This document shows positions 1 through 64,000 of a DNA stretch of 64,000 nt, piece after piece; position 1 is the stretch's first letter, and the number at the start of each line of letters is the position of its first letter. Made by a program: the position numbers and the translations under genes. Under the pieces are notes generated by a model. The model ran no database searches. It was not told where the DNA came from and saw nothing but the letters and a program-made list of their open reading frames with translations. Origin of the DNA: Thuidium tamariscinum (lineage: Eukaryota > Streptophyta > Bryopsida > Hypnales > Thuidiaceae); contig OX344752.2 of the NCBI GenBank assembly GCA_947034885.2, positions 22,777,386 to 22,841,385 on the forward strand, in the 5' to 3' direction.

Positions 1-5
1 TGTAG

Positions 6-617
6 ATGAAGTGGGAACAAAAGGAAGTTAGCCTTTTTCGAAGGCATAAGGCAAAGTTGGCATGGACCTTGGTGTACGTGACTCACCTCATGCACCAATC
101 ATCAGTGCTACACAATGACTTATCTCCGAGAAATGTATTGTTGCACTATCCTGATTATTCAAATGAAATAATCAACATTGGGATTTGTGATTTCGAAATT
201 ACAAGCCGTGTAAACGAAAAAGCCCCATCGCATTATGGATATCCTACCAAGGAAGAGACACGGAAGCAACAAGAGGGACGATGGTGGGTGGCTCCAGAGT
301 TGTTTTATACATTTGGACCTCCTAATTCGGATACAAGCATACCAATTATGCAATCGAGGCATAAATATACAAAGCAGTCAGACTCGTATTCTATTGGAAA
401 GCTGGTGGAAGCTATGAAGATTGGGGATATGTATCCTTTTGACAAAGAGACATTCACAACGATGGATGCATGTAGGTATTTTGCTATGAAGGTGGGCCAA
501 CTCAAAAATGAAGATCTGAAGGAGAGACCAACATGTACCGAGGTGGTGAATTTGGTCATGGGGCCTCCATGGTATATGAAGCCTCCAACATTTGTATTGC
601 GCGATTCCCCCCTGTAG
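6..617 (+). CDS. Protein kinase-like C-lobe, 3' exon (5' part outside window)
   Basis: The 203-residue frame reads as the C-terminal lobe of a protein kinase. The catalytic loop is HNDLSPRN (about residues 36-43), where HND replaces the usual HRD but the catalytic Asp and the Asn are kept. The metal-binding motif is DFE instead of DFG (about residue 62). VAPELFY stands for the APE motif, SDSYSIGKL for subdomain IX and ERPT for subdomain XI. The glycine loop and the VAIK lysine are missing and must lie left of the window. Bases 1-5 end in TAG, which can be a splice acceptor, so this is probably the last coding exon rather than a true start. The stop is TAG at 615-617. The changed HRD and DFG motifs suggest weak or absent catalytic activity, but HND/DFE variants cannot be judged without the N-lobe. 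Substrate and pathway are unknown. Confidence 0.7.
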   Translation: MKWEQKEVSLFRRHKAKLAWTLVYVTHLMHQSSVLHNDLSPRNVLLHYPDYSNEIINIGICDFEITSRVNEKAPSHYGYPTKEETRKQQEGRWWVAPELFYTFGPPNSDTSIPIMQSRHKYTKQSDSYSIGKLVEAMKIGDMYPFDKETFTTMDACRYFAMKVGQLKNEDLKERPTCTEVVNLVMGPPWYMKPPTFVLRDSPL

Positions 618-2115
618 TGATGAATGCATTAGTTGAAGGCAAATTGTTGAGCCATTAGAAGAAATTGTTGGCAACAATGTGAGCCTATCATTTTGTATTA
701 CTATACACGAATATATAAATTTTTTTTTTGGCAAAACAAAGTGTACAAACCATTGCCTTCCATGCATTGTATTTTAAAAGTTAAAATACAATTTATCTTG
801 GAGTCAAATTTGTCTTCACTGTGAGTTGAAATGTCATATGACATGTTTGTATCATAAGATCACCTTTTTGGGGAGTATGGGGAAAGAATATATTACTCAG
901 GCTTTATGCTCACAAATTTCATGCTCATGCCTCATGGCTCTTAGCTCACAAGCTCTTTGTTGCAAGCTCTCATACTAGTGTCGTTGAAAGTGAACGTGTT
1001 CAAATTACTTGTTAAATTGTGTTAAAGGATTTTCATTATTTTGTCATATTATTAAATAGTCACTTGATTGCTTGAAGTCAATGACATTGACAATGTTTGT
1101 TGGCCCTTTAGTGTGCAATTTTTTTTCCAATAATAGACAATACTGAGTAAAATTACAATTCCCAAAATGTTATAGGTTTTTATTGTCCATAATACTCTAT
1201 AGTATAAGGGATTTTTTTCCTCTAGTAATTTACATCCTTAATTGATTGACTGACATTAATTGATTGACTTACATGATTGACTAGTGTCTAGTGCATGTAT
1301 TCAGAATTGGAATTTTCTTGTAAAAATTTCCGATCATCATGAATTCATGAAGAAAGCTTAAAAGAAACTAATATTCAATACTTAATCCTTGAAGGGCAAA
1401 GGGGGACATAATGTACCCACTCAAAATTTTCAATGACAAATTCCTGATAGGGCAAAACTAATTTAAGTCTTCATTCTTAATATACAAAGAAAACTTTAAT
1501 TTTATTTTCAAATTTTATTTATAAGAAATCTGAAAAATATTAAATTCAACCTAGAGTTCTAGAATTATAGTGTGAATGTATGATAGAAAAATACCAAATA
1601 ATTAGAATGATTCCAATTTTTTGGGAAGATGTTTCTAATTATAGAATGATAATAAAGATTTATAAAAATTGGAAATTTACACATATGTAGTTTTTATAAA
1701 AATGTTAAGATCCAATTTGGCCAATTTCCCTATTTTTTACAAATTGGAAAATAAAAGTGCCTATTTCCATGAGCCATTTATACTTTTCTAGTTCACCACT
1801 TCACCTACTTAGAAACCTTTTCTACACTTTTCCTTCATCGGATATCTTCTTCTTGAAGAAATATACATTCACTATATTTTTTATATTTTTTAAAAATTGT
1901 TTTTGTATTTTGAAAGTACTCCCGGAAAATCAAGAGTACTATGGCCAAAGTGTACTAAAACTGGTCAATCTTTCTTGAACTTACGATAAATGGTCTACAA
2001 CATAAAATTCTTTGAAAGATCTAACATGTTGAATACTTGAATTAAAATTTGAACAATTTTAATTAAAAGAAAGTTGTTGAACTTGTCAAAATTTAGACAA
2101 TTTTTTCAATTTAGA
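618..2115. other. AT-rich intergenic DNA, no gene seen
   Basis: There is no convincing coding frame or structural RNA. The sequence is strongly AT-rich with many homopolymer runs. The open frame at 1757-1978 is low-complexity and starts with no supporting context. Confidence 0.5.
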
Positions 2116-3131
2116 ACAAATTCCAAGAAGCTCAAAATAGGCCTTGCCGCCTTGGGCATTTAGGAGGTAATGACTTTACGTGTGGAGAAGTTTCTTGTGC
2201 CATTCCATGTTTGATAGTTTTGCTATAGATCTTGAATAAAGTACAAGATTTCAATTTAAAAATTTCAAATGGAATCAAAATTTAATTCCAAATATTCGGT
2301 TTTGTTACCTTTTATGAATACCTAATTGGTTAAGTTTGAATGTCAAAATGAAGTTATAAATTTGTAATGGGAGAAACCAAGAAAATATTGAAAGGCACTA
2401 TATTTTTTTATTTTCTTTAATGATTTTAGATTGGCTTATTGACATATTGGATATTTGGATGAGAAAATGGAGTTTGTCATCATGCTTTACAAAAATTTGT
2501 TTATTACATTTTGGAAGAATGGATGTGAATTTATTTATTCATGGCATATTTAACTTCTTTAACTTATATAAAATTATAGATTGAATTCCTTTATTTTGTT
2601 TTATTTGCAATATTTTCAAAGAAGGAAGAAAATGATAGATAGTACTCAACTATGTTGTTTAGAAATCATTTAAACCATAGGGATGGTCAATTATGTTATT
2701 CCATCAACACTTTCTTGCCATTTTGGCATGTACAATCATTTTCTACCTTTGCCTATTTACAATTTATTTCCCTTATCATATATAATTTGAATAGTTTTAA
2801 AATCTTTTAATACATTATCAAATTTATTTTTTCCTAAATATAGAAGAAGACTACTATTTTTTAACTACTTGCGAAACCATTTCTAGATACATGAGAGGTT
2901 CCTCAGAAATAAATTATTGAAAAGAGATATCTTTTTTTTGGTGACCTATTGAAGTTCTATCTTCAAAGATTATAGAAAGTTACAACACAAAGGATTTTTC
3001 GATTTCAACCATACAAAATTCTTACAAATTAGGGACTTCACGACTTCAGGGGATGCTAACTTCAAAGAAGTCACTGAACTAATCATTAACCAGTAAATGC
3101 CCAGGGCCTATTTTGAGCTTCTTTGAATTTG
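2116..3131. repeat. Diverged inverted repeat flanking about 0.9 kb
   Basis: Arm 1 (2116-2172) and arm 2 (3084-3131) are inverted copies. Both contain AGAAGCTCAAAATAGGCC on one strand and share TTGGGCATTTA or CTGGGCATTTA, followed by GGTTAATG-like ends. The segment between the arms has no coding frame. It could be a decayed non-autonomous DNA transposon or two unrelated insertions of one repeat. No target duplication was found. Confidence 0.35.
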
Positions 3132-3339
3132 CTTTCATTAAAACGGAATGTAAACATTTTCATAAGTTTTTTTTATTTCACTTTGATTAAAAATGACAAG
3201 TTCAAATTAAACATAATCATCAAAGGTTGCATAGGAAAAAGATATATCACTTCTAGAGTGAAAGACTATAATATTTGATAATGAAGGTGTTAAAACAACA
3301 AAAGTACTACTATTTTCCAAAACCCTAAAGCCCTAAACC

Positions 3340-3560
3340 CGAAGGCGCGGTCGCCCAGCCGCGGTCGCCCATCCCGCGAATGCGCACCCGCGGTCGCCCA
3401 TCCGCGGTCGCACTCGCGCACGTCCAGCCGCGGTCGCACCACGCGAACACGCACCTTCCTGGACCCGCGGTCGCCTTGAATGCGCAGTCGCCCTTGCGCA
3501 CGCGCCCTAGGCGACTGTGGGTACTTAAGCAGTCGCCCCGACCCGTAGTCCACCTCCCTT
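3340..3560 (+). promoter_or_regulatory. GC-rich array of GCGGTCGCC boxes upstream of gene A
   Basis: A sharp GC-rich island in AT-rich DNA. It holds about eight copies of a GGTCGC[C/A] or AGTCGCCC box, usually in the context CCGCGGTCGCCC. A TATA-like TACTTAAG follows at about 3520-3527. The same boxes occur upstream of gene B (about 23000-23280), so the array belongs to the element family rather than to the locus. A promoter role is inferred from position: it lies about 300 bp before the ATG of gene A. CG density also makes it a likely methylation target. Confidence 0.5.
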
Positions 3561-3868
3561 GCTTTGCGCATTGACCTTCACCCACTTAGATGTGGCTGAT
3601 TGCGTGTTCGTGAGCAAGGGATTCCATACTTCACGCCAGGATTTGATTGCCATTTTCGCGCTCGAGCTCTGCACATGCTTGGCATACTGTTGTGTATGTG
3701 AATGTGTCCTTTTTTTTAATAAAAAAAACATTTTGTAAATGCATATAGGTTTGTAAATGTGAAGTTTGCTTGTTCTAGGGATTTAGGTTTTTAGAAAAGA
3801 ACATTTTAGTCGTAGAACAATTAGTTAAGTTAACCATAGAGTAGCATAGTACTCAGGTAGCAATAGTT

Positions 3869-5365
3869 ATGGAGGATGAGACTGGAGCAGCCCAGCCTAG
3901 TACAGGCAAACCATTGACTTCACCACAGAAGAGGGCAGCTCGAGACAAGGATCGTAAAAGGAAGGAGAAAGGTCACAAGAAGCGAGTGCCTCTCCTTCAA
4001 CATCCAAAAATCAAGGCTTTTTTGGGTTGGAGGACTGAACCTGAGCCTTGGACTTACAAAACAGTCAACAAATATGTTGATTGGTGCCACATCAACAAAT
4101 TGTTTCCACATTGGCGCCACAAGATTCATCTGGGGCAAAACAAGGCCAATCTTGCATATTGCAAAGATGAAGACTTCATACTCAGATGCTTGGAAGTATG
4201 GATGAGGTTGTATGGGGAGCCCAAGCCGTATAGAAACGACAATTTCTGTTTCTTCCTGGTCCAAATGGTGTATGCTGAAAACATATTGAAGAAAAAAGTG
4301 GATTGGTCAACATTGAAGGGGCTTCTAGTTGAAGACCATCTGGAAGAAGCATCTATTGTAGCAGAAGGTGAAACAATTGATGTGAAGAAGTCATTGGCAC
4401 GAGTGAAGCCTGGGAAGTTAGCTGTTTTGGATGAAGAGGTAGTATGGTCGCCTAATTCTAGCTCGGATGAACACACCCATGAATACGATGGGTATAATTT
4501 CCAGAGCGACGATGAGGATGTTGGCATGGGCAACCAGAAAAAGGCCTTGGAGTTGGAACTTGCCAAGAAAGGCAAAAGAAAGGTGGAGGACCGAGAGACT
4601 CCATCAAACATCCAAAAACAAGTCAGGGAAGGTCACGAGCATATGGGAGTAGGCTAAAAAATTGTTGAAGGCCACCAAGATGGGAGACAAGGTGATGAAG
4701 AAGAGAGTGTGCACGTTATAGAGGCTCAATTAGATTCAGCAATTGTGGCCTTGGATTTGGTGAAAAAAGATGTGTCAGAATTGCGCCAAATAAGAGCACT
4801 GGAACTTAGTGCTGGCACAACTGCACACGCCATGCCTATGTTGAAGGAAGAGAAAAAGGCCATAGACAGGGCCATCTCTGAAAATGACGAGCGCCTAGCT
4901 TCTATGAAAAAAAGTAGAGATCATTATTACAAGAAGAAACAAGAGAAGCGTGGACACCCAATGGACGTGTATGCCATACTTCAACAGAAATTGAGAATTC
5001 TTGAACGCGAACGTTGGCGGGTGCACAATGACGTAAGAGTCCTCAATCGGCAAATAGATGAGGAAGAAAAGACCAACTACGTTGCTGCTCTACAATGTGC
5101 CTCAGAGCTAGATTTTCTCGCTATGGCTCCTGAATACGGTACCACAGAAGAAGAAGTATCAGTATTGCGGAAGCTTGTTAAGCTACATGAGAAGAAATTT
5201 GTGGAATCAGTGAAAGAGGTGGGACAACTGGATTCACAAATTCAATTTGAGCGCGCTTGGATGAAGTGGAAAGTGCGTACTACAGTTGGAGGTGTTACTC
5301 GTAAAGACCTTGAAGAGATAGGTCCAGAACCCAAAGAAGAAGATTTTTGTAATACCACACGTTGA
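3869..5365 (+). pseudogene. Transposon-type gene A: conserved N-terminal domain plus coiled coil, one in-frame stop
   Basis: Two open stretches in one frame are joined only by a TAA at 4655-4657. The first (3869-4657, 262 aa) has a basic start and then a conserved domain: FLGW, EPWTY, YVDWCHINKLFPHWRH, NKANLAYC and KKKVDWSTLK. The same motifs occur in the same order in gene B (22359-22832 minus). The second stretch (to 5365) is highly charged and heptad-like, a probable coiled coil. The domain looks like the plant transposon-protein / plant mobile-domain type proteins found in many plant repeats; that link is from memory of the family and needs a profile search. Function is unknown. The coding sense continues cleanly after the stop, so this is either a recently decayed gene or one expressed in two parts. 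No frameshift was seen. Confidence 0.6.
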
Positions 5366-7205
5366 AGTGAAGTATAATAGGGTTTTACTTTGATTTTGCG
5401 TTTTGGACAAGTGGGTCTTATTCTAGGATGTAATTTTTTTGTAATTAATGTAAAAAGCAATTTTCGGGAAAAATGTGCAAGTCGTGAGGATATTTTATTG
5501 AAGATGTGAAATAGTATTATGATAGTTTAGGACATAACCACTTGAATAATTGTTCCACCAATTGAAAACCCTATCCAAATCAATATAAAATCAACTATTT
5601 TTTGTTGTTTAGGACATTGTAATGACAAATGTTAATTTATAAAAAAGAACACATAATGATTAACTTCTAAAGGAGGAATGTCAAATTTTTCCAAAAATTA
5701 CTTTGTGGTGCCATTTGTGTTGCATTCATCCAAAAGAAGAAACTTTACTTGCCTAAGATCATGTGGTGAAATGTTTAGGAAGTTTGACCGCACAAATTGA
5801 AAGATATGGCCATCGAAAGTTCAAAATAAAGTTTTCCGAGATGCAATCCCTATAAATGGAGAATACAAAATACTAATTACATTCATTTGATAGAAGAAAT
5901 ACTTCATGTTTTTATGGTGGAACGAAAGTGGAGTTTTAAGAAAAATAAATTAGTACATTCGAAATTTCCAATTGTGGTAATAATAAAAAAATTATGATAT
6001 TTTTTAGCAAACTTTGATAATCTTTTTGGCATAGTAAATTAACATTGATAAAAAGATAACTTTCTAAAAAAATTTGTGTGATAAAGTTCACTTATTTTTT
6101 CCCAAAATCCGTATGAGAATTGAGATTTCAAGCTTCTAATCAAAAGTAATGTGCAAAAATCATAGAAGGCTTCAAAGGCCCAAAAATTACCAAAAACTTC
6201 AACATTATTTCTCCTTTTTATCCATAAATTTTGAAATAAAGATCCAAATGTCAAATCAATTTTTGGACATTTAATTGAACTTCAATTCAAACCTTTTATT
6301 GGTTTAGAAATTTCCTTCAAAAATTCATTTATTATACCTAATGGATGTCCGAAGTGTGTTGATTTGGTTTCAAATTATATGGTTTCTAATTATAACATGG
6401 ATTCTAAACTTTTTAGAGAATTCAAATAATACGTGATTTTTTGAAAAATGAATCTATATTTGTACAATCCTTGGTTTACAGATACATTTGCCTATGGTTT
6501 TCAAATAACATAAAATTAGGAAAATTAATTTTTCTCTAATATGTCAATGAACAATGAATTATGGAAAAACAAAATTCAAAAGACATATTTAGTCTATATT
6601 ATTCCATAAAAGTATGTATGTTAAAAAAAATTTGAACCTTCAACTTCTCTCATTGTTCATTTTTCGATATTTATCATATAAATTATTAGAATAAAAAAAT
6701 GCGGTCTTCTTGTATAGGATTTAATGAACGAAGTACCTTTCTTTCATTCAAAAATAAAATCGACGTAGGCTACTCCTTTCAATGATCCAACATGAAAGAG
6801 TATTTTGTTATAAAACAAGAATAAAAAACAAATCAATTTCCTTAATACAAAGATTCAATTTGTATTTATAGAAATGAAGCCATTCACTATTTAGACAAGT
6901 GCAAACAATAGAATTTCTACACAGTAAGGTAAAGCCGAAAAAAAAGTATATATTAAAAAAAAGGTAACACAAAATTGTTATGAAATAACAATTAATGAAG
7001 AAAACCTACTAGAATCCATCAAATAAAACTATAACAATAACAAATAGGCTAATACTTCACAATGCAAATAGTGATGAAGTTCCATCGTATTATCGTATAA
7101 GAAGACTCTAAGAGCCTTCTTTTATATATATAGTATGATGAAAAGTCACAAGTGACCTAGATGATTACGAGGCTAGCTATAGAACCATAGTTAGCATCTT
7201 AAACC
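5366..7205. other. AT-rich intergenic DNA with one dispersed repeat
   Basis: No gene seen. The segment at about 5700-5850 resembles 37440-37620: both share TAAGATCATGTGGTGAAA and GAAGTTTGACCG with similar flanks, so it is a dispersed repeat of unknown class. Confidence 0.45.
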
Positions 7206-8937
7206 CTAAACATTTGGGTCTTCATGTGCATTGCTTGATTCACCACGCTCGTGGTTGGATGATTCTCCAACCACAAGTTTGCGCTTGGCGCGAGTGCGTG
7301 AAGCTGGTCCATTCGCATTTAGAATGGATTCTAAGACGTTGGAATCCTTCAAGGCTTGGAGGGTCCTCATGGTCTGTGGAAAGTGTTTCTCCAATAAATA
7401 GTCAACTGTTTGACTCGTGTAGTAGGGCCCATATGTAGAGTCCAACAATGCCATACTAGTAAGATCTTCTTCAGAGGCATTTGCAGTCTGGTCGCACACT
7501 CTTTTTCCTTCAAAATCCCAACGGTGACATTCCGGATGACGTCCCTACATGAAGCTTTGTGATTGTTTATCGAAAAATCCACCAAGGCATTGGAAAAAAA
7601 ATGCCCTCCGTCCCTCGTTCTGTGGACCGTTTCCCATGAGCTTGGATGCAACTTGCACGATCTCTTCTGGGTCAGTTTCCCAATTCAATTGAGAACTATC
7701 TGTGCCCTTTTCTTGATCATGTTGGCCTTGTCGCCAACTCCAAATCAAGTCTCGGCCCCATAATCTGGTCTCCGGAGTTGTATCACCTGTGTGTTCCCAA
7801 GAGGGCGGCATATATGTCATCAAATTGAACAAGGCGTATAAACGATCATGGAATGGGGCTGAACAAATAACACAACGTCTCCGTATGAGGCATTGTGTAA
7901 TTAGACATTGAGGATGGTATACGTGCACGCATGATCCAAGTGCCCATCCTCCTTCAGGGCCGAAGGATTCTTGACATATAGGACATTTTGTATGGTCCAA
8001 AACAAAAGTTGCTGGCTTTGGCCACAGAAGTTGTCGTTGTTTCTCATCTACATGGCACGACATCTGGTTTTTGTGGTCCCAACCAAGCTGTGTCTAATTG
8101 ATTCCTTCATTTCCAGGGGTGTTCAACATAGGCATATTCTCAGGAAACATGTCCTCCATAAATGCCCACGATGTGAGTCCATTCTCACGTTTAGGGGCAT
8201 TTGCGACGAAGTTCTTTGAAATTTTGTCCAACTCCTTCGCAACTTGCTGTGATCTGTCCACGAAGAGAATGCACGCAACCTTCTAGTGATAGTATGTTGC
8301 TGCCAACTCATTCAATTGTGCACGAAGCATCTTGTTTTCCTCTCGAAGGCCTAGTTTCTTCGGAGATGGTACCGGTACGGGGAGTGGAAGTGAAGGAAAT
8401 GAAAGTGAATCTTGAGTCTCGTGAACACCATCTGCCCCCACGATAGCATCTTCCGTGACGGTAGGGAAAATCGTAGATGGCAATACTGAAGAACGTTTGA
8501 CACGCTTGCCAGGAGAAGTATACTGAATGAGACCGCTAGTGAGGTCTTCCACAACCCTCTCCAAATGATGGGGATCATGTTCAATGAAACCTTCGTCCAT
8601 ATCTGACAAAGTAATCGTCTCATGTTGTTTTTGTCGAAGGCGTTGAAGTTCTTTGGCTTGTTTTGAGATGAGAGCATTCTTCTGATCCAAATTTGATTGC
8701 AATTTCTTCACATCAGATTGGAGTGAAGCAATTGTCGTGTCTTTGGTCTTCAAGAGGTCAAGAGCCTTATTGAGAGCCGTGGTTGAATCCCCTTGAGCTA
8801 AAAGAACAGGAACGCTCGCATCCACAGGCGTTTCATCATTCGGTTCGAAGTCGAAGACATCGGTCGCATTTTGCAGTGGTAATGATGGACTGCGAACTGT
8901 TGCTGAGGTCAATCCAAGTCCGATTTGATTCGGCGAG
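7206..8937 (-). pseudogene. Gene B, C-terminal part: coiled coil and RING-H2 finger
   Basis: This is the downstream part of a minus-strand transposon-type gene; its start is at 22832, beyond the gypsy insertion. Across the insertion, counting the 5-bp duplication once, the frame is continuous. From the insertion the frame gives an acidic linker, then a coiled coil (about 8800-8620 and near 8330-8290). A RING-H2 finger follows at 7985-7863 with spacing C-x2-C-x14-C-x-H-x2-H-x2-C-x10-C-x2-C, which fits the zinc ligands of RING-type ubiquitin ligases. The tail after it is charged. Internal in-frame stops are TAG 8285-8283, TAG 8096-8094 and TAG 7547-7545; sense-like protein continues after each, to the end at 7206. 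No frameshift was seen. If ever expressed intact it would be a RING-type E3-like protein fused to a transposon domain. The present copy is dead by insertion and stops. Confidence 0.6.
8933..8937. repeat. Left target-site duplication GCGAG
   Basis: GCGAG directly abuts the TGTGGC start of the 5' LTR and is repeated at 22085-22089 right after the 3' LTR end. A 5-bp duplication is standard for Ty3/gypsy integrases. Confidence 0.95.
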
Positions 8938-9257
8938 TGTGGCAAGACATATTTTTGATCTTTCCATTTAAAGTCAGTATGGAGCGGAAAGTGGAAAATT
9001 TAGCAACCGGATTTGTTCAGGGAATGGGTAAGATCCAGAAGTAGTACCAGATAATGTTGTAGAGACCGGGGGCAGAATAATTCCGGTTTATTACGACGGA
9101 ATACCGGAACGGAAAAATTCCGGACCCTACAGAACGGATTCTATCCGGATTAAGTCCCAGAACGGAACGGATGATTTCCGGACTTGGACCGATCGGATGA
9201 GAACGGGAACGGATGATCAGGAACGGAAGACCGGATCCATTTCTGGAAACTATATAA
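8938..9257 (+). promoter_or_regulatory. U3 promoter of 5' LTR with CGGA/TCCG motif cluster and TATA box
   Basis: The TATA box TATATAA is at 9251-9257, so transcription probably starts near 9280. The 250 bp before it are dense in AACGGA, CCGGA and TTCCGG boxes in both orientations. The LTR gene starts about 355 bp downstream. The 3' LTR carries the same box at 18775-18781. Confidence 0.7.
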
Positions 9258-9610
9258 GGCCTGACATTTTCAGTTGGCCCATTTGCTCTCAGGCGCTTCG
9301 TTGTGTGTTTTTCAACCCTCAGCGTTTTCCGCCTTTTCTGTGAGTTGGTTTTCCGCGCGTGTTTGGTGGCGCAATTTTCTGTGACGCGGCTGTCAGTGGT
9401 AGCGCCTGGTACTTGTCAGGGCGGGCGATTGTCAGTGTGCGCGGGTTTCAGACGGTGTGCCCAGGCGCTGGTGTGCGTGGGAAGACTGTGTGTGTGTTTT
9501 TGTGCAGGTGATTGTTACGGGCGGTTTAGTTTTGTCTGTCATTGTGAGTGTGTGTGAGGAACGGGACGTGCGGCTAGGAGAGAAGTGAGGTAGTTTTCCG
9601 GATAGTTGCC

Positions 9611-10561
9611 ATGCCGCAGCTACGCCGGAAGAGAACCGAGTCCACTACACCCCCACCCTCAGGGATAAAACTAAAGAAAGTAGTTCCGCTCATTCCTACT
9701 ACAGAGCCGGAGAAAGGCAACTTGATGGCGGACTTGACCACCATGGGGTGTCTAGGGTTAGCAGAGATATCCTGGGGTTTCAAGGAGGAGCGGATGGTGA
9801 AGGAGCTGAAGGGCAAGGTGTCGAATCAGTTCGACAACACGGCGCGGGGAATGCCGCACAAATGGACGGAGGCGCACTGGAGGGCCGTATACGGGTTCAA
9901 ACACCAGGGGCACGGACCGGCCGGGAGGAAGGTAGACTTCCTCCAAAACAAGTTCAGTGGCACCCCTCACCCGAAGGACGGATACCGGATCATGGACTGC
10001 AACGAAGACAGGCATAGGCGCCTGTTGAAGTTTCTGCTTCCGATCCTTCATCCGGAGAAACCAACCCGGATCACGATCGGCCTGGCCAACACCATTTTCG
10101 GTGCGCTGATCGGAGACCGGAAAGTGGACTGGGGCCGGATCATACAGGACCTGATCGCCCGGTTACTGAAGAACCTCGGAGGGAGTAGGGCAACTCCGAT
10201 CTCCCCATACCTCTTCCACCTCTACCACCATCTACAGCTCCTTTCGGATACGGAAGAGAAGACGTGGCACACCCAGAAGATAGTCTTGACGTACGGGGAG
10301 ACGTCAACGGATGATGAGGAGGGCTCCGAGTCCGAGACAGAGCGGGAGGACTCGGATAAGGAAGAGGAACCGGAAGTTCCGCTCGTGAAGCGGCAGAAGA
10401 CCACACCGCCGAACACGAGGGGATCTCCTCCGGTCCGACACAATCCGGGAACGGAAGGCAGAGCGGGACCATCCGAACCGGGTCAGGCCGAACCACCAAC
10501 AGAGGAAACGGATCCCAGTGATCCGTTCGTGCAACTGACGGAAATCCTGTGCAACATCTGA
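9611..10561 (+). CDS. LTR-encoded protein, N-terminal part (5' LTR copy)
   Basis: 316 codons starting at ATG 9611. The first half is a folded-looking region with LLKFLLPILHPEK, then GLANTIFGAL and DRKVDWGRII (about residues 140-185). The last motif and its spacing resemble KKKVDWSTLK in gene A and KKEVDWSTIK in gene B, so a distant common domain of the plant transposon-protein type is likely (inference). The second half is acidic, proline-rich and disordered. It ends at TGA 10559-10561, and the same frame stays open beyond the stop to 11293. It is in the same sense as gag-pol and is driven by the LTR's own promoter. Function is unknown; a regulatory or anti-silencing role is possible but unproven. 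Confidence 0.6.
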   Translation: MPQLRRKRTESTTPPPSGIKLKKVVPLIPTTEPEKGNLMADLTTMGCLGLAEISWGFKEERMVKELKGKVSNQFDNTARGMPHKWTEAHWRAVYGFKHQGHGPAGRKVDFLQNKFSGTPHPKDGYRIMDCNEDRHRRLLKFLLPILHPEKPTRITIGLANTIFGALIGDRKVDWGRIIQDLIARLLKNLGGSRATPISPYLFHLYHHLQLLSDTEEKTWHTQKIVLTYGETSTDDEEGSESETEREDSDKEEEPEVPLVKRQKTTPPNTRGSPPVRHNPGTEGRAGPSEPGQAEPPTEETDPSDPFVQLTEILCNI

Positions 10562-11293
10562 GCGGATTGGGAGGTCAAGCGGATCGTCCTGGAGAATATC
10601 GCGGAGATGGTCAATGGCAGACCGGATCATACTCTCCCGACCGTGGTAGGGAATTGCATCGCCTCGCCTACGGATCTCGCCAAGATGGAGGAGGAAAACC
10701 GGAAACTTCAGGAGGAAGTTGACGGTTTGAAGGCGGAGCTCCTTGTTCTCAGGGACAACGAGGCCGCTACCAAGGAGATGGCGGCGGAGACCGTCAAATT
10801 GGCGGAGCACGTGAAGGCAACATTCGGGGAACCCGGATCGGCTGTCATCCGGGCTCAACTGTTTGACGAAGAGGTGCACAAGGAGAAGAAACTATCCGGA
10901 AGCCGGATAGTCCGGATTCTGTCCGACTTCTCCGAAAAGGTGGAGACGACTTTGGTGAAGGTTCGGGAGGCGGCCGAACGGATGGAAGACTGTAGCCGGA
11001 GACTGACGGAAATTCCGGTCAGACTCTCCGATCTGTCTCTACCGGATATTTCCGAAGGGTTGCCTCAGAGACCAGGGAAGGACAGGACGCCGCAATCCAA
11101 GAAGTCAGGGCGAGCGTCAACGGGCAACCGGGAGGCGGCAATTCAGTTGTCGGAGTCTCCCGCGAGTCCGATTACTGGAGCTCCGGTTGCAACAGACGGA
11201 GAACGGAATCGGAACCTCACCGAGGTCTTCGAGCAGATCAGTAGGGCGGAAAGCCCGACTATAGGATCTAGGGTAGCGGAGCCGGATACGTAG
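10562..11293 (+). CDS. LTR-encoded protein, C-terminal coiled-coil part (5' LTR copy)
   Basis: This frame continues directly from the TGA at 10559-10561. The first ATG is 10607 (228 aa). It contains a long heptad-rich coiled coil (MEEENRKLQEEVDGLKAELL and following) and a second helical stretch (SDFSEKVETTLVKVREAAERM), then a serine/proline-rich tail ending at 11293. It is either a separate small protein or the C-terminal half of a longer product made by suppression of the TGA. The stop and both halves are kept in both LTRs. The LTRs arise from one template, so this shows only that the parent copy already had the stop. Confidence 0.5.
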   Translation, partial: ADWEVKRIVLENIAEMVNGRPDHTLPTVVGNCIASPTDLAKMEEENRKLQEEVDGLKAELLVLRDNEAATKEMAAETVKLAEHVKATFGEPGSAVIRAQLFDEEVHKEKKLSGSRIVRILSDFSEKVETTLVKVREAAERMEDCSRRLTEIPVRLSDLSLPDISEGLPQRPGKDRTPQSKKSGRASTGNREAAIQLSESPASPITGAPVATDGERNRNLTEVFEQISRAESPTIGSRVAEPDT

Positions 11294-12571
11294 GTATTAG
11301 GACTTTCCTGTTTTTGTAGTTTTTAACTTAGGAACGGATCAGGAGGAAATCCGGTCCGGTTTAGGAACTTGGAGCGGGTTGGAATCCGTTCTGGTTCAGA
11401 AGTAGGTAGGAACGGATCCGCCGAGCGTTAATCGCGGCGGACTTGTATGGCGCTTTTTGCTTTTTTGCCCATTATTTAAGTCAGTCCCCTCGCGGTGGAC
11501 TGGGAGTCTTTTCCTTTGCATTATCTTTGTGTATTTTATTCTCTCTTGCTTTGCGTGTGTATCTCCCGAGTTTGGCAGGGCGGCGCGACGCGGAGTTAGG
11601 AAGGCGCAAGTGGTTTTGCAGGCGACATTCTCCCTTTGGTGCTTATTTTCCGTGTCTGAGTATATGAGAACGGGTAGAGAAGAGTTGGGAGTGTAACTCT
11701 AGCGCCTCAGCGCTTCTAGGACTTAAGATTCCGGGTGAGAAAGCCGTTGTTAGGCTAGACGAGAGGGAAGGATTCCTTAATCGTGCTAGAGCTCCTGGGT
11801 GGGAAACCCAGTTGAGTGTCCGATCTCCTGTGAGGTCTCACCGTCTTTGTGGCAAACGGAAGAGTTCTGGTTGACGTTGGAATGGACGGATACACTTGTA
11901 GCCACCTGGCTCCCCAGGAACGGAAAGTCGCGTCAAAGTCGTTGTAGTATGAGAAGATCGTACGGGGGATCTCTGTGTGACCTACAGTCCGGATCTTTGT
12001 CTGGATTGTTGTGAGGGATCAAACCGGATCTGAAGTAATTTTAGAATTAACGGGTAGAAAGTGGGTCTTCAGCCACTATAAGTCACGGAAGGAGCGGTGG
12101 GCCTACCGCTCACAAAATCAAGCGGCGACCCCTCTGATGGTAAAACAGAGGCAAAACCAAACCGGATTGAGGAACGGGTGTGGACGGATCATCCGGAACG
12201 GATTGGTCCGAAGAGGAAACCAGGAGCGGAACTCGTTAGGGAGCGGATCCGTTGCAGTCTAACAGAACGGATAAAATCCGGGAAACCGGAAAAGTGAAGG
12301 AACGGATCCGTTCCGGACCAGATTGCGAGGATATCAGTTTTTGAACGGGATAACGGGTTATCGTCTCGGGTTAATTGTGTATTTCCGGTTCTAGATCTAG
12401 AACCGGATTATAGAGTTTTGGGAGTTGTCCTATCTTAATCGCTTAACTAAGCCAGATACTTCACAGAATCTCGCGGGTTCGATCTTTAGAGTCACTTAGT
12501 TATACTCTACAGTGATTTTTGTGAGTATAACAGGGAATTTACTTACCCTGTGTTGCGACATGGCAAAAATC

Positions 12572-12590
12572 TGGCGCCGCTGCCGGGGAT
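12572..12590 (+). other. Primer-binding site, tRNA-Asp type
   Basis: TGGCGCCGCTGCCGGGGAT begins 11 nt after the 5' LTR. It is complementary to the 3' end of plant tRNA-Asp including CCA, with one mismatch at the ninth base (comparison from memory of the tRNA). tRNA-Asp priming is common in plant Tat/Athila-type gypsy elements. Confidence 0.85.
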
Positions 12591-12704
12591 TCTAAAGCTA
12601 TCGGCTTCGTTGCGACAGGAAATAGAAGGGACAGTCTTGTTTTCCCATTTTAGTTTACCATTTCTCGGAGTTAGCTTTCTTATAGAAATAGAGATTTCTA
12701 ATCC

Positions 12705-14312
12705 ATGAAAAAGGGGGCACGGAAAGTGAGGAGGTCTGAACGATTTGGTCCAAGCCAGCAGGCGGAAGGATCATCCGGACCTTATCTTAGCAATCCGGAG
12801 AGCTCCGATCCGGAAGATCATCCTGTTGTAGATCTAGGAACCGGATCCAGAGAGGAAGTAGATCCTAGAATTGTAGATTCGCCTCCATCTCCTGACCGGG
12901 AATTAGAGCAAGAGCGGGAAGATCCGATTCTAGAGAACGAAGACATCATGACCCGGTTAAGATACAAGCGTTTCAAGGGCGACGGAAGTCAAGATGCGGA
13001 TGACTGGCTCTGCGAGTTTGAATCAACGGCAATAGCCAATCAAGAGAATGAGGCGGCCCAGAGAAGGATCTTTCAAGGACTGTTAAAGGGAGAAGCTCTC
13101 AAATGGTACCAAGATATTACGGATCCGGTCCGAAATGATTGGAACCAATTGAGAACGGAATTCTTGCAGGCATTCCGTGAAGTGGGGGGAGAAGCCAGAG
13201 CCTTGGGACGGTTGAGTACTCTTACTATGAGGCCATCAGAATCCGTTCGTAAGTATGGACAAAGGGTTAAGGCACTCATTCAGAAACTGACTACTGAGAT
13301 TGCTCCCAGCTTGCAAGTGGAGTGGTACGTTGCCGGTTTACCAAAATCCATGGGATTTCTGATCCGTCAGACGCGACCGAGGACTTTGAGAGAGGCCATG
13401 GATGCTACTGCCAACTACGAAAATTCAGCTCAGTCATTAAGGGAGTCCCTTAGAAGTAATGAGAAGAAAGAGAAGGGCAAGCACAAGAAAAACCGGAAGA
13501 AGCACCACCGGAAGACTTCGGAGACGGAAAGTAGTTCCGACACTTCTGGAACGGAAGTTTCCGATCCAAGTTCATCAAGTTCGGATGAGGAGCGGAGCGA
13601 TTCACCTCCTCGACGTTCCTCGAAATCGAAGGGCCTTCGAGGGAAGACCATTGTGAAGGTAAAGACTGAAGATGCGGATTCGAAGAATATGATGAAGAGC
13701 ATTCAGCAATCTTTGGAGGCGATCAAGGTCAACCTTGCTGAGAACCGGAAGCCTAGGCGGATAATTCCGACCTCGCGCTCCAACGTTTGGTGTGGAAGAT
13801 GTGGAGAACCGGGTCACTACCCGAGCGAATGCCAGAGAATCGCCCAGAAACAAGTGCAGTATGTGTTTCCGGAAGAGGAGATCTACTACACCATGGCAGA
13901 AGAAGAGGAAGAAGAAGTGTACCAAGTTCAGCCAACGTACGGGCGAGGGAAGGGTATTGCAGTACCAATCCGGCCCAACATATTGAGCCGGAACTTCCTA
14001 CCAGGATCAAGTCAAGGAATGATGGTGCAGCAGCCGATCCGAACCTCTGGCTATCCGGATAGACAAGTGGTTATCTGTTACGGGTGTGGAGAGCCAGGAC
14101 ACTATGCCAACGCCTGTCCCAACAGAGGACTGGGGCAGGGTGCTCCGCGAACTCTTCCGTGCCAGAATTGCCAAGAATATGGACATCAGGAGGAGCAATG
14201 TCCCAAGCCGGTACAGCCAAGACCGGTGTACAAGAAGGTGCAAATTCTACCGAGGGAGCAAACCGCGCTCAATTACGGACACACTGCTGGGACGGAAAAT
14301 CCAGAGAAGTGA
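12705..14312 (+). CDS. gag: Gag polyprotein
   Basis: 535 codons from ATG 12705 to TGA 14310-14312. The central part (about residues 85-240) is a retrotransposon gag domain with DADDWLCEFE, FQGLLKGEALKWYQ and LGRLSTLTMRPSESVRKYGQRV. A basic and serine-rich linker follows. Three CCHC zinc knuckles (C-x2-C-x4-H-x4-C) are at about residues 364-377, 457-470 and 486-499. Gag forms the virus-like particle and the knuckles bind the element RNA. The presence of three knuckles is richer than the usual one or two. Pol follows in the same frame across the stop. Confidence 0.95.
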   Translation: MKKGARKVRRSERFGPSQQAEGSSGPYLSNPESSDPEDHPVVDLGTGSREEVDPRIVDSPPSPDRELEQEREDPILENEDIMTRLRYKRFKGDGSQDADDWLCEFESTAIANQENEAAQRRIFQGLLKGEALKWYQDITDPVRNDWNQLRTEFLQAFREVGGEARALGRLSTLTMRPSESVRKYGQRVKALIQKLTTEIAPSLQVEWYVAGLPKSMGFLIRQTRPRTLREAMDATANYENSAQSLRESLRSNEKKEKGKHKKNRKKHHRKTSETESSSDTSGTEVSDPSSSSSDEERSDSPPRRSSKSKGLRGKTIVKVKTEDADSKNMMKSIQQSLEAIKVNLAENRKPRRIIPTSRSNVWCGRCGEPGHYPSECQRIAQKQVQYVFPEEEIYYTMAEEEEEEVYQVQPTYGRGKGIAVPIRPNILSRNFLPGSSQGMMVQQPIRTSGYPDRQVVICYGCGEPGHYANACPNRGLGQGAPRTLPCQNCQEYGHQEEQCPKPVQPRPVYKKVQILPREQTALNYGHTAGTENPEK

Positions 14313-14381
14313 CGGTGCGAGGTGGAACTGCCAGGGGGGATGGAGAATTTGGTGCACCGGGTATCCACCCGCAGTTCCACC
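14310..14381 (+). promoter_or_regulatory. Candidate UGA-CGG stop-codon readthrough signal between gag and pol
   Basis: The gag stop is TGA (14310-14312) followed by CGG. After an 8-nt spacer (14313-14320), GGTGGAACTGC (14321-14331) pairs perfectly with GCAGTTCCACC (14371-14381). After a 2-nt bulge, GGGGGGAT (14334-14341) pairs with ATCCACCC (14363-14370) with one mismatch. The loop is 21 nt. UGA-CGG followed by a nearby 3' stem-loop is the known type II readthrough context of several plant RNA viruses. Gag and pol share one frame, so readthrough would make Gag-Pol without any shift. The function is inferred; sequence and pairing are seen directly. Confidence 0.75.
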
Positions 14382-17300
14382 CGGAATCAGCCGGAACGGT
14401 CTGTCAGGGGCAGGAAGAAAAAGCACAGAAGGAAGCCGGAATCGAGCAGTGAGTCTGATCCGCCCCCTTCCTTACGAGTTCCGGAACCAGAGAAAGACCA
14501 CTCGGAGGAAGGGATGGAGCGGAACCGGATTCCGATCGACATTAGTGCCGAAGTACGAGCGGATATCTCTGCAGAAAAAATAGTGCCAAAACGGAAGAAA
14601 GTTACTTTCGATGACACTCCAGTGATACTGAACCCGGACGTGAGGGCCCACGAGTATAACATCATCCAGGACATCAAGGACCAGAAGGCGAACGTGACGA
14701 TCGGACAGCTCATCCACGACAATGTGATGTACCAGAAGCTGATCCGGGATTCCTGGACACGGAAACGGAAGAAGAAGGTGAAACTTCCATCTGTCGCGGT
14801 GAACTACTCTAAACCGGAGGATGCCGGAGCACCAGAAGTCACTGTGGAAATAGAAGGGTGTTCTATTCCAAAGGTTCCTATCGATGGTGGATCAGGAGTG
14901 AACCTGATGTTGGAAGAAACAGCATTTGATCTGGGATTCACTACGTTTGAAGCCACGGATCAAGTTCTTCGTATGGCGGATCAATCGCGAGTGAATCCGG
15001 TTGGGAGATTGTCACAGGTCCCAACCCGGATCGGAGGAACGGATTACCTTCTGAACTTTGTCATCATCCGTGTTAACAAAGGGAGACCTTTTCCTATGCT
15101 GCTTGGGAGGCCATGGCTGTACTCTGCGCGAGTACTCGTGGATTGGGGAGCCAAGGAGCTGGTTGTGGGGAAACCTTCAATCCGGATACCCTGGGTCACC
15201 GAGCGTCACTTGGGGGAGACTAGCGACTCAGAAGGTTATACATCCGACTGGACGGATCCGGAAGATTCCGATCCATCCTATTATGTGGATTCATTTGGGC
15301 ACGAGTCGGAGTCAAACTTTGGATTCTCTAACGCTGTGTTAGAATACACTCCAAAGGAGGATCTTAACCCAGTTTCTGAGGATCGAAGTTTAGGGGAGTC
15401 CAGTGTTCCGCTCACGGCTGAGTGGATTGCCCTACAGATCAGGAACGGAAATCTTCCGGTCAGCAGCAGTACGTCAAATAAAGGAGAATGGGGACATCTG
15501 GTCCTCGATCCGGAAGAAGCACACACGGAGAAAATCAAGCCGGTTGTCGCATCCACGGATTATGAGAAGGAAGAGATCGGTCCCGGCAAGAGTTTCTATC
15601 TGAACAAATTTTTGCAGGATACGGAGAGGACCGGGTACACTCAACTGTTGAGGGAGTATCTGGATATTTTTGCCTGGAAGCCGACTGACTTGACAGGGAT
15701 TCCCCCGCATTTAGGAGAACACCACATTGACTTGACGGAAGAATCCATTCCGGTCCGTCAGCGACAGTACCGGCTCAACCCCAAGTACTCGTTGATGGTG
15801 AAGGAGGAGATCGATCGGTTACTGGAAGCCGGATTCATCTACCCAGTCAACAATTCCGAGTGGGTCTCTCCCATTGTGGTGGTTCCAAAGAAGGTAGGAA
15901 CGGATGGAAAGGTCAAGATCCGGGTATGCCAGGACTTCCGGAAGCTGAATGCAGCAACCCGAAAAGACTACTTTCCACTTCCGTTCACCGATATCATTTT
16001 GGATCATGTAGCTGGACACGAGTGTTACAGCTTCCTGGACGGATTTTCTGGATACAACCAAGTATTCATCCGATGGTGTGACCAGCTGAAAACCACATTT
16101 ACAACAGAATGGGGTACGTACGCTTTCACCAGGATGCCGTTTGGTTTGTGCAATGCACCCGGAACCTTTCAACGATTAATGATGGACATTTTCAAAGACT
16201 TTCTTCGACACTTCATCGAAATTTTTATAGACGACTTTGCGGTTTTTAGTGACCGGAAAAGTCATCTCGATTGTTTACGGAAAACTTTTGAAAGATGCCG
16301 GGAGACCAACTTGAAGTTGCATCCGGGTAAATGTTTTTTCGGGATGAATTTCGGAATCCTGCTTGGACATATGGTAAGCCAGAAGGGACTACAAGCAGAC
16401 CTGGAAAAGGTAAAGGTAATTCTATCTCTACTACCTCCCACGAGCGTAAGAGAGATTCGGGGTTTCCTTGGATGTGTAGGCTACTACCGCAGATTCATTG
16501 ACGGATACGCTAAGAGGGCTATACCTCTTACGGAACTTCTCAGGAAGGATGCGGAATTTGAGTGGACCGGAAAACGACAGCAAGCCTTTGAGGATCTCAA
16601 AACCCAGCTTGCTCGAGCTCCGATCCTCTGTGTTCCGGATTGGGCAAAGGAGTTCCACGTCACCATCGATGCATCCGGTTGGTGTCTGGGATCTATTCTG
16701 TGGCAGTTCGACCAAGAGAAGCGTGAGAATCCGATCTATTATGCAAGCAGACAGATGAGTTTGGCAGAACGGAATTACACGACCACAGAACGAGAGGCGC
16801 TAGCAGTGGTGTATTCCTGTAAGAAATTCCGACATTACCTATTGGGGTATAAGGTAATTTTTCACACGGACCATGACTCTTTGAAATATCTTGTAAATAA
16901 ACCGGATCTGTCAGGCCGGATTGCAAGATGGATTTTACTTTTACAAGAGTTTAACTATGAGGTTAGAGTTAAACCGGGAAAAGCAAATTCAAACGCGGAT
17001 TACCTCTCAAGGCAGAGAGGGAAGGAATCCGTAGCAGATATTTCTGCTGAGTTTCCGGATGAGTTTCCGGATTCTCTGAAGATTCCGGATGAAAAAGAGA
17101 ATCCGGATTCTTCTTTAGAAGTCTTTCACCTCAACAATGAGACTGTTTCAGAGTACCAAGACGTCATAGATTATTTCGTAGAGTCTAGATACCCTGAACA
17201 GATGGATCGGGAGGAGAAAGAGATCTTTCATAGAAAAGTGGCTCCTTACACTCTGATTAGGGGAGTCCTTTTCAAGTTAGGAGCGGACGACATTCTCCGA

Positions 17301-18425
17301 CGATGTCTGGAACCGGCGGAACAGAAGAAGGTAATACGTGCACTTCACGCTGGAAGCTCTGGAGGGCACTTCGCCTCCATGAGTACAGTTAACCGGATCC
17401 GGTCGGCCGGATACTGGTGGCCGTTCCTACACCGAGATGTGAAAAATTTTGTTCGAAGTTGCGATCAGTGTCAACGGACAGGAGCACCATCCTTCCGGAA
17501 CCACTGGCCGCTTACTCCTATCATTCCCCTAGCACCATTCGAAAAATGGGGCATAGACTTTATTGGACCCATTTTTCCGGTCAGTGCAAGGAGGAAGAGG
17601 TACATCATCCTGGCGACGGACTATGCAACGAAGTGGGTAGAAGCCAAGGCGACAAGGAAGAATGACGCTGAAACTTCCGCGAACTTTTTGTTTGAGGAGA
17701 TTCTCATGCGATTTGGACACCCATTGGAGCTGGTCAGTGACCGAGGGACGCATTTCCTCAACGATGTCATCATCGACATCACCAACAAATACCTTATTAA
17801 GCACCGGAAGACGACTCCCTATAATCCAAAAGCGAACGGATTGACGGAGCGTGCGAACGGAATCATTGGTAAGATTTTGAATAAGATGGTTTCCGCTCAC
17901 AAGACTGACTGGGATCGGAAACTACCTTCGGCAGTCCATGCGTACAATACAACAGAGAAGAATACAACCGGACAGACGCCGTACTTTTTGGTTTTTGGCC
18001 AAAATGCAATTCACGGAGTGGAGTTAGAGGTGGAAACATTCCAGGTAATGGCAGCCCGGAATGCTGAGCCAAGGGTGGATACACTTCCACGACTTCTTGC
18101 AATTGAAGAATTGGAGGAGATCCGGACTGCAGCCTTGGAAAGGACCATGAGCATCCAGTTCAAACGGAAGGAAGACTATGACCGGAAGATCCCGGCTGAC
18201 CACGGAATCCGAGAGAACGGACTTGTCCTTCTTTACGACAACCGACACAAGGATTTCCCGGGAAAGCTACATACACGATGGATGGGGCCTTTCCGAGTCA
18301 ACCAGGTATTCCAGAACGGATCCCTGCAACTTGAGAATCTGCAAGGACAGTGGCTGGATACTCGCGTGAACGGATCAAGGGTGAAGAAGTACCTAGAAGC
18401 TACTTCTTCAGATGAGGGGGGATGA
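14313..18425 (+). CDS. pol: Pol polyprotein: protease, reverse transcriptase, RNase H, integrase
   Basis: One open frame in phase with gag; the first possible non-AUG start is GTG 14322, but translation more likely comes by readthrough from gag. Numbering from 14322: aspartic protease with DGGSG at about residue 188; reverse transcriptase about 490-700 with VCQDFRKLN and the catalytic FIDDF near 635; RNase H with TIDAS near 780; integrase with an HHCC zinc finger (about 1009-1050, including CDQCQ) and the catalytic triad D near 1079, D near 1139 and E near 1175, the last pair 35 residues apart. The C-terminus has WMGPFRV and no chromodomain. All catalytic motifs are present and there is no stop, so the enzyme set looks intact. 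It ends at 18425, 36 bp before the 3' LTR. Confidence 0.95.
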   Translation, partial: RCEVELPGGMENLVHRVSTRSSTRNQPERSVRGRKKKHRRKPESSSESDPPPSLRVPEPEKDHSEEGMERNRIPIDISAEVRADISAEKIVPKRKKVTFDDTPVILNPDVRAHEYNIIQDIKDQKANVTIGQLIHDNVMYQKLIRDSWTRKRKKKVKLPSVAVNYSKPEDAGAPEVTVEIEGCSIPKVPIDGGSGVNLMLEETAFDLGFTTFEATDQVLRMADQSRVNPVGRLSQVPTRIGGTDYLLNFVIIRVNKGRPFPMLLGRPWLYSARVLVDWGAKELVVGKPSIRIPWVTERHLGETSDSEGYTSDWTDPEDSDPSYYVDSFGHESESNFGFSNAVLEYTPKEDLNPVSEDRSLGESSVPLTAEWIALQIRNGNLPVSSSTSNKGEWGHLVLDPEEAHTEKIKPVVASTDYEKEEIGPGKSFYLNKFLQDTERTGYTQLLREYLDIFAWKPTDLTGIPPHLGEHHIDLTEESIPVRQRQYRLNPKYSLMVKEEIDRLLEAGFIYPVNNSEWVSPIVVVPKKVGTDGKVKIRVCQDFRKLNAATRKDYFPLPFTDIILDHVAGHECYSFLDGFSGYNQVFIRWCDQLKTTFTTEWGTYAFTRMPFGLCNAPGTFQRLMMDIFKDFLRHFIEIFIDDFAVFSDRKSHLDCLRKTFERCRETNLKLHPGKCFFGMNFGILLGHMVSQKGLQADLEKVKVILSLLPPTSVREIRGFLGCVGYYRRFIDGYAKRAIPLTELLRKDAEFEWTGKRQQAFEDLKTQLARAPILCVPDWAKEFHVTIDASGWCLGSILWQFDQEKRENPIYYASRQMSLAERNYTTTEREALAVVYSCKKFRHYLLGYKVIFHTDHDSLKYLVNKPDLSGRIARWILLLQEFNYEVRVKPGKANSNADYLSRQRGKESVADISAEFPDEFPDSLKIPDEKENPDSSLEVFHLNNETVSEYQDVIDYFVESRYPEQMDREEKEIFHRKVAPYTLIRGVLFKLGADDILRRCLEPAEQKKVIRALHAGSSGGHFASMSTVNRIRSAGYWWPFLHRDVKNFVRSCDQCQRTGAPSFRNHWPLTPIIPLAPFEKWGIDFIGPIFPVSARRKRYIILATDYATKWVEAKATRKNDAETSANFLFEEILMRFGHPLELVSDRGTHFLNDVIIDITNKYLIKHRKTTPYNPKANGLTERANGIIGKILNKMVSAHKTDWDRKLPSAVHAYNTTEKNTTGQTPYFLVFGQNAIHGVELEVETFQVMAARNAEPRVDTLPRLLAIEELEEIRTAALERTMSIQFKRKEDYDRKIPADHGIRENGLVLLYDNRHKDFPGKLHTRWMGPFRVNQVFQNGSLQLENLQGQWLDTRVNGSRVKKYLEATSSDEGG

Positions 18426-18448
18426 TGTTCGCGAGGACGCTCACAGAT

Positions 18449-18461
18449 GAGGAAGGGGTAA
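18449..18461 (+). other. Polypurine tract
   Basis: GAGGAAGGGGTAA sits immediately before the 3' LTR (18462) and is the expected plus-strand primer. Confidence 0.8.
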
Positions 18462-19134
18462 TGTGGCAAGACATATTTTTGATCTTTCCATTTAAAGTCA
18501 GTATGGAGCGGAAAGTGGAAAATTTAGCAACCGGATTTGTTCAGGGAATGGGTAAGATCCAGAAGTAGTACCAGATAATGTTGTAGAGACCGGGGGCAGA
18601 ATAATTCCGGTTTATTACGACGGAATACCGGAACGGAAAAATTCCGGACCCTACAGAACGGATTCTATCCGGATTAAGTCCCAGAACGGAACGGATGATT
18701 TCCGGACTTGGACCGATCGGATGAGAACGGGAACGGATGATCAGGAACGGAAGACCGGATCCATTTCTGGAAACTATATAAGGCCTGACATTTTCAGTTG
18801 GCCCATTTGCTCTCAGGCGCTTCGTTGTGTGTTTTTCAACCCTCAGCGTTTTCCGCCTTTTCTGTGAGTTGGTTTTCCGCGCGTGTTTGGTGGCGCAATT
18901 TTCTGTGACGCGGCTGTCAGTGGTAGCGCCTGGTACTTGTCAGGGCGGGCGATTGTCAGTGTGCGCGGGTTTCAGACGGTGTGCCCAGGCGCTGGTGTGC
19001 GTGGGAAGACTGTGTGTGTGTTTTTGTGCAGGTGATTGTTACGGGCGGTTTAGTTTTGTCTGTCATTGTGAGTGTGTGTGAGGAACGGGACGTGCGGCTA
19101 GGAGAGAAGTGAGGTAGTTTTCCGGATAGTTGCC

Positions 19135-20085
19135 ATGCCGCAGCTACGCCGGAAGAGAACCGAGTCCACTACACCCCCACCCTCAGGGATAAAACTAAAG
19201 AAAGTAGTTCCGCTCATTCCTACTACAGAGCCGGAGAAAGGCAACTTGATGGCGGACTTGACCACCATGGGGTGTCTAGGGTTAGCAGAGATACCCTGGG
19301 GTTTCAAGGAGGAGCGGATGGTGAAGGAGCTGAAGGGCAAGGTGTCGAATCAGTTCGACAACACGGCGCGGGGAATGCCGCACAAATGGACGGAGGCGCA
19401 CTGGAGGGCCGTATACGGGTTCAAACACCAGGGGCACGGACCGGCCGGGAGGAAGGTAGACTTCCTCCAAAACAAGTTCAGTGGCACCCCTCACCCGAAG
19501 GACGGATACCGGATCATGGACTGCAACGAAGACAGGCATAGGCGCCTGTTGAAGTTTCTGCTTCCGATCCTTCATCCGGAGAAACCAACCCGGATCACGA
19601 TCGGCCTGGCCAACACCATTTTCGGTGCGCTGATCGGAGACCGGAAAGTGGACTGGGGCCGGATCATACAGGACCTGATCGCCCGGTTACTGAAGAACCT
19701 CGGAGGGAGTAGGGCAACTCCGATCTCCCCATACCTCTTCCACCTCTACCACCATCTACAGCTCCTTTCGGATACGGAAGAGAAGACGTGGCACACCCAG
19801 AAGATAGTCTTGACGTACGGGGAGACGTCAACGGATGATGAGGAGGGCTCCGAGTCCGAGACAGAGCGGGAGGACTCGGATAAGGAAGAGGAACCGGAAG
19901 TTCCGCTCGTGAAGCGGCAGAAGACCACACCGCCGAACACGAGGGGATCTCCTCCGGTCCGACACAATCCGGGAACGGAAGGCAGAGCGGGACCATCCGA
20001 ACCGGGTCAGGCCGAACCACCAACAGAGGAAACGGATCCCAGTGATCCGTTCGTGCAACTGACGGAAATCCTGTGCAACATCTGA
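19135..20085 (+). CDS. LTR-encoded protein, N-terminal part (3' LTR copy)
   Basis: Second copy of the frame at 9611-10561. It is identical in protein except one residue (Pro where the 5' copy has Ser, from the C/T difference at 19294). It ends at the same TGA (20083-20085). This copy is transcribed only if the 3' LTR promoter is active. Confidence 0.6.
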   Translation: MPQLRRKRTESTTPPPSGIKLKKVVPLIPTTEPEKGNLMADLTTMGCLGLAEIPWGFKEERMVKELKGKVSNQFDNTARGMPHKWTEAHWRAVYGFKHQGHGPAGRKVDFLQNKFSGTPHPKDGYRIMDCNEDRHRRLLKFLLPILHPEKPTRITIGLANTIFGALIGDRKVDWGRIIQDLIARLLKNLGGSRATPISPYLFHLYHHLQLLSDTEEKTWHTQKIVLTYGETSTDDEEGSESETEREDSDKEEEPEVPLVKRQKTTPPNTRGSPPVRHNPGTEGRAGPSEPGQAEPPTEETDPSDPFVQLTEILCNI

Positions 20086-20817
20086 GCGGATTGGGAGGTC
20101 AAGCGGATCGTCCTGGAGAATATCGCGGAGATGGTCAATGGCAGACCGGATCATACTCTCCCGACCGTGGTAGGGAATTGCATCGCCTCGCCTACGGATC
20201 TCGCCAAGATGGAGGAGGAAAACCGGAAACTTCAGGAGGAAGTTGACGGTTTGAAGGCGGAGCTCCTTGTTCTCAGGGACAACGAGGCCGCTACCAAGGA
20301 GATGGCGGCGGAGACCGTCAAATTGGCGGAGCACGTGAAGGCAACATTCGGGGAACCCGGATCGGCTGTCATCCGGGCTCAACTGTTTGACGAAGAGGTG
20401 CACAAGGAGAAGAAACTATCCGGAAGCCGGATAGTCCGGATTCTGTCCGACTTCTCCGAAAAGGTGGAGACGACTTTGGTGAAGGTTCGGGAGGCGGCCG
20501 AACGGATGGAAGACTGTAGCCGGAGACTGACGGAAATTCCGGTCAGACTCTCCGATCTGTCTCTACCGGATATTTCCGAAGGGTTGCCTCAGAGACCAGG
20601 GAAGGACAGGACGCCGCAATCCAAGAAGTCAGGGCGAGCGTCAACGGGCAACCGGGAGGCGGCAATTCAGTTGTCGGAGTCTCCCGCGAGTCCGATTACT
20701 GGAGCTCCGGTTGCAACAGACGGAGAACGGAATCGGAACCTCACCGAGGTCTTCGAGCAGATCAGTAGGGCGGAAAGCCCGACTATAGGATCTAGGGTAG
20801 CGGAGCCGGATACGTAG
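20086..20817 (+). CDS. LTR-encoded protein, C-terminal coiled-coil part (3' LTR copy)
   Basis: Copy of 10562-11293 with identical protein sequence; first ATG 20131. Same frame as the preceding part, separated by the TGA at 20083-20085. Confidence 0.5.
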   Translation, partial: ADWEVKRIVLENIAEMVNGRPDHTLPTVVGNCIASPTDLAKMEEENRKLQEEVDGLKAELLVLRDNEAATKEMAAETVKLAEHVKATFGEPGSAVIRAQLFDEEVHKEKKLSGSRIVRILSDFSEKVETTLVKVREAAERMEDCSRRLTEIPVRLSDLSLPDISEGLPQRPGKDRTPQSKKSGRASTGNREAAIQLSESPASPITGAPVATDGERNRNLTEVFEQISRAESPTIGSRVAEPDT

Positions 20818-22084
20818 GTATTAGGACTTTCCTGTTTTTGTAGTTTTTAACTTAGGAACGGATCAGGAGGAAATCCGGTCCGGTTTAGGAACTTGGAGCG
20901 GGTTGGAATCCGTTCTGGTTCAGAAGTAGGTAGGAACGGATCCGCCGAGCGTTAATCGCGGCGGACTTGTATGGCGCTTTTTGCTTTTTTGCCCATTATT
21001 TAAGTCAGTCCCCTCGCGGTGGACTGGGAGTCTTTTCCTTTGCATTATCTTTGTGTATTTTATTCTCTCTTGCTTTGCGTGTGTATCTCCCGAGTTTGGC
21101 AGGGCGGCGCGACGCGGAGTTAGGAAGGCGCAAGTGGTTTTGCAGGCGACATTCTCCCTTTGGTGCTTATTTTCCGTGTCTGAGTATATGAGAACGGGTA
21201 GAGAAGAGTTGGGAGTGTAACTCTAGCGCCTCAGCGCTTCTAGGACTTAAGATTCCGGGTGAGAAAGCCGTTGTTAGGCTAGACGAGAGGGAAGGATTCC
21301 TTAATCGTGCTAGAGCTCCTGGGTGGGAAACCCAGTTGAGTGTCCGATCTCCTGTGAGGTCTCACCGTCTTTGTGGCAAACGGAAGAGTTCTGGTTGACG
21401 TTGGAATGGACGGATACACTTGTAGCCACCTGGCTCCCCAGGAACGGAAAGTCGCGTCAAAGTCGTTGTAGTATGAGAAGATCGTACGGGGGATCTCTGT
21501 GTGACCTACAGTCCGGATCTTTGTCTGGATTGTTGTGAGGGATCAAACCGGATCTGAAGTAATTTTAGAATTAACGGGTAGAAAGTGGGTCTTCAGCCAC
21601 TATAAGTCACGGAAGGAGCGGTGGGCCTACCGCTCACAAAATCAAGCGGCGACCCCTCTGATGGTAAAACAGAGGCAAAACCAAACCGGATTGAGGAACG
21701 GGTGTGGACGGATCATCCGGAACGGATTGGTCCGAAGAGGAAACCAGGAGCGGAACTCGTTAGGGAGCGGATCCGTTGCAGTCTAACAGAACGGATAAAA
21801 TCCGGGAAACCGGAAAAGTGAAGGAACGGATCCGTTCCGGACCAGATTGCGAGGATATCAGTTTTTGAACGGGATAACGGGTTATCGTCTCGGGTTAATT
21901 GTGTATTTCCGGTTCTAGATCTAGAACCGGATTATAGAGTTTTAGGAGTTGTCCTATCTTAATCGCTTAACTAAGCCAGATACTTCACAGAATCTCGCGG
22001 GTTCGATCTTTAGAGTCACTTAGTTATACTCTACAGTGATTTTTGTGAGTATAACAGGGAATTTACTTACCCTGTGTTGCGACA

Positions 22085-22089
22085 GCGAG
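22085..22089. repeat. Right target-site duplication GCGAG
   Basis: Exact copy of 8933-8937, directly after the CA end of the 3' LTR. Confidence 0.95.
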
Positions 22090-22832
22090 CATGGAACCTT
22101 AGAAAGGCGTCTAGGTTTCCGTCCTCGTGATGAGGAAGCTCCTCTGACAGCTGGATCTTGAATTACTGGTACAGGGGCAATTTGTGGAGCAACCCGTATT
22201 GGCCTTGGAGCATGTGTGCCATCGGAATGACTATCTTCTTCAGATTCCGATGTGATAACTTCGATGACACTCTTATCGAAAGGATCTTTTTGAACTGGTC
22301 CAAGTCCACCCTCCGGAAACTTCAAGACTCCTCTTGGTATTGATCCAATCTCTGGAGGTCAAACATACATACTTTCCTTGATGGTGGACCAATCCACTTC
22401 TTTTTTTAAAACCACCTCAGCATACGCTCCTCGAGCAATGGAAAGCGTGACTTCATTCCTTTCTACAAAAGGAGTGTTGTAGAGGACTTGCCAAATTTCG
22501 ATGCACCTTTGAACAAAAGGCGGATTTTCACAATATTTCAAGTTCGCCTTGTTTGTGTGCCAATTGTGATGATGGCGCCATGCCGGAAACAATTTCCCAA
22601 TGTGACACCATTCAATGTAGTCTTCGCAGATTTGAATTGACCAAGGTTCCTCCTCCTCGCTCCAGCCTTTAAATGCGGGGTGATCAGGATTGTTCAACAC
22701 GTGTAATCGCTTGCGATGAGTATTGCCCCTGCGCTTCCGATTTTTGTCTAGTATAGACTTCCTCGCAGCATAAGTGATTCGTGCATTGCGTGGAACAACG
22801 GGGGGCACCTCCGGGGTCTGCTCTATAGCCAT
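22085..22832 (-). pseudogene. Gene B, N-terminal part: conserved transposon-type domain
   Basis: Starts at ATG 22832-22830. A basic N-terminus is followed by the conserved domain: FKGW, EEPWSIQ, YIEWCHIGKLFPAWRH, NKANLKYC and KKEVDWSTIK. It is clearly homologous to gene A. The frame is interrupted by TGA at 22361-22359, then continues in the same frame through an acidic Ser/Glu/Asp-rich linker up to the gypsy insertion, and beyond it at 8932. Gene A has a stop at a comparable place after the same domain. A TATA box (22990-22996, minus strand) lies about 160 bp upstream, preceded by the GC-box array. Function is unknown; the complete gene would also carry a RING-H2 finger. Confidence 0.6.
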
Positions 22833-22980
22833 GAGATAAGTTGGTGTTCAAAACACCAATAAGGAAACGTGGATGAATGAAGAAAGATGTAATTATTCAA
22901 CCCGAAGTTAATGCATGCAGCCAATGAAGGATGCAAGACAAAGAGCCTCAATGGAGAATGAATGTATCAATGACTTGTGC

Positions 22981-23280
22981 GAACACGGCTTTATATGGGC
23001 GAGTACGAGTAAAATCTAGGGCGCGTGCAAATCAGAGGCGACCACGGGTGGCGCCAGGGCGACTACGGCTTAGGGCGACCGTGGCTGCGGCTAGGGCGAC
23101 CGCGGCTGTGGATGGGGCGACTTCGGGTGAGCCGCGGTCGCCTAATCCTGCAATCGCCCCTAGCGCGGTCGCCCCCACGTTAAACCGCTACCCGTAGTCG
23201 CCTAGCCACAGTCGCCCTGACCCGCGGTCGCCCTAGCCGTAGTCGCCCTGATCGCTATACCCGCATGCGCCCTAAATTTT
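22981..23280. promoter_or_regulatory. Inverted GC-box array between gene B and the SUVR-like gene
   Basis: GC-rich island of GGGCGACCGCGGC boxes. They run in one orientation from about 23010 to 23110 and flip to GCGGTCGCC orientation from about 23115 to 23270, making a roughly palindromic cluster. On the minus strand CATATAAA (22990-22997) gives a TATA box for gene B. A perfect G-box CACGTG lies just outside at 23312-23317 on the SUVR side. The array could act on both divergent genes. Confidence 0.5.
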
Positions 23281-23403
23281 GCCACGCGGGCATCCAGGTG
23301 GCATTATTTTCCACGTGGTAATTTTAAAAAGTCAAAGGTAAATTTGACTTTTATGGACGTCGTGGAGGGTCTACTGGACGTTTCGTGACGTCGCGATGTC
23401 GCA

Positions 23404-25140
23404 ATGTCCGGCAGAACAACCCTGGACGTGCGGGTGGAGCAAGATGAAAGGGTGAAGAAGCGCCATTCCAGTGGCTCAAAGAAGAGGAAAAAAAGCTCAG
23501 AAGTTGCTGAGGAAGAAACTTATCCTACATCCATGGAGAACCTCTACTCAGCAAAAGCTACTACTCTCACTGCCCTCAGTGAAATGGTCATGAAGGAGGA
23601 TGGTGAAGATGGGGGTGACGTCAGTGCTCAAGAGGGAGTTCAGGTTGTTGGTGAAGATGCTGGTCGTGACAAGTGTGAGGTTGGTGGTAAAGCAGATTAT
23701 CCAGAAAAGGAAGTGTCAGAGGCTCCGTCAAAGGCTGCAAGTGCAGCAATTAGAGTGAAGACAAGGTCACAGGATAAAGTTCCGCTAACAACCCAGGTAA
23801 AGAAGCGGAAGAAGCGTCGTTGCACCTGAAGACAGTAAGATTATGTAGAAGATGTAGCCTTAGTTTTGTATTTTGCCTCTTGCATATTGCAATGAGGCTC
23901 CTGAAACAAAGGCATATGTCAGTCATGACTGCTCTCTTATTATTATTTTCATTGTCAATTTTGTGCTTGGAGGTTGTTTACTAATTCATGCATGCTAATT
24001 GCTTCTATACATCATGGTTGTAGGTACACTTTTCTTTGAGTTCATTTGAAGTTGTAGGTGGCTTACTTTGTGCCATTGATGCTTACGTGCTGATGTTGGT
24101 TTGGAAACCATACCAAGCTGTGGCTTGGTTTGATCCTCGAGATTTGTCAAGGGGAATGGAGCCTATTCCCATCCCAGTGTGTGATCCGAATGCCTCCATT
24201 ATGCCATTTCGGTACATGGCAAGCAACAGGGTCCACAATAAGGCTTCGTTGAAGTTGAGCCTTTTTTCAAAAAAACTGGGCTTCTCCTGTACCTGTGAGA
24301 CCCCAGATTGTTTAACATCTCATGTGCTTTGTGAGTGTGGAAGGTCATCAGGTGGAGAAATTGCCTACAAGGAAGGAGGCATCCTCAAAGACTCCTTTCT
24401 TCGGCAGCAAGGGGTTCAGGGTGACACCGGTAGAAGGAACAAAACATCGTGTCTTTCCAATGTTGGGTTTCAGGGCAGGTCATGCAGATTTATTAGAGAA
24501 TGCAGTGTGAGGTGTAGATGCCACAATAAATGTGGTAATCATGTCGTTCAGCAGGGAGTGAAGTATGCTGTAGAGATTTTCCAAACTGCTCATGTTGAAT
24601 GGGGGGTGAGGTCAAGTAGGACCATTCCAAGAGGTGCGTTTGTTTTTGAGTTGGTTGGAGAAATTCTCACAAATGCTGAGATGATTGTTAGAAGTCTTGT
24701 AGCCCTGGCTGGGTCATCTTTTGCGATTCAATTGGATGTTGATAGTGCCACGGAAGCCAAGCTTGATGACAACACTGCCCTTTGTATCGATTCTTCTTTT
24801 TTTGGCAATGTGGCACGCTTTGTGAACCACAGGTTTGTCATCTACATATCTCAAACATTGTCCTTCATGTTTAATGGTTTTGTAGTGTTAATTTGTCACT
24901 AATGGACTGGAAGTTGAATGTAGGTGTGGAGATGCAAATTTGATCCAAATTCCGGTGCAGATTGATGAATGGGACAAGAGCCTGTATCGTGTTGCATTCT
25001 TCACCAATCGAGACATCTCAATGCAAGAGGAGTTAACATGGGATTATAATTGTGACTTCAACTTTAAAGACCCTACTTTGCCATGTTTTGTTTGCAAATG
25101 TGGGAGTCCGTTTTGTAGGGATAGAACCTCTTCTGTATAA
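23404..25140 (+). CDS. SUVR-type histone H3K9 methyltransferase-like gene (pre-SET, SET, post-SET)
   Basis: Inferred exons are 23404-23796, 24024-24832 and 24924-25140. Introns are GT-AG and phases match (0/0, then 2/2), giving 472 residues. The N-terminus is basic and nuclear-like (KKRHSSGSKKRKK). From about residue 165 it follows the plant SUVR1/2/4 pattern: DLSRGMEPIPI, then a Cys-rich pre-SET region (about 220-300). The SET domain has WGVR, GEILTN, NVARFVNHRCGDAN and ELTWDY, and the post-SET CKCGSPFCRDR ends the protein. The cofactor and zinc motifs look complete, so activity is plausible. The WIYLD domain usual at the N-terminus of SUVR1/2/4 is not seen; it may lie in an unseen 5' exon or be lost. 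SUVR proteins act in heterochromatin and transposon silencing. The exon 1 assignment is the least certain. Confidence 0.75.
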
Positions 25141-25992
25141 AAATGTAGAATTGAAGGCCCAAAGATGGAGTGGGTGTTTAGGGAATATAGAATTGAAAGT
25201 ACATGAAAGAAGTAGAACAACAATTTCAGAAGTTTTTGCCATTCAGTTACGATATAGGGGAAGCCGTGGCTAAATGTAATAAATAGAAAACAATTCAGAT
25301 GCCCTTCAGTGAACAACAGAACAGCTAAGCCTTGATTACTAATTTTCTTTGAGTATTTCTAAATACTCTTTTTCTACAGTGACACATTACTTCTACATAC
25401 TCACCTCGTCCAATGTATTGTGCTTCTAATTATGTATTGCTTACATTGAAACTCAGCCTCCAGATATGTAAGAAAATGAAGTTCTCAGCAAATGCCTTAG
25501 GTTCTGAATTCCAATGAAGCAACAAGGCAACTCAAGAAGAACAGTATCCAGTAAAGTAGTAACAGTTAGAATAGATTTAATGACGAAGCCTTCACAAACC
25601 ATCCCAATACTCTTTATATACCCTGAAATACTTTAAGTACCCTCTGAGTACTCAAAATACTCTAGGTAGCTTTAAAACAGCACAGATGCATTGGAAGAGT
25701 AACAGCACATTGAAAAAACTATTTAACATTACAGACAAAATTATCTCAAGAATCAGAATAGGATTTGAACAAAAATATAATTAGATGTATGAATGAAGAA
25801 ATCAAATGCAATGGTGAATGTATGAATGGTGTAACTAGAATTGCTAATAGGTCCTTAGACTAAGTTAAGAATGTCCATTTTGGGACATCTCCAAGTATTC
25901 CTGCATAATAGGAAATTGGCACGAAATAAATGAGAGGCTATCAATTTAGAAAAGTTATGTCATCCCTTGAAAACCAGTATTTAAGCCTATCC
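25141..25992. other. Noncoding region with AGTAYT motif cluster
   Basis: No gene seen. Between about 25345 and 25680 there are many AGTATT, AATACT, AGTACT and AGTACC motifs, as in the noncoding parts of the transposon region at 28.9-34.3 kb. It may be an outer part of the same or a related element. Confidence 0.4.
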
Positions 25993-26209
25993 AAACCTGA
26001 AAGAATCCCAGATTAGGTGGAATAGAGAGGGCCGTCCTCTCTACCTTTTTCAATAGGCCTTTTTCCGTTCTGTTTGTTTCAGGCTCTTATCTCTCTCCAC
26101 TTGCCAGCTAAAGCTTGGCTGTTCTGTGTTTCTCCTAAATTATATTTAATACAATGGGCACTCCGTAGTTGTTCAAAAAGAAACAAAAAACAAAAACCTG
26201 AAGGAATCC
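25993..26209 (+). mobile_element. Short A-tailed retroposon (SINE or truncated LINE) with 16-bp target duplication
   Basis: The insert is 26009-26193 (185 bp). It is flanked by AAACCTGAAAGAATCC (25993-26008) and AAACCTGAAGGAATCC (26194-26209), one mismatch. The insert ends in an A-rich tail after GTTCAAAAAG. Long duplications beginning with A and an A-rich 3' end are the mark of LINE-type target-primed insertion. The 3' end resembles that of the insert at 28605-28798. Confidence 0.7.
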
Positions 26210-26439
26210 TTTCCAAATATTTTGCCTTTCATGTGTTCATAGCAGATCCTTCAAATAAATGTCAGAAACTTTGCTTTTAAGGTAATTGGACACGTTTAAT
26301 TATGTAGAGAGCTCAGCAAGGAATAGAGAATAGCTTTCTGAAATAAATTTATTAGAATCAAGTGTCTAATACTTTCTAAAGTTTTTTAGATGACGAGAAA
26401 ACCTTCACCACAATAATGCAAAAAAAACAGTCACCTTTT

Positions 26440-28210
26440 CTTAAGGAATGACGTTGCCATTTGGATCCCCATTCATTTCAATATCACATCCTTTTTACCC
26501 TTTTTTCGTTAAATGAAGGTCCCATGGAGGACCTCATTTAAGAATCTATCACATTTCCCCCCTTTTTTTTTTCTTTTTTAAAGAAGGTCCCATGGAGGAC
26601 CTCATTTAAGAATCTATCACATTTCCCCCCTTTTTTTTTTCTTTTTTAAAGAAGGTCCCATGGGGGACCTCATTAAACCCTATATCACATTCCTTTTTTT
26701 TTATAAATTTTAATGAAGGTCCCATGGGGGACCTCGTTTAGTCCTCTATCACATTCCCTTTTTTTTTTAATTTTTTAATGAAGGTCCCATGGGGGACCTC
26801 ATTTAACTCAATATTGCATACCACATTTTTTTCAAATAGAGGTCCCATGGATACACCTACACATGCCTCACATGGTTTACAATCACATGATATTGAATAA
26901 ATGAGGTCTCCAATGCCACCTTCATTTAAGAAAAGAAAAGAGAAAAGGAATGTAATATTGGATTAAATGAGGTCCCCATGGGACCTTCATTTAAGAAGAA
27001 AAAAAAAGGGGGGAATGTGATATAGGATTAAATGAGGTCCCCCATGGGACCTCCATTAAAAAAGAAAAAAAAGGAAATGTGATATATTCTTAAATGAGGT
27101 GGTCCCCCATGGGACCTTCATTTAAGAAAAAAAAAAAGGGAATGTGATATAGGATTAAGTGAGGTCCCCATGAGACCTTCATTAAAATTTAAAAAAAAGA
27201 AGGGAATGTGATATATTCTTAAATGAGGTGGTCCCCCATGGGACCTTCATTTAAGAAGAAAAAAAAAGGGGGGAATGTGATATAGGATTAAATGAGGTCC
27301 CCCATGGGACCTCCATTAAAAAAGAAAAAAAAGGGAATGTGATATATTCTTAAATGAGGTGGTCCCCCATGGGACCTTCATTTAAGAAAAAAGAAAAAGG
27401 GAATGTGATATAGGATTAAGTGAGGTCCCCCATGGGACCTCCGTCAAAAACAAGAAAAAGGGAATGTGATATAGGATTAAGTGAGGTCCCCCATGGGACC
27501 TCCGTCAAAAGCAAGAAAAAGGGAATGTGATATATTCTTAAATGAGGTGGTCCCGCATGGGACCTTCATTTAAGAGGGAAAAAAAAAGGGAATGTAATAT
27601 TGGATTAAATGAGGTCCTCCGTGGGACCTTCATTTAAGAAGAAAAAAAAAGGGGGGGAATGTGATATTGGATTAAGTGAGGTCCCCCATGGGACCTTCAT
27701 TTAAAAAGAAATGTAATATTGAATTAAATGAGGTCCCCCACATATGGAACCTTTATTTAAAGAAAAAAAAGAAAGGGGAATGTGATATTGGATTAAATGA
27801 GGTCTTTAATTAGGCCGTCATTCAAGATAACAAAAATGTAATATTGACTTAAATGGGGTCCCCCATGGAACCCTCGTTTAAAGAAGAAAAAGAAAAGGAA
27901 AACAATATTGAGTTAAATGAGGTCTGTAATGGGAGCTTCATTTAAGAGAAAAAACAAAACGGGTGTGATTTTGCTTTAAGTGAGGTCCGTAGTAAGACCA
28001 TCATTTATTAAATGGGAAAAAACAAAGGGAATGTGATATAGGATTAAATGTAGTTTGCAATGGGACCTTCACTTAAGAAAGGGGGGGAGGAGGGTGGAAT
28101 ATTAGATTAAATGAGGTCTTGAATGGAACCTCATTTAAGAGAATTTAAAAAAAAAAGTCATATTGAATAGATTGAGGACCCCAATGGGAAATTCATTTTT
28201 AACAAAAAGA
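26440..28210. repeat. Fold-back element made of about 65-bp tandem units
   Basis: The left arm (about 26505-26850) holds about six units reading GAAGGTCCCATGGRGGACCTCATTT followed by a T-rich stretch. After a short centre (about 26860-26895) the orientation flips, and about 20 units reading AATGAGGTCCCCCATGGGACC, an A-rich stretch and GGGAATGTGATAT follow to about 28200. Each unit core is itself palindromic (GGTCCC-N-ATGGGACC). Unit variants alternate (TATAGGATT versus TATATTCTT; GAGGTCC versus GAGGTGGTCC), showing higher-order expansion. The outer units are the most decayed. No coding frame. Confidence 0.85.
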
Positions 28211-28588
28211 AAAATATCTTTTAGCATTATTAGGGTTATGGATTTCTCCTCATCTTCTACTTAATAAGGATGTACTCCATTGCTTGCGAAGGTCTTTACA
28301 TAATAAAAAGTGTCTTATTAATAAAAAAAGGAAAGTTTTTGACATTTCTTTGAAGGATTTCTTATTGATCCACAAAAGACAAAAAATATATTGAAGGGAT
28401 GGGTTTGGAGAGGTTTCTATACAACCTCTCAAGGGATGATACAATTTTGCTAAAAACAATAGTCCTAAAACTGATAGGCTCAAAATCTAATTTGTATTCT
28501 CAATTGATGCAAAATACTTCTTTAAAATTTTCCTTCAGATTTAAAGTAAGACCTCGAATTGAGAAATTATTGAACAATTACTGATTTC
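28211..28588. other. AT-rich spacer, no gene seen
   Basis: Only short low-complexity frames; no motif or structure recognised. Confidence 0.4.
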
Positions 28589-28814
28589 AAAATCCATGAG
28601 GCAATTCTCTCCTAGGCTGATAATTTGCTCTGGGCAGGTGTGGGCTGGTTTTCCCTAGGGTTGCTTCATTCGTTTATGTCTGCTTAGCATGCTGTGTTGG
28701 AAAAAAAAAGAAAGGAAAAAAATTTCACCTAGGTTCACCCTTAGTTTGATGTACTGTTTCCCTTTCAATGGAAATTGTCCATTTGTTTCAAAAAGAAAAA
28801 AATCCATGAGGCAA
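28589..28814 (+). mobile_element. Second short A-tailed retroposon with perfect 16-bp target duplication
   Basis: The insert is 28605-28798 (194 bp), flanked by AAAATCCATGAGGCAA at 28589-28604 and 28799-28814, a perfect duplication. The insert ends GTTTCAAAAAGAAAA. The 3' part (CAATGG, then GTTTCAAAAAG) resembles the insert at 26009-26193. Clear Pol III A and B boxes were not found, so a truncated LINE end is as likely as a SINE. Confidence 0.75.
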
Positions 28815-28879
28815 CTAAAAGGGAAGAATGAAAATAGAGTGCAAGGCATGGCTTTCTAATAAAAATATAAAGAGCATTC

Positions 28880-29006
28880 AGAAACACTCGGAGGTAGACA
28901 TTAAAGAAACTAAAAGTATCAAAAAATACTATCAATACACTGGAGCTACCTACAAGTATACATTAAAGTACTAGTAGTACCAAAAAATACTAACAATACC
29001 AAGAAA
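28880..29006. other. AGTAYT motif cluster, 3' flank of transposase gene
   Basis: Repeated AATACT, AGTATC, AGTACT and AGTACC within about 120 bp directly downstream of the transposase stop. Confidence 0.45.
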
Positions 29007-29885
29007 CTAATCCTCTTGGAACGCCCACCAATCATGCAGAGCATCTTGACATACTCTTACACTTTCACTGGACATCTTGTAAACTGGAGAGCCCTTGGCC
29101 CTGTGAGCAACCAAAACCATGGGAAATTTACATGCCCTAACAAGATGTGCATCCACATGCGCATCTATAGCTCTGTCACATGATACATACGTTTTATCTC
29201 CACAGCCATGTTTCTTGAAGTACTTGGCCTTCAGAACTTCATCCCCTGCAACAAAGACCCCACCCCAAGGACACTGGAGGGGCTCCTGCAGCTCGAATTT
29301 AGATCTTGTACACTGCAAAATGTAAAAGTCCACACCATCTTCATTTTCCTCTTTTGCTGGTATCATGAAATTATCACCCACCTCAACCAAATCTCCTAAT
29401 TCTAGTGACACACCATCATGCACCCAGTTAGCCTCATCACCCATTTCCTCCATTTGTGTAGCAAGCAAAGTAGCACTCTCTGGAACTAGCCTCTCAATGT
29501 CCCAATCCTGCACATGAGAGGAGTTCAAGCAATTAGCCCAATCACAATCAATGCATGATGTACAGAAACAAGACAAAGCTCGAGTCCTCAAAAGAGTAGG
29601 ATCAGTGAGAGAGAAGCCCATAATGGAGTAAAGTGACTTAGATCCAGGCAAAGTTTTGCATCGGATGCTGGGATCATTGTGTGGAACTTCTGTCTCTCCA
29701 ATGTGCCAGAATACACGAGAGAGGGGAGGGGCCATGTTCAGCTAGGTCTGCTTGTAGGAACTCTGAACTCGCTCAGTGTACTTCTCTTGAAAGAAGTCAA
29801 CAACTTGTGAAGCATTAGCCAATTGCCTCAGAGGATTTTGAGTTTGCTCTACTCTTAGAGCCCGTTTCACTATTGCACCAGCTCC

Positions 29886-30239
29886 ATCCACTAGAAGAAA
29901 ACTATGTTGTATTTGACAAAAACTGTGTTGAAACTGTGTTGCATTCAACGTAATGCGTGGAGTGGATTGTGTTGAAGTCCTGCTTTGTTATGCGGAATTT
30001 TTCATTCTAACATAAAATCTGTGTTTTCCTTGTTGAATTCTACATTTTCCTTGTTCAATTTTGTGGTAACACCTTGGAATGCAGAATTTTGCGTTATGAA
30101 GGGAGAACTCAACACAATTCACTCCACACGTTACGTTGAAAACAACGTAGTCCCAACACAGTTTTTGTTAAATAAAACGCAGGTTTGGCAAGTTTAACGC
30201 AGTTTTATATATGAATAGTGTAGTTTTCTTCTAGTGATC
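29886..30239. mobile_element. CACTA-type MITE, 348 bp, inside the transposase gene
   Basis: The element is 29889-30236 with perfect 16-bp terminal inverted repeats CACTAGAAGAAAACTA and 3-bp duplications ATC at 29886-29888 and 30237-30239. The CACTA start and 3-bp duplication define the CACTA (En/Spm) group. Sub-terminal parts are also inverted (for example ACAAAAACTGTGTTG on both sides), so almost the whole element can fold back. No coding capacity. Confidence 0.9.
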
Positions 30240-31274
30240 CCACTCTCCCTTGCCATGAGCACTCTCAAAATAGTTCCACCTCATGTAGCATCCCTTTGTG
30301 AGCATGGGATATCTTGCCACAAAATACATGGCTATGGCACATTTAAACTGACCACTGCACCCATCACTATACACCCAATGCTCATTAGGAATGAATCCAG
30401 AGTCCTCCAACCAGTCCCAATGCAAGAGCAAGCAATGTTGAACAAAAGCAGAATCATGACTTTTGTCATCTGAGATATAGAAGTGGGTCTGCTTCATGAC
30501 ACTTTCACCTTCCTTCCACATAGTAATATGAACAAGGATGGTTATAGATGTGCTAAAATAGTAAAGACTTTGCACTTCATTCTGAATAGCAAAGGTATAA
30601 TTTTCAACAAAATCAATGTGAGATACAAGTACTCCCTCTGGAATGTTCTTCATCATGAGTTGGCATTGCTCATCTTGCCACCTTGCTTTGAAGTTGTGAG
30701 TGATGAATGTGGAGACTGTCTTCTCCATATAGGCCAAGAATTCTTGCACAGGGGTGTCCTTGAAAGCCTCCCTCAATCGCTTCTTGGGCTTCCCAGTCCT
30801 TTGATCAATTCCAACCTCGTAGTATTCAAAGCACTTCCACTTCACAGTAAATGAGTCAGTACTGGTTAGCTCTAAAGGGCAAAGGGCAAATAATTGAAAT
30901 CCACAATGTGGACACTCACCCATGAGGCATTCAAGCTTGTGCCAGACATCCAGTTCCCCTTTAGGACATACACAGGACTCCCACATTAAAGTGATCCGCA
31001 TGAAAACTGCCTCATGTGCATGACAAACCCTTGGAATGTCACCCTTACAAATAGAACATTCACATGTGCAAGAAATACTACAATGTAACCCCCTTTGCTT
31101 ATCTCTGAGAAGGCTCAATGCAATCATCATGAAGTCCATCTGAACATGATAGATACAGCAGCAAGTGTTTCGTTCCTTCAGTTTCCGAATAAACCAGGGT
31201 TTCAGCCTCTCAAAAGCTCTTTGCCGCACACTGCATTCTGGATGAGCCTCCTTGAAACGCAAGAAGAATGTTGT

Positions 31275-31978
31275 CTGTCACCCAAGAAAAACGTACTAAA
31301 AGTGGTTATACTCATTATACCTAAAGTAATTAAATGCAATACAACCGAAAAAGAAAGAGTCACAATGTGTACATATGATGTATAGTAAGTATTTATAGTA
31401 CTAGATCTCCAATACACAAAGTACGTTAGTACTTCAAACATACTAACCAATATACTAAGTATTTATCTCACACACACAAAAATACTGACAGTACTTCAAA
31501 AATACTAATCCACAGTACTAATTACTTAGTAACCACAGACCCCAGAATTTCACCTGGTGCAAAAAGTGATCATAGTATGTATCCTTTCAACTTGTGAGTG
31601 CATGAAGAGTATAGACTTCAAACACAAATTTTGACTACGTACTTTCAGTGATCTCTTTCATACTCAGAGAGAAAACTAGGAGTACCGTTCCAATACAAAC
31701 GAAGGAGCTGCATAGTATATAGTATACAAAATTCTTGTACTACTGATACCACTTTGAGTATTGACATTTTTTTGTGCCTACATCAATACAGTCTGCCGTT
31801 CACAAGTATAGAAATGAAAAACATAGAGCTCTGAGTATACCCTCTATGACATAGATGAGGTTGAATTTTAAATCTGAAATTGCATACAATATTGCAAACA
31901 GCACACAATGTGTACAACTTCAAAGGAAGATGAAGAGGAACTAAGTATTGTATAATTTAAAAGGGAGTTGAAGATTAT
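31275..31978 (-). other. Intron 1 of the transposase gene, dense in AGTAYT motifs
   Basis: The acceptor is intact (…GACAG before 31274); the donor position reads CAG-ATAATC where CAG-GTAATC is expected. Between 31380 and 31560 about eleven AGTATT, AATACT or AGTACT/G motifs occur, far above chance. Confidence 0.5.
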
Positions 31979-32960
31979 CTGTGTCTCGCAAAGGTAATGT
32001 GTAGGATGGGGTTCGGCCCAAAGATTTCTTCCAAGATTGTGTCTGACTACATCCTTCTTATTTGGCGAAACCTTGGTCTGACTATTCCACCATTCTTCAA
32101 CCTGTTGTTTGATGTACTCGGACAATCCTTCTCTCTTCTGACGGTTCAGGCGAAGTCGAGGCACTCTCTCATCGGGATTCAGCCTATACACTCTTCGGTT
32201 CATAGCTAAGTTGAGGCTATCAGTGGAAATTTCGAGTACTCGAGACAAGGTTGACATCCCATCAACTCCCAAACTCACAGCAGCATCTAACAATGCACTC
32301 TTCCTTGCTAACAGATCATTGGAGTTTGCCACCTTCACCAACTGCAACTCATTTTTAAAGTTCTCCATGAAAGCATGAATGACTTTTGCTTCTTGAGGTC
32401 TGGGATAATAGTCGGGTAGAAGAGGCCAGAAAGAGTTGTGCCTCATGACTCTCTCAACAACATCCTTTCTACTGTGAGGTCTTGGACAACCCCGTAATTC
32501 TCCAACTATAAACTGAGCTATTCGCAAAGACACCCTGTTCAACTCTCTCACAAACAGTCGGTCATTGACGTCCCGATCGGCAGGTCCTGCAACAAGATCT
32601 CTTGTTTCTTCTTCTCTCTCTCTCTCACGTGCTCTCTGATTAGCCTTACGCACTCTTGCCCCATTTTGAGAAGCAATTCTCTCATCATCCACCAACCTGG
32701 TTGCAATTTCCCTGGCTGCAGGACCAGGTCGACGGATTCCATGTCGCTGCCGTTGTCTCTTTGCGGAATTTCCCATAAACAAGAGCCTACAAGCCAAGAA
32801 CTGAAGGTCGTTAAATAAAAATGGAAAACATGAGTTCATACAAAAGGGGGATTGTGCACCTTACCGCAACCACAAGAAAATCAAATCAATGGGTACCCTT
32901 CTCAGTCAATCTATTAGCATACAAGCAAGAAGAAAACATACTACATCAAACCATGTGAAC

Positions 32961-33530
32961 TCAAGAAACTCGATGTGCATCTAAACACTGTGAATTTGAA
33001 GAGGTACTCTCTACAACAAGATCCTGTGTAACTTCATGCGTGGGTTCACATGGCTTGACTAAGGGGAAAACTCCGTGACACCGGCTGAATGCAAGGAATC
33101 TAATGAAACAAGTTGACAACAGAATTGTAAAGAACTCACCAAATAGAGGTACCACCTTTCACCTCCTAAATGCAACGGACTCGCTGCTACCAATGGGAGA
33201 ACCTAGGGAGAAGTTCACATCGGAGAGGGAAGGCACATGGCTGAAGCTACCAAAGGAATTGAGGGAAATTGCGGATATATCTACTACTGCTTGTTTGGAG
33301 GACTCCTCAAACACGTTGTTGCACTTGCCTAAATAATAGTTAGAATTCCCTAGTTGGGACACAGGGGTTTCAGAAACATAACAAAATTCACTACTCTTGC
33401 TATCATGTGTGTAGAACAGGGAATCTAACTCAGTAGTAAGGGAGAGCAATCCCGATTGCATGTTTCTTACGGGGAAGTATGAAGTAATCAATCTTTGTAC
33501 CAACGGAGACTGCTTAGATTTGGACATCAT
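32961..33530 (-). CDS. Small two-exon gene with PIP-box-like motif, upstream of the transposase
   Basis: Inferred exons 33530-33163 and 33084-32961 use GT-AG borders and matching phase (AG|C), giving 163 residues. Near the N-terminus QRLITSYF (33497-33474) fits the PCNA-interacting box Q-x-x-[ILM]-x-x-[FY]-[FY], followed by a basic residue. The rest is serine-rich and looks disordered. It lies in the same orientation and just upstream of the transposase gene and has its own TATA box (33905-33911), so it may be the accessory gene of the same transposon. No frame damage is seen. No family recognised; the motif is short and could be chance. Confidence 0.45.
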
Positions 33531-33759
33531 GCACCCAAACAAGAAAGAATTGCATCATGTTGTGGTGCAAGCTTAGTGTGCTTGAGAAAACTAGCTGAAC
33601 ACTACGACTCTGGACACATGCAAAGTGAAACAACAAAGCGGCGACAACGTTCACAGGGAGACGGAACCAACGTCGAAACGTGGAGGCTAGTGGAGGCGGC
33701 AGAATCTTCTGCTTGGCGCTCCTTAAATTTAGGATCTCATTTCTTCAAATCCATGTGAA

Positions 33760-34335
33760 CAGTATTAAGAAAAAGTACTTATTGTACTATTTGTACACAA
33801 TGGCCGCAAAAAAGTGTGCACTCAAAGACGGCGGAAAAAGCCTTTTTTCGCACATCTACCAAGTAGCCAACCTGGAACTGGCTTTGGGCTACCAGAATCT
33901 GCCCTTATAAAGCCAAAAAGAATAATTTTAAGTACAGTTTTGCCCTGCCAAAAATACAAGTACTAATTCCTAGATCTGTGCCAAATATATAATTCGATGA
34001 CCAATCTTCTAACAGTTCTGAGAAGGCCATATCATAATCCACTTCCTCCAAGAATTCCAGAAAATTATAAGCAATCTTTCATTGACTTTTAAGTACTTTT
34101 TTAATTTCTAAGTACTTGTGACATTCTAAGTGATATTGACAAAACTACTAAATTAACATGGATAAACAAGTTTTTTGGCCCTTGCATCAATGCAAACATG
34201 ATCTTAACAATCTTGTCTATTCATTTGTAAAATCAATTCCCCCAAAACAATTTAATTTTTATACTCTTTTGAAGTACAAAGTTCATGTACTTGGTCAAAA
34301 AATACATTGTGACTGCAAAAGTACAAGGGTCTAGC
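33760..34335. other. AGTAYT motif cluster, 5' flank of the transposon genes
   Basis: Repeated AGTACTT, AGTATT and AAGTACA motifs, for example around 33770-33800, 33930-33965, 34090-34125 and 34270-34325. Together with the clusters at 28.9 kb and in the intron they bracket the transposase gene set. No terminal inverted repeat was found. Confidence 0.45.
33905..33911 (-). promoter_or_regulatory. TATA box upstream of the small gene
   Basis: TTTATAA on the minus strand, about 375 bp before ATG 33530 and outside the coding exon. It is followed downstream by a GC-richer leader. Confidence 0.4.
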
Positions 34336-34341
34336 ATACTT

Positions 34342-35911
34342 TCACCCTTTAGTATTACGGTCCTGTGAATCTTCATACATAGCCATGTTCCTTCCCTGAC
34401 TTCCATCACTGTTTTCTGTGAAATATGAGTCGTTTTCTGCATCCTTTGTAACACTTGAGATGTCTCGCCTCATGAAGTCACGACTACTGCCAAGTCCTCC
34501 ATCATTGTCGAGTGCTTGGCTGTCTCGACGATTCGGCCTTATATGTCTTCCAATCCCATCCTGTGTGCTTGGAACGAAGTCAACAAAGGCCATGTTCAAA
34601 TCTTGTTGGCTGTGTGAGAAGTGCTGAAATTCATTGCTACCATCAGTGTTGAAGACTTCATGGCCTTGCATATGGTCCTCAGCTTATGCAAAGGGGGAAT
34701 CCGGAACTCCATGGTAAGTGTGGTCAGGGATTGCATCATTGCCAGTTCCGTGTGTTCCTCCTTGGTAAGATGAAACATCTGCAATCAGAAGCACCATGCA
34801 GGGATTTTGAATTTGACCTAGAGACTAGGCAGTCGTATTCTGATTACCTTTTTCAAAAATGCAAGACAAAAGTGCATACAAATGTTGAAGGACAAAAAGC
34901 AATGCATACGATAAATGCATGAAAGGTGTGCATACCTTGAGCTTCATGAGAAGATTCTGGTGTATGCTCTGGAGAAAGGCCTACTCGTGACGTTCCCAAC
35001 GCTTCATGAAGTCAACATTAAAGTGCTTCAACTGTTTCCAGGGGAATTGGTGGTCTTGCCCGCCGCACTTCGGTTTCTTGAGGAACTGCTAAACGTGATT
35101 TTAATTTCTGCAACTCCTCTCTCTGTCGGAGCTTCAAGAATTCTGCAGCATCTTCCGAAATGATGCAATCAGTTGAGTGAGTCATGAGCGTGAGAAGATT
35201 CTGTTCAGCCATTATTTCATTTTTCTTGAACATTGCCTTAGCCATCGCTTGAGCTATAGTGCCACTCTCCTTGACGGTTGTCATGCGTTGCGCCTCCTTG
35301 GCATGCTTTGAGCCTTCTGGTCGTGATCGGGTGGTAGTGGGCAATGAGCGTCCTCCAACACCTGTTGAAGTCGACGGTTATATAGGGGTGTCTTCAGAAT
35401 TTGGTGTTGGTTCTTTCCTCTTCATGGTCTATGCATTGCTTTTCTCCTAAGTGCAGCCTACATCCCACCTAGACACGTCCTTCACTATTTCCCAGACATG
35501 CATGTAAAGGAAGTCCACTTTTTTGGCGGACTTCAACCTAAATAGTTGAAGTACTTTTCTCTGTAGGTCTGCAAGACTAGTTCCACTAATATCCAAATTT
35601 ATGACTTGCTGTAGAATAGCTATGTATCTTGAAACATCATGTTTTATCACACTCCACTTTGTCTCTAAAGATCTGGTGGGCCTGAAGAAGAAAGGGTGTC
35701 GTTCGTTATAGTGTGTGTCAATTCTCTCCCAGTAGGCACTACCCTTCTGGCCATTATCCACCACCGAGTCTTGGGAGATGTTGATAACGCTCCTTGCTAA
35801 TTGTCGTTCCTCTTTAGGTTGGAAGTTCTTGCCTTTTCCTCCCTTTTGTCGTTGTCGTCCTTCCGTGTTGTTTTGAATTGTATTGATATCCTGTGCAAAA
35901 TAACATGGCAT
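34342..35911 (-). pseudogene. Myb/SANT (PIF/Harbinger ORF1-like) gene with six in-frame stops
   Basis: Exon 1 (35911 or acceptor 35890, to 34936) begins with a trihelix/SANT-like domain: KGKNFQPKEERQLARSVINIS, GSAYWERI, LETKWSVIKHDVSRY and a C-terminal KKVDFLYMHVWEIV. This matches the pattern of plant PIF/Harbinger ORF1 and NAM-associated proteins. A helical segment follows, RPEGSKHAKEAQRM to EFLKLRQREELQKLKSRL, typical of the C-terminal half of the same proteins. Exon 2 is 34778-34342, a polar tail. The GT-AG intron has matching phase (1/1). In-frame stops are TAG 35449-35447, TAG 35431-35429, TAA 35380-35378, TAA 35020-35018, TGA 35014-35012 and TAA 34686-34684. Sense-like protein resumes after each and no frameshift was found. 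Such proteins bind DNA and help nuclear import of the Harbinger transposase; no Harbinger transposase is seen here. Confidence 0.6.
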
Positions 35912-36104
35912 TCAAGTTAAATTCCCCCAACATAACGGACACAAATGACATTACTAATGATGCAACAAGAGTACGCAAGAGTAATAAATTCAATAACGGA
36001 ATGATGCCACACCAATGATCGCATATCCCATGCAATAGTTCTTCGTCAAAGCGAATGGAAGACATCACATAAAACCGTAATTGCAACTGCCATTTCAGTA
36101 ACAC

Positions 36105-38779
36105 ATGCTGAATGTGAAGTTACTATGGTGACATGCCCTGATAATTATCAATTAAGTGAGTATGACTACAAAAATTACCCTAGCAAACCACAATGGCAAT
36201 AGCATGACAACTCTGCAAGTGACATCATTCCCGTCAGTTTAGGCCATGCTCGGATTAATCTAAGGCCATTATTGCCGTGCCTTCCTGCAAAAATGGGGAA
36301 AGTGGTTAACAAGAGGTCGTTCAAAGTTTCGGTTCTGAGAACATCCGCAATCAACCTAACTGCCAGCACTTTAAGGGTCAATCTGTATCTCGTACTCACT
36401 CCACATCACCAAGGGACAACAATGGCCATCTAAACTTTCATACACAATAAAAAGCTTTTATTTCGAAACCATAGTGATCCAACACAGAAAAAATAAAATC
36501 CATCATAGAACAACAGGAAATGAAAACGCCTCTGCACCAAACAAGTCGATCACATTTCTGAGTACAACTGCATCATTATTGTCGGCACCTTTGTATAGCG
36601 AAGGGTACCGAGGGTGATGCAACTACTAACACCCCGTCACGGTAAGGACAGGTTGAGTGTTGGCCACCTTGTCACCGTAAAGCAATAGCCCCCCTCAAAC
36701 GAGCAGGGGTGAATCACCTTCAGGGATTATGACATGACTAAAACTGCAACGAAATCTGTCCTTCACCAAAGCATGCTCTCATACCTGTAGCTAACCTGTC
36801 GATGATGCTCTCGTACCTCGAGCTAACCTGTCGATGATGCATAGGAACTGTGATACATGAAACTCCGAAGCATCAACCATCATGTGACCAAGAGAGTGAG
36901 ATGAAAGTACTACTATTTATCATTGAAGACGTCATTAAAATTTCCTAGGCTTCCATGTGCACAATATGATGAAAGAAGGTTCATATGTTCCATACTTTCA
37001 CTACTAAATCTGTTAAAAGCAAATTGACATTGCTACAGAACATCTGTTGCTACAACTGACATCTTCATGAAGGTGCTCAAATATGAGTTCCATATAATAT
37101 ATTTATCATAAATCGATTCCTGACCTCTCCGATGGATTGACAACCACAGCATATGAGTACAAAGCTGGCCATCTGAACAAACTGACATTGCAAGTGAAAA
37201 GCACCAAAACAAAAATAGTGAGCATGCTCAGCACATCTATTGCAGCATCTTCAAGCAAGTCCGATTTCCATTGCAAAGGGTGTCCCGTTTTTGCCGCAAG
37301 GACACTTCTACTCATTCACCGAGGGGTGACAACGCATGTAGCATGTTTCATCAACACTGCAAACCAAAAACGACTATACAAGCACCAGCATCAGTTTAAT
37401 CCCTAAAGGACCACGGCCATTTTTCAACACAAAACCACTCAAAACTGCCATTTCTGCTCCATTCATCCATGAAAAACAAAAAAACTAAATTTTTGTAATC
37501 TAACCATAGGATCTTGTACTTTACTTAACTAAGATCATGTGGTGAAAATTTCATGAAGTTTGACCGTATAGATAGGAAGATATGAGCATTCAAAGTTGGA
37601 AAACAAAGTTTTCTTAAACTCTAGTTTGCAACTTCAAATGACTTTGTCCTCCATTTATGTAATTTTTTTGCACTACAAACCTTGAATTTAAATTTTTTTT
37701 CTATTGAGAAATTGAGCTAAGAGCTTAGGAAAAAAAATTCACAAAATAAAGATTTTTTTTTCATTCTTTAAAAAATTGTCAAGTAGATGTAGGTCCAAGA
37801 TTGAAAGGAAAACTAAATTGCAAATATCTCATAGATGGAATTGAAACACAATAATCCCAATGGTGAGATTGTTTTAGCAAACAAAATCAACCTTGTCCAA
37901 CAATTTTTTTGAAAAATTGTGAAAATTGCATTCACAAATGAATCCTATAAGTTATTTTTTCAAGAAGATGCTTAAATTGCCCGAAAAACAAGATTGTTCA
38001 TAACTTTCACATTACTAATCCAAATGGAATGAATCAAAGCTTCACTTGTAGACAAAAATAAAATCTGTAAGAAAACAAAATTTATTTTTTAATTTTGAAG
38101 TTTTTGTAGATTTTTTTTTTCTGCCCGGCGACATGGAAATTATGTTTAAGATGGCATAACTTTTGCTCTCGGTCACCAATTGAAAAAAAAATAATATTCC
38201 CACAGAGCTAATCAATTTTTCTATCTTATGTGAAAATTTCAAGAAAATTCATTAAAAATTGAAGTCACAAATACCTGCCTGAATTCTTAAAGTCCCCCGA
38301 GGGGACTCTTGGTCCTTTAGGGGTTAAAAAAATTCCGACTATGAGAACTGCAGCACACAGGAAGGTCTGAACTTTGAAAGGTTGGTTATGCCGTACAAGA
38401 AGGTCGACTCTGTTTAATTCCAACTGCTGAATCTGTAAAACAGCATGCACGTTTCATGACAAAAGTTCACCCTCACATACTGTCACTATGACTGAGGAAT
38501 GCACAAAGTAATAGCTATTTGTCAACATCTGACATTCTATGCCATTTGAAGAAGACCAAGAACTACCGTTAAAATGACTACTCTCCTGCTGTCCAACTAA
38601 TCACGAGCACATGAACCTGAACCTGAGATCCATCGATGTCATGCACAGTTCCGCCCAAGACTTCAAGGCCGCACATGACAAATTCATAAAAGCAAAGAAC
38701 ATTAAAAAATTTGCAACACAAATCTTAATCCAAATAACAGCAATGAAGCTTGCCAAACTCGGAAGCACACATTCCATTC
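36105..38779. other. Gene-poor region with a 32-bp tandem duplication and a dispersed repeat
   Basis: No convincing gene. Two tandem 32-bp copies begin GCTCTCATACCTGTAGC at 36775-36806 and 36807-36838, four differences. The segment 37440-37620 resembles 5700-5850. From 37650 to 38260 the DNA is AT-rich with long T and A runs. Confidence 0.4.
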
Positions 38780-38965
38780 AGACCGAAATTCAGTGATCCA
38801 TTCAAACCGAAATTCAGCGATCCATCCATTCGTGATCAATTCAGTGATCAATTTGTGATCAATTCAGATCGTGATCAATTCGTGATCAATTTGTAAACAA
38901 TTCAGTGATCCATTTGTGATCAATTGGTGTAAGTGAGATCGTGATCAATTCGTGATCAATTCGAA
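38780..38965. repeat. Minisatellite of GTGATCAATTC units
   Basis: About ten irregular copies of GTGATCAATTC/T or GTGATCCATT, with occasional inserts such as AGATC. The first part (38780-38825) has a longer variant with CAAACCGAAATTCAG. No coding role seen. Confidence 0.75.
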
Positions 38966-38989
38966 CCTTCCTGTGCCTCGCAATTACAG

Positions 38990-39945
38990 CGCTAGCAGCA
39001 GAGGGAACGGAGCGGAAAGAACGGAGCAGAAGGAGCGGAGCGCTAACAGCAGAAGGGACAGAGATGACATCGAACCACTCAACCCTAACCCTAAGAATTT
39101 CTGAGGACAAAGAATCCCCAGACTCGCACAATTCCTGCGCACCTGATCGGCTACAGCCCTTGGAGATGGATTAATCTCTTGCGCTGCCGCAGAATTCGCA
39201 GGTGGACCTGCTCTCTGCCCTCGCTCCTACTCCGCCGATGCGCCAGGGGAACCACCTCCGATGTTGGCGTCCACGAAGTCGAAGGTCGCCGATGCGCTAC
39301 GGGCCCCCCGACCTCACCATTGTGGCACACCTCGCTGTTGACCTCCACGGGCTCGTCTGCCTCTCGATACGCTTGGCACGCCGGGACGATACGCCCCTTC
39401 CTGAACTACGTTTCTCCCCACATTGTTTGGCAATGCGTGACCTCTGCGGCCTTGCGAGAGCTGACCTCGCCCGATTGGCTCTCGATTGCCTCCCTCTTGC
39501 CGATAGCTTCCATCTTCCACTCTAAACCCAAACCCTTGGCCAAACCCTACTTCCCGTTGTTCTGCAAAGCCTCTATTGTTGGTTCCAACTGGAATTCCCT
39601 CAATTACACCTTCACTTTGATCTCGCATGGGATTACCGACATTGTCAAATCTGTTTCCACTCGAATCTCGTTGCCAACTAGCCATTGTCGATGCCGTTGA
39701 AATTTTGGTGTTCAACGTCTACACTGTCCATGTCGTATATGCGGAAAAGTATTGAACGTCGTGCTCTGTATCTTGAAGACTGTGCCCTCTGACATACCGC
39801 GCCACGGCCAGGGTTCACCATTTGGCCGTCTCCTCCCCATTTTTGGCCGTGGCCGGCCAACTTCTTCGCTTCGCAGTGCCTCCCGTGGGGCCAAGCACTG
39901 TGGCCAGGCACAGCCACTGGCCGAGTTTGCGTCATATCTTGCAGC
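38990..39945. other. GC-rich island with overlapping unassigned frames
   Basis: The composition changes sharply to GC-rich. It holds long frames on both strands: plus 39179-39700 and minus 39314-39715. The minus frame gives a Gly/Arg/Gln-rich protein starting MASWQRDSSGNRF, and the reading continues downstream to about 39070 through two in-frame TGA/TAG codons. Neither frame resembles a known family. It may be the 5' part of a decayed retroelement or a promoter-proximal exon. Short purine repeats GGAACGGAGCGG occur at 39000-39045. Confidence 0.3.
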
Positions 39946-39949
39946 CCGT

Positions 39950-40450
39950 GGGGATGCTCTTATATGTTTGCCTCCAACCTAACACACACAAAACATTTTG
40001 ATTAGATCAATCAAGTGAGCTTTTTTTAGAAGATAATGACCAGTGCCACTTACAAATTTCTAATTCCTCAACCTAAACCCTAAAAGGCTGGACTTCAAAT
40101 AACTAACTTGGCTAGCTAGTCATCAGAGTGTTTATTTTTTGTTTTTTTAAGAAGTGTCATAGTAGCGACATAAAATGTTGTAATAGTACTTCAAATTGCA
40201 ACATGCATCCATTTATTGGATGTATAGTATGGTTTTCATCCACAATTAGGCAATTTCATATAATATATATTTTTTTTTTCAAAGTTGTTTGACGATTTCA
40301 TCCAAATTTTTTGGCATTTTTTTGGGGGGGGGTTGGCCAATTTTTTTTTTCTAGAGAAATTTGACACCAAAAAGCCAAAAAAGCCCTACTACTCATATTG
40401 TGAAAATCATGTAACTCAAGTGGGACAAAGTGTAATTACTCACGAGAATG
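39950..40450 (-). pseudogene. Diverged fragment of TMEM70-like gene (exon 2 start and intron 1)
   Basis: GTTTGCCTCCAACCTAACAC with the following ACAAAACATTTTGATTAGATCAA resembles 58158-58205 at the exon 2/intron 1 border of the intact gene. Later, TGAAAATCATGTAACTC at about 40400 matches about 58317-58333 and stays similar for some 40 bp. A 40250-40390 insert of T/G-rich DNA separates them. Orientation is the same as the intact gene. Confidence 0.5.
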
Positions 40451-41324
40451 AGTGAAAAATATTCCACATCAGCCTATGGGGGAATGGCAAGAAAGTCCCA
40501 GACTATTGAATGTTGTAAATTGTAGCTCAATCTTTGAGAGAAAGATTATACAACAAAATGATATTAAGGATCAAATGGTCTATTGTTCATGAAAGTGTCT
40601 CATTTCATTCTTCATTTTGCCTACTAGTGACAGAGACAAATGCTTCAAATCAATTCAATCCAACACCAACCCCAATTCTATAATTCACAGAGAGGATGAT
40701 TTCTATTGGTTCTACTTTAAGCATTTCACCATTTGAGTGGAAGTTTGATTTTTAGGAGATCATTACAGAGTTGGGGAGAGTGCTTGGTAAGACAAGCCAT
40801 ATCTAACTATGAGATTGATTTCTTTCTAGCATATATGAATTTCTTGTGCAATTCCAAAGAGGAGAGTCTCTGGACCAGTGATAGTGGCAATAAGCAACAT
40901 CATTATGAAAGTTAAGTCAAGCTTACACCACATGCATGCTAACAAATTCACCCCAAGTCTATGAAGGGATGAGTTGCTACAGTAACAAGGGCAACCTTTG
41001 GTGCTCCAAACCTAATTGTGTGACTATGTTGCAAAACTAGCCTCGACAAATTCTTGTCTAAAATCATTTTAACATGAGACTTTAGGTTGATTTTGGGTAC
41101 ACTTAAGGAAAACACTTTGAAAGTTCATAGTTTATTCATTAATTTGTCTTTAAAAACACCTTTTGCAAGAATCTAGAATCTTCTTTCAATTGCTTACAAA
41201 AAAAATTGATAGTGTGATAATAGGAACCTTGCTCAGATGGGATAATCTCCCTAATGATTCTCATGTAACCTAACCCTCCCATAGATGTTGACTAAGAATT
41301 TCCTAGCCATGGTGATCAAAAACA
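40451..41324. other. AT-rich region, no gene seen
   Basis: Only short frames without motifs. Confidence 0.4.
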
Positions 41325-43014
41325 CAACCTTAAGTGTACGTTCGCACTTGCTATTAGTAAGAAATTTGGTGTTATTACTTTGCCTTCAATTGATTTTTTT
41401 TCCATCGTTGCACACCTTTTGCTGCAATGTTAGCCAACAAGAATTCCCCAAAACTTTGTCAATCCATACATCCAAGAAACAAAGTAGAATAGAATGCAAT
41501 TGAACACAAAATTTTCAATAAAAAAATTGAATCAATGATGTGGCTTTTGAGCCACAAATTTCATTTTTTGATCCACTTTTTCATTTGAGCCTCTTGGCCA
41601 ATCTTGTGTAGAATTTAGAGAGAAGAGAAGCTCTTTATACTAGTAGGATAGTGGTAGGCAAAACAAACCATGTGAGATATGTGAATTAGGACAAAAAAGA
41701 GCTCCACTACTCATAGTTAAGTGAAAACGTGGGAATTGTGATAGAAGTGAAATTTTAGACCTCATTTAGACATAGTAAAATATTTTTTCAAGAAACTTCA
41801 AGCCATGAGAAGTTTGTGAATCAAGTAAATTTTTATCTCCAAAAATTTGTTTGAGATTTCAATACTCCATCTAGAAATTATGGACAAATTTCAGAGAAGG
41901 TGTTTGAAAATGTCCCAAAAAAGTCCCTTGCACACACCCTCTAGAATTTTGTCCATAATTCTTACATGAGGCTCCAAAATTCCAAGTGGATTTTGAAAGA
42001 TAAAAATTAGCTCACTTTTCCAACTTCTTCTAGTTCAATTTTATTAAACAAATGGAAGCTTAAAGACAATTGATTGAAACATGGTATGGACAAGGAAGAC
42101 ACTTCATTTACTAGGGAAATCTTTGTCTTGCAAGTTATTTCTAAGCCATTGGAATACTTTAACAAGGTGCAGTCAATCAAGTCTCATGGTCACTTCCTAC
42201 TAATTTGACAATAGGACAAGTCATACAAATGAAAAGGCTTGAGTACATTGTTGTAAGTGTTGCAAAAATGTTATGTGCAATTCATGTAGTCCAACCTTTT
42301 GGCTATCCAAGCCCTTATTTTGTTAATAGATAGATTTTTTTAAAGGTTGTTTCAATATTGTATCAATCATAGTTATACAAATATATTTTTTAACAAATAC
42401 TGTTGTTTTAACAATGCCCAAATGTTGTTGTTTAAATTTTGTCTCATGCTTATTTCAATAATGGCTAAATGATGGCTAAATGGTGTACTAATATGGATTA
42501 ATTTCAAATTTAATGGTCTAACTATGAGATGTTGTTGAAACAATATATCTTTTTTAATATGTTCAACCATTAGATAAATATCCCAAAATATTCCATCACT
42601 GTTTCAAATAACAATTGACCAATTTTTAATCATTGGATGAAATTTGAGGCTTCTAGAGGGCAGTTTTGGATGTGTTCCCAAAACTCTTCTTGATACTATT
42701 GGTTGTTGTCAAGCTAGCATTTATCAAAAAGAAAAAAAATGAAATGAAATAAAATGAAATGAAATGAAATTTTGGTCTTGAAATGTGAAAGAAGTCTAAA
42801 TTTTGTTTTTTTCAAAAAACAACATTAATGATGTGGTGCTCTCTTGACCACGTCAGATTCTTGTATTTTTGTGTTTCCATGACAATGTGACGAAAAGTGG
42901 CTGTCACAGTTTTGTATTAATTTTCCTACCCCCTCCCTCATCAGAAAAATCAGCAACCAGTGGATTTGAATTTAAAAAAATCCCCCCCCCCTCCAAGAAA
43001 AATCAACAACCGTC

Positions 43015-43130
43015 GGATATCGATACGGTATATGATACGGATATTGATACAGGATATGGATACATGATACGGGTACAAGATATGGGTATCGAATATGGTA
43101 CTGAATATAGGTACGAATACAATGTACGAG
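43015..43130. repeat. Degenerate GATAC-type simple repeat
   Basis: Irregular runs of GATACGG, GATATGG and GGTACGA. A related array in the opposite orientation is at 47140-47250. Both are flanked by C-rich or G-rich runs and ATCAACAACC/AGATCAACGG-like sequence, so they are two copies of one longer repeat. Confidence 0.6.
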
Positions 43131-43361
43131 AACTAACACTGAATGTCATTTATCCCATATTCTTTGTCTCCCAACCCACCCTCTCAGAATTATAAGAGAG
43201 TGGGGGGAGGGGAGATTCACAAGTTTAAACAATTTAAAATTTAAAATTTAATACTTATATCAAATTGGGTGGGGAGGGGGGTTAAAAGAAATTTTAATTT
43301 AATGTTTAAATCAGATTGGGGGGGGTACATCAATTTTTAAATTTTTAAATTTTTTTAGTTA

Positions 43362-43400
43362 TTGAGCTCATTGTGACACAGTTTGTCACAATGAGCTCAA
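43362..43400. other. Perfect 17-bp hairpin
   Basis: TTGAGCTCATTGTGACA (43362-43378), loop CAGTT, then TGTCACAATGAGCTCAA (43384-43400). A second small palindrome, GTGGCAGTCACTGCCAC, follows at about 43404-43420. A related GTGACAATGTCC with GTGGCAG occurs at about 46995-47025, next to the other GATAC array, so these may be ends of one repeat family. Confidence 0.6.
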
Positions 43401-44484
43401 AAGTGGCAGTCACTGCCACAGTCTGTTTTTGTGTTTCCATGACAATTTCTACGTTTCTACAATCTGGAAACTTGCAGTCTTCTAAAGGTGTCAAATTTCA
43501 TCTAATGTGTTTTTAACTACTTTGAAAAAGTGCACTAATGGCTTGCATCAAATGTTGAAACAACAATAAAACAAGGGGGGAGGACACTTTGAGGTATAAC
43601 TATAAATGACTTCATTTTTTGTAAACAAAATTGAAAAGTATTGAATATGGTACAATGTTGGAGAATTTTCAAAGAGGGTTTGGAACATGGTTTAGAAGGG
43701 GCGTGTTTGTAGAACTTAAGACCATTGTTGTTTGTAAAAGTACTTAGTACTAGGTAATTCTTAAACTCTTCATTGTCTAAATTTTGAAAATACATTTTCT
43801 TTAGTTAGTTTTTAAAAATTCATTTATTTTCTTAAAACTTACTGCAAATTAAATGGGGTTAATTCCCTAAATACCAAAAGTGAATTCATGTCAAACCTAC
43901 ATGTGCTATTAATAGTGTATAACATTATACAATGTTTTTGACATTTTTACTTTGATAAAATGTTGAAATTGATGATTAGAAAATATTTATATGAAGCTTC
44001 TAATATCTTCAATGATAAGTCTTTGTTAAATCAATTTAAAAACACATAACTTTCAAATACTTGAAAAATACAATTTTGATTTCATTGCTTGAATGGAAGT
44101 TTGTTGTGATTGACAAAACTTATGCATTACACATACATGTGAAACAAATATGTGCATTAGAAGGTTGAAAATAAAGAGATTACTGCTTAAATTTTTATAA
44201 ATTAATTACACCTATATGTGACAAAATATGCAATTGCATATTCTTTGTATTAAAAAACTACCAATTTCTTGTAGGATTTTAGTAGAAGTCAATAGAGTAC
44301 TCTACAATCTTCTAAAATGCATTTTTGTAGACAATGTATGAATTAAAAAGAAATTCACAATGCAAAGAAATTAGTGTTCGTACAACAATATTGTACATAT
44401 TAGATAGGAATTTGTAATGGGGTTGTTGCAAGAAACACTTACGAGTTTTGTCTCAAAATGGCTCAAAATCAGTGAGTCCTGTGA

Positions 44485-44799
44485 GTCCTGTGCAGGGTTT
44501 TTTTTTCTGGCGATTTGGTGCGAAATTGCACCAAATTATTTGGCCTGGCACCAAGCCTATAGGGAAAAAAATAGTGAAATTCTAGATGAAATTGCCAATA
44601 AACTTCAATTTTTTTTAAAATAGTGGATGAAATCGCCAAATAATGGATGACAATAGAATGATAGATATTTATTATGTGCTAATATGATACTTTCTATGTA
44701 ATATATGGATGAATGTTGAAATTTGGAGCTCCACAATAAAATGAAATATGGCCACTTTGACACTTCACAAGAAATGAAAAAAAAAACCCTCGTCCTGTG
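44485..44799. mobile_element. hAT-type MITE, 299 bp
   Basis: The element is 44493-44791, starting CAGGGTTTTTTTTT and ending AAAAAAAAAACCCTC, with 8-bp duplications GTCCTGTG at 44485-44492 and 44792-44799. The 8-bp duplication and CAG start fit hAT. The interior has GGTGCGAAATTGCACC, a small palindrome, and GATGAAATTGCCAA, also seen in the MITE at 54173. Confidence 0.8.
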
Positions 44800-46455
44800 A
44801 TCCTTTGAAATAATTTTTTTTTAAATTAAAAAAAATATGGATAATTTGAAGAGCAATGAAAATATTGTGTCTCTTGAAATTCAGACCTAAGAAAAACTTT
44901 CTCTAAATGTTATAGACAATGGAAAATACAATAAAAATAACTCTTTTTTCATTAATTTGGTAAAAATAGTAAAAAAATTCAAAAAACTAAAATGAAAACC
45001 CCATTTTTTCTCCAAGTAAAGGTCTTTTTTTCCAACAAATTTCATCTTTGAAAAAAATAAATTTTACTTCTCCACACTTGCGCAAAGTTAGCCACTTTGA
45101 CGACATGTGGAGGTTAAAGAGTATAGTATTTTCAAAAAATCTCTTTGTGGTCTTGTATAACTTCAGGTGAGGTCTTTGCATGCCAATTTTCAGCTCAAAA
45201 TTTGCATTTTTGGGTCAAAAATAGGACTAAAACCCCCCAAAATGGCCAAAGTAGACACCCAATCAGGGGCAATTTTAAAATAGTAAAATAATTTTGAAAA
45301 ATTGAAAAAAACTACACAAAATGTAAAACTTTTGTAGGCACCTTAGTTTCAAGTTTCAAGTCAAATGAACAAAAGATGAAAAAGTTATGAGCAAAAAACT
45401 ACCTCCTAAAGGTCAAGGGGACCAAAAAAAAGACAAGCGTTTCTTGCAATCACCCAATGACTATCAACTTAAGAAAAGGATCACAATTGGGTTAATTTAC
45501 TCAAATAGATAATCCTTCACTACTAAGATTGCACTATTTTAAACACTTTTCAATTTATTTCATAGAAACTACAGCTACTAATGGTTAAGTGCAAACGCAA
45601 GAATTATGCTCAAAATTGAATTTTAGACTTCATTTGGGCACAATGTAATAGTTCCATTTGTAAAAAATTTGAACTAGAAGAAGTTGGAAAAGCAAGCTAA
45701 TTTTTATCTTCCAAAATTCACTTAGAATTTTGGAGCCTCATGTAAGAATTATGGACAAAATTCTAGAGTGTGTGTGCAAGGGACATTTTTTGGGACATTT
45801 TCAAACACACTCTTTGACATTTGTTCATAACTTCTAGATGGAGTATTGAAATCTCAAAAAAAAATTTGGAGATAAAAGTTTACTTGATTCACCAACTTTT
45901 CTTAGTTTGAATTTTTTTGAAAAAAATATTTTACTATGTCTAAATGAGGTCTAAAATTTCACTTCTATTACAATTCCCGTGGTTTCACTTAACCATGAGT
46001 GGTGGAGTTCTTCTTTGTCCTAATTCACATATCCCACATGGTTTGTTTTGCCTACCACTACCCTACTAGTATAAAGAGTTTTTCTCCTCTCTAAGTTCTA
46101 CACAAGATAAGCCAAGAGGCTCAAATGAAAAAGTGGATCAAAAAATGAAATTTGTGGCTCACAAGCCACATCATTGATTCAATTTTTTTATTGAAAATTT
46201 TGTGTTCAATTGCATTCTATTTTACTTTGTTGCTTGGATGTATAGATTGACAACTTTTGGAAAATTCTTGTTGGCTAACATTGCAGCAAAGGGTGTACGA
46301 GAATGGGGAAAAAATCAATTGAAGGCAAAATAAAAACAATTTTTGCCCGTATCCTAATCCTGCCCTTGAAAAAAACTCATTGTGTGAAACCACACCCATG
46401 TAATAACACCAAATTTCTTACTAACAGCAGGTGCAAGGGTACCCTTAAGCCATTA

Positions 46456-49089
46456 CGCATAGTTATTAAGTACAATTTTTTTTATTGCAAAATTTTCTCA
46501 TATATAGAAATAGAGTTTGGAAGGATAGCATATTTTTCTAGAATTTTATTACACAAAGCGTAATTACTATGATTTTTTTATTAGGCGATTCTTCTTGACC
46601 TATAATGGTAATATAGACCTTACTATTTCTAATTGTAGGCTAATTGCAAAATCAACTAAGGACTGATTGCATTTATGAGAGCTTTACAACCAATGCTCAT
46701 GTGCCACAATTGCTCCGGGAGCTACACTACATTTTCACGGAAAGGATTCATCCTATAGATTGGAAATTGGGGGGGTGGGTGTTTGGTCAGAAATGCATTG
46801 GTTACCTTAGGATGCCTTCAAACCTTTCCTAATTTCTAATCCCAACATATTTGAGTAGAAGACAAAGCATAGAAAAAAGCTATGCATTGCAAATAAAAAA
46901 CTGGACGATTGTTCAAGTAGTAATTCTAATTTACTAAATTTAAAAGTCAATAGCGTCCTTAACCTCTAATTGTCCAATCGACCATATATATAGTGTGACA
47001 ATGTCCCCAAAAGTGGCAGAAATTGCCAAAGAAATATAAAATTTAAAGTTTTAAAATTTAAGGTTTTCATTTCCCTCCCCTCTTCTTGTAATTTTTAGAA
47101 ACTAGTTTCATTGACAAACAATATAGGACAATTCATCCCGTATTCGTATTTATATCCTGATATTGTATACATATCAATATTCATACCCGTATTCATATCC
47201 AAAATCTATATCCATATCCAATATTCATTATGTATTCACATATGGTATTAAATCTGTATCCAAATTAAATCCCACAAGATCAACGGCTTGTGATTTTTTG
47301 GGAAATCAATGGTGATTTCAAGGGTAAGGATTTTTTTTTGAAACAATCAATAGCTTGTAAAGTTTCTGAGAGACAAGGGGGGGGGGGCTAATTAATTGAC
47401 TAGGGGTGTGCAACCACTTTTTAGGACATTGTCAATCTAAATTTTGAGGTCTAGTTCTATGTGGGTAGTTCAATTCCTTTGACTATATTAAATTTTCTGC
47501 ATACATGATTAAGGGTTAACTATTGAAAACTTTCATTTTCCATTGAAAAAATTACATATTTGATTATTGAAAGGTCTTCAAAAGCATACTTGTATTATAA
47601 GTGAAGAATAAAGCTTGCCAATTTTACTTCATTTGCTAGCTTTATGCAAAGTCTAGTAATTTCACTTGATTTGAGATCTCATAAATTGTACATATCCATT
47701 TGCTTTAAAAATGGTTCCAATGAAAAGAGTAAAGTGTTTTCATGACATTAGGGGAGAATTGAACCTTCAAAGAGGCCGCTTTGTAATGCAAGGGATTGGG
47801 TGGGAAGAGCCTTTTCAACTTACTAATTGGGCCAAGAATTGCATGTTGAATTCAAAAATTTATCATCATTATCCAATTCATCTCTATAGTCTCATAACTA
47901 TTTGGCAAGGAAGAGCCTTTTTATCTCACTAATTATGCCAAGAATTGCATGATAAACTCAAAAATTGTCATCATTATCTAATCCATCTCCTAAATCTCAT
48001 AATGATTCAATCATGAAAGATGGAGCACACACCTCCCACAAATATCTACAAGCCAAGTGGATACATGCAATCCTACATGGAAGTAGTAATGATGATGTGG
48101 GCACTCCCATACTCATTTAATTTGTATTAAAATTAGTAAGAAAGCTCAAAGCCTCTTTAAGGGTTCAATTTTCCCCTAATGTATTCACCATTAAAAATTT
48201 AAACATGCAAGTATTCATTTGGAGCTATTTGGAATTTCTACTTATAAAAAACAATTGTATTTCAATAATTGCAAGGTGGATTGTAAAATTAGTTTAATAG
48301 CTCTTCATGTGAAATTAAGTTTTAAAGAAGTGCATTTTAGTGTGCTAACACTCTTTGTAGTTGTTCATATTACCTCCAATCTTCAAAAAAATTTATATGC
48401 AAATTTGAAAAACATTGTAGGAAAAGGCAACATATTAAATATTTAAAAAATTATTTTACTCTTGTTATAATCTCACAACTCCTATGTGATTTTGTGCTCA
48501 AAATTTGTGTACTTACAAATAAACAAGATCTATAAACATCTATTTGGTTAAATTCTAGAAAAAAATCAATTTACTTCTTTAGGGATGACTACAAGCCAAT
48601 GCACTTTTTTCATAGTCAAAACACACTTGGAAAGGCTTGGGCATTTAAGGGTTAATAAATTATTATCCTCAAACTTGCAAAAGCTACATCACAAATACTT
48701 CAATGTCAACCCGTGTGTGAGATTATCTAGGAATTACACCTTTTGATCAAGGAACATTTTAGAGTGTCCTTAAACTATGGACTCCTAGCTAAAACTACTT
48801 ATTTATTTTAACAATATTGAGTATAGTATATATTTTCACAATGTTCGAATCCTTGTATATTCCCGTAAGGAAATCAAGGAAGATGCCAATGCACTGATGA
48901 ATACATCATTTGGATACTATATGCAAAATTATTATAGTTTAGAATCTTGTTTATAGGTGACCTAAAATAAATATTAACTTACAAGTTTAGATGCTCTACA
49001 TTGTCATAGTCAATATGTACTAGTTTCATTTTCAAGATTCATTTTCTATCATAAAATTACAATCCTTACATATTTATTGAAGGATTTTC
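46456..49089. other. AT-rich region with second GATAC array, no gene seen
   Basis: 47140-47250 is a degenerate array (ATATCCGTATTC-like) inverted relative to 43015-43130. A near-repeat of GCCAAGAATTGCATG and CTCAAAAATTATCATCATT occurs at 47830 and 47938. No coding frame is convincing. Confidence 0.4.
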
Positions 49090-49960
49090 ACATCACCATA
49101 CTTGTTAGTGATCACCAAGAGAGCCTTGGCCTCCTTGATGGTGATGTGGAGTGCCACAATAATAGATACATTCCAACAATTTGCTAGTCCTTATGTCTAC
49201 AAGCTCACATGGATTCTTGGGACAAATGAAATGCAAATTGAGGTCTTGTCATGGATGGCCATGCTATTGTAGCACATTGTGAACATCTCCAATGTTCAAA
49301 TTGCCATTACATAGTGGCTTCTTGTGACTTTTGAAGCCAATGGCAATTTGTATTGTATTTATAAGAAGATACAATTTATTTTTTAACAATAATTGATAGA
49401 GATGGTTCAACTTTTTGAGGGACTGATTTTTGCATGTGCTTATTCTATGGGGTGAGGATTTCAAAATATGTAATTTCTTAGTTCACCCCCTCCCCCCCAA
49501 AAAACAAATTGCAAGATAGTGAAAGCATTTGGAGTTCTAGATAGTTTTAGCCTAGACTATTGGTTTCATTGGTGTGCGAGGATAGTCTCCCTGTCAAGAA
49601 TGGATGCATGTCCTCATTCATTGTTTCAACTTATAGAAATTGTTGTTCCTCTTTCATAACATACTTTTGACCTTGCAATTCAAAGCGTTGATCATGAAGA
49701 TGAATTATCTTCTGTTTAGGAGTATTCAACCTTTACAATTCATAGCTATATATACTTTGAAATTGGATTAAATGAATAGTAGGGTCCAACAATCTTATAA
49801 ACTATCTTTTGAGACATTCAAAGAATTCTACATAACATTGAATACAACTAGCATTTTTGTCTTTGCATAATCAACACTCAATTCTTGCACAATCTTAATC
49901 AAGCATATCAAATTTCAGTTTCAAAATAGCAAAACATCATTTAGAAGAATCGTTTCAACT
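49090..49960 (+). pseudogene. TMEM70-like pseudogene: last exon and 3' flank
   Basis: On the plus strand, ASPYVYKLTW, TNEMQIEVLSWMA and VTFEANGNLY parallel the last exon of the intact gene (56912-57258 minus). In-frame stops break it (TAG after about ATGCTATTG at 49265, and TAG near 49312), and the end of the frame is lost. Similarity continues past the stop into the 3' flank to about 49960, corresponding to the intact gene's flank down to about 56330. It is therefore a genomic DNA duplication, inverted relative to the parent, not a processed copy. Confidence 0.7.
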
Positions 49961-51351
49961 AGAATTCATGGTTGAACAAAGCATACAAAGTTTATTTCAA
50001 TTCAATTACAAAAACTTTCAAAAATAAACAACAAAAAACTATTGTTTACAAAAGCATTTTTATTATTGATGATACTCAATCCCTTGTAAAAGTTATTAGT
50101 ACTTTAAGTATTTCTTCATCAAGTACCACCTTTGACTCTATGATTTTCTTAAAGATGAATACAAAAGTTATTTTAATTAAATTTTTGGTATATTATTATT
50201 CCAATTTTCAACCCTTTAGAGGGGACAACAACACATACATTGCTAAATGTAGAAAGTCTTTTTTTTTCCTAAGAAATCCTTGCTCAAGTAGAGTGAACTT
50301 GCCAATTACTACACAAATAAAATTCAAGTCCTTCTCCACAATAAAATAGAGACTTGCATACTTTGAAATTTGCTTCATTATCAAATGTCATGTTAAAGAT
50401 TCACCTTCAAAAAACAAAAAGTAGAAAAAAATTTCCCTATAATTTTTTGTTAAAATTTAGACAATTCTATATCTATACCTTAAGAGAGGTTGTTTTGTTT
50501 TGTTTTGTTTGTTTGTTGTATTGAGATCTCCTGGACTATGCATCCCCAAGTCATGTGCTTTGTACCATCAGAAAGCTCTCGGCGAAAAGGGGTGCATGGG
50601 CTTTGTTTTCTGGCATTCCGACGCATGGTGAGAAGGTTATGAATTTTTCAGTTATTTTTCGTTCAAGAAATTAGAAAATTACTTTCACTTTGATTTGGAC
50701 TGTGGCAATGCACAAGGCACACTGAGGTAGAAGGCTCTTAAATGGAGCAGGTTCTAAAATGGTGCCCTATCTTAAATGTACAGTACTTGTACATGTTGCT
50801 TTTTCATAGCCTTCAGCACTGTACTGATAGTGTACATTGTAGCTAGGGCACCATTTTACAACCCTATGCCCTTTCAACTTCAAATTTTGATAACTAATTT
50901 AAAAAAGATCAAAAAAATATGAAACGACTTGGGTTAGATGTCAATTCTTCTTGTTTTTCAAGGAAAATTTACTGAAAAATATTTCTAGAGGTTTTACCTC
51001 CCTGAAATTCTGTTTCAGCCCTTAGATGGTCCATTATAGGACCTCTTACCTTAGTGTGGCTGAAATTTAGTTAAAATTCCTTGCAATCTTTTTAGTGCAC
51101 AGTGCATGAAATTTTGATCCCATTGCGTTCCATTTCGTTCCCAAAACATCTGGATGAACTTTCGTTTTTTGGATGATATTTCAGGTTAGTGAAGGCCCAC
51201 TCAACTGAACGACTAGACCGACAACTAGGGTGGTCGGTGGCTTTGCCTTAGAGCGTCTTCAATGCTCAAGTATGAACGCACTGCAACGGCAAGTTCTGCG
51301 CAGCTTGAAAACCCCTGCCCCAATGCACTCGGCACCTCTCACGTTAGTAGG
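49961..51351. other. AT-rich region with one strong hairpin
   Basis: The hairpin at 50755-50858 has arms TAAAATGGTGCCCTATCTTA and TAGCTAGGGCACCATTTTA with GTACA/TGTAC extensions around a loop of roughly 30 nt. It may be a very short MITE or a small-RNA precursor. A TTTTG simple repeat is at about 50490-50515. No gene seen. Confidence 0.45.
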
Positions 51352-51708
51352 GGGTGTCACGGCACTTCTGAAATCCTCAGAATTCTTCGAGAAAGAGTAT
51401 GCACCGGGAGGGAAAGGCGGACGCGAAATTCTCAGAGAAAACGGAATGCCGTTTCTTCTCCTCCGTGGGTGAAGAAACGGCGTTTTTGAAAAATTTCTTC
51501 AAGAATTTCTTGAAGCCCTCAACTTGGTGCAAGTATCGAAGCTCCCAACCCAGCTGTGCGAGCTATAAATTCTTGCGGAATTGTTGTGAAGAGTAGAAAG
51601 GGGTGTCATGGCTCCTCCACTCTACGGCAGTTTTCATTGGCTCCTGCAAAATCTCACCAACTTGGGTTTCCTTGAGAATTTGAGTTTCTCTGAGGAGCCG
51701 TGACACCC
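51352..51708. mobile_element. Possible 357-bp inverted-repeat element
   Basis: GGGTGTCACGGC (51352-51363) faces GCCGTGACACCC (51697-51708), and the inner sides are also partly complementary (CTCAGAATTCTTCG versus GAGAATTTGAG). A third copy of the end, GGGTGTCATGGCTCC, lies inside at about 51600. No clear target duplication, so an internal rearranged repeat is equally possible. Confidence 0.4.
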
Positions 51709-52354
51709 TCTAGTTTCAAGGCCGTGATATTTCTTGGCTCCCACTCTGTAAAAATTGGCCATTTGTTGTGCCCTCCAAACTCCTCTACATTTCTCTGACA
51801 ACACCAAGAATAGTGATGGTTCCAGATACTCTTCACTTCACACACCTTTCTATTCTATTTTTCGTCACCATGTCAGCTGTAAGGAACTGTAGCAGAGCGT
51901 TTGGAGTTCCAAGTACCGTCGTAGCATGGAGACGCCTGCGACGGCAAGAGACACAGAAGAAAAAGGGAACGCGATCTCGTTAGTTGCAGCGTTGTTTTGA
52001 CGTGCGGAGGACTGTGGATGCTCTTAAGTCTTGCTGTAACTTATGTTGTTTCAAACTCCCCTACCCAACCTCGTTGCATGTTTCTAGCACCCAATGATCG
52101 AACTTGGAAGTGTCGAACTGCACTGCCTACTTCGGATATGGATCTTTCTTTGCGTTGTTGTTCGGAGGAATTACGAATTGATTTTTCGGTAAGCTGGATT
52201 AGCCGTGTGGCTGCTGGACTGTTGCGGTGCGTGTGAAGAGAATCTCGAACTCGACTTGCATTTCAATTCTAGGTGCAATTCGAAACCACTTCTGTCTGTC
52301 CGGGTTTGCTTTGCGCTTGTTCCTTGAATTTCCCACCTTGAATCTTTGGTGCTT
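51709..52354. other. Mixed-composition region, no assigned gene
   Basis: A short plus frame at 51870-51980 starts MSAVRNCSRAF and is arginine-rich, ending after 38 residues. It could be an exon, but no splice partner or family was recognised. Confidence 0.3.
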
Positions 52355-53040
52355 GGATCTGAAGTCTTACTCGGCTCCTGTTCTATGCACTCTGTTGGTA
52401 ATACCCTAGTTGAGCTACTTAGGGTTCATTCAAATTACCAGATGAAGCTTGTTTGGAAGACAATGAAGGAAAACTCTCAGATTGGTTGATAATTGATGGA
52501 GTTTCTTCTTGTATTTTCTGAAAGTGTTGAACCTGAAGTCTTGTTGAGCTTCCAACTTCTGTCCAGTGTACATGGTCTTCCCATAATTGAGTTATTTAGG
52601 TCTCGTTAGAATGGCCACATGGATCTGGCTTTCAAGCCAGATGAAAGAGGGATATAAGGAGGGATTATGAAATCTCTTCCTTGCATTTTCTGGAACCGTT
52701 GGACCTGAAGTCCTGCTTGTAGCCAAAAACTGTTCGGAGTCATGTTTTTATTATATTTTGAATCCATCAATTGGCTCTTTCATCTTGTGTTCATGCATTT
52801 GAGCAGTAGCGGACTTTGCCTGTTTTGTTGTTCTTTTTGGAGACCATTTCTCAAGTTCTTAAGTGTAGTTCCGACAATGGAGTATTTCAATTCCTTGGGG
52901 TATTTCACAATGTCTCAGACTGAAGGTGCTGCTCGATCAGCTCCCAATCAATCTGCACTGCCTAACGTTGGTACTATAATTGAGCTATATAAGTTTCATT
53001 TGAATGATCTCATGTGCGTGGCTTAAAAGTCAGATCCATG
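52355..53040. repeat. Three diverged tandem repeats of about 172 bp
   Basis: CTGAAGTC-starting units begin at about 52359, 52533 and 52704. Each carries an ATTTTCTG-GTTG-CCTGAAGTC junction and a later TTGAGCTA-TTTAGG-TTCATT block (52407, 52583, 52981). The third unit is longer by about 230 bp. These resemble untranslated or intronic sequence; no product assigned. Confidence 0.55.
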
Positions 53041-54164
53041 CGACCATTCCAAGGAGACTGCGACAGCTCAATTATGTTACCAACAATGGTTCATTGGAGC
53101 AGTAGCAGACTTTTAATCATTTCTTGAGTTTGCGGACTTCATTTCTCCTTTCTATTAATCGAGTGTTCATAATGTCAGTTCCTTGGCTTTTGCGCAGAAG
53201 TTGGGGTTGCAGATCAAACCTCGCCGAAGTGTGATGCATGATTTCAAGCTTTATTGGAAAGTCCAACTCTGAGCCTAGGGAGCCAATTGTGAAGGCAAGC
53301 AGGTAGAAGTCAGTTTCGTAGGAATGGATTGAGTAACTAGTAGTGGTGATCTTTGGTTGTTGTTTGGTTGCAAGTTGATTCTTACCGATAAGATCAGTAA
53401 GAGTTTGTGTAATGTACAGAGAGGTAGAACCAACAAGAGCGAAGATATCGATGTTGGAACTCTTAGTGAAGATGAATGGGAGAAAATCACTAGAATTTAG
53501 CATCTTGCTATTGATCACAGGTGCCCTGAAGTAAGAAATGATTCTCATCCTTCTGACAATTCCTTATGATTTGAGTTGAGGTCTTCTAATTTGGGCCCTT
53601 GCACTTTATGCAACATGATGACTTTGTTGACTAACTGCATTTGAGTTGCTCTTAGTTATGAGTTTTTTGTTGATTCATCTATAACTTTGTTTTGAAACGA
53701 AGAGTTAATCGTATCCGGGCCCAGGGAAGAGTTGGGTTTTGATTTGATGGGAAGCCTTGTCGAGAGGAGTCTCTTTATGACTGGCAGTCAAGTTTATCGT
53801 GAGCTTGGCACCGGACTTTCGACTCCTTGTGAAGTTCTCCAATTCTTTGTTACTAAGAAGTGAGCAATAAGAGCTTAAAAAGTGGGCACTAAGAGCTGGC
53901 TATAGCTTCATGTTGCCTTTGTAGGGCCTAGGTACCTTCACTTCACTGATTTGAATTGAATTAATTACTATTATGAGACATAATTTATTATTATTGGATT
54001 TTAATGGCAAATTGGAATGAAAAAGGATTCCAAAAGACTTTAGCATGCATTGTATGTGATATTTGGATTCAATACAAATAAGTTATGAATATTCAAAGTA
54101 TTGTCTCTACAATAGGTGTACTAAATTTCAACATTAAGCTTTTAGAGACTTTAATTTTGTGATT
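53041..54164. other. No assigned gene
   Basis: A 143-codon minus frame (53117-53548) has no recognisable domain and unremarkable composition. The plus strand contains LSEDEWEKITRI near 53460, which could be an old exon. Neither is supported. Confidence 0.3.
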
Positions 54165-54455
54165 GTCTACATCAGCCCTTTTTATTTCGGCACCGTGTGG
54201 CCAGATTGCACCATTACAAATAAATGTCTTTTTTTCGCCAGATAAAAGTAATCTTTTTTTGCCAGAAATTTTCTAATTCTCTTTAAAATATGGATGAAGT
54301 TGCCAAATTTGGATGAAAAAGTGTACAAATATGACTGAAAAGTGTTTTTAAGTCCAAAAGATGGATGAATGCAGAAATACAATGCTTCACCAAATTTGAA
54401 GTGATCGCCATCTTGGCACTTTCTCAAAAAGTAAAAAAAAAGGGCTGGTCTACAT
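54165..54455. mobile_element. hAT-type MITE, 275 bp
   Basis: The element is 54173-54447 with perfect 11-bp ends CAGCCCTTTTT / AAAAAGGGCTG and 8-bp duplications GTCTACAT at 54165-54172 and 54448-54455. The interior GGATGAAGTTGCCAAAT matches the family at 44493-44791. Confidence 0.85.
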
Positions 54456-56289
54456 CTTGTGTAATTATTATTTGAGTTTTAGTAAGACTTTTAGATCCAA
54501 ATGTAGGTAGTGCATTTTAAACAATGTTGATTATGGGTTTACATTCCTTCGATGAAGATAATTTTTCCCTAATCTAACATTTGTTGCCCAAAATATTGAA
54601 TATTATAAGCTTTTTAGCTTCAATTTCTAAAAGTTAGAGGAGTCCCTTGAGATGAGGTTGAAGCCCAATAGGGCATTAACTTGGCAACATTGGTTATTTT
54701 ATAGAACAAGGACTAATAAGTACTAGAGAATGCTCAATTTTTTCTTTTCTTTTGTGTAAGACATAGTTCATATGTGTGAACAACACTTGGTATTGAATAC
54801 ATTCTCTTTCTCAATGGCGTGCTTATTAAATAGGATCTTTTATCTAGATATCTTCTACCAAGGTGGTCTTCATTAGAATGATGTGCATCTATTTTAGGAA
54901 TTTAAAGTAAAAGCTATAATATATTGCATCTTTCTAAGCTAGTCAGTTATATAAAGTTGCTAATTCGTAAAGTGCATTTTGCTAAAGACACTCATAGAAT
55001 GGAGTTTTTTTGAATTTTTTTTCTAACATATTTTAGATTGTAACATATAAAAGATGAAAATTTTGAATTGGATGAAATCATATTATACCAAGACTAGGAG
55101 GGATTAAGCCTTCATTGCCTTAATAAAGGGTTGAAGGTTAAAAATCACTTCTTACTTTGTATTGTGCAAATTTTGTATATCATCACCTCTCCTACCTAAT
55201 TGCAAATATAGATTCAAAGTTTTAAATGTTTTTATAGGTAGCAAATTAAAAATTCTAATGTTTTCTTCAAGGGTAGTGAGGGGCAGTATAGGGGACAATC
55301 CCCCTTGGTCTTACATCAATATACTATATTTTTATTCCCATAAATTTGCCTTCCTTGTAAATATTGAAAGAGGTGATTGCAAGAATTGTTTGTTTGTATT
55401 ATAGAATGTCCATCTATAGAATACTTGCAAATGGAAATTTTAGAAATGCATTTATTATAAATGTAAAAAAAAACATGAGAACCTTATAAAGAATAAAAGA
55501 AAAATAACATACATTGTGAAGGTTGTAGTAGACTAGTGGTATTCACAAGAAGGTACATTGCTTCAATTTAGAAACACATTAAAAGATGTAGACATTAGAA
55601 GTATGATTGGAAAAATTAATCTTACAAACTACCTATTGTGCCATTCAAATTATTGTGCATAATATTAATATAAATTTTTTGTACCATTTTGTATACAAAT
55701 GGCATTTTTTACCTTACATATATAACATTCTATTTTTATGCTAATCCAATTAAGGTTATCAAACTTCAATTTCCCAAAAGTAAAACTTTATTTTTGGTGA
55801 ATTTTTTTAATTGGATTGCATAGGTTAGATGCATAGGAAACATTCATACTCATATCTTTCCTTCAATAAGTATCTCCAAAATAGTTGTAAAATTCCCTAG
55901 GCCTCTTCAAGAATTTTAATGCCAAAGTATAAATGCCCAACTTTTGTAAAATAGATCTCTCTTTCTTTTAATTAGATTTTGGCAATGTATTTCTACCATC
56001 ATACTAATGTGTAAAGAATTATATGTAGTATAAGGGTCAATTGCCAAAATCTAATTACAACAAAGACACATCTATTTTACAAAATTTGGACATTATCACT
56101 TTGACATTAAAATTTGTGTAGAGGGAAACTTGGACATTGCCACCTTGATATTCTTTATATAGAGGCAATTTTGAAATTATTTTGAAGATGCTTGATGAAG
56201 GAAAGAGGTATATGTTCCCTATATATCTCTACAATTTTATAAAAAAATTGATCTTCAATGTATCTAAATCTACTATAATGTTCAACTAT
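54456..56289. other. AT-rich region, no gene seen
   Basis: No coding frame or structured repeat recognised. Confidence 0.4.
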
Positions 56290-56911
56290 AAATTCTAGGT
56301 GAGATTATTCATCAAAACTGAAATTTAGCTATTTTGAAACTGAAATTTGATATTCTTAATTTACATTGTGCAAGAATTGAATGTTAATTACACACACCCC
56401 CAAAATGTAAATTGTATTCCACATTATTCAAAATTCTTTGATTGCTACAATAGACAGTATGATTTGAGACCCCACTGTACATGACACCTAATTTGGAATT
56501 ACAGCTGTAAATTGCAAAGGTTGGACAGCCCTCAACAGGAGACAAATCGTCTTTATGCTTAACACCTTGAAGTGACAGGGTCCAAAACAGGTCGTAAAAC
56601 AGGTCGTGAGAGGGAGACAACAGTTCTTACACGTTGAAAAAGAAATGAACGAGGACATGCATCCATTCTTGACAGGCAGACCACCCTCGCACACCATTGA
56701 AACCAACAGTCTAGGCTAAAACCATATTATCTAGAACTACAAATGCATTCACCATCTCGCAATTTTATTTTTGGGTGTTGAACTAAGAAACTGCATATTT
56801 TGAAACCCTCACTCCCTCAGCACAAGCACATGCAAAAATCAGACTTTCAAGCACTTGGACAATCTCCATCAATTGCTGTTAAAAAATGAAATGTGCCCTT
56901 GTGGACCTCAT

Positions 56912-59145
56912 TTACTTCCGGGCCAGCTTCTTCAGAAGCTCCGCATGAGGAAACGCATCCTTATCAATATAATACAAATTGCCATTGGCTTCGAAAGTCA
57001 CAGCAGGCCGCTGTGTCACGGGAGTTCGAATGTCTGAGATGTTCACGGTGCGCTGCAACGGCGTGGCCATCCACGACAAGACCTCAATCTGCATTTCGTT
57101 TGACCCGGGAGTCCACGTGAGCCTGCGGACATACGGACTAGCAAACCAGTGGAGCGCACCTGTTGTTGTGGCACTCAGCATCACCATCAAGGAGGCCATG
57201 GCTCCCTTGGCGATCACAGACAAGTCCGGCGATGTGAAAAACGTCACAAATGGACCCCCTGCAACACAGCAGTGTGAAGGATCCTTCGATAAACATGTAA
57301 GGCATGCCAATGCATAATAGAAAACGAATAATCTTAAACAACCGGTCAACGTTGATTACGAAAATGTAGAACATTTCAACATATGATCTAAATAATGTCG
57401 ATTTTAGGTCACCTGTCAACAAGACTCTGAACCGTTATAATTTTGCATACAGTATCCAAGTGACGTATTCGTCAGTGCAATGGAAGCCACTTTGATTCGA
57501 AGCTAACAGGAATACATAAGAATCTGAACATTGTGAAAAAAAATACTATGCTCAGCATCGTCATCATAATGATATAGTTTTAGGAACACAGAGTTTAAGG
57601 TTGCTCTATAATGTCCCAGTTCAAAACGATTACCCCAGATATCTAACCCAAGAGTTGATATTATAATCTTCACGGTATGGCAGTTGCAAATTTAGGGTAG
57701 GAAATAACTGAGAACGCTATTGACTTTCAAGTTTGATAAATCATAACTACTTGAACAAACATCCAGTTTTCTTGTTTACAGTGCGCTGCGTTCTATCTTC
57801 CACTCAAATATGTTGGCTCAGATATGAGGAAAATTTTCGAGCATCATGGTTGGCTTCGATGCACAAGGATGTTCGGTATCGTGAATGAAACACCTAAAGC
57901 CTACACCCTAAGAGGTAAGGTACTTACCGACAACTGAAAGACAGCAGGTGGTGAGTGAGAGGAGTTTAACACGCCGCAGAGTGTCGGCCATAACCCCCTC
58001 GTAGATCACAGGTGCAGCTTTCTCGAGAGGCTTCTCCTCATCAGCATGAGCTGGTCGATTCAAGCCCTTGTAATTGGGTGAGATTTGAGTAGCCCATCGT
58101 TGCTGGCCCCAAGTGTTGGACAAATGACTCAAGGGATATACCGCAGCTCTGCTGTATGCTTGCCTCCAACCTAGCACACACAAAACGTTTTGAATCAAAT
58201 CAGAAAAGTAAGCTTGCTACAGAAGATATGAATAACCAGTGCCACATACGGATGTGTGGCTTCTCAATCAAAACCCAAATAGACCGGATTTATATAACCA
58301 ATTGGAATGATCATATTCTGAAAATCATGTAACTCTAGATCGGGCGAAGTTCAATTATTCTCGGGCAGACTGGGAAATACTGAACTTTTTAGTGAAAAAT
58401 CAATTCAGTTGGGCAAGATAATGTCCGAATATGACTCTCAAAGCTGCTAAACAAAGCATGACGTCCAATGTGGTCCTTCAGGGATTAAGCGTTCAACAAG
58501 GCAAGAAGAGTCGCCAATGGGTACACAAACTAGTTCTCAACGACAGGCGAGTGAATCCAAACAAAAAAGAAGCACAACAAACGTGTTGCACATACAAACC
58601 CTAAAACCCTGATGCTGCGCAAAGCACATGCAGAGAGAGGTCTTCAAATGTTTTCGCAAGAGTTTGCATCATCAAATCAATCATGAGAAAATACTGCTTG
58701 GACGCCATAAAATTCAGTGTTTAAAATTCCGTTTTAGGGAATCGAGACATTGGAGTACGATTGCAATACTAATTCTCACGAAGACACATCAGAGAGCTAC
58801 ACCTGAACAATCACAAAAGGAGATCACTAACCCAACCCTAAACCTCACCAAATCCTCAGAGACATCCCACATTTCGACAGACACCGCGGGCTTACATTTA
58901 CTTAGGTTGATAAGAATGGCGTGACAAAAGCTATAAAAAAACATAATCAAACTGCAAAGGTACAGAATCTATTCCAATCCTTCTCCATCAAGCCAAAGAC
59001 TCCAGTAACTAGTAACTCAACAAACATTGTGACGATCTGATCTCACCAAAACCAGACTCCACTGCGATTCATTCAATTAATTCAAATTACATTCTATCGA
59101 GAGCTAGAAGCAATTACCGGCTCTAAGCAGAGCAGCACCCACCAT
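56912..59145 (-). CDS. TMEM70-like mitochondrial membrane protein
   Basis: Inferred exons: 59145-59118 (MVGAALLRA), 58170-57928 and 57258-56912. Both introns are GT-AG with phase 1, giving 205 residues. The N-terminus is basic and amphipathic (LLRAGWRQAYSRAAVY), fitting a mitochondrial presequence. Two hydrophobic segments (about residues 77-100 and 112-135) are followed by the conserved soluble part: ASPYVRRLTW, EMQIEVLSWMAT, DIRTPVTQRPAVTF and NGNLYYIDKD. This is the TMEM70/TMEM186 pattern; animal TMEM70 assists assembly of ATP synthase and complex I in the inner membrane, and the plant role is inferred from that. Frame and splice sites are intact, unlike the two decayed copies at 39.95 and 49.1 kb. 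The start lies about 600 bp from the divergent KGD4-like gene, suggesting a shared promoter region. Confidence 0.8.
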
Positions 59146-59752
59146 CGCTGATCCTCCCAACGCTCTGAGCGCACACACACTAGGGTTTTGCTGCCTGAAG
59201 GGTTTTAGGTCGCCACAGTAGCGGCCCACCCCCTCCCAAAGGCATCCCCACCAGTACACAAAACCACTATATATCAATTAGTACTCTAACATTACTGTGG
59301 TGAAAACTGCTATCAGTGCTGTGATGCTGTCACCTTAGAGACTCCATTAGGTCACATTTCACAAGACAAGTTATCAAGTCCCTCATTCAAAAAATATCTG
59401 AGCAATGCGTAACGTACCACAAGGCAAACCGACTGCATGTAACGATATGATCTTTTGTTTCGTCAGCCAGACAAGATGTAAAAGGGGTGGTAGGCAATGG
59501 GAGCTCGCCACGTCGCGCTGCATAGTGTGGTCAAGAATTGGGCGAAGAGCAGCGCCGTTGCAGTGGGCAGAAGACTGCCTAAGTTTGGAGTCGACGGCAC
59601 TGTTGCAGGGCCCACGGTGCCAGAAAGAGTATCAGGACCACGGCAACCTGCTTCGAAGCAGCAGGCAGCAGCAACAGGCAGGGAATGGGAAGCGCAAGTC
59701 TCAGTAGGAGAAGCAAGGATTTGCCAAATTGGTGGTGAACAGAGCTGTGAAC
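59146..59752. promoter_or_regulatory. Shared promoter region of two divergent mitochondrial-protein genes
   Basis: The 607 bp between ATG 59145 (minus) and ATG 59753 (plus) must hold both promoters and leaders. Composition is higher in GC than the surroundings. No clear TATA box was recognised for either side. Confidence 0.4.
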
Positions 59753-61310
59753 ATGGCAGCCGCTGCCAAGGTCGCCAGGCGCGTCCCTCTCATCAAGTTC
59801 CCCAATCGCAAAGGGGTGGTGGACACCCAAGGCGCCGGTACATCCATTGCTTCTTTCTTCAGAAATTTTTGTATGGGAGTGTGCATTGTAAGAGCTTTGA
59901 TGGAGATCGGAAGGAGATTGACACTCTTTGTTCGCTCTTTGTTTTGTGGGAATTCTAGGGTTTGTTGTGGTAGGGGTTGCAGTTAGGTTGCTTTCTGTGT
60001 ACGAGACTTGTTATCACTTAGAATCTTGTTCTGGTTTCAATACTCGTCAATTACATTCAGAGAGACGGCGACGTAGAGGGGTTTGGTTTCGCCGCACAGT
60101 GAAAGGTTGTAAGGATGTTGCATTGGGTTTTCTTGGGGCGACTTGCTTTTTGAATTTCGCGTTTTGAGTTGCGCGAACGTCTTTTCGAGCTTGGTTTGCT
60201 GCACTCCTAAACTCACGTTTGTGGCAACGGGAGTTTGAAAGATCCGGAAAAGATTTGCTTTGTGATTTAGGGTTTGGGAATTCTCGTCTCCTTGCTTCTC
60301 CAATCGCGTCAGCTATCCCTTGCGTTGCATTTTGAATCGTTATTCAGGAATTTCTTAAAGTTCCGCTGCTGTACTTATGAGCAATTTTGGGTTGACGATA
60401 CTGTACTTATCCTGCTGCTGGAGTGGGGTTATTAGTTTTGGTGTTCTTGCTTGTCGATGAGTGATAGATTTTATTGATTGTAAAATTCCTAACATCTTTC
60501 AAGCAATTAGATCCTCAAGCGCTCGGCATGATCGCCTGTGAAATCCAGTGGCCCTTCGATTACCGCAAGGGATTGCTGTGAAGAGTCGAATGACAATTGA
60601 AATATTTCCTTCCTCTAATGTGTCAGATTCTGCTTTTCCACGATTTAGGGTTTCCTACTTCACGTTAGTGGCGTCACAACGTGTACGAATCTGATGTCGT
60701 TTGGTCTGGCATAGTGTAAGACTATGGTGACGTTTTTCACTGGTACCATCTTCCTGGATGTCTTGTACCCCAAGATGCATCAGATGAAGATTCTAAGTCT
60801 AAGATAAAGGATTCTCACTGTAGGTGTTTTAACCAACATGGAGGAGTGTGATTTTTGGGAGATCAGTATAGAGCTGTAAAGAGTTCTTTGGGTATAAGAG
60901 CTCAATCTGTTAAGACAATTTTTTATCACTGAGTTTGAACTTCTTACGGAATTTCAAAGTGGGAGGTTGTAGATCACTGTAACTGACAGTAGACAACCTC
61001 AATTTCAAATATCAGAGGTCGTAGGTGTTTAGTCAATTCATGCTTTTACCACTTCGTATTTGAAGATCAACCAATTGTATGAATAGATCAGTTTTTGTCG
61101 GTAAGCATTGCCAATCATTTCGTTATTTTCAAGCTTTTGTTGCCCTGCAGAGTCTGATAAAGTTTTAGTGTATGAGCAGTTGCTGTGAATCGGGCTTCAG
61201 GAGGAGGGGGAGGAGGACAGAGTCAACCTACGCCTTCATTGCCCTCTGGCACTGCTTCCAGTCAGCCTCCCAGAACAAAACTCACGGAGGCAGAGATTGA
61301 TGCCATTTTG
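59753..61310 (+). CDS. KGD4/MRPS36-like protein (2-oxoglutarate dehydrogenase complex adaptor), last exon unresolved
   Basis: Exon 1 is 59753-59837, beginning MAAAAKVARRVPLIKFPNRK; the ARRVPLIKFP block is the hallmark of plant KGD4/MRPS36. Exon 2 is 61201-61310: a glycine, glutamine and proline-rich linker and then TKLTEAEIDAIL, the conserved C-terminal helix. The intron is GT-AG with phase 1 on both sides. After exon 2 a GTATGT donor ends the frame in phase 0, and only a few residues should remain. A candidate last exon begins after the acceptor at 62492 and would add six codons and a TAA (62493-62513), unproven. The family links the E3 subunit to the 2-oxoglutarate dehydrogenase complex in mitochondria. 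Total length of about 70 residues is normal for the family. Confidence 0.7.
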
Positions 61311-64000
61311 GTATGTGCAAGCTTTCAGTCTGAATTTCAATTTAGTACGCTCTCGTATATTCAACGATATTGTCGGTCTTTACTGCAAGCCTCTTAACCC
61401 CTAATTGCCTCAATGGTCAGAAGTGGATACTTCCATAGTTCCGTATCTATAACAGTTGAATTGTATCATAAGGAATCTTTGAGGTGACAGAATCTACCAA
61501 AAAAATTATAATATTGTAAGTTCTTGAATGATAGAATATGTTTTGAAGGTTATTGTTAAGTATTAGCTTCCATAGTGAAATTTCTAATTTTTGGCTTGGG
61601 CACTAACTGGTTAAGGTTAGCCTAGTACTCGTCCAATTAAGGTCATTACACCCAAAATCAACCAAATTCGAAGTAGAGCGTGGTTCCTATTACAAACTGT
61701 CAGAGTTTTTGTTGGTCCTGTTGGGAATCAGAAGGGGATTCTCAAGTCTCTTAGCATACATTTTTTGAACACCGTATGAATAAACTATGAAATTTTGATG
61801 TGTGTACCAAAATCAACCGCAAGCTGTACATTTTAGGCAGGATTACGTAGGGTTCGTCACAATTAGATGCAGTTACCTTATTCATGACTTGACAAATCTC
61901 TGTCCTTCTCTTGCGGTTAACTTGAGGAAATTGCGTGCAGCTTGGAGGTGCAGCTCCATGAATTTCTTCCCGTTTGCGGGGTTGCTAGAGATGGAGGATC
62001 TTTGAGATATTGAGCTGTGTGAGCAATCGAATGTAATGAATTCCTGCTCTCCAGCTTTGGGAAGCGGTTGTGTTGAGTAGTGTTTTATTATTACCATATG
62101 CACGTGGTGCGCAATTTGCTTTGAAACATCTGTTTGCATTTCGTTGCCTGGCTCAGCAAACCTCCGTAGACTGGTCAGCTGTTCTCGTGAAAGCTGTGCT
62201 CATTTTTCTGGGAGGACACAGTGGATGGCAGATATACTACCTTCGGACATTTTTACTTTCAAAAGCCCTGTTGTGAATCGGCATTGCCTTTGAACACCTG
62301 GGTGGACTAATTTCAGCGGGTTTTCAGAGTATGAGCTAGTTGTGCCTTGTGAAATGCTTGGACTGTTTATCAAATGGATCAGCGAACCTTGATTGGGTTA
62401 TTTACTTTATTTGCACAATTCCAAAATCCTAGGTTAACCCCTAACAGAGTTGGAATCTACTATGTGGATTATGAATTATGAATGTTTTCTAGGGTTTGTT
62501 GTTGGGGAGCTAAAAAAAGTAGACAAAGTATGTCTAGGTAAGTTGAAAAAGTCACATTGCTGAAATTAGACAATGATTACCAACAATATTTTGCTAGAAT
62601 TACATAATATCTACATCTACCTCTTTCATTGTAGTCTCTAGGGTTATAGGTAATTGTAGTATGTCACTTATGTTGTTTGATTTGACAAAGATTATCACTT
62701 ACAATCCTTGCAATCAATTTGAGCCTTCTGATCAATTTAAAAACTATGGATATTTAGCATTTATAGAAATAACTTCCATTAAAATTGTAAAGGTGGGCTT
62801 CTTACTATGTTCATTCAATCTTCTCTAAATTACATCTAAGTGTAAAGTAGGATTTGAGGTGGAAAGTCTTCATTGCATTAACCTTGTCAAGATGGGCTTG
62901 TTGTATTTTAAATTTTCTTTAAATCTTCCATAAAAGCATAAATTAGAATTTGAAGTAGGGATTTCTATCATATTCAATTGTCAACTTCACTTAGGTTTAT
63001 GAAGATTGACACAGCATTTAAAATTTAAAAAATTTAAGAGGTAATATAAAAAAATGATTGAATAATAGGAGATATAATTACCCTTTTTAATTGTCAAATT
63101 CTGATTTTGTGTATGAAAGTTATGAATTTATTTTGTATGAAAATAGTTTATACGAAAGAAAACTAAATATTGAGTTTTTAACTTGAAGAATTGTTAGACA
63201 TAAATATGCAATTGAGGATCCAGTCAAGCATTACAATTAGATTATTGAGTCTAAATTGAAAGATGAAAATAAGTAAGAACTTCAAATAATTTGAAATTTT
63301 AGTTTTCTTCATATCTCCTTCTTTTCAACCCCTATATGTCTTATTTCATAACTTCAATCTTTGATTAAAATAAAGGTTTAACCCTAAGAGACCAAGCATT
63401 CAAATTTACATCAAGAAATGAACACTAACACATTCTAAGCCCTTTCATGGAGATCATATCAGTGAATGTTGAACAACTACAATTTTTTCTTTAATCATTG
63501 GGCTCAAATTGAAGAAAAAGAATATAAATGATAATCTTTGTTAAATCAAACAATGAAAATGGCATAATACAATAATTTCTAATTCCTGGAGTCCAAGGGG
63601 TAAGTAGATGTAGATTTTGAATGACTTTGAAAAAATAAATTTTTATTTTTTCATCCATCAAATTTTTAGAAGATCATTCCAAGCCATTTCTATGGTACAA
63701 CAAATTTTTTGAACATCCTTATATCAAATCTTTAAAATTTATATGGTATTGATTTTGAAGTCTATATTTAGCAAATATTCTATTATTCACTAAGTATTCA
63801 CAAGCTAGGCTCCAAAATGTAACCTTTACAACTCAAAAAGTGAGCCTTGAATAAAGAAATTAAATTTAAAATCTTCAAAAATAATTATGATTAGAACTTG
63901 GTATTTTGAACTTCAAAGAATTCTTCTTGTCAAAATAGTTCTCATAGTTTCAAGTAATAAAAATATAGGATTGATATTTGAACAAAATGTAATATACTAT
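61311..64000. other. Intron/3' part of the KGD4-like gene, then AT-rich intergenic DNA
   Basis: 61311 to about 62500 is probably intron and 3' region of the KGD4-like gene. From about 62520 to the window end the DNA is AT-rich with no recognisable gene or repeat. Confidence 0.4.

Follow-up and report, generated by a model that had tools for sequence, protein, structure and literature searches.

A conserved stem-loop downstream of an in-frame UGA points to programmed readthrough at the gag-pol junction of a moss Ty3/gypsy retrotransposon

The gag and pol genes of a Ty3/gypsy retrotransposon of the moss Thuidium tamariscinum share one reading frame and are separated by a single TGA; this stop, the spacer that follows it and a paired helix beyond the spacer are conserved among genomic copies of the element, and pol is a frame under protein constraint, with no conserved AUG near the stop. 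As judged from the sequences, the junction signal is genuine and conserved and in all likelihood functional, and it is very probable that it directs programmed readthrough of UGA-C helped by the conserved stem-loop, in a manner close to that of the viral type II signals. Retroelements need much more Gag than Pol, in a proportion of about 20:1 (PMC2194720). The decisive evidence for the signal is the comparison of 50 genomic copies, and our confidence in readthrough is tempered by the stem mismatches found in 9 of these copies and by the use of proxy labels in the tree of relatives presented below.

The element was analysed within a stretch of 64,000 nucleotides (the window; GenBank assembly GCA_947034885.2, contig OX344752.2, positions 22,777,386 to 22,841,385 of the forward strand), to which all coordinates refer. 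Self-BLAST delimits a 5′ LTR of 3623 bp with TG...CA ends (8938..12560, + strand) and its partner, the 3′ LTR (18462..22084, +), flanked on the 5′ and 3′ sides by the target-site duplication GCGAG (8933-8937 and 22085-22089). Self-BLAST and alignment show the two LTRs to be 99.945% identical, with 2 differences in 3623 positions. The primer binding site read from the sequence (12572..12589, +) resembles the 3′ end of a plant tRNA which we take to be tRNA-Asp. The gag gene (12705..14309, +) encodes a Retrotrans_gag capsid domain identified by Pfam, CCHC zinc knuckles and, at the C-terminus of the translation, the motif NYGHTAGTENPEK, which is conserved among Gag homologues. The pol gene (14313..18425, +, with its stop at 18423-18425) is in the frame of gag, and its translation contains reverse transcriptase (RT), RNase H and integrase domains (Pfam) as well as a DGGS motif at residue 191 of the window copy, presumably the protease active site. 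Both frames are open (12705-14309 and 14313-18422), and the TGA between them (14310..14312, +) is the codon for which the comparison of copies leads us to propose readthrough. The LTRs, the target-site duplication, the primer binding site and the RT-RNase H-integrase order are those of Ty3/gypsy elements, and the LTR retrotransposon in the window looks complete and young. As to a possible place among the plant OTA superclade (Ogre/Tat/Athila), Phygy or Selgy, Pfam did not report the additional RNase H (aRH) that marks Tat elements, though it may not model this domain. Reassignment of UGA was also considered and rejected, as the junction UGA is the only in-frame one among the more than 1,900 codons of gag and pol.

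In the window copy the stop is followed by the 8-nt spacer CGGTGCGA (14313..14320, +), the 11-nt 5′ arm of the stem GGTGGAACTGC (14321..14331, +), a loop of 39 nt (14332..14370, +) and the 3′ arm GCAGTTCCACC (14371..14381, +), which is the exact reverse complement of GGTGGAACTGC and supplies codons for T-R-S-S-T. An initial annotation of this DNA had described a single in-frame TGA between gag and pol with CGG next to it, as well as a perfect 11-bp stem formed by 14321-14331 and 14371-14381, and both are borne out by the sequence, the arms being exactly complementary. It had also placed 8 nt between the CGG and the stem; the length of 8 nt is correct, but it is counted from the stop and includes the CGG (14313-14315). 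The second helix that it had proposed inside the stem is present within the loop in the predicted fold of the window copy, which belongs to the subfamily designated A below, but the predicted folds of the B, C, D and E representatives do not reproduce it in that form. The 91-nt junction RNA of the window copy has a predicted folding energy of −39.8 kcal/mol (z −2.31), which was equalled by 2 of 200 shuffled sequences, so that the shuffle test, taken alone, would be modest evidence of structure beyond chance. A search of positions 14200-14500 against Rfam returned mir-761 alone, with an E value of 0.24 and 18.6 bits against a cut-off of 82. The features of the type III signals of gammaretroviruses, namely UAG, a purine-rich spacer and a pseudoknot, are replaced at this junction by UGA-C and a predicted stem-loop.

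We have searched the host assembly (363,211,507 bases in 19 contigs) for further copies, which yielded 12 occurrences of an exact 23-base junction motif, 19 matches to a 281-base junction query and at least 139 matches to an RT query, ranging from 100% down to 37% identity. The 50 junctions compared comprise all 19 matches of the 281-base query, including the window copy, 11 of the 12 RT-query loci L046-L057 (L050 being without a junction), 10 of 32 fetched stretches, the remaining 22 of which were 8 stop-less loci and 14 without a recognisable junction, and all 10 of a further set of loci; L043, an RT match of 94%, was likewise without a junction. The division into subfamilies A to E is our own and fits L101, L107 and L109 poorly, and since many copies are closely related, the counts of copies given here are not counts of events. 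The stop is TGA in 46 of the 50 copies, as in type II signals, TAA in three (L021, L057 and L059) and a sense codon in one (L105), and the base that follows is C in 48. The triplet after the stop is considerably more variable, being CGG in 16 copies, CCC in 13, CAA in 7, CGC in 5 and CTC in 4, with CGA, CAG, TGC, CTT and AAC in one copy each. The spacer measures 8 nt in 49/50 copies and 7 nt in the other, and the loop 39 nt in 48 and 40 nt in two. In the type II layout a 3′ structure begins about 8 nt after the UGA (PMC3542737), and a distance from stop to structure of about 6-12 nt is given elsewhere (PMC11166343); the moss helix, in which at least 10 of 11 pairs form in 49/50 copies, lies 3′ of the stop within this range. 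A type II triplet, CGG or CUA, is present in the window copy and in 16 of the 50 overall, leaving 34 with other triplets, and CGG was found in 16 of the 18 copies of subfamily A and in no copy outside it. Thus the description of UGA-CGG as the type II hallmark of this junction holds for subfamily A only, the others carrying UGA-CCC, UGA-CAA, UGA-CUC or UGA-CGC, and the conserved core, as the aligned copies indicate, is UGA-C with the 8-nt spacer and the 11-bp helix, CGG being limited to subfamily A. The triplets CCC, CAA, CUC and CGC are not those of type II signals and, together with the sense codon of L105, they count against readthrough.

That the TGA should have arisen as a chance nonsense mutation of a defunct element, the stem being a coincidence, is vanishingly improbable in our judgement: even though many copies do contain other in-frame stops and the window element itself has a private in-frame TGA at 10559, the gag stop is common to 49/50 copies of several subfamilies, and 82 of the 83 listed Gag homologues with a visible end motif have the same end residue. 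The private TGA (10559-10561), which lies inside the LTR, provides a useful control, as it is a sense codon in all 9 other copies that could be aligned (10 were fetched, one being without a match), and by this comparison it has the behaviour of a true nonsense mutation private to this copy, unlike the gag stop. Furthermore, the near identity of the LTRs (2/3623 differences) indicates that the element moved recently with its gag stop already in place. The annotation had favoured programmed readthrough over random nonsense and had named a sense codon in most family members as an observation that would speak against it; the 50 copies support its preference, with a sense codon in just one. The LTR frame interrupted by the private TGA is long, extending from an ATG at 9611 to 11290 and open again after the stop at 10559; it is also present in the 3′ LTR, it has no clear Pfam family, and from a comparison of about 400 bases per copy the longer frame may be intact in other copies.

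The pairing of the stem is well maintained, 539 of 550 cells being paired across the 50 copies: all 11 pairs form in 41 copies, 10 in eight and 8 in the old copy L107, so that one or more mismatches occur in 9/50 copies, eight having one and L107 three. The representative arms are GGUGGAACUGC/GCAGUUCCACC for subfamily A, GGUGGGGUUGC/GUAGCUCCACC for B, GGUGGAACUUC/GAAGUUCCGCC for C, GAUGGAGCUAC/GUAGUUCCAUC for D and GGUGGAGCUAC/GUAGCUCCGCC for E. Scoring two-sided changes relative to the commonest pair at each position, pairing-preserving replacements are found at pair 2 in 4 copies (A-U), at pair 7 in 23 copies (G-C) and at pair 10 in 18 copies (A-U, U-A and U-G), as well as at pair 4 in one decayed copy. 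Uncompensated stem changes had been named in advance as evidence against the proposal; what the 50 copies show is compensation at pairs 2, 7 and 10. Pairs 7 and 10 link codon third positions of both arms, and the disallowed A-C combination is absent at pair 7 and occurs at pair 10 in only one of 23 distinct arm pairs (L025). With the same 23 arm pairs, the native register pairs 242 of 253 cells, and displacing the 3′ arm by 1-4 positions leaves between 48 and 112 of them paired. However, when arms are swapped among 8 representatives 9 to 11 pairs still form, and with wobble excluded the representatives average 9.9 pairs with their own arms and 8.8 with swapped ones; the arms are thus alike between subfamilies, which limits the evidence from covariation. 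Randomisation of synonymous codons (200,000 draws for each sequence), scored on the observed in-register pairing of 11/11, or of 10 in one representative, yielded p values between 0.005 and 0.016 for every one of the 6 subfamily representatives tested; as these are related, the values are not independent. Between the pol genes of A and B 496 of 748 residues agree, and at fourfold third positions 48 of 150 do (0.32, against 0.25 expected from composition); these sites being near saturation, the pairing of the stem is not kept by inertia of silent sites. The 11 pairs have mean pairing probabilities of 0.91 to 0.998 in the predicted folds of 6/6 representatives. In L054, of subfamily C, the 11-nt sequence of the 3′ arm, GAAGTTCCGCC, recurs in the tail of gag, upstream of the stop, and might there compete for pairing with the 5′ arm.

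The 3′ arm encodes TRSS, and families of the same genome that lack the stop (RT 56-70% identical) are informative in this respect. Eight of ten fetched loci from these families are open from the zinc knuckles onward, over 751 bases, the other two being interrupted or off target, and all eight (about four families) retain a TR motif at the position of the 3′ arm. As these stop-less relatives keep a similar motif, the 3′ arm is probably under protein constraint too, which counts against the readthrough interpretation, and the TRSS/TR protein motif may be older than the helix. A search for a 5′-arm partner within 120 nt upstream found at most 8/11 pairs in 8/8 of these loci. This bears on an unlikely alternative, in which the helix would serve packaging, dimerisation or RNA stability and the stop would be bypassed through its sequence context alone: the helix does sit within the genomic RNA and UGA-C by itself is leaky at a low level (PMC3542737), but such a role would account neither for the 8-nt distance from the stop in 49/50 copies nor for the poor pairing in stop-less relatives that have the TR motif.

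The position of potential start codons was likewise considered, since Pol might be made by termination followed by reinitiation, or by internal entry past the stop, aided by the helix. The window copy has an in-frame AUG 27 nt past the stop; this AUG is, however, not conserved, and in the representatives of B and C the first one lies 639 nt and 606 nt past the stop, respectively. The corresponding methionines, residues 214 and 203, come just after the DGGS motifs at residues 206 and 195, so that a Pol started at AUG in B or C would be without the putative protease active site. Initiation at a non-AUG codon near the stem may still be envisaged. Reinitiation requires neither an in-frame junction nor a constant 8-nt spacing, and we find this route quite unlikely. 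Removal of the stop by splicing in a subset of transcripts has a precedent in the Ogre elements of pea and Medicago, in which an intron between two ORFs is spliced in part of the transcripts (PMC6317226), and we consider it highly unlikely here: a scan of five subfamily representatives from −90 to +140, using ungapped positions and canonical sites, identified a shared GT at −72 and shared AGs at +63 and +120, with no combination that keeps the frame, and a splicing model would leave the helix and its spacing unaccounted for.

Relatives of the element beyond this genome were studied at the level of protein sequences. A search with Gag scored 7,995 candidates and found 155 relatives, the best 120 of which were examined; a terminal NY motif is present within the last 40 residues in 83 of these and absent from that region in 37. 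Of those with the motif, 82/83 end exactly 13 residues from the N, down to 42% identity, the remaining one (P0023) ending at 22 residues, and no protein among the 120 matched the pattern of a Gag that reads on past the end motif. Since the length limits of this search would hide fused proteins, pol was searched as well, which gave 4,092 relatives, the best 120 being examined. An RT tree was built from 58 rows chosen from the listed pol relatives plus the window copy, 57 of which had a sufficiently long RT match and were used. Rows were labelled as stop when the protein starts within 45 residues of a TRSS-like motif, taken as a proxy for a stop upstream of this motif, and as fused when the gag domain is in the same protein, resulting in 18 stop rows (including the window copy), 25 fused and 14 unknown. 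All 18 stop rows and 9 unknown ones constitute a clade of 27 rows (support 100/99) without any fused row; its sister group consists of three fused proteins, and the rows outside are mostly fused. The simplest reading of this tree, which contains flagged long branches, would be a single gain of the gag stop without observed loss. For the junction DNA of the relatives, two scans of viral contigs, using alignments of gag and of pol, brought up no relatives. Among the listed matches, the nearest named relatives are from Marchantia polymorpha for Gag (55% identity) and from Riccia sorocarpa for pol (66% over 34% of the query), and proteins of the flowering plants Tanacetum and Coffea also match pol. 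For an unrelated ORF of the window the nearest named relative is Klebsormidium nitens.

Comparison with known systems, as far as these are described in the excerpts available of the sources cited, places the moss signal closest to type II. Type II viruses tabulated in PMC3542737 include alphaviruses, tobraviruses, pecluviruses, furoviruses and a coltivirus (VP9′), and their signals, which often serve replicase expression, have in common with the moss element UGA-C (CGG in subfamily A) and a stem-loop about 8 nt 3′ of it; for UGA-CGG of Tobacco rattle virus a readthrough of 9% is given with a leaf reporter (PMC2754532). Unlike these, the moss signal is found at a retrotransposon gag-pol junction, its loop is nearly constant at 39 nt, and its triplet drifts (CGG, CCC, CAA, CUC, CGC) while the helix persists. 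Gammaretroviruses (MuLV, type III) share the in-frame gag and pol, the stop, the 8-nt spacer and a 3′ structure, but with UAG-G and a compact pseudoknot in place of UGA-C and a stem-loop (PMC3542737). Among retrotransposons, the fission yeast elements Tj1, Tosmo1-3 and Tcry1 have a conserved in-frame TGA between Gag and Pol with its context, described as UGA readthrough (PMC10085805); there the conserved context spans 8 bp with TGA-CT, the text available making no mention of a stem, whereas the moss junction has a covarying stem and a variable triplet. Tca2 of Candida albicans resembles the moss element in its gag-UGA-pol arrangement in one frame, its 8-nt spacer and a 3′ RNA structure, and differs in that the structure is a pseudoknot candidate and the spacer purine-rich; in S. 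cerevisiae its UGA and the surrounding sequence did not suffice for readthrough, which counts against a readthrough interpretation (PMC2194720). In the plant sireviruses an 11-bp stem that covaries is likewise located close to the gag terminus, but with a 4-nt loop and a different frame relation (PMC5009743), the moss stem lying 3′ of the stop, with both genes in the same frame and a 39-nt loop. RIRE2 of rice is a plant gypsy element cited as a readthrough candidate, with no signal or structure described in the available part of that source (PMC2754532), and plant LTR element groups mostly have one gag-pol ORF and some two, Bianca and Ogre having separated ORFs (PMC6317226). Our search of the open-access literature found no description of a type II-like, covarying stem-loop at the gag-pol UGA of an LTR retrotransposon, and it appears that UGA readthrough at gag-pol is already known in kind and that the covarying-stem variant is new.

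By analogy with viral type II signals, on which we base the occurrence and rate of readthrough as well as the mechanical role of the helix, most ribosomes would terminate at the UGA, releasing Gag. The leaky UGA-C, together with the 11-bp helix 8 nt downstream, would lead a minority of them to accept a near-cognate tRNA, and at this distance the helix should sit close to the mRNA entry when the UGA occupies the ribosomal A site. Such ribosomes would go on to translate protease, reverse transcriptase, RNase H and integrase in the same frame, so that Gag-Pol would be made at a minority level and the helix would raise readthrough of the UGA. As to the origin of the signal, we lean slightly towards a scenario in which the gag stop was gained once in one streptophyte Ty3/gypsy clade and kept together with a stem-loop stimulator convergent with that of plant RNA viruses, a new 5′ arm having evolved against an older TRSS-coding stretch under protein constraint, with the helix and the 8-nt spacing constant and the triplet drifting. 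If true, this would be a natural experiment in which structure is able to replace the CGG/CUA context, and the dozens of natural variants of one signal with differing triplets make the contributions of codon context and RNA structure directly testable.

Several minor observations were made in the course of this analysis. On G000:C2 two junctions of the same orientation, near 8.446 and 8.456 Mb, are separated by 9,522 bp, close to the 9,524 bp between the LTRs of the element, and the pair is probably a tandem array with a common middle LTR. On G000:C6 four RT matches at 24.97, 25.19, 25.42 and 25.61 Mb, with the same query start (41-281) and one TGA each, lie about 190 to 230 kb apart and look like a large repeated block. 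G000:C11 (17.5 Mb) is home to many interrupted copies and is perhaps a sex chromosome or a heterochromatic one. Within the window, positions 26481-28143 contain a dense array of diverged direct and inverted repeats, and an inverted repeat pair of about 690 bp with 91% identity (41370-42057 and 45652-46338) is possibly another mobile element.
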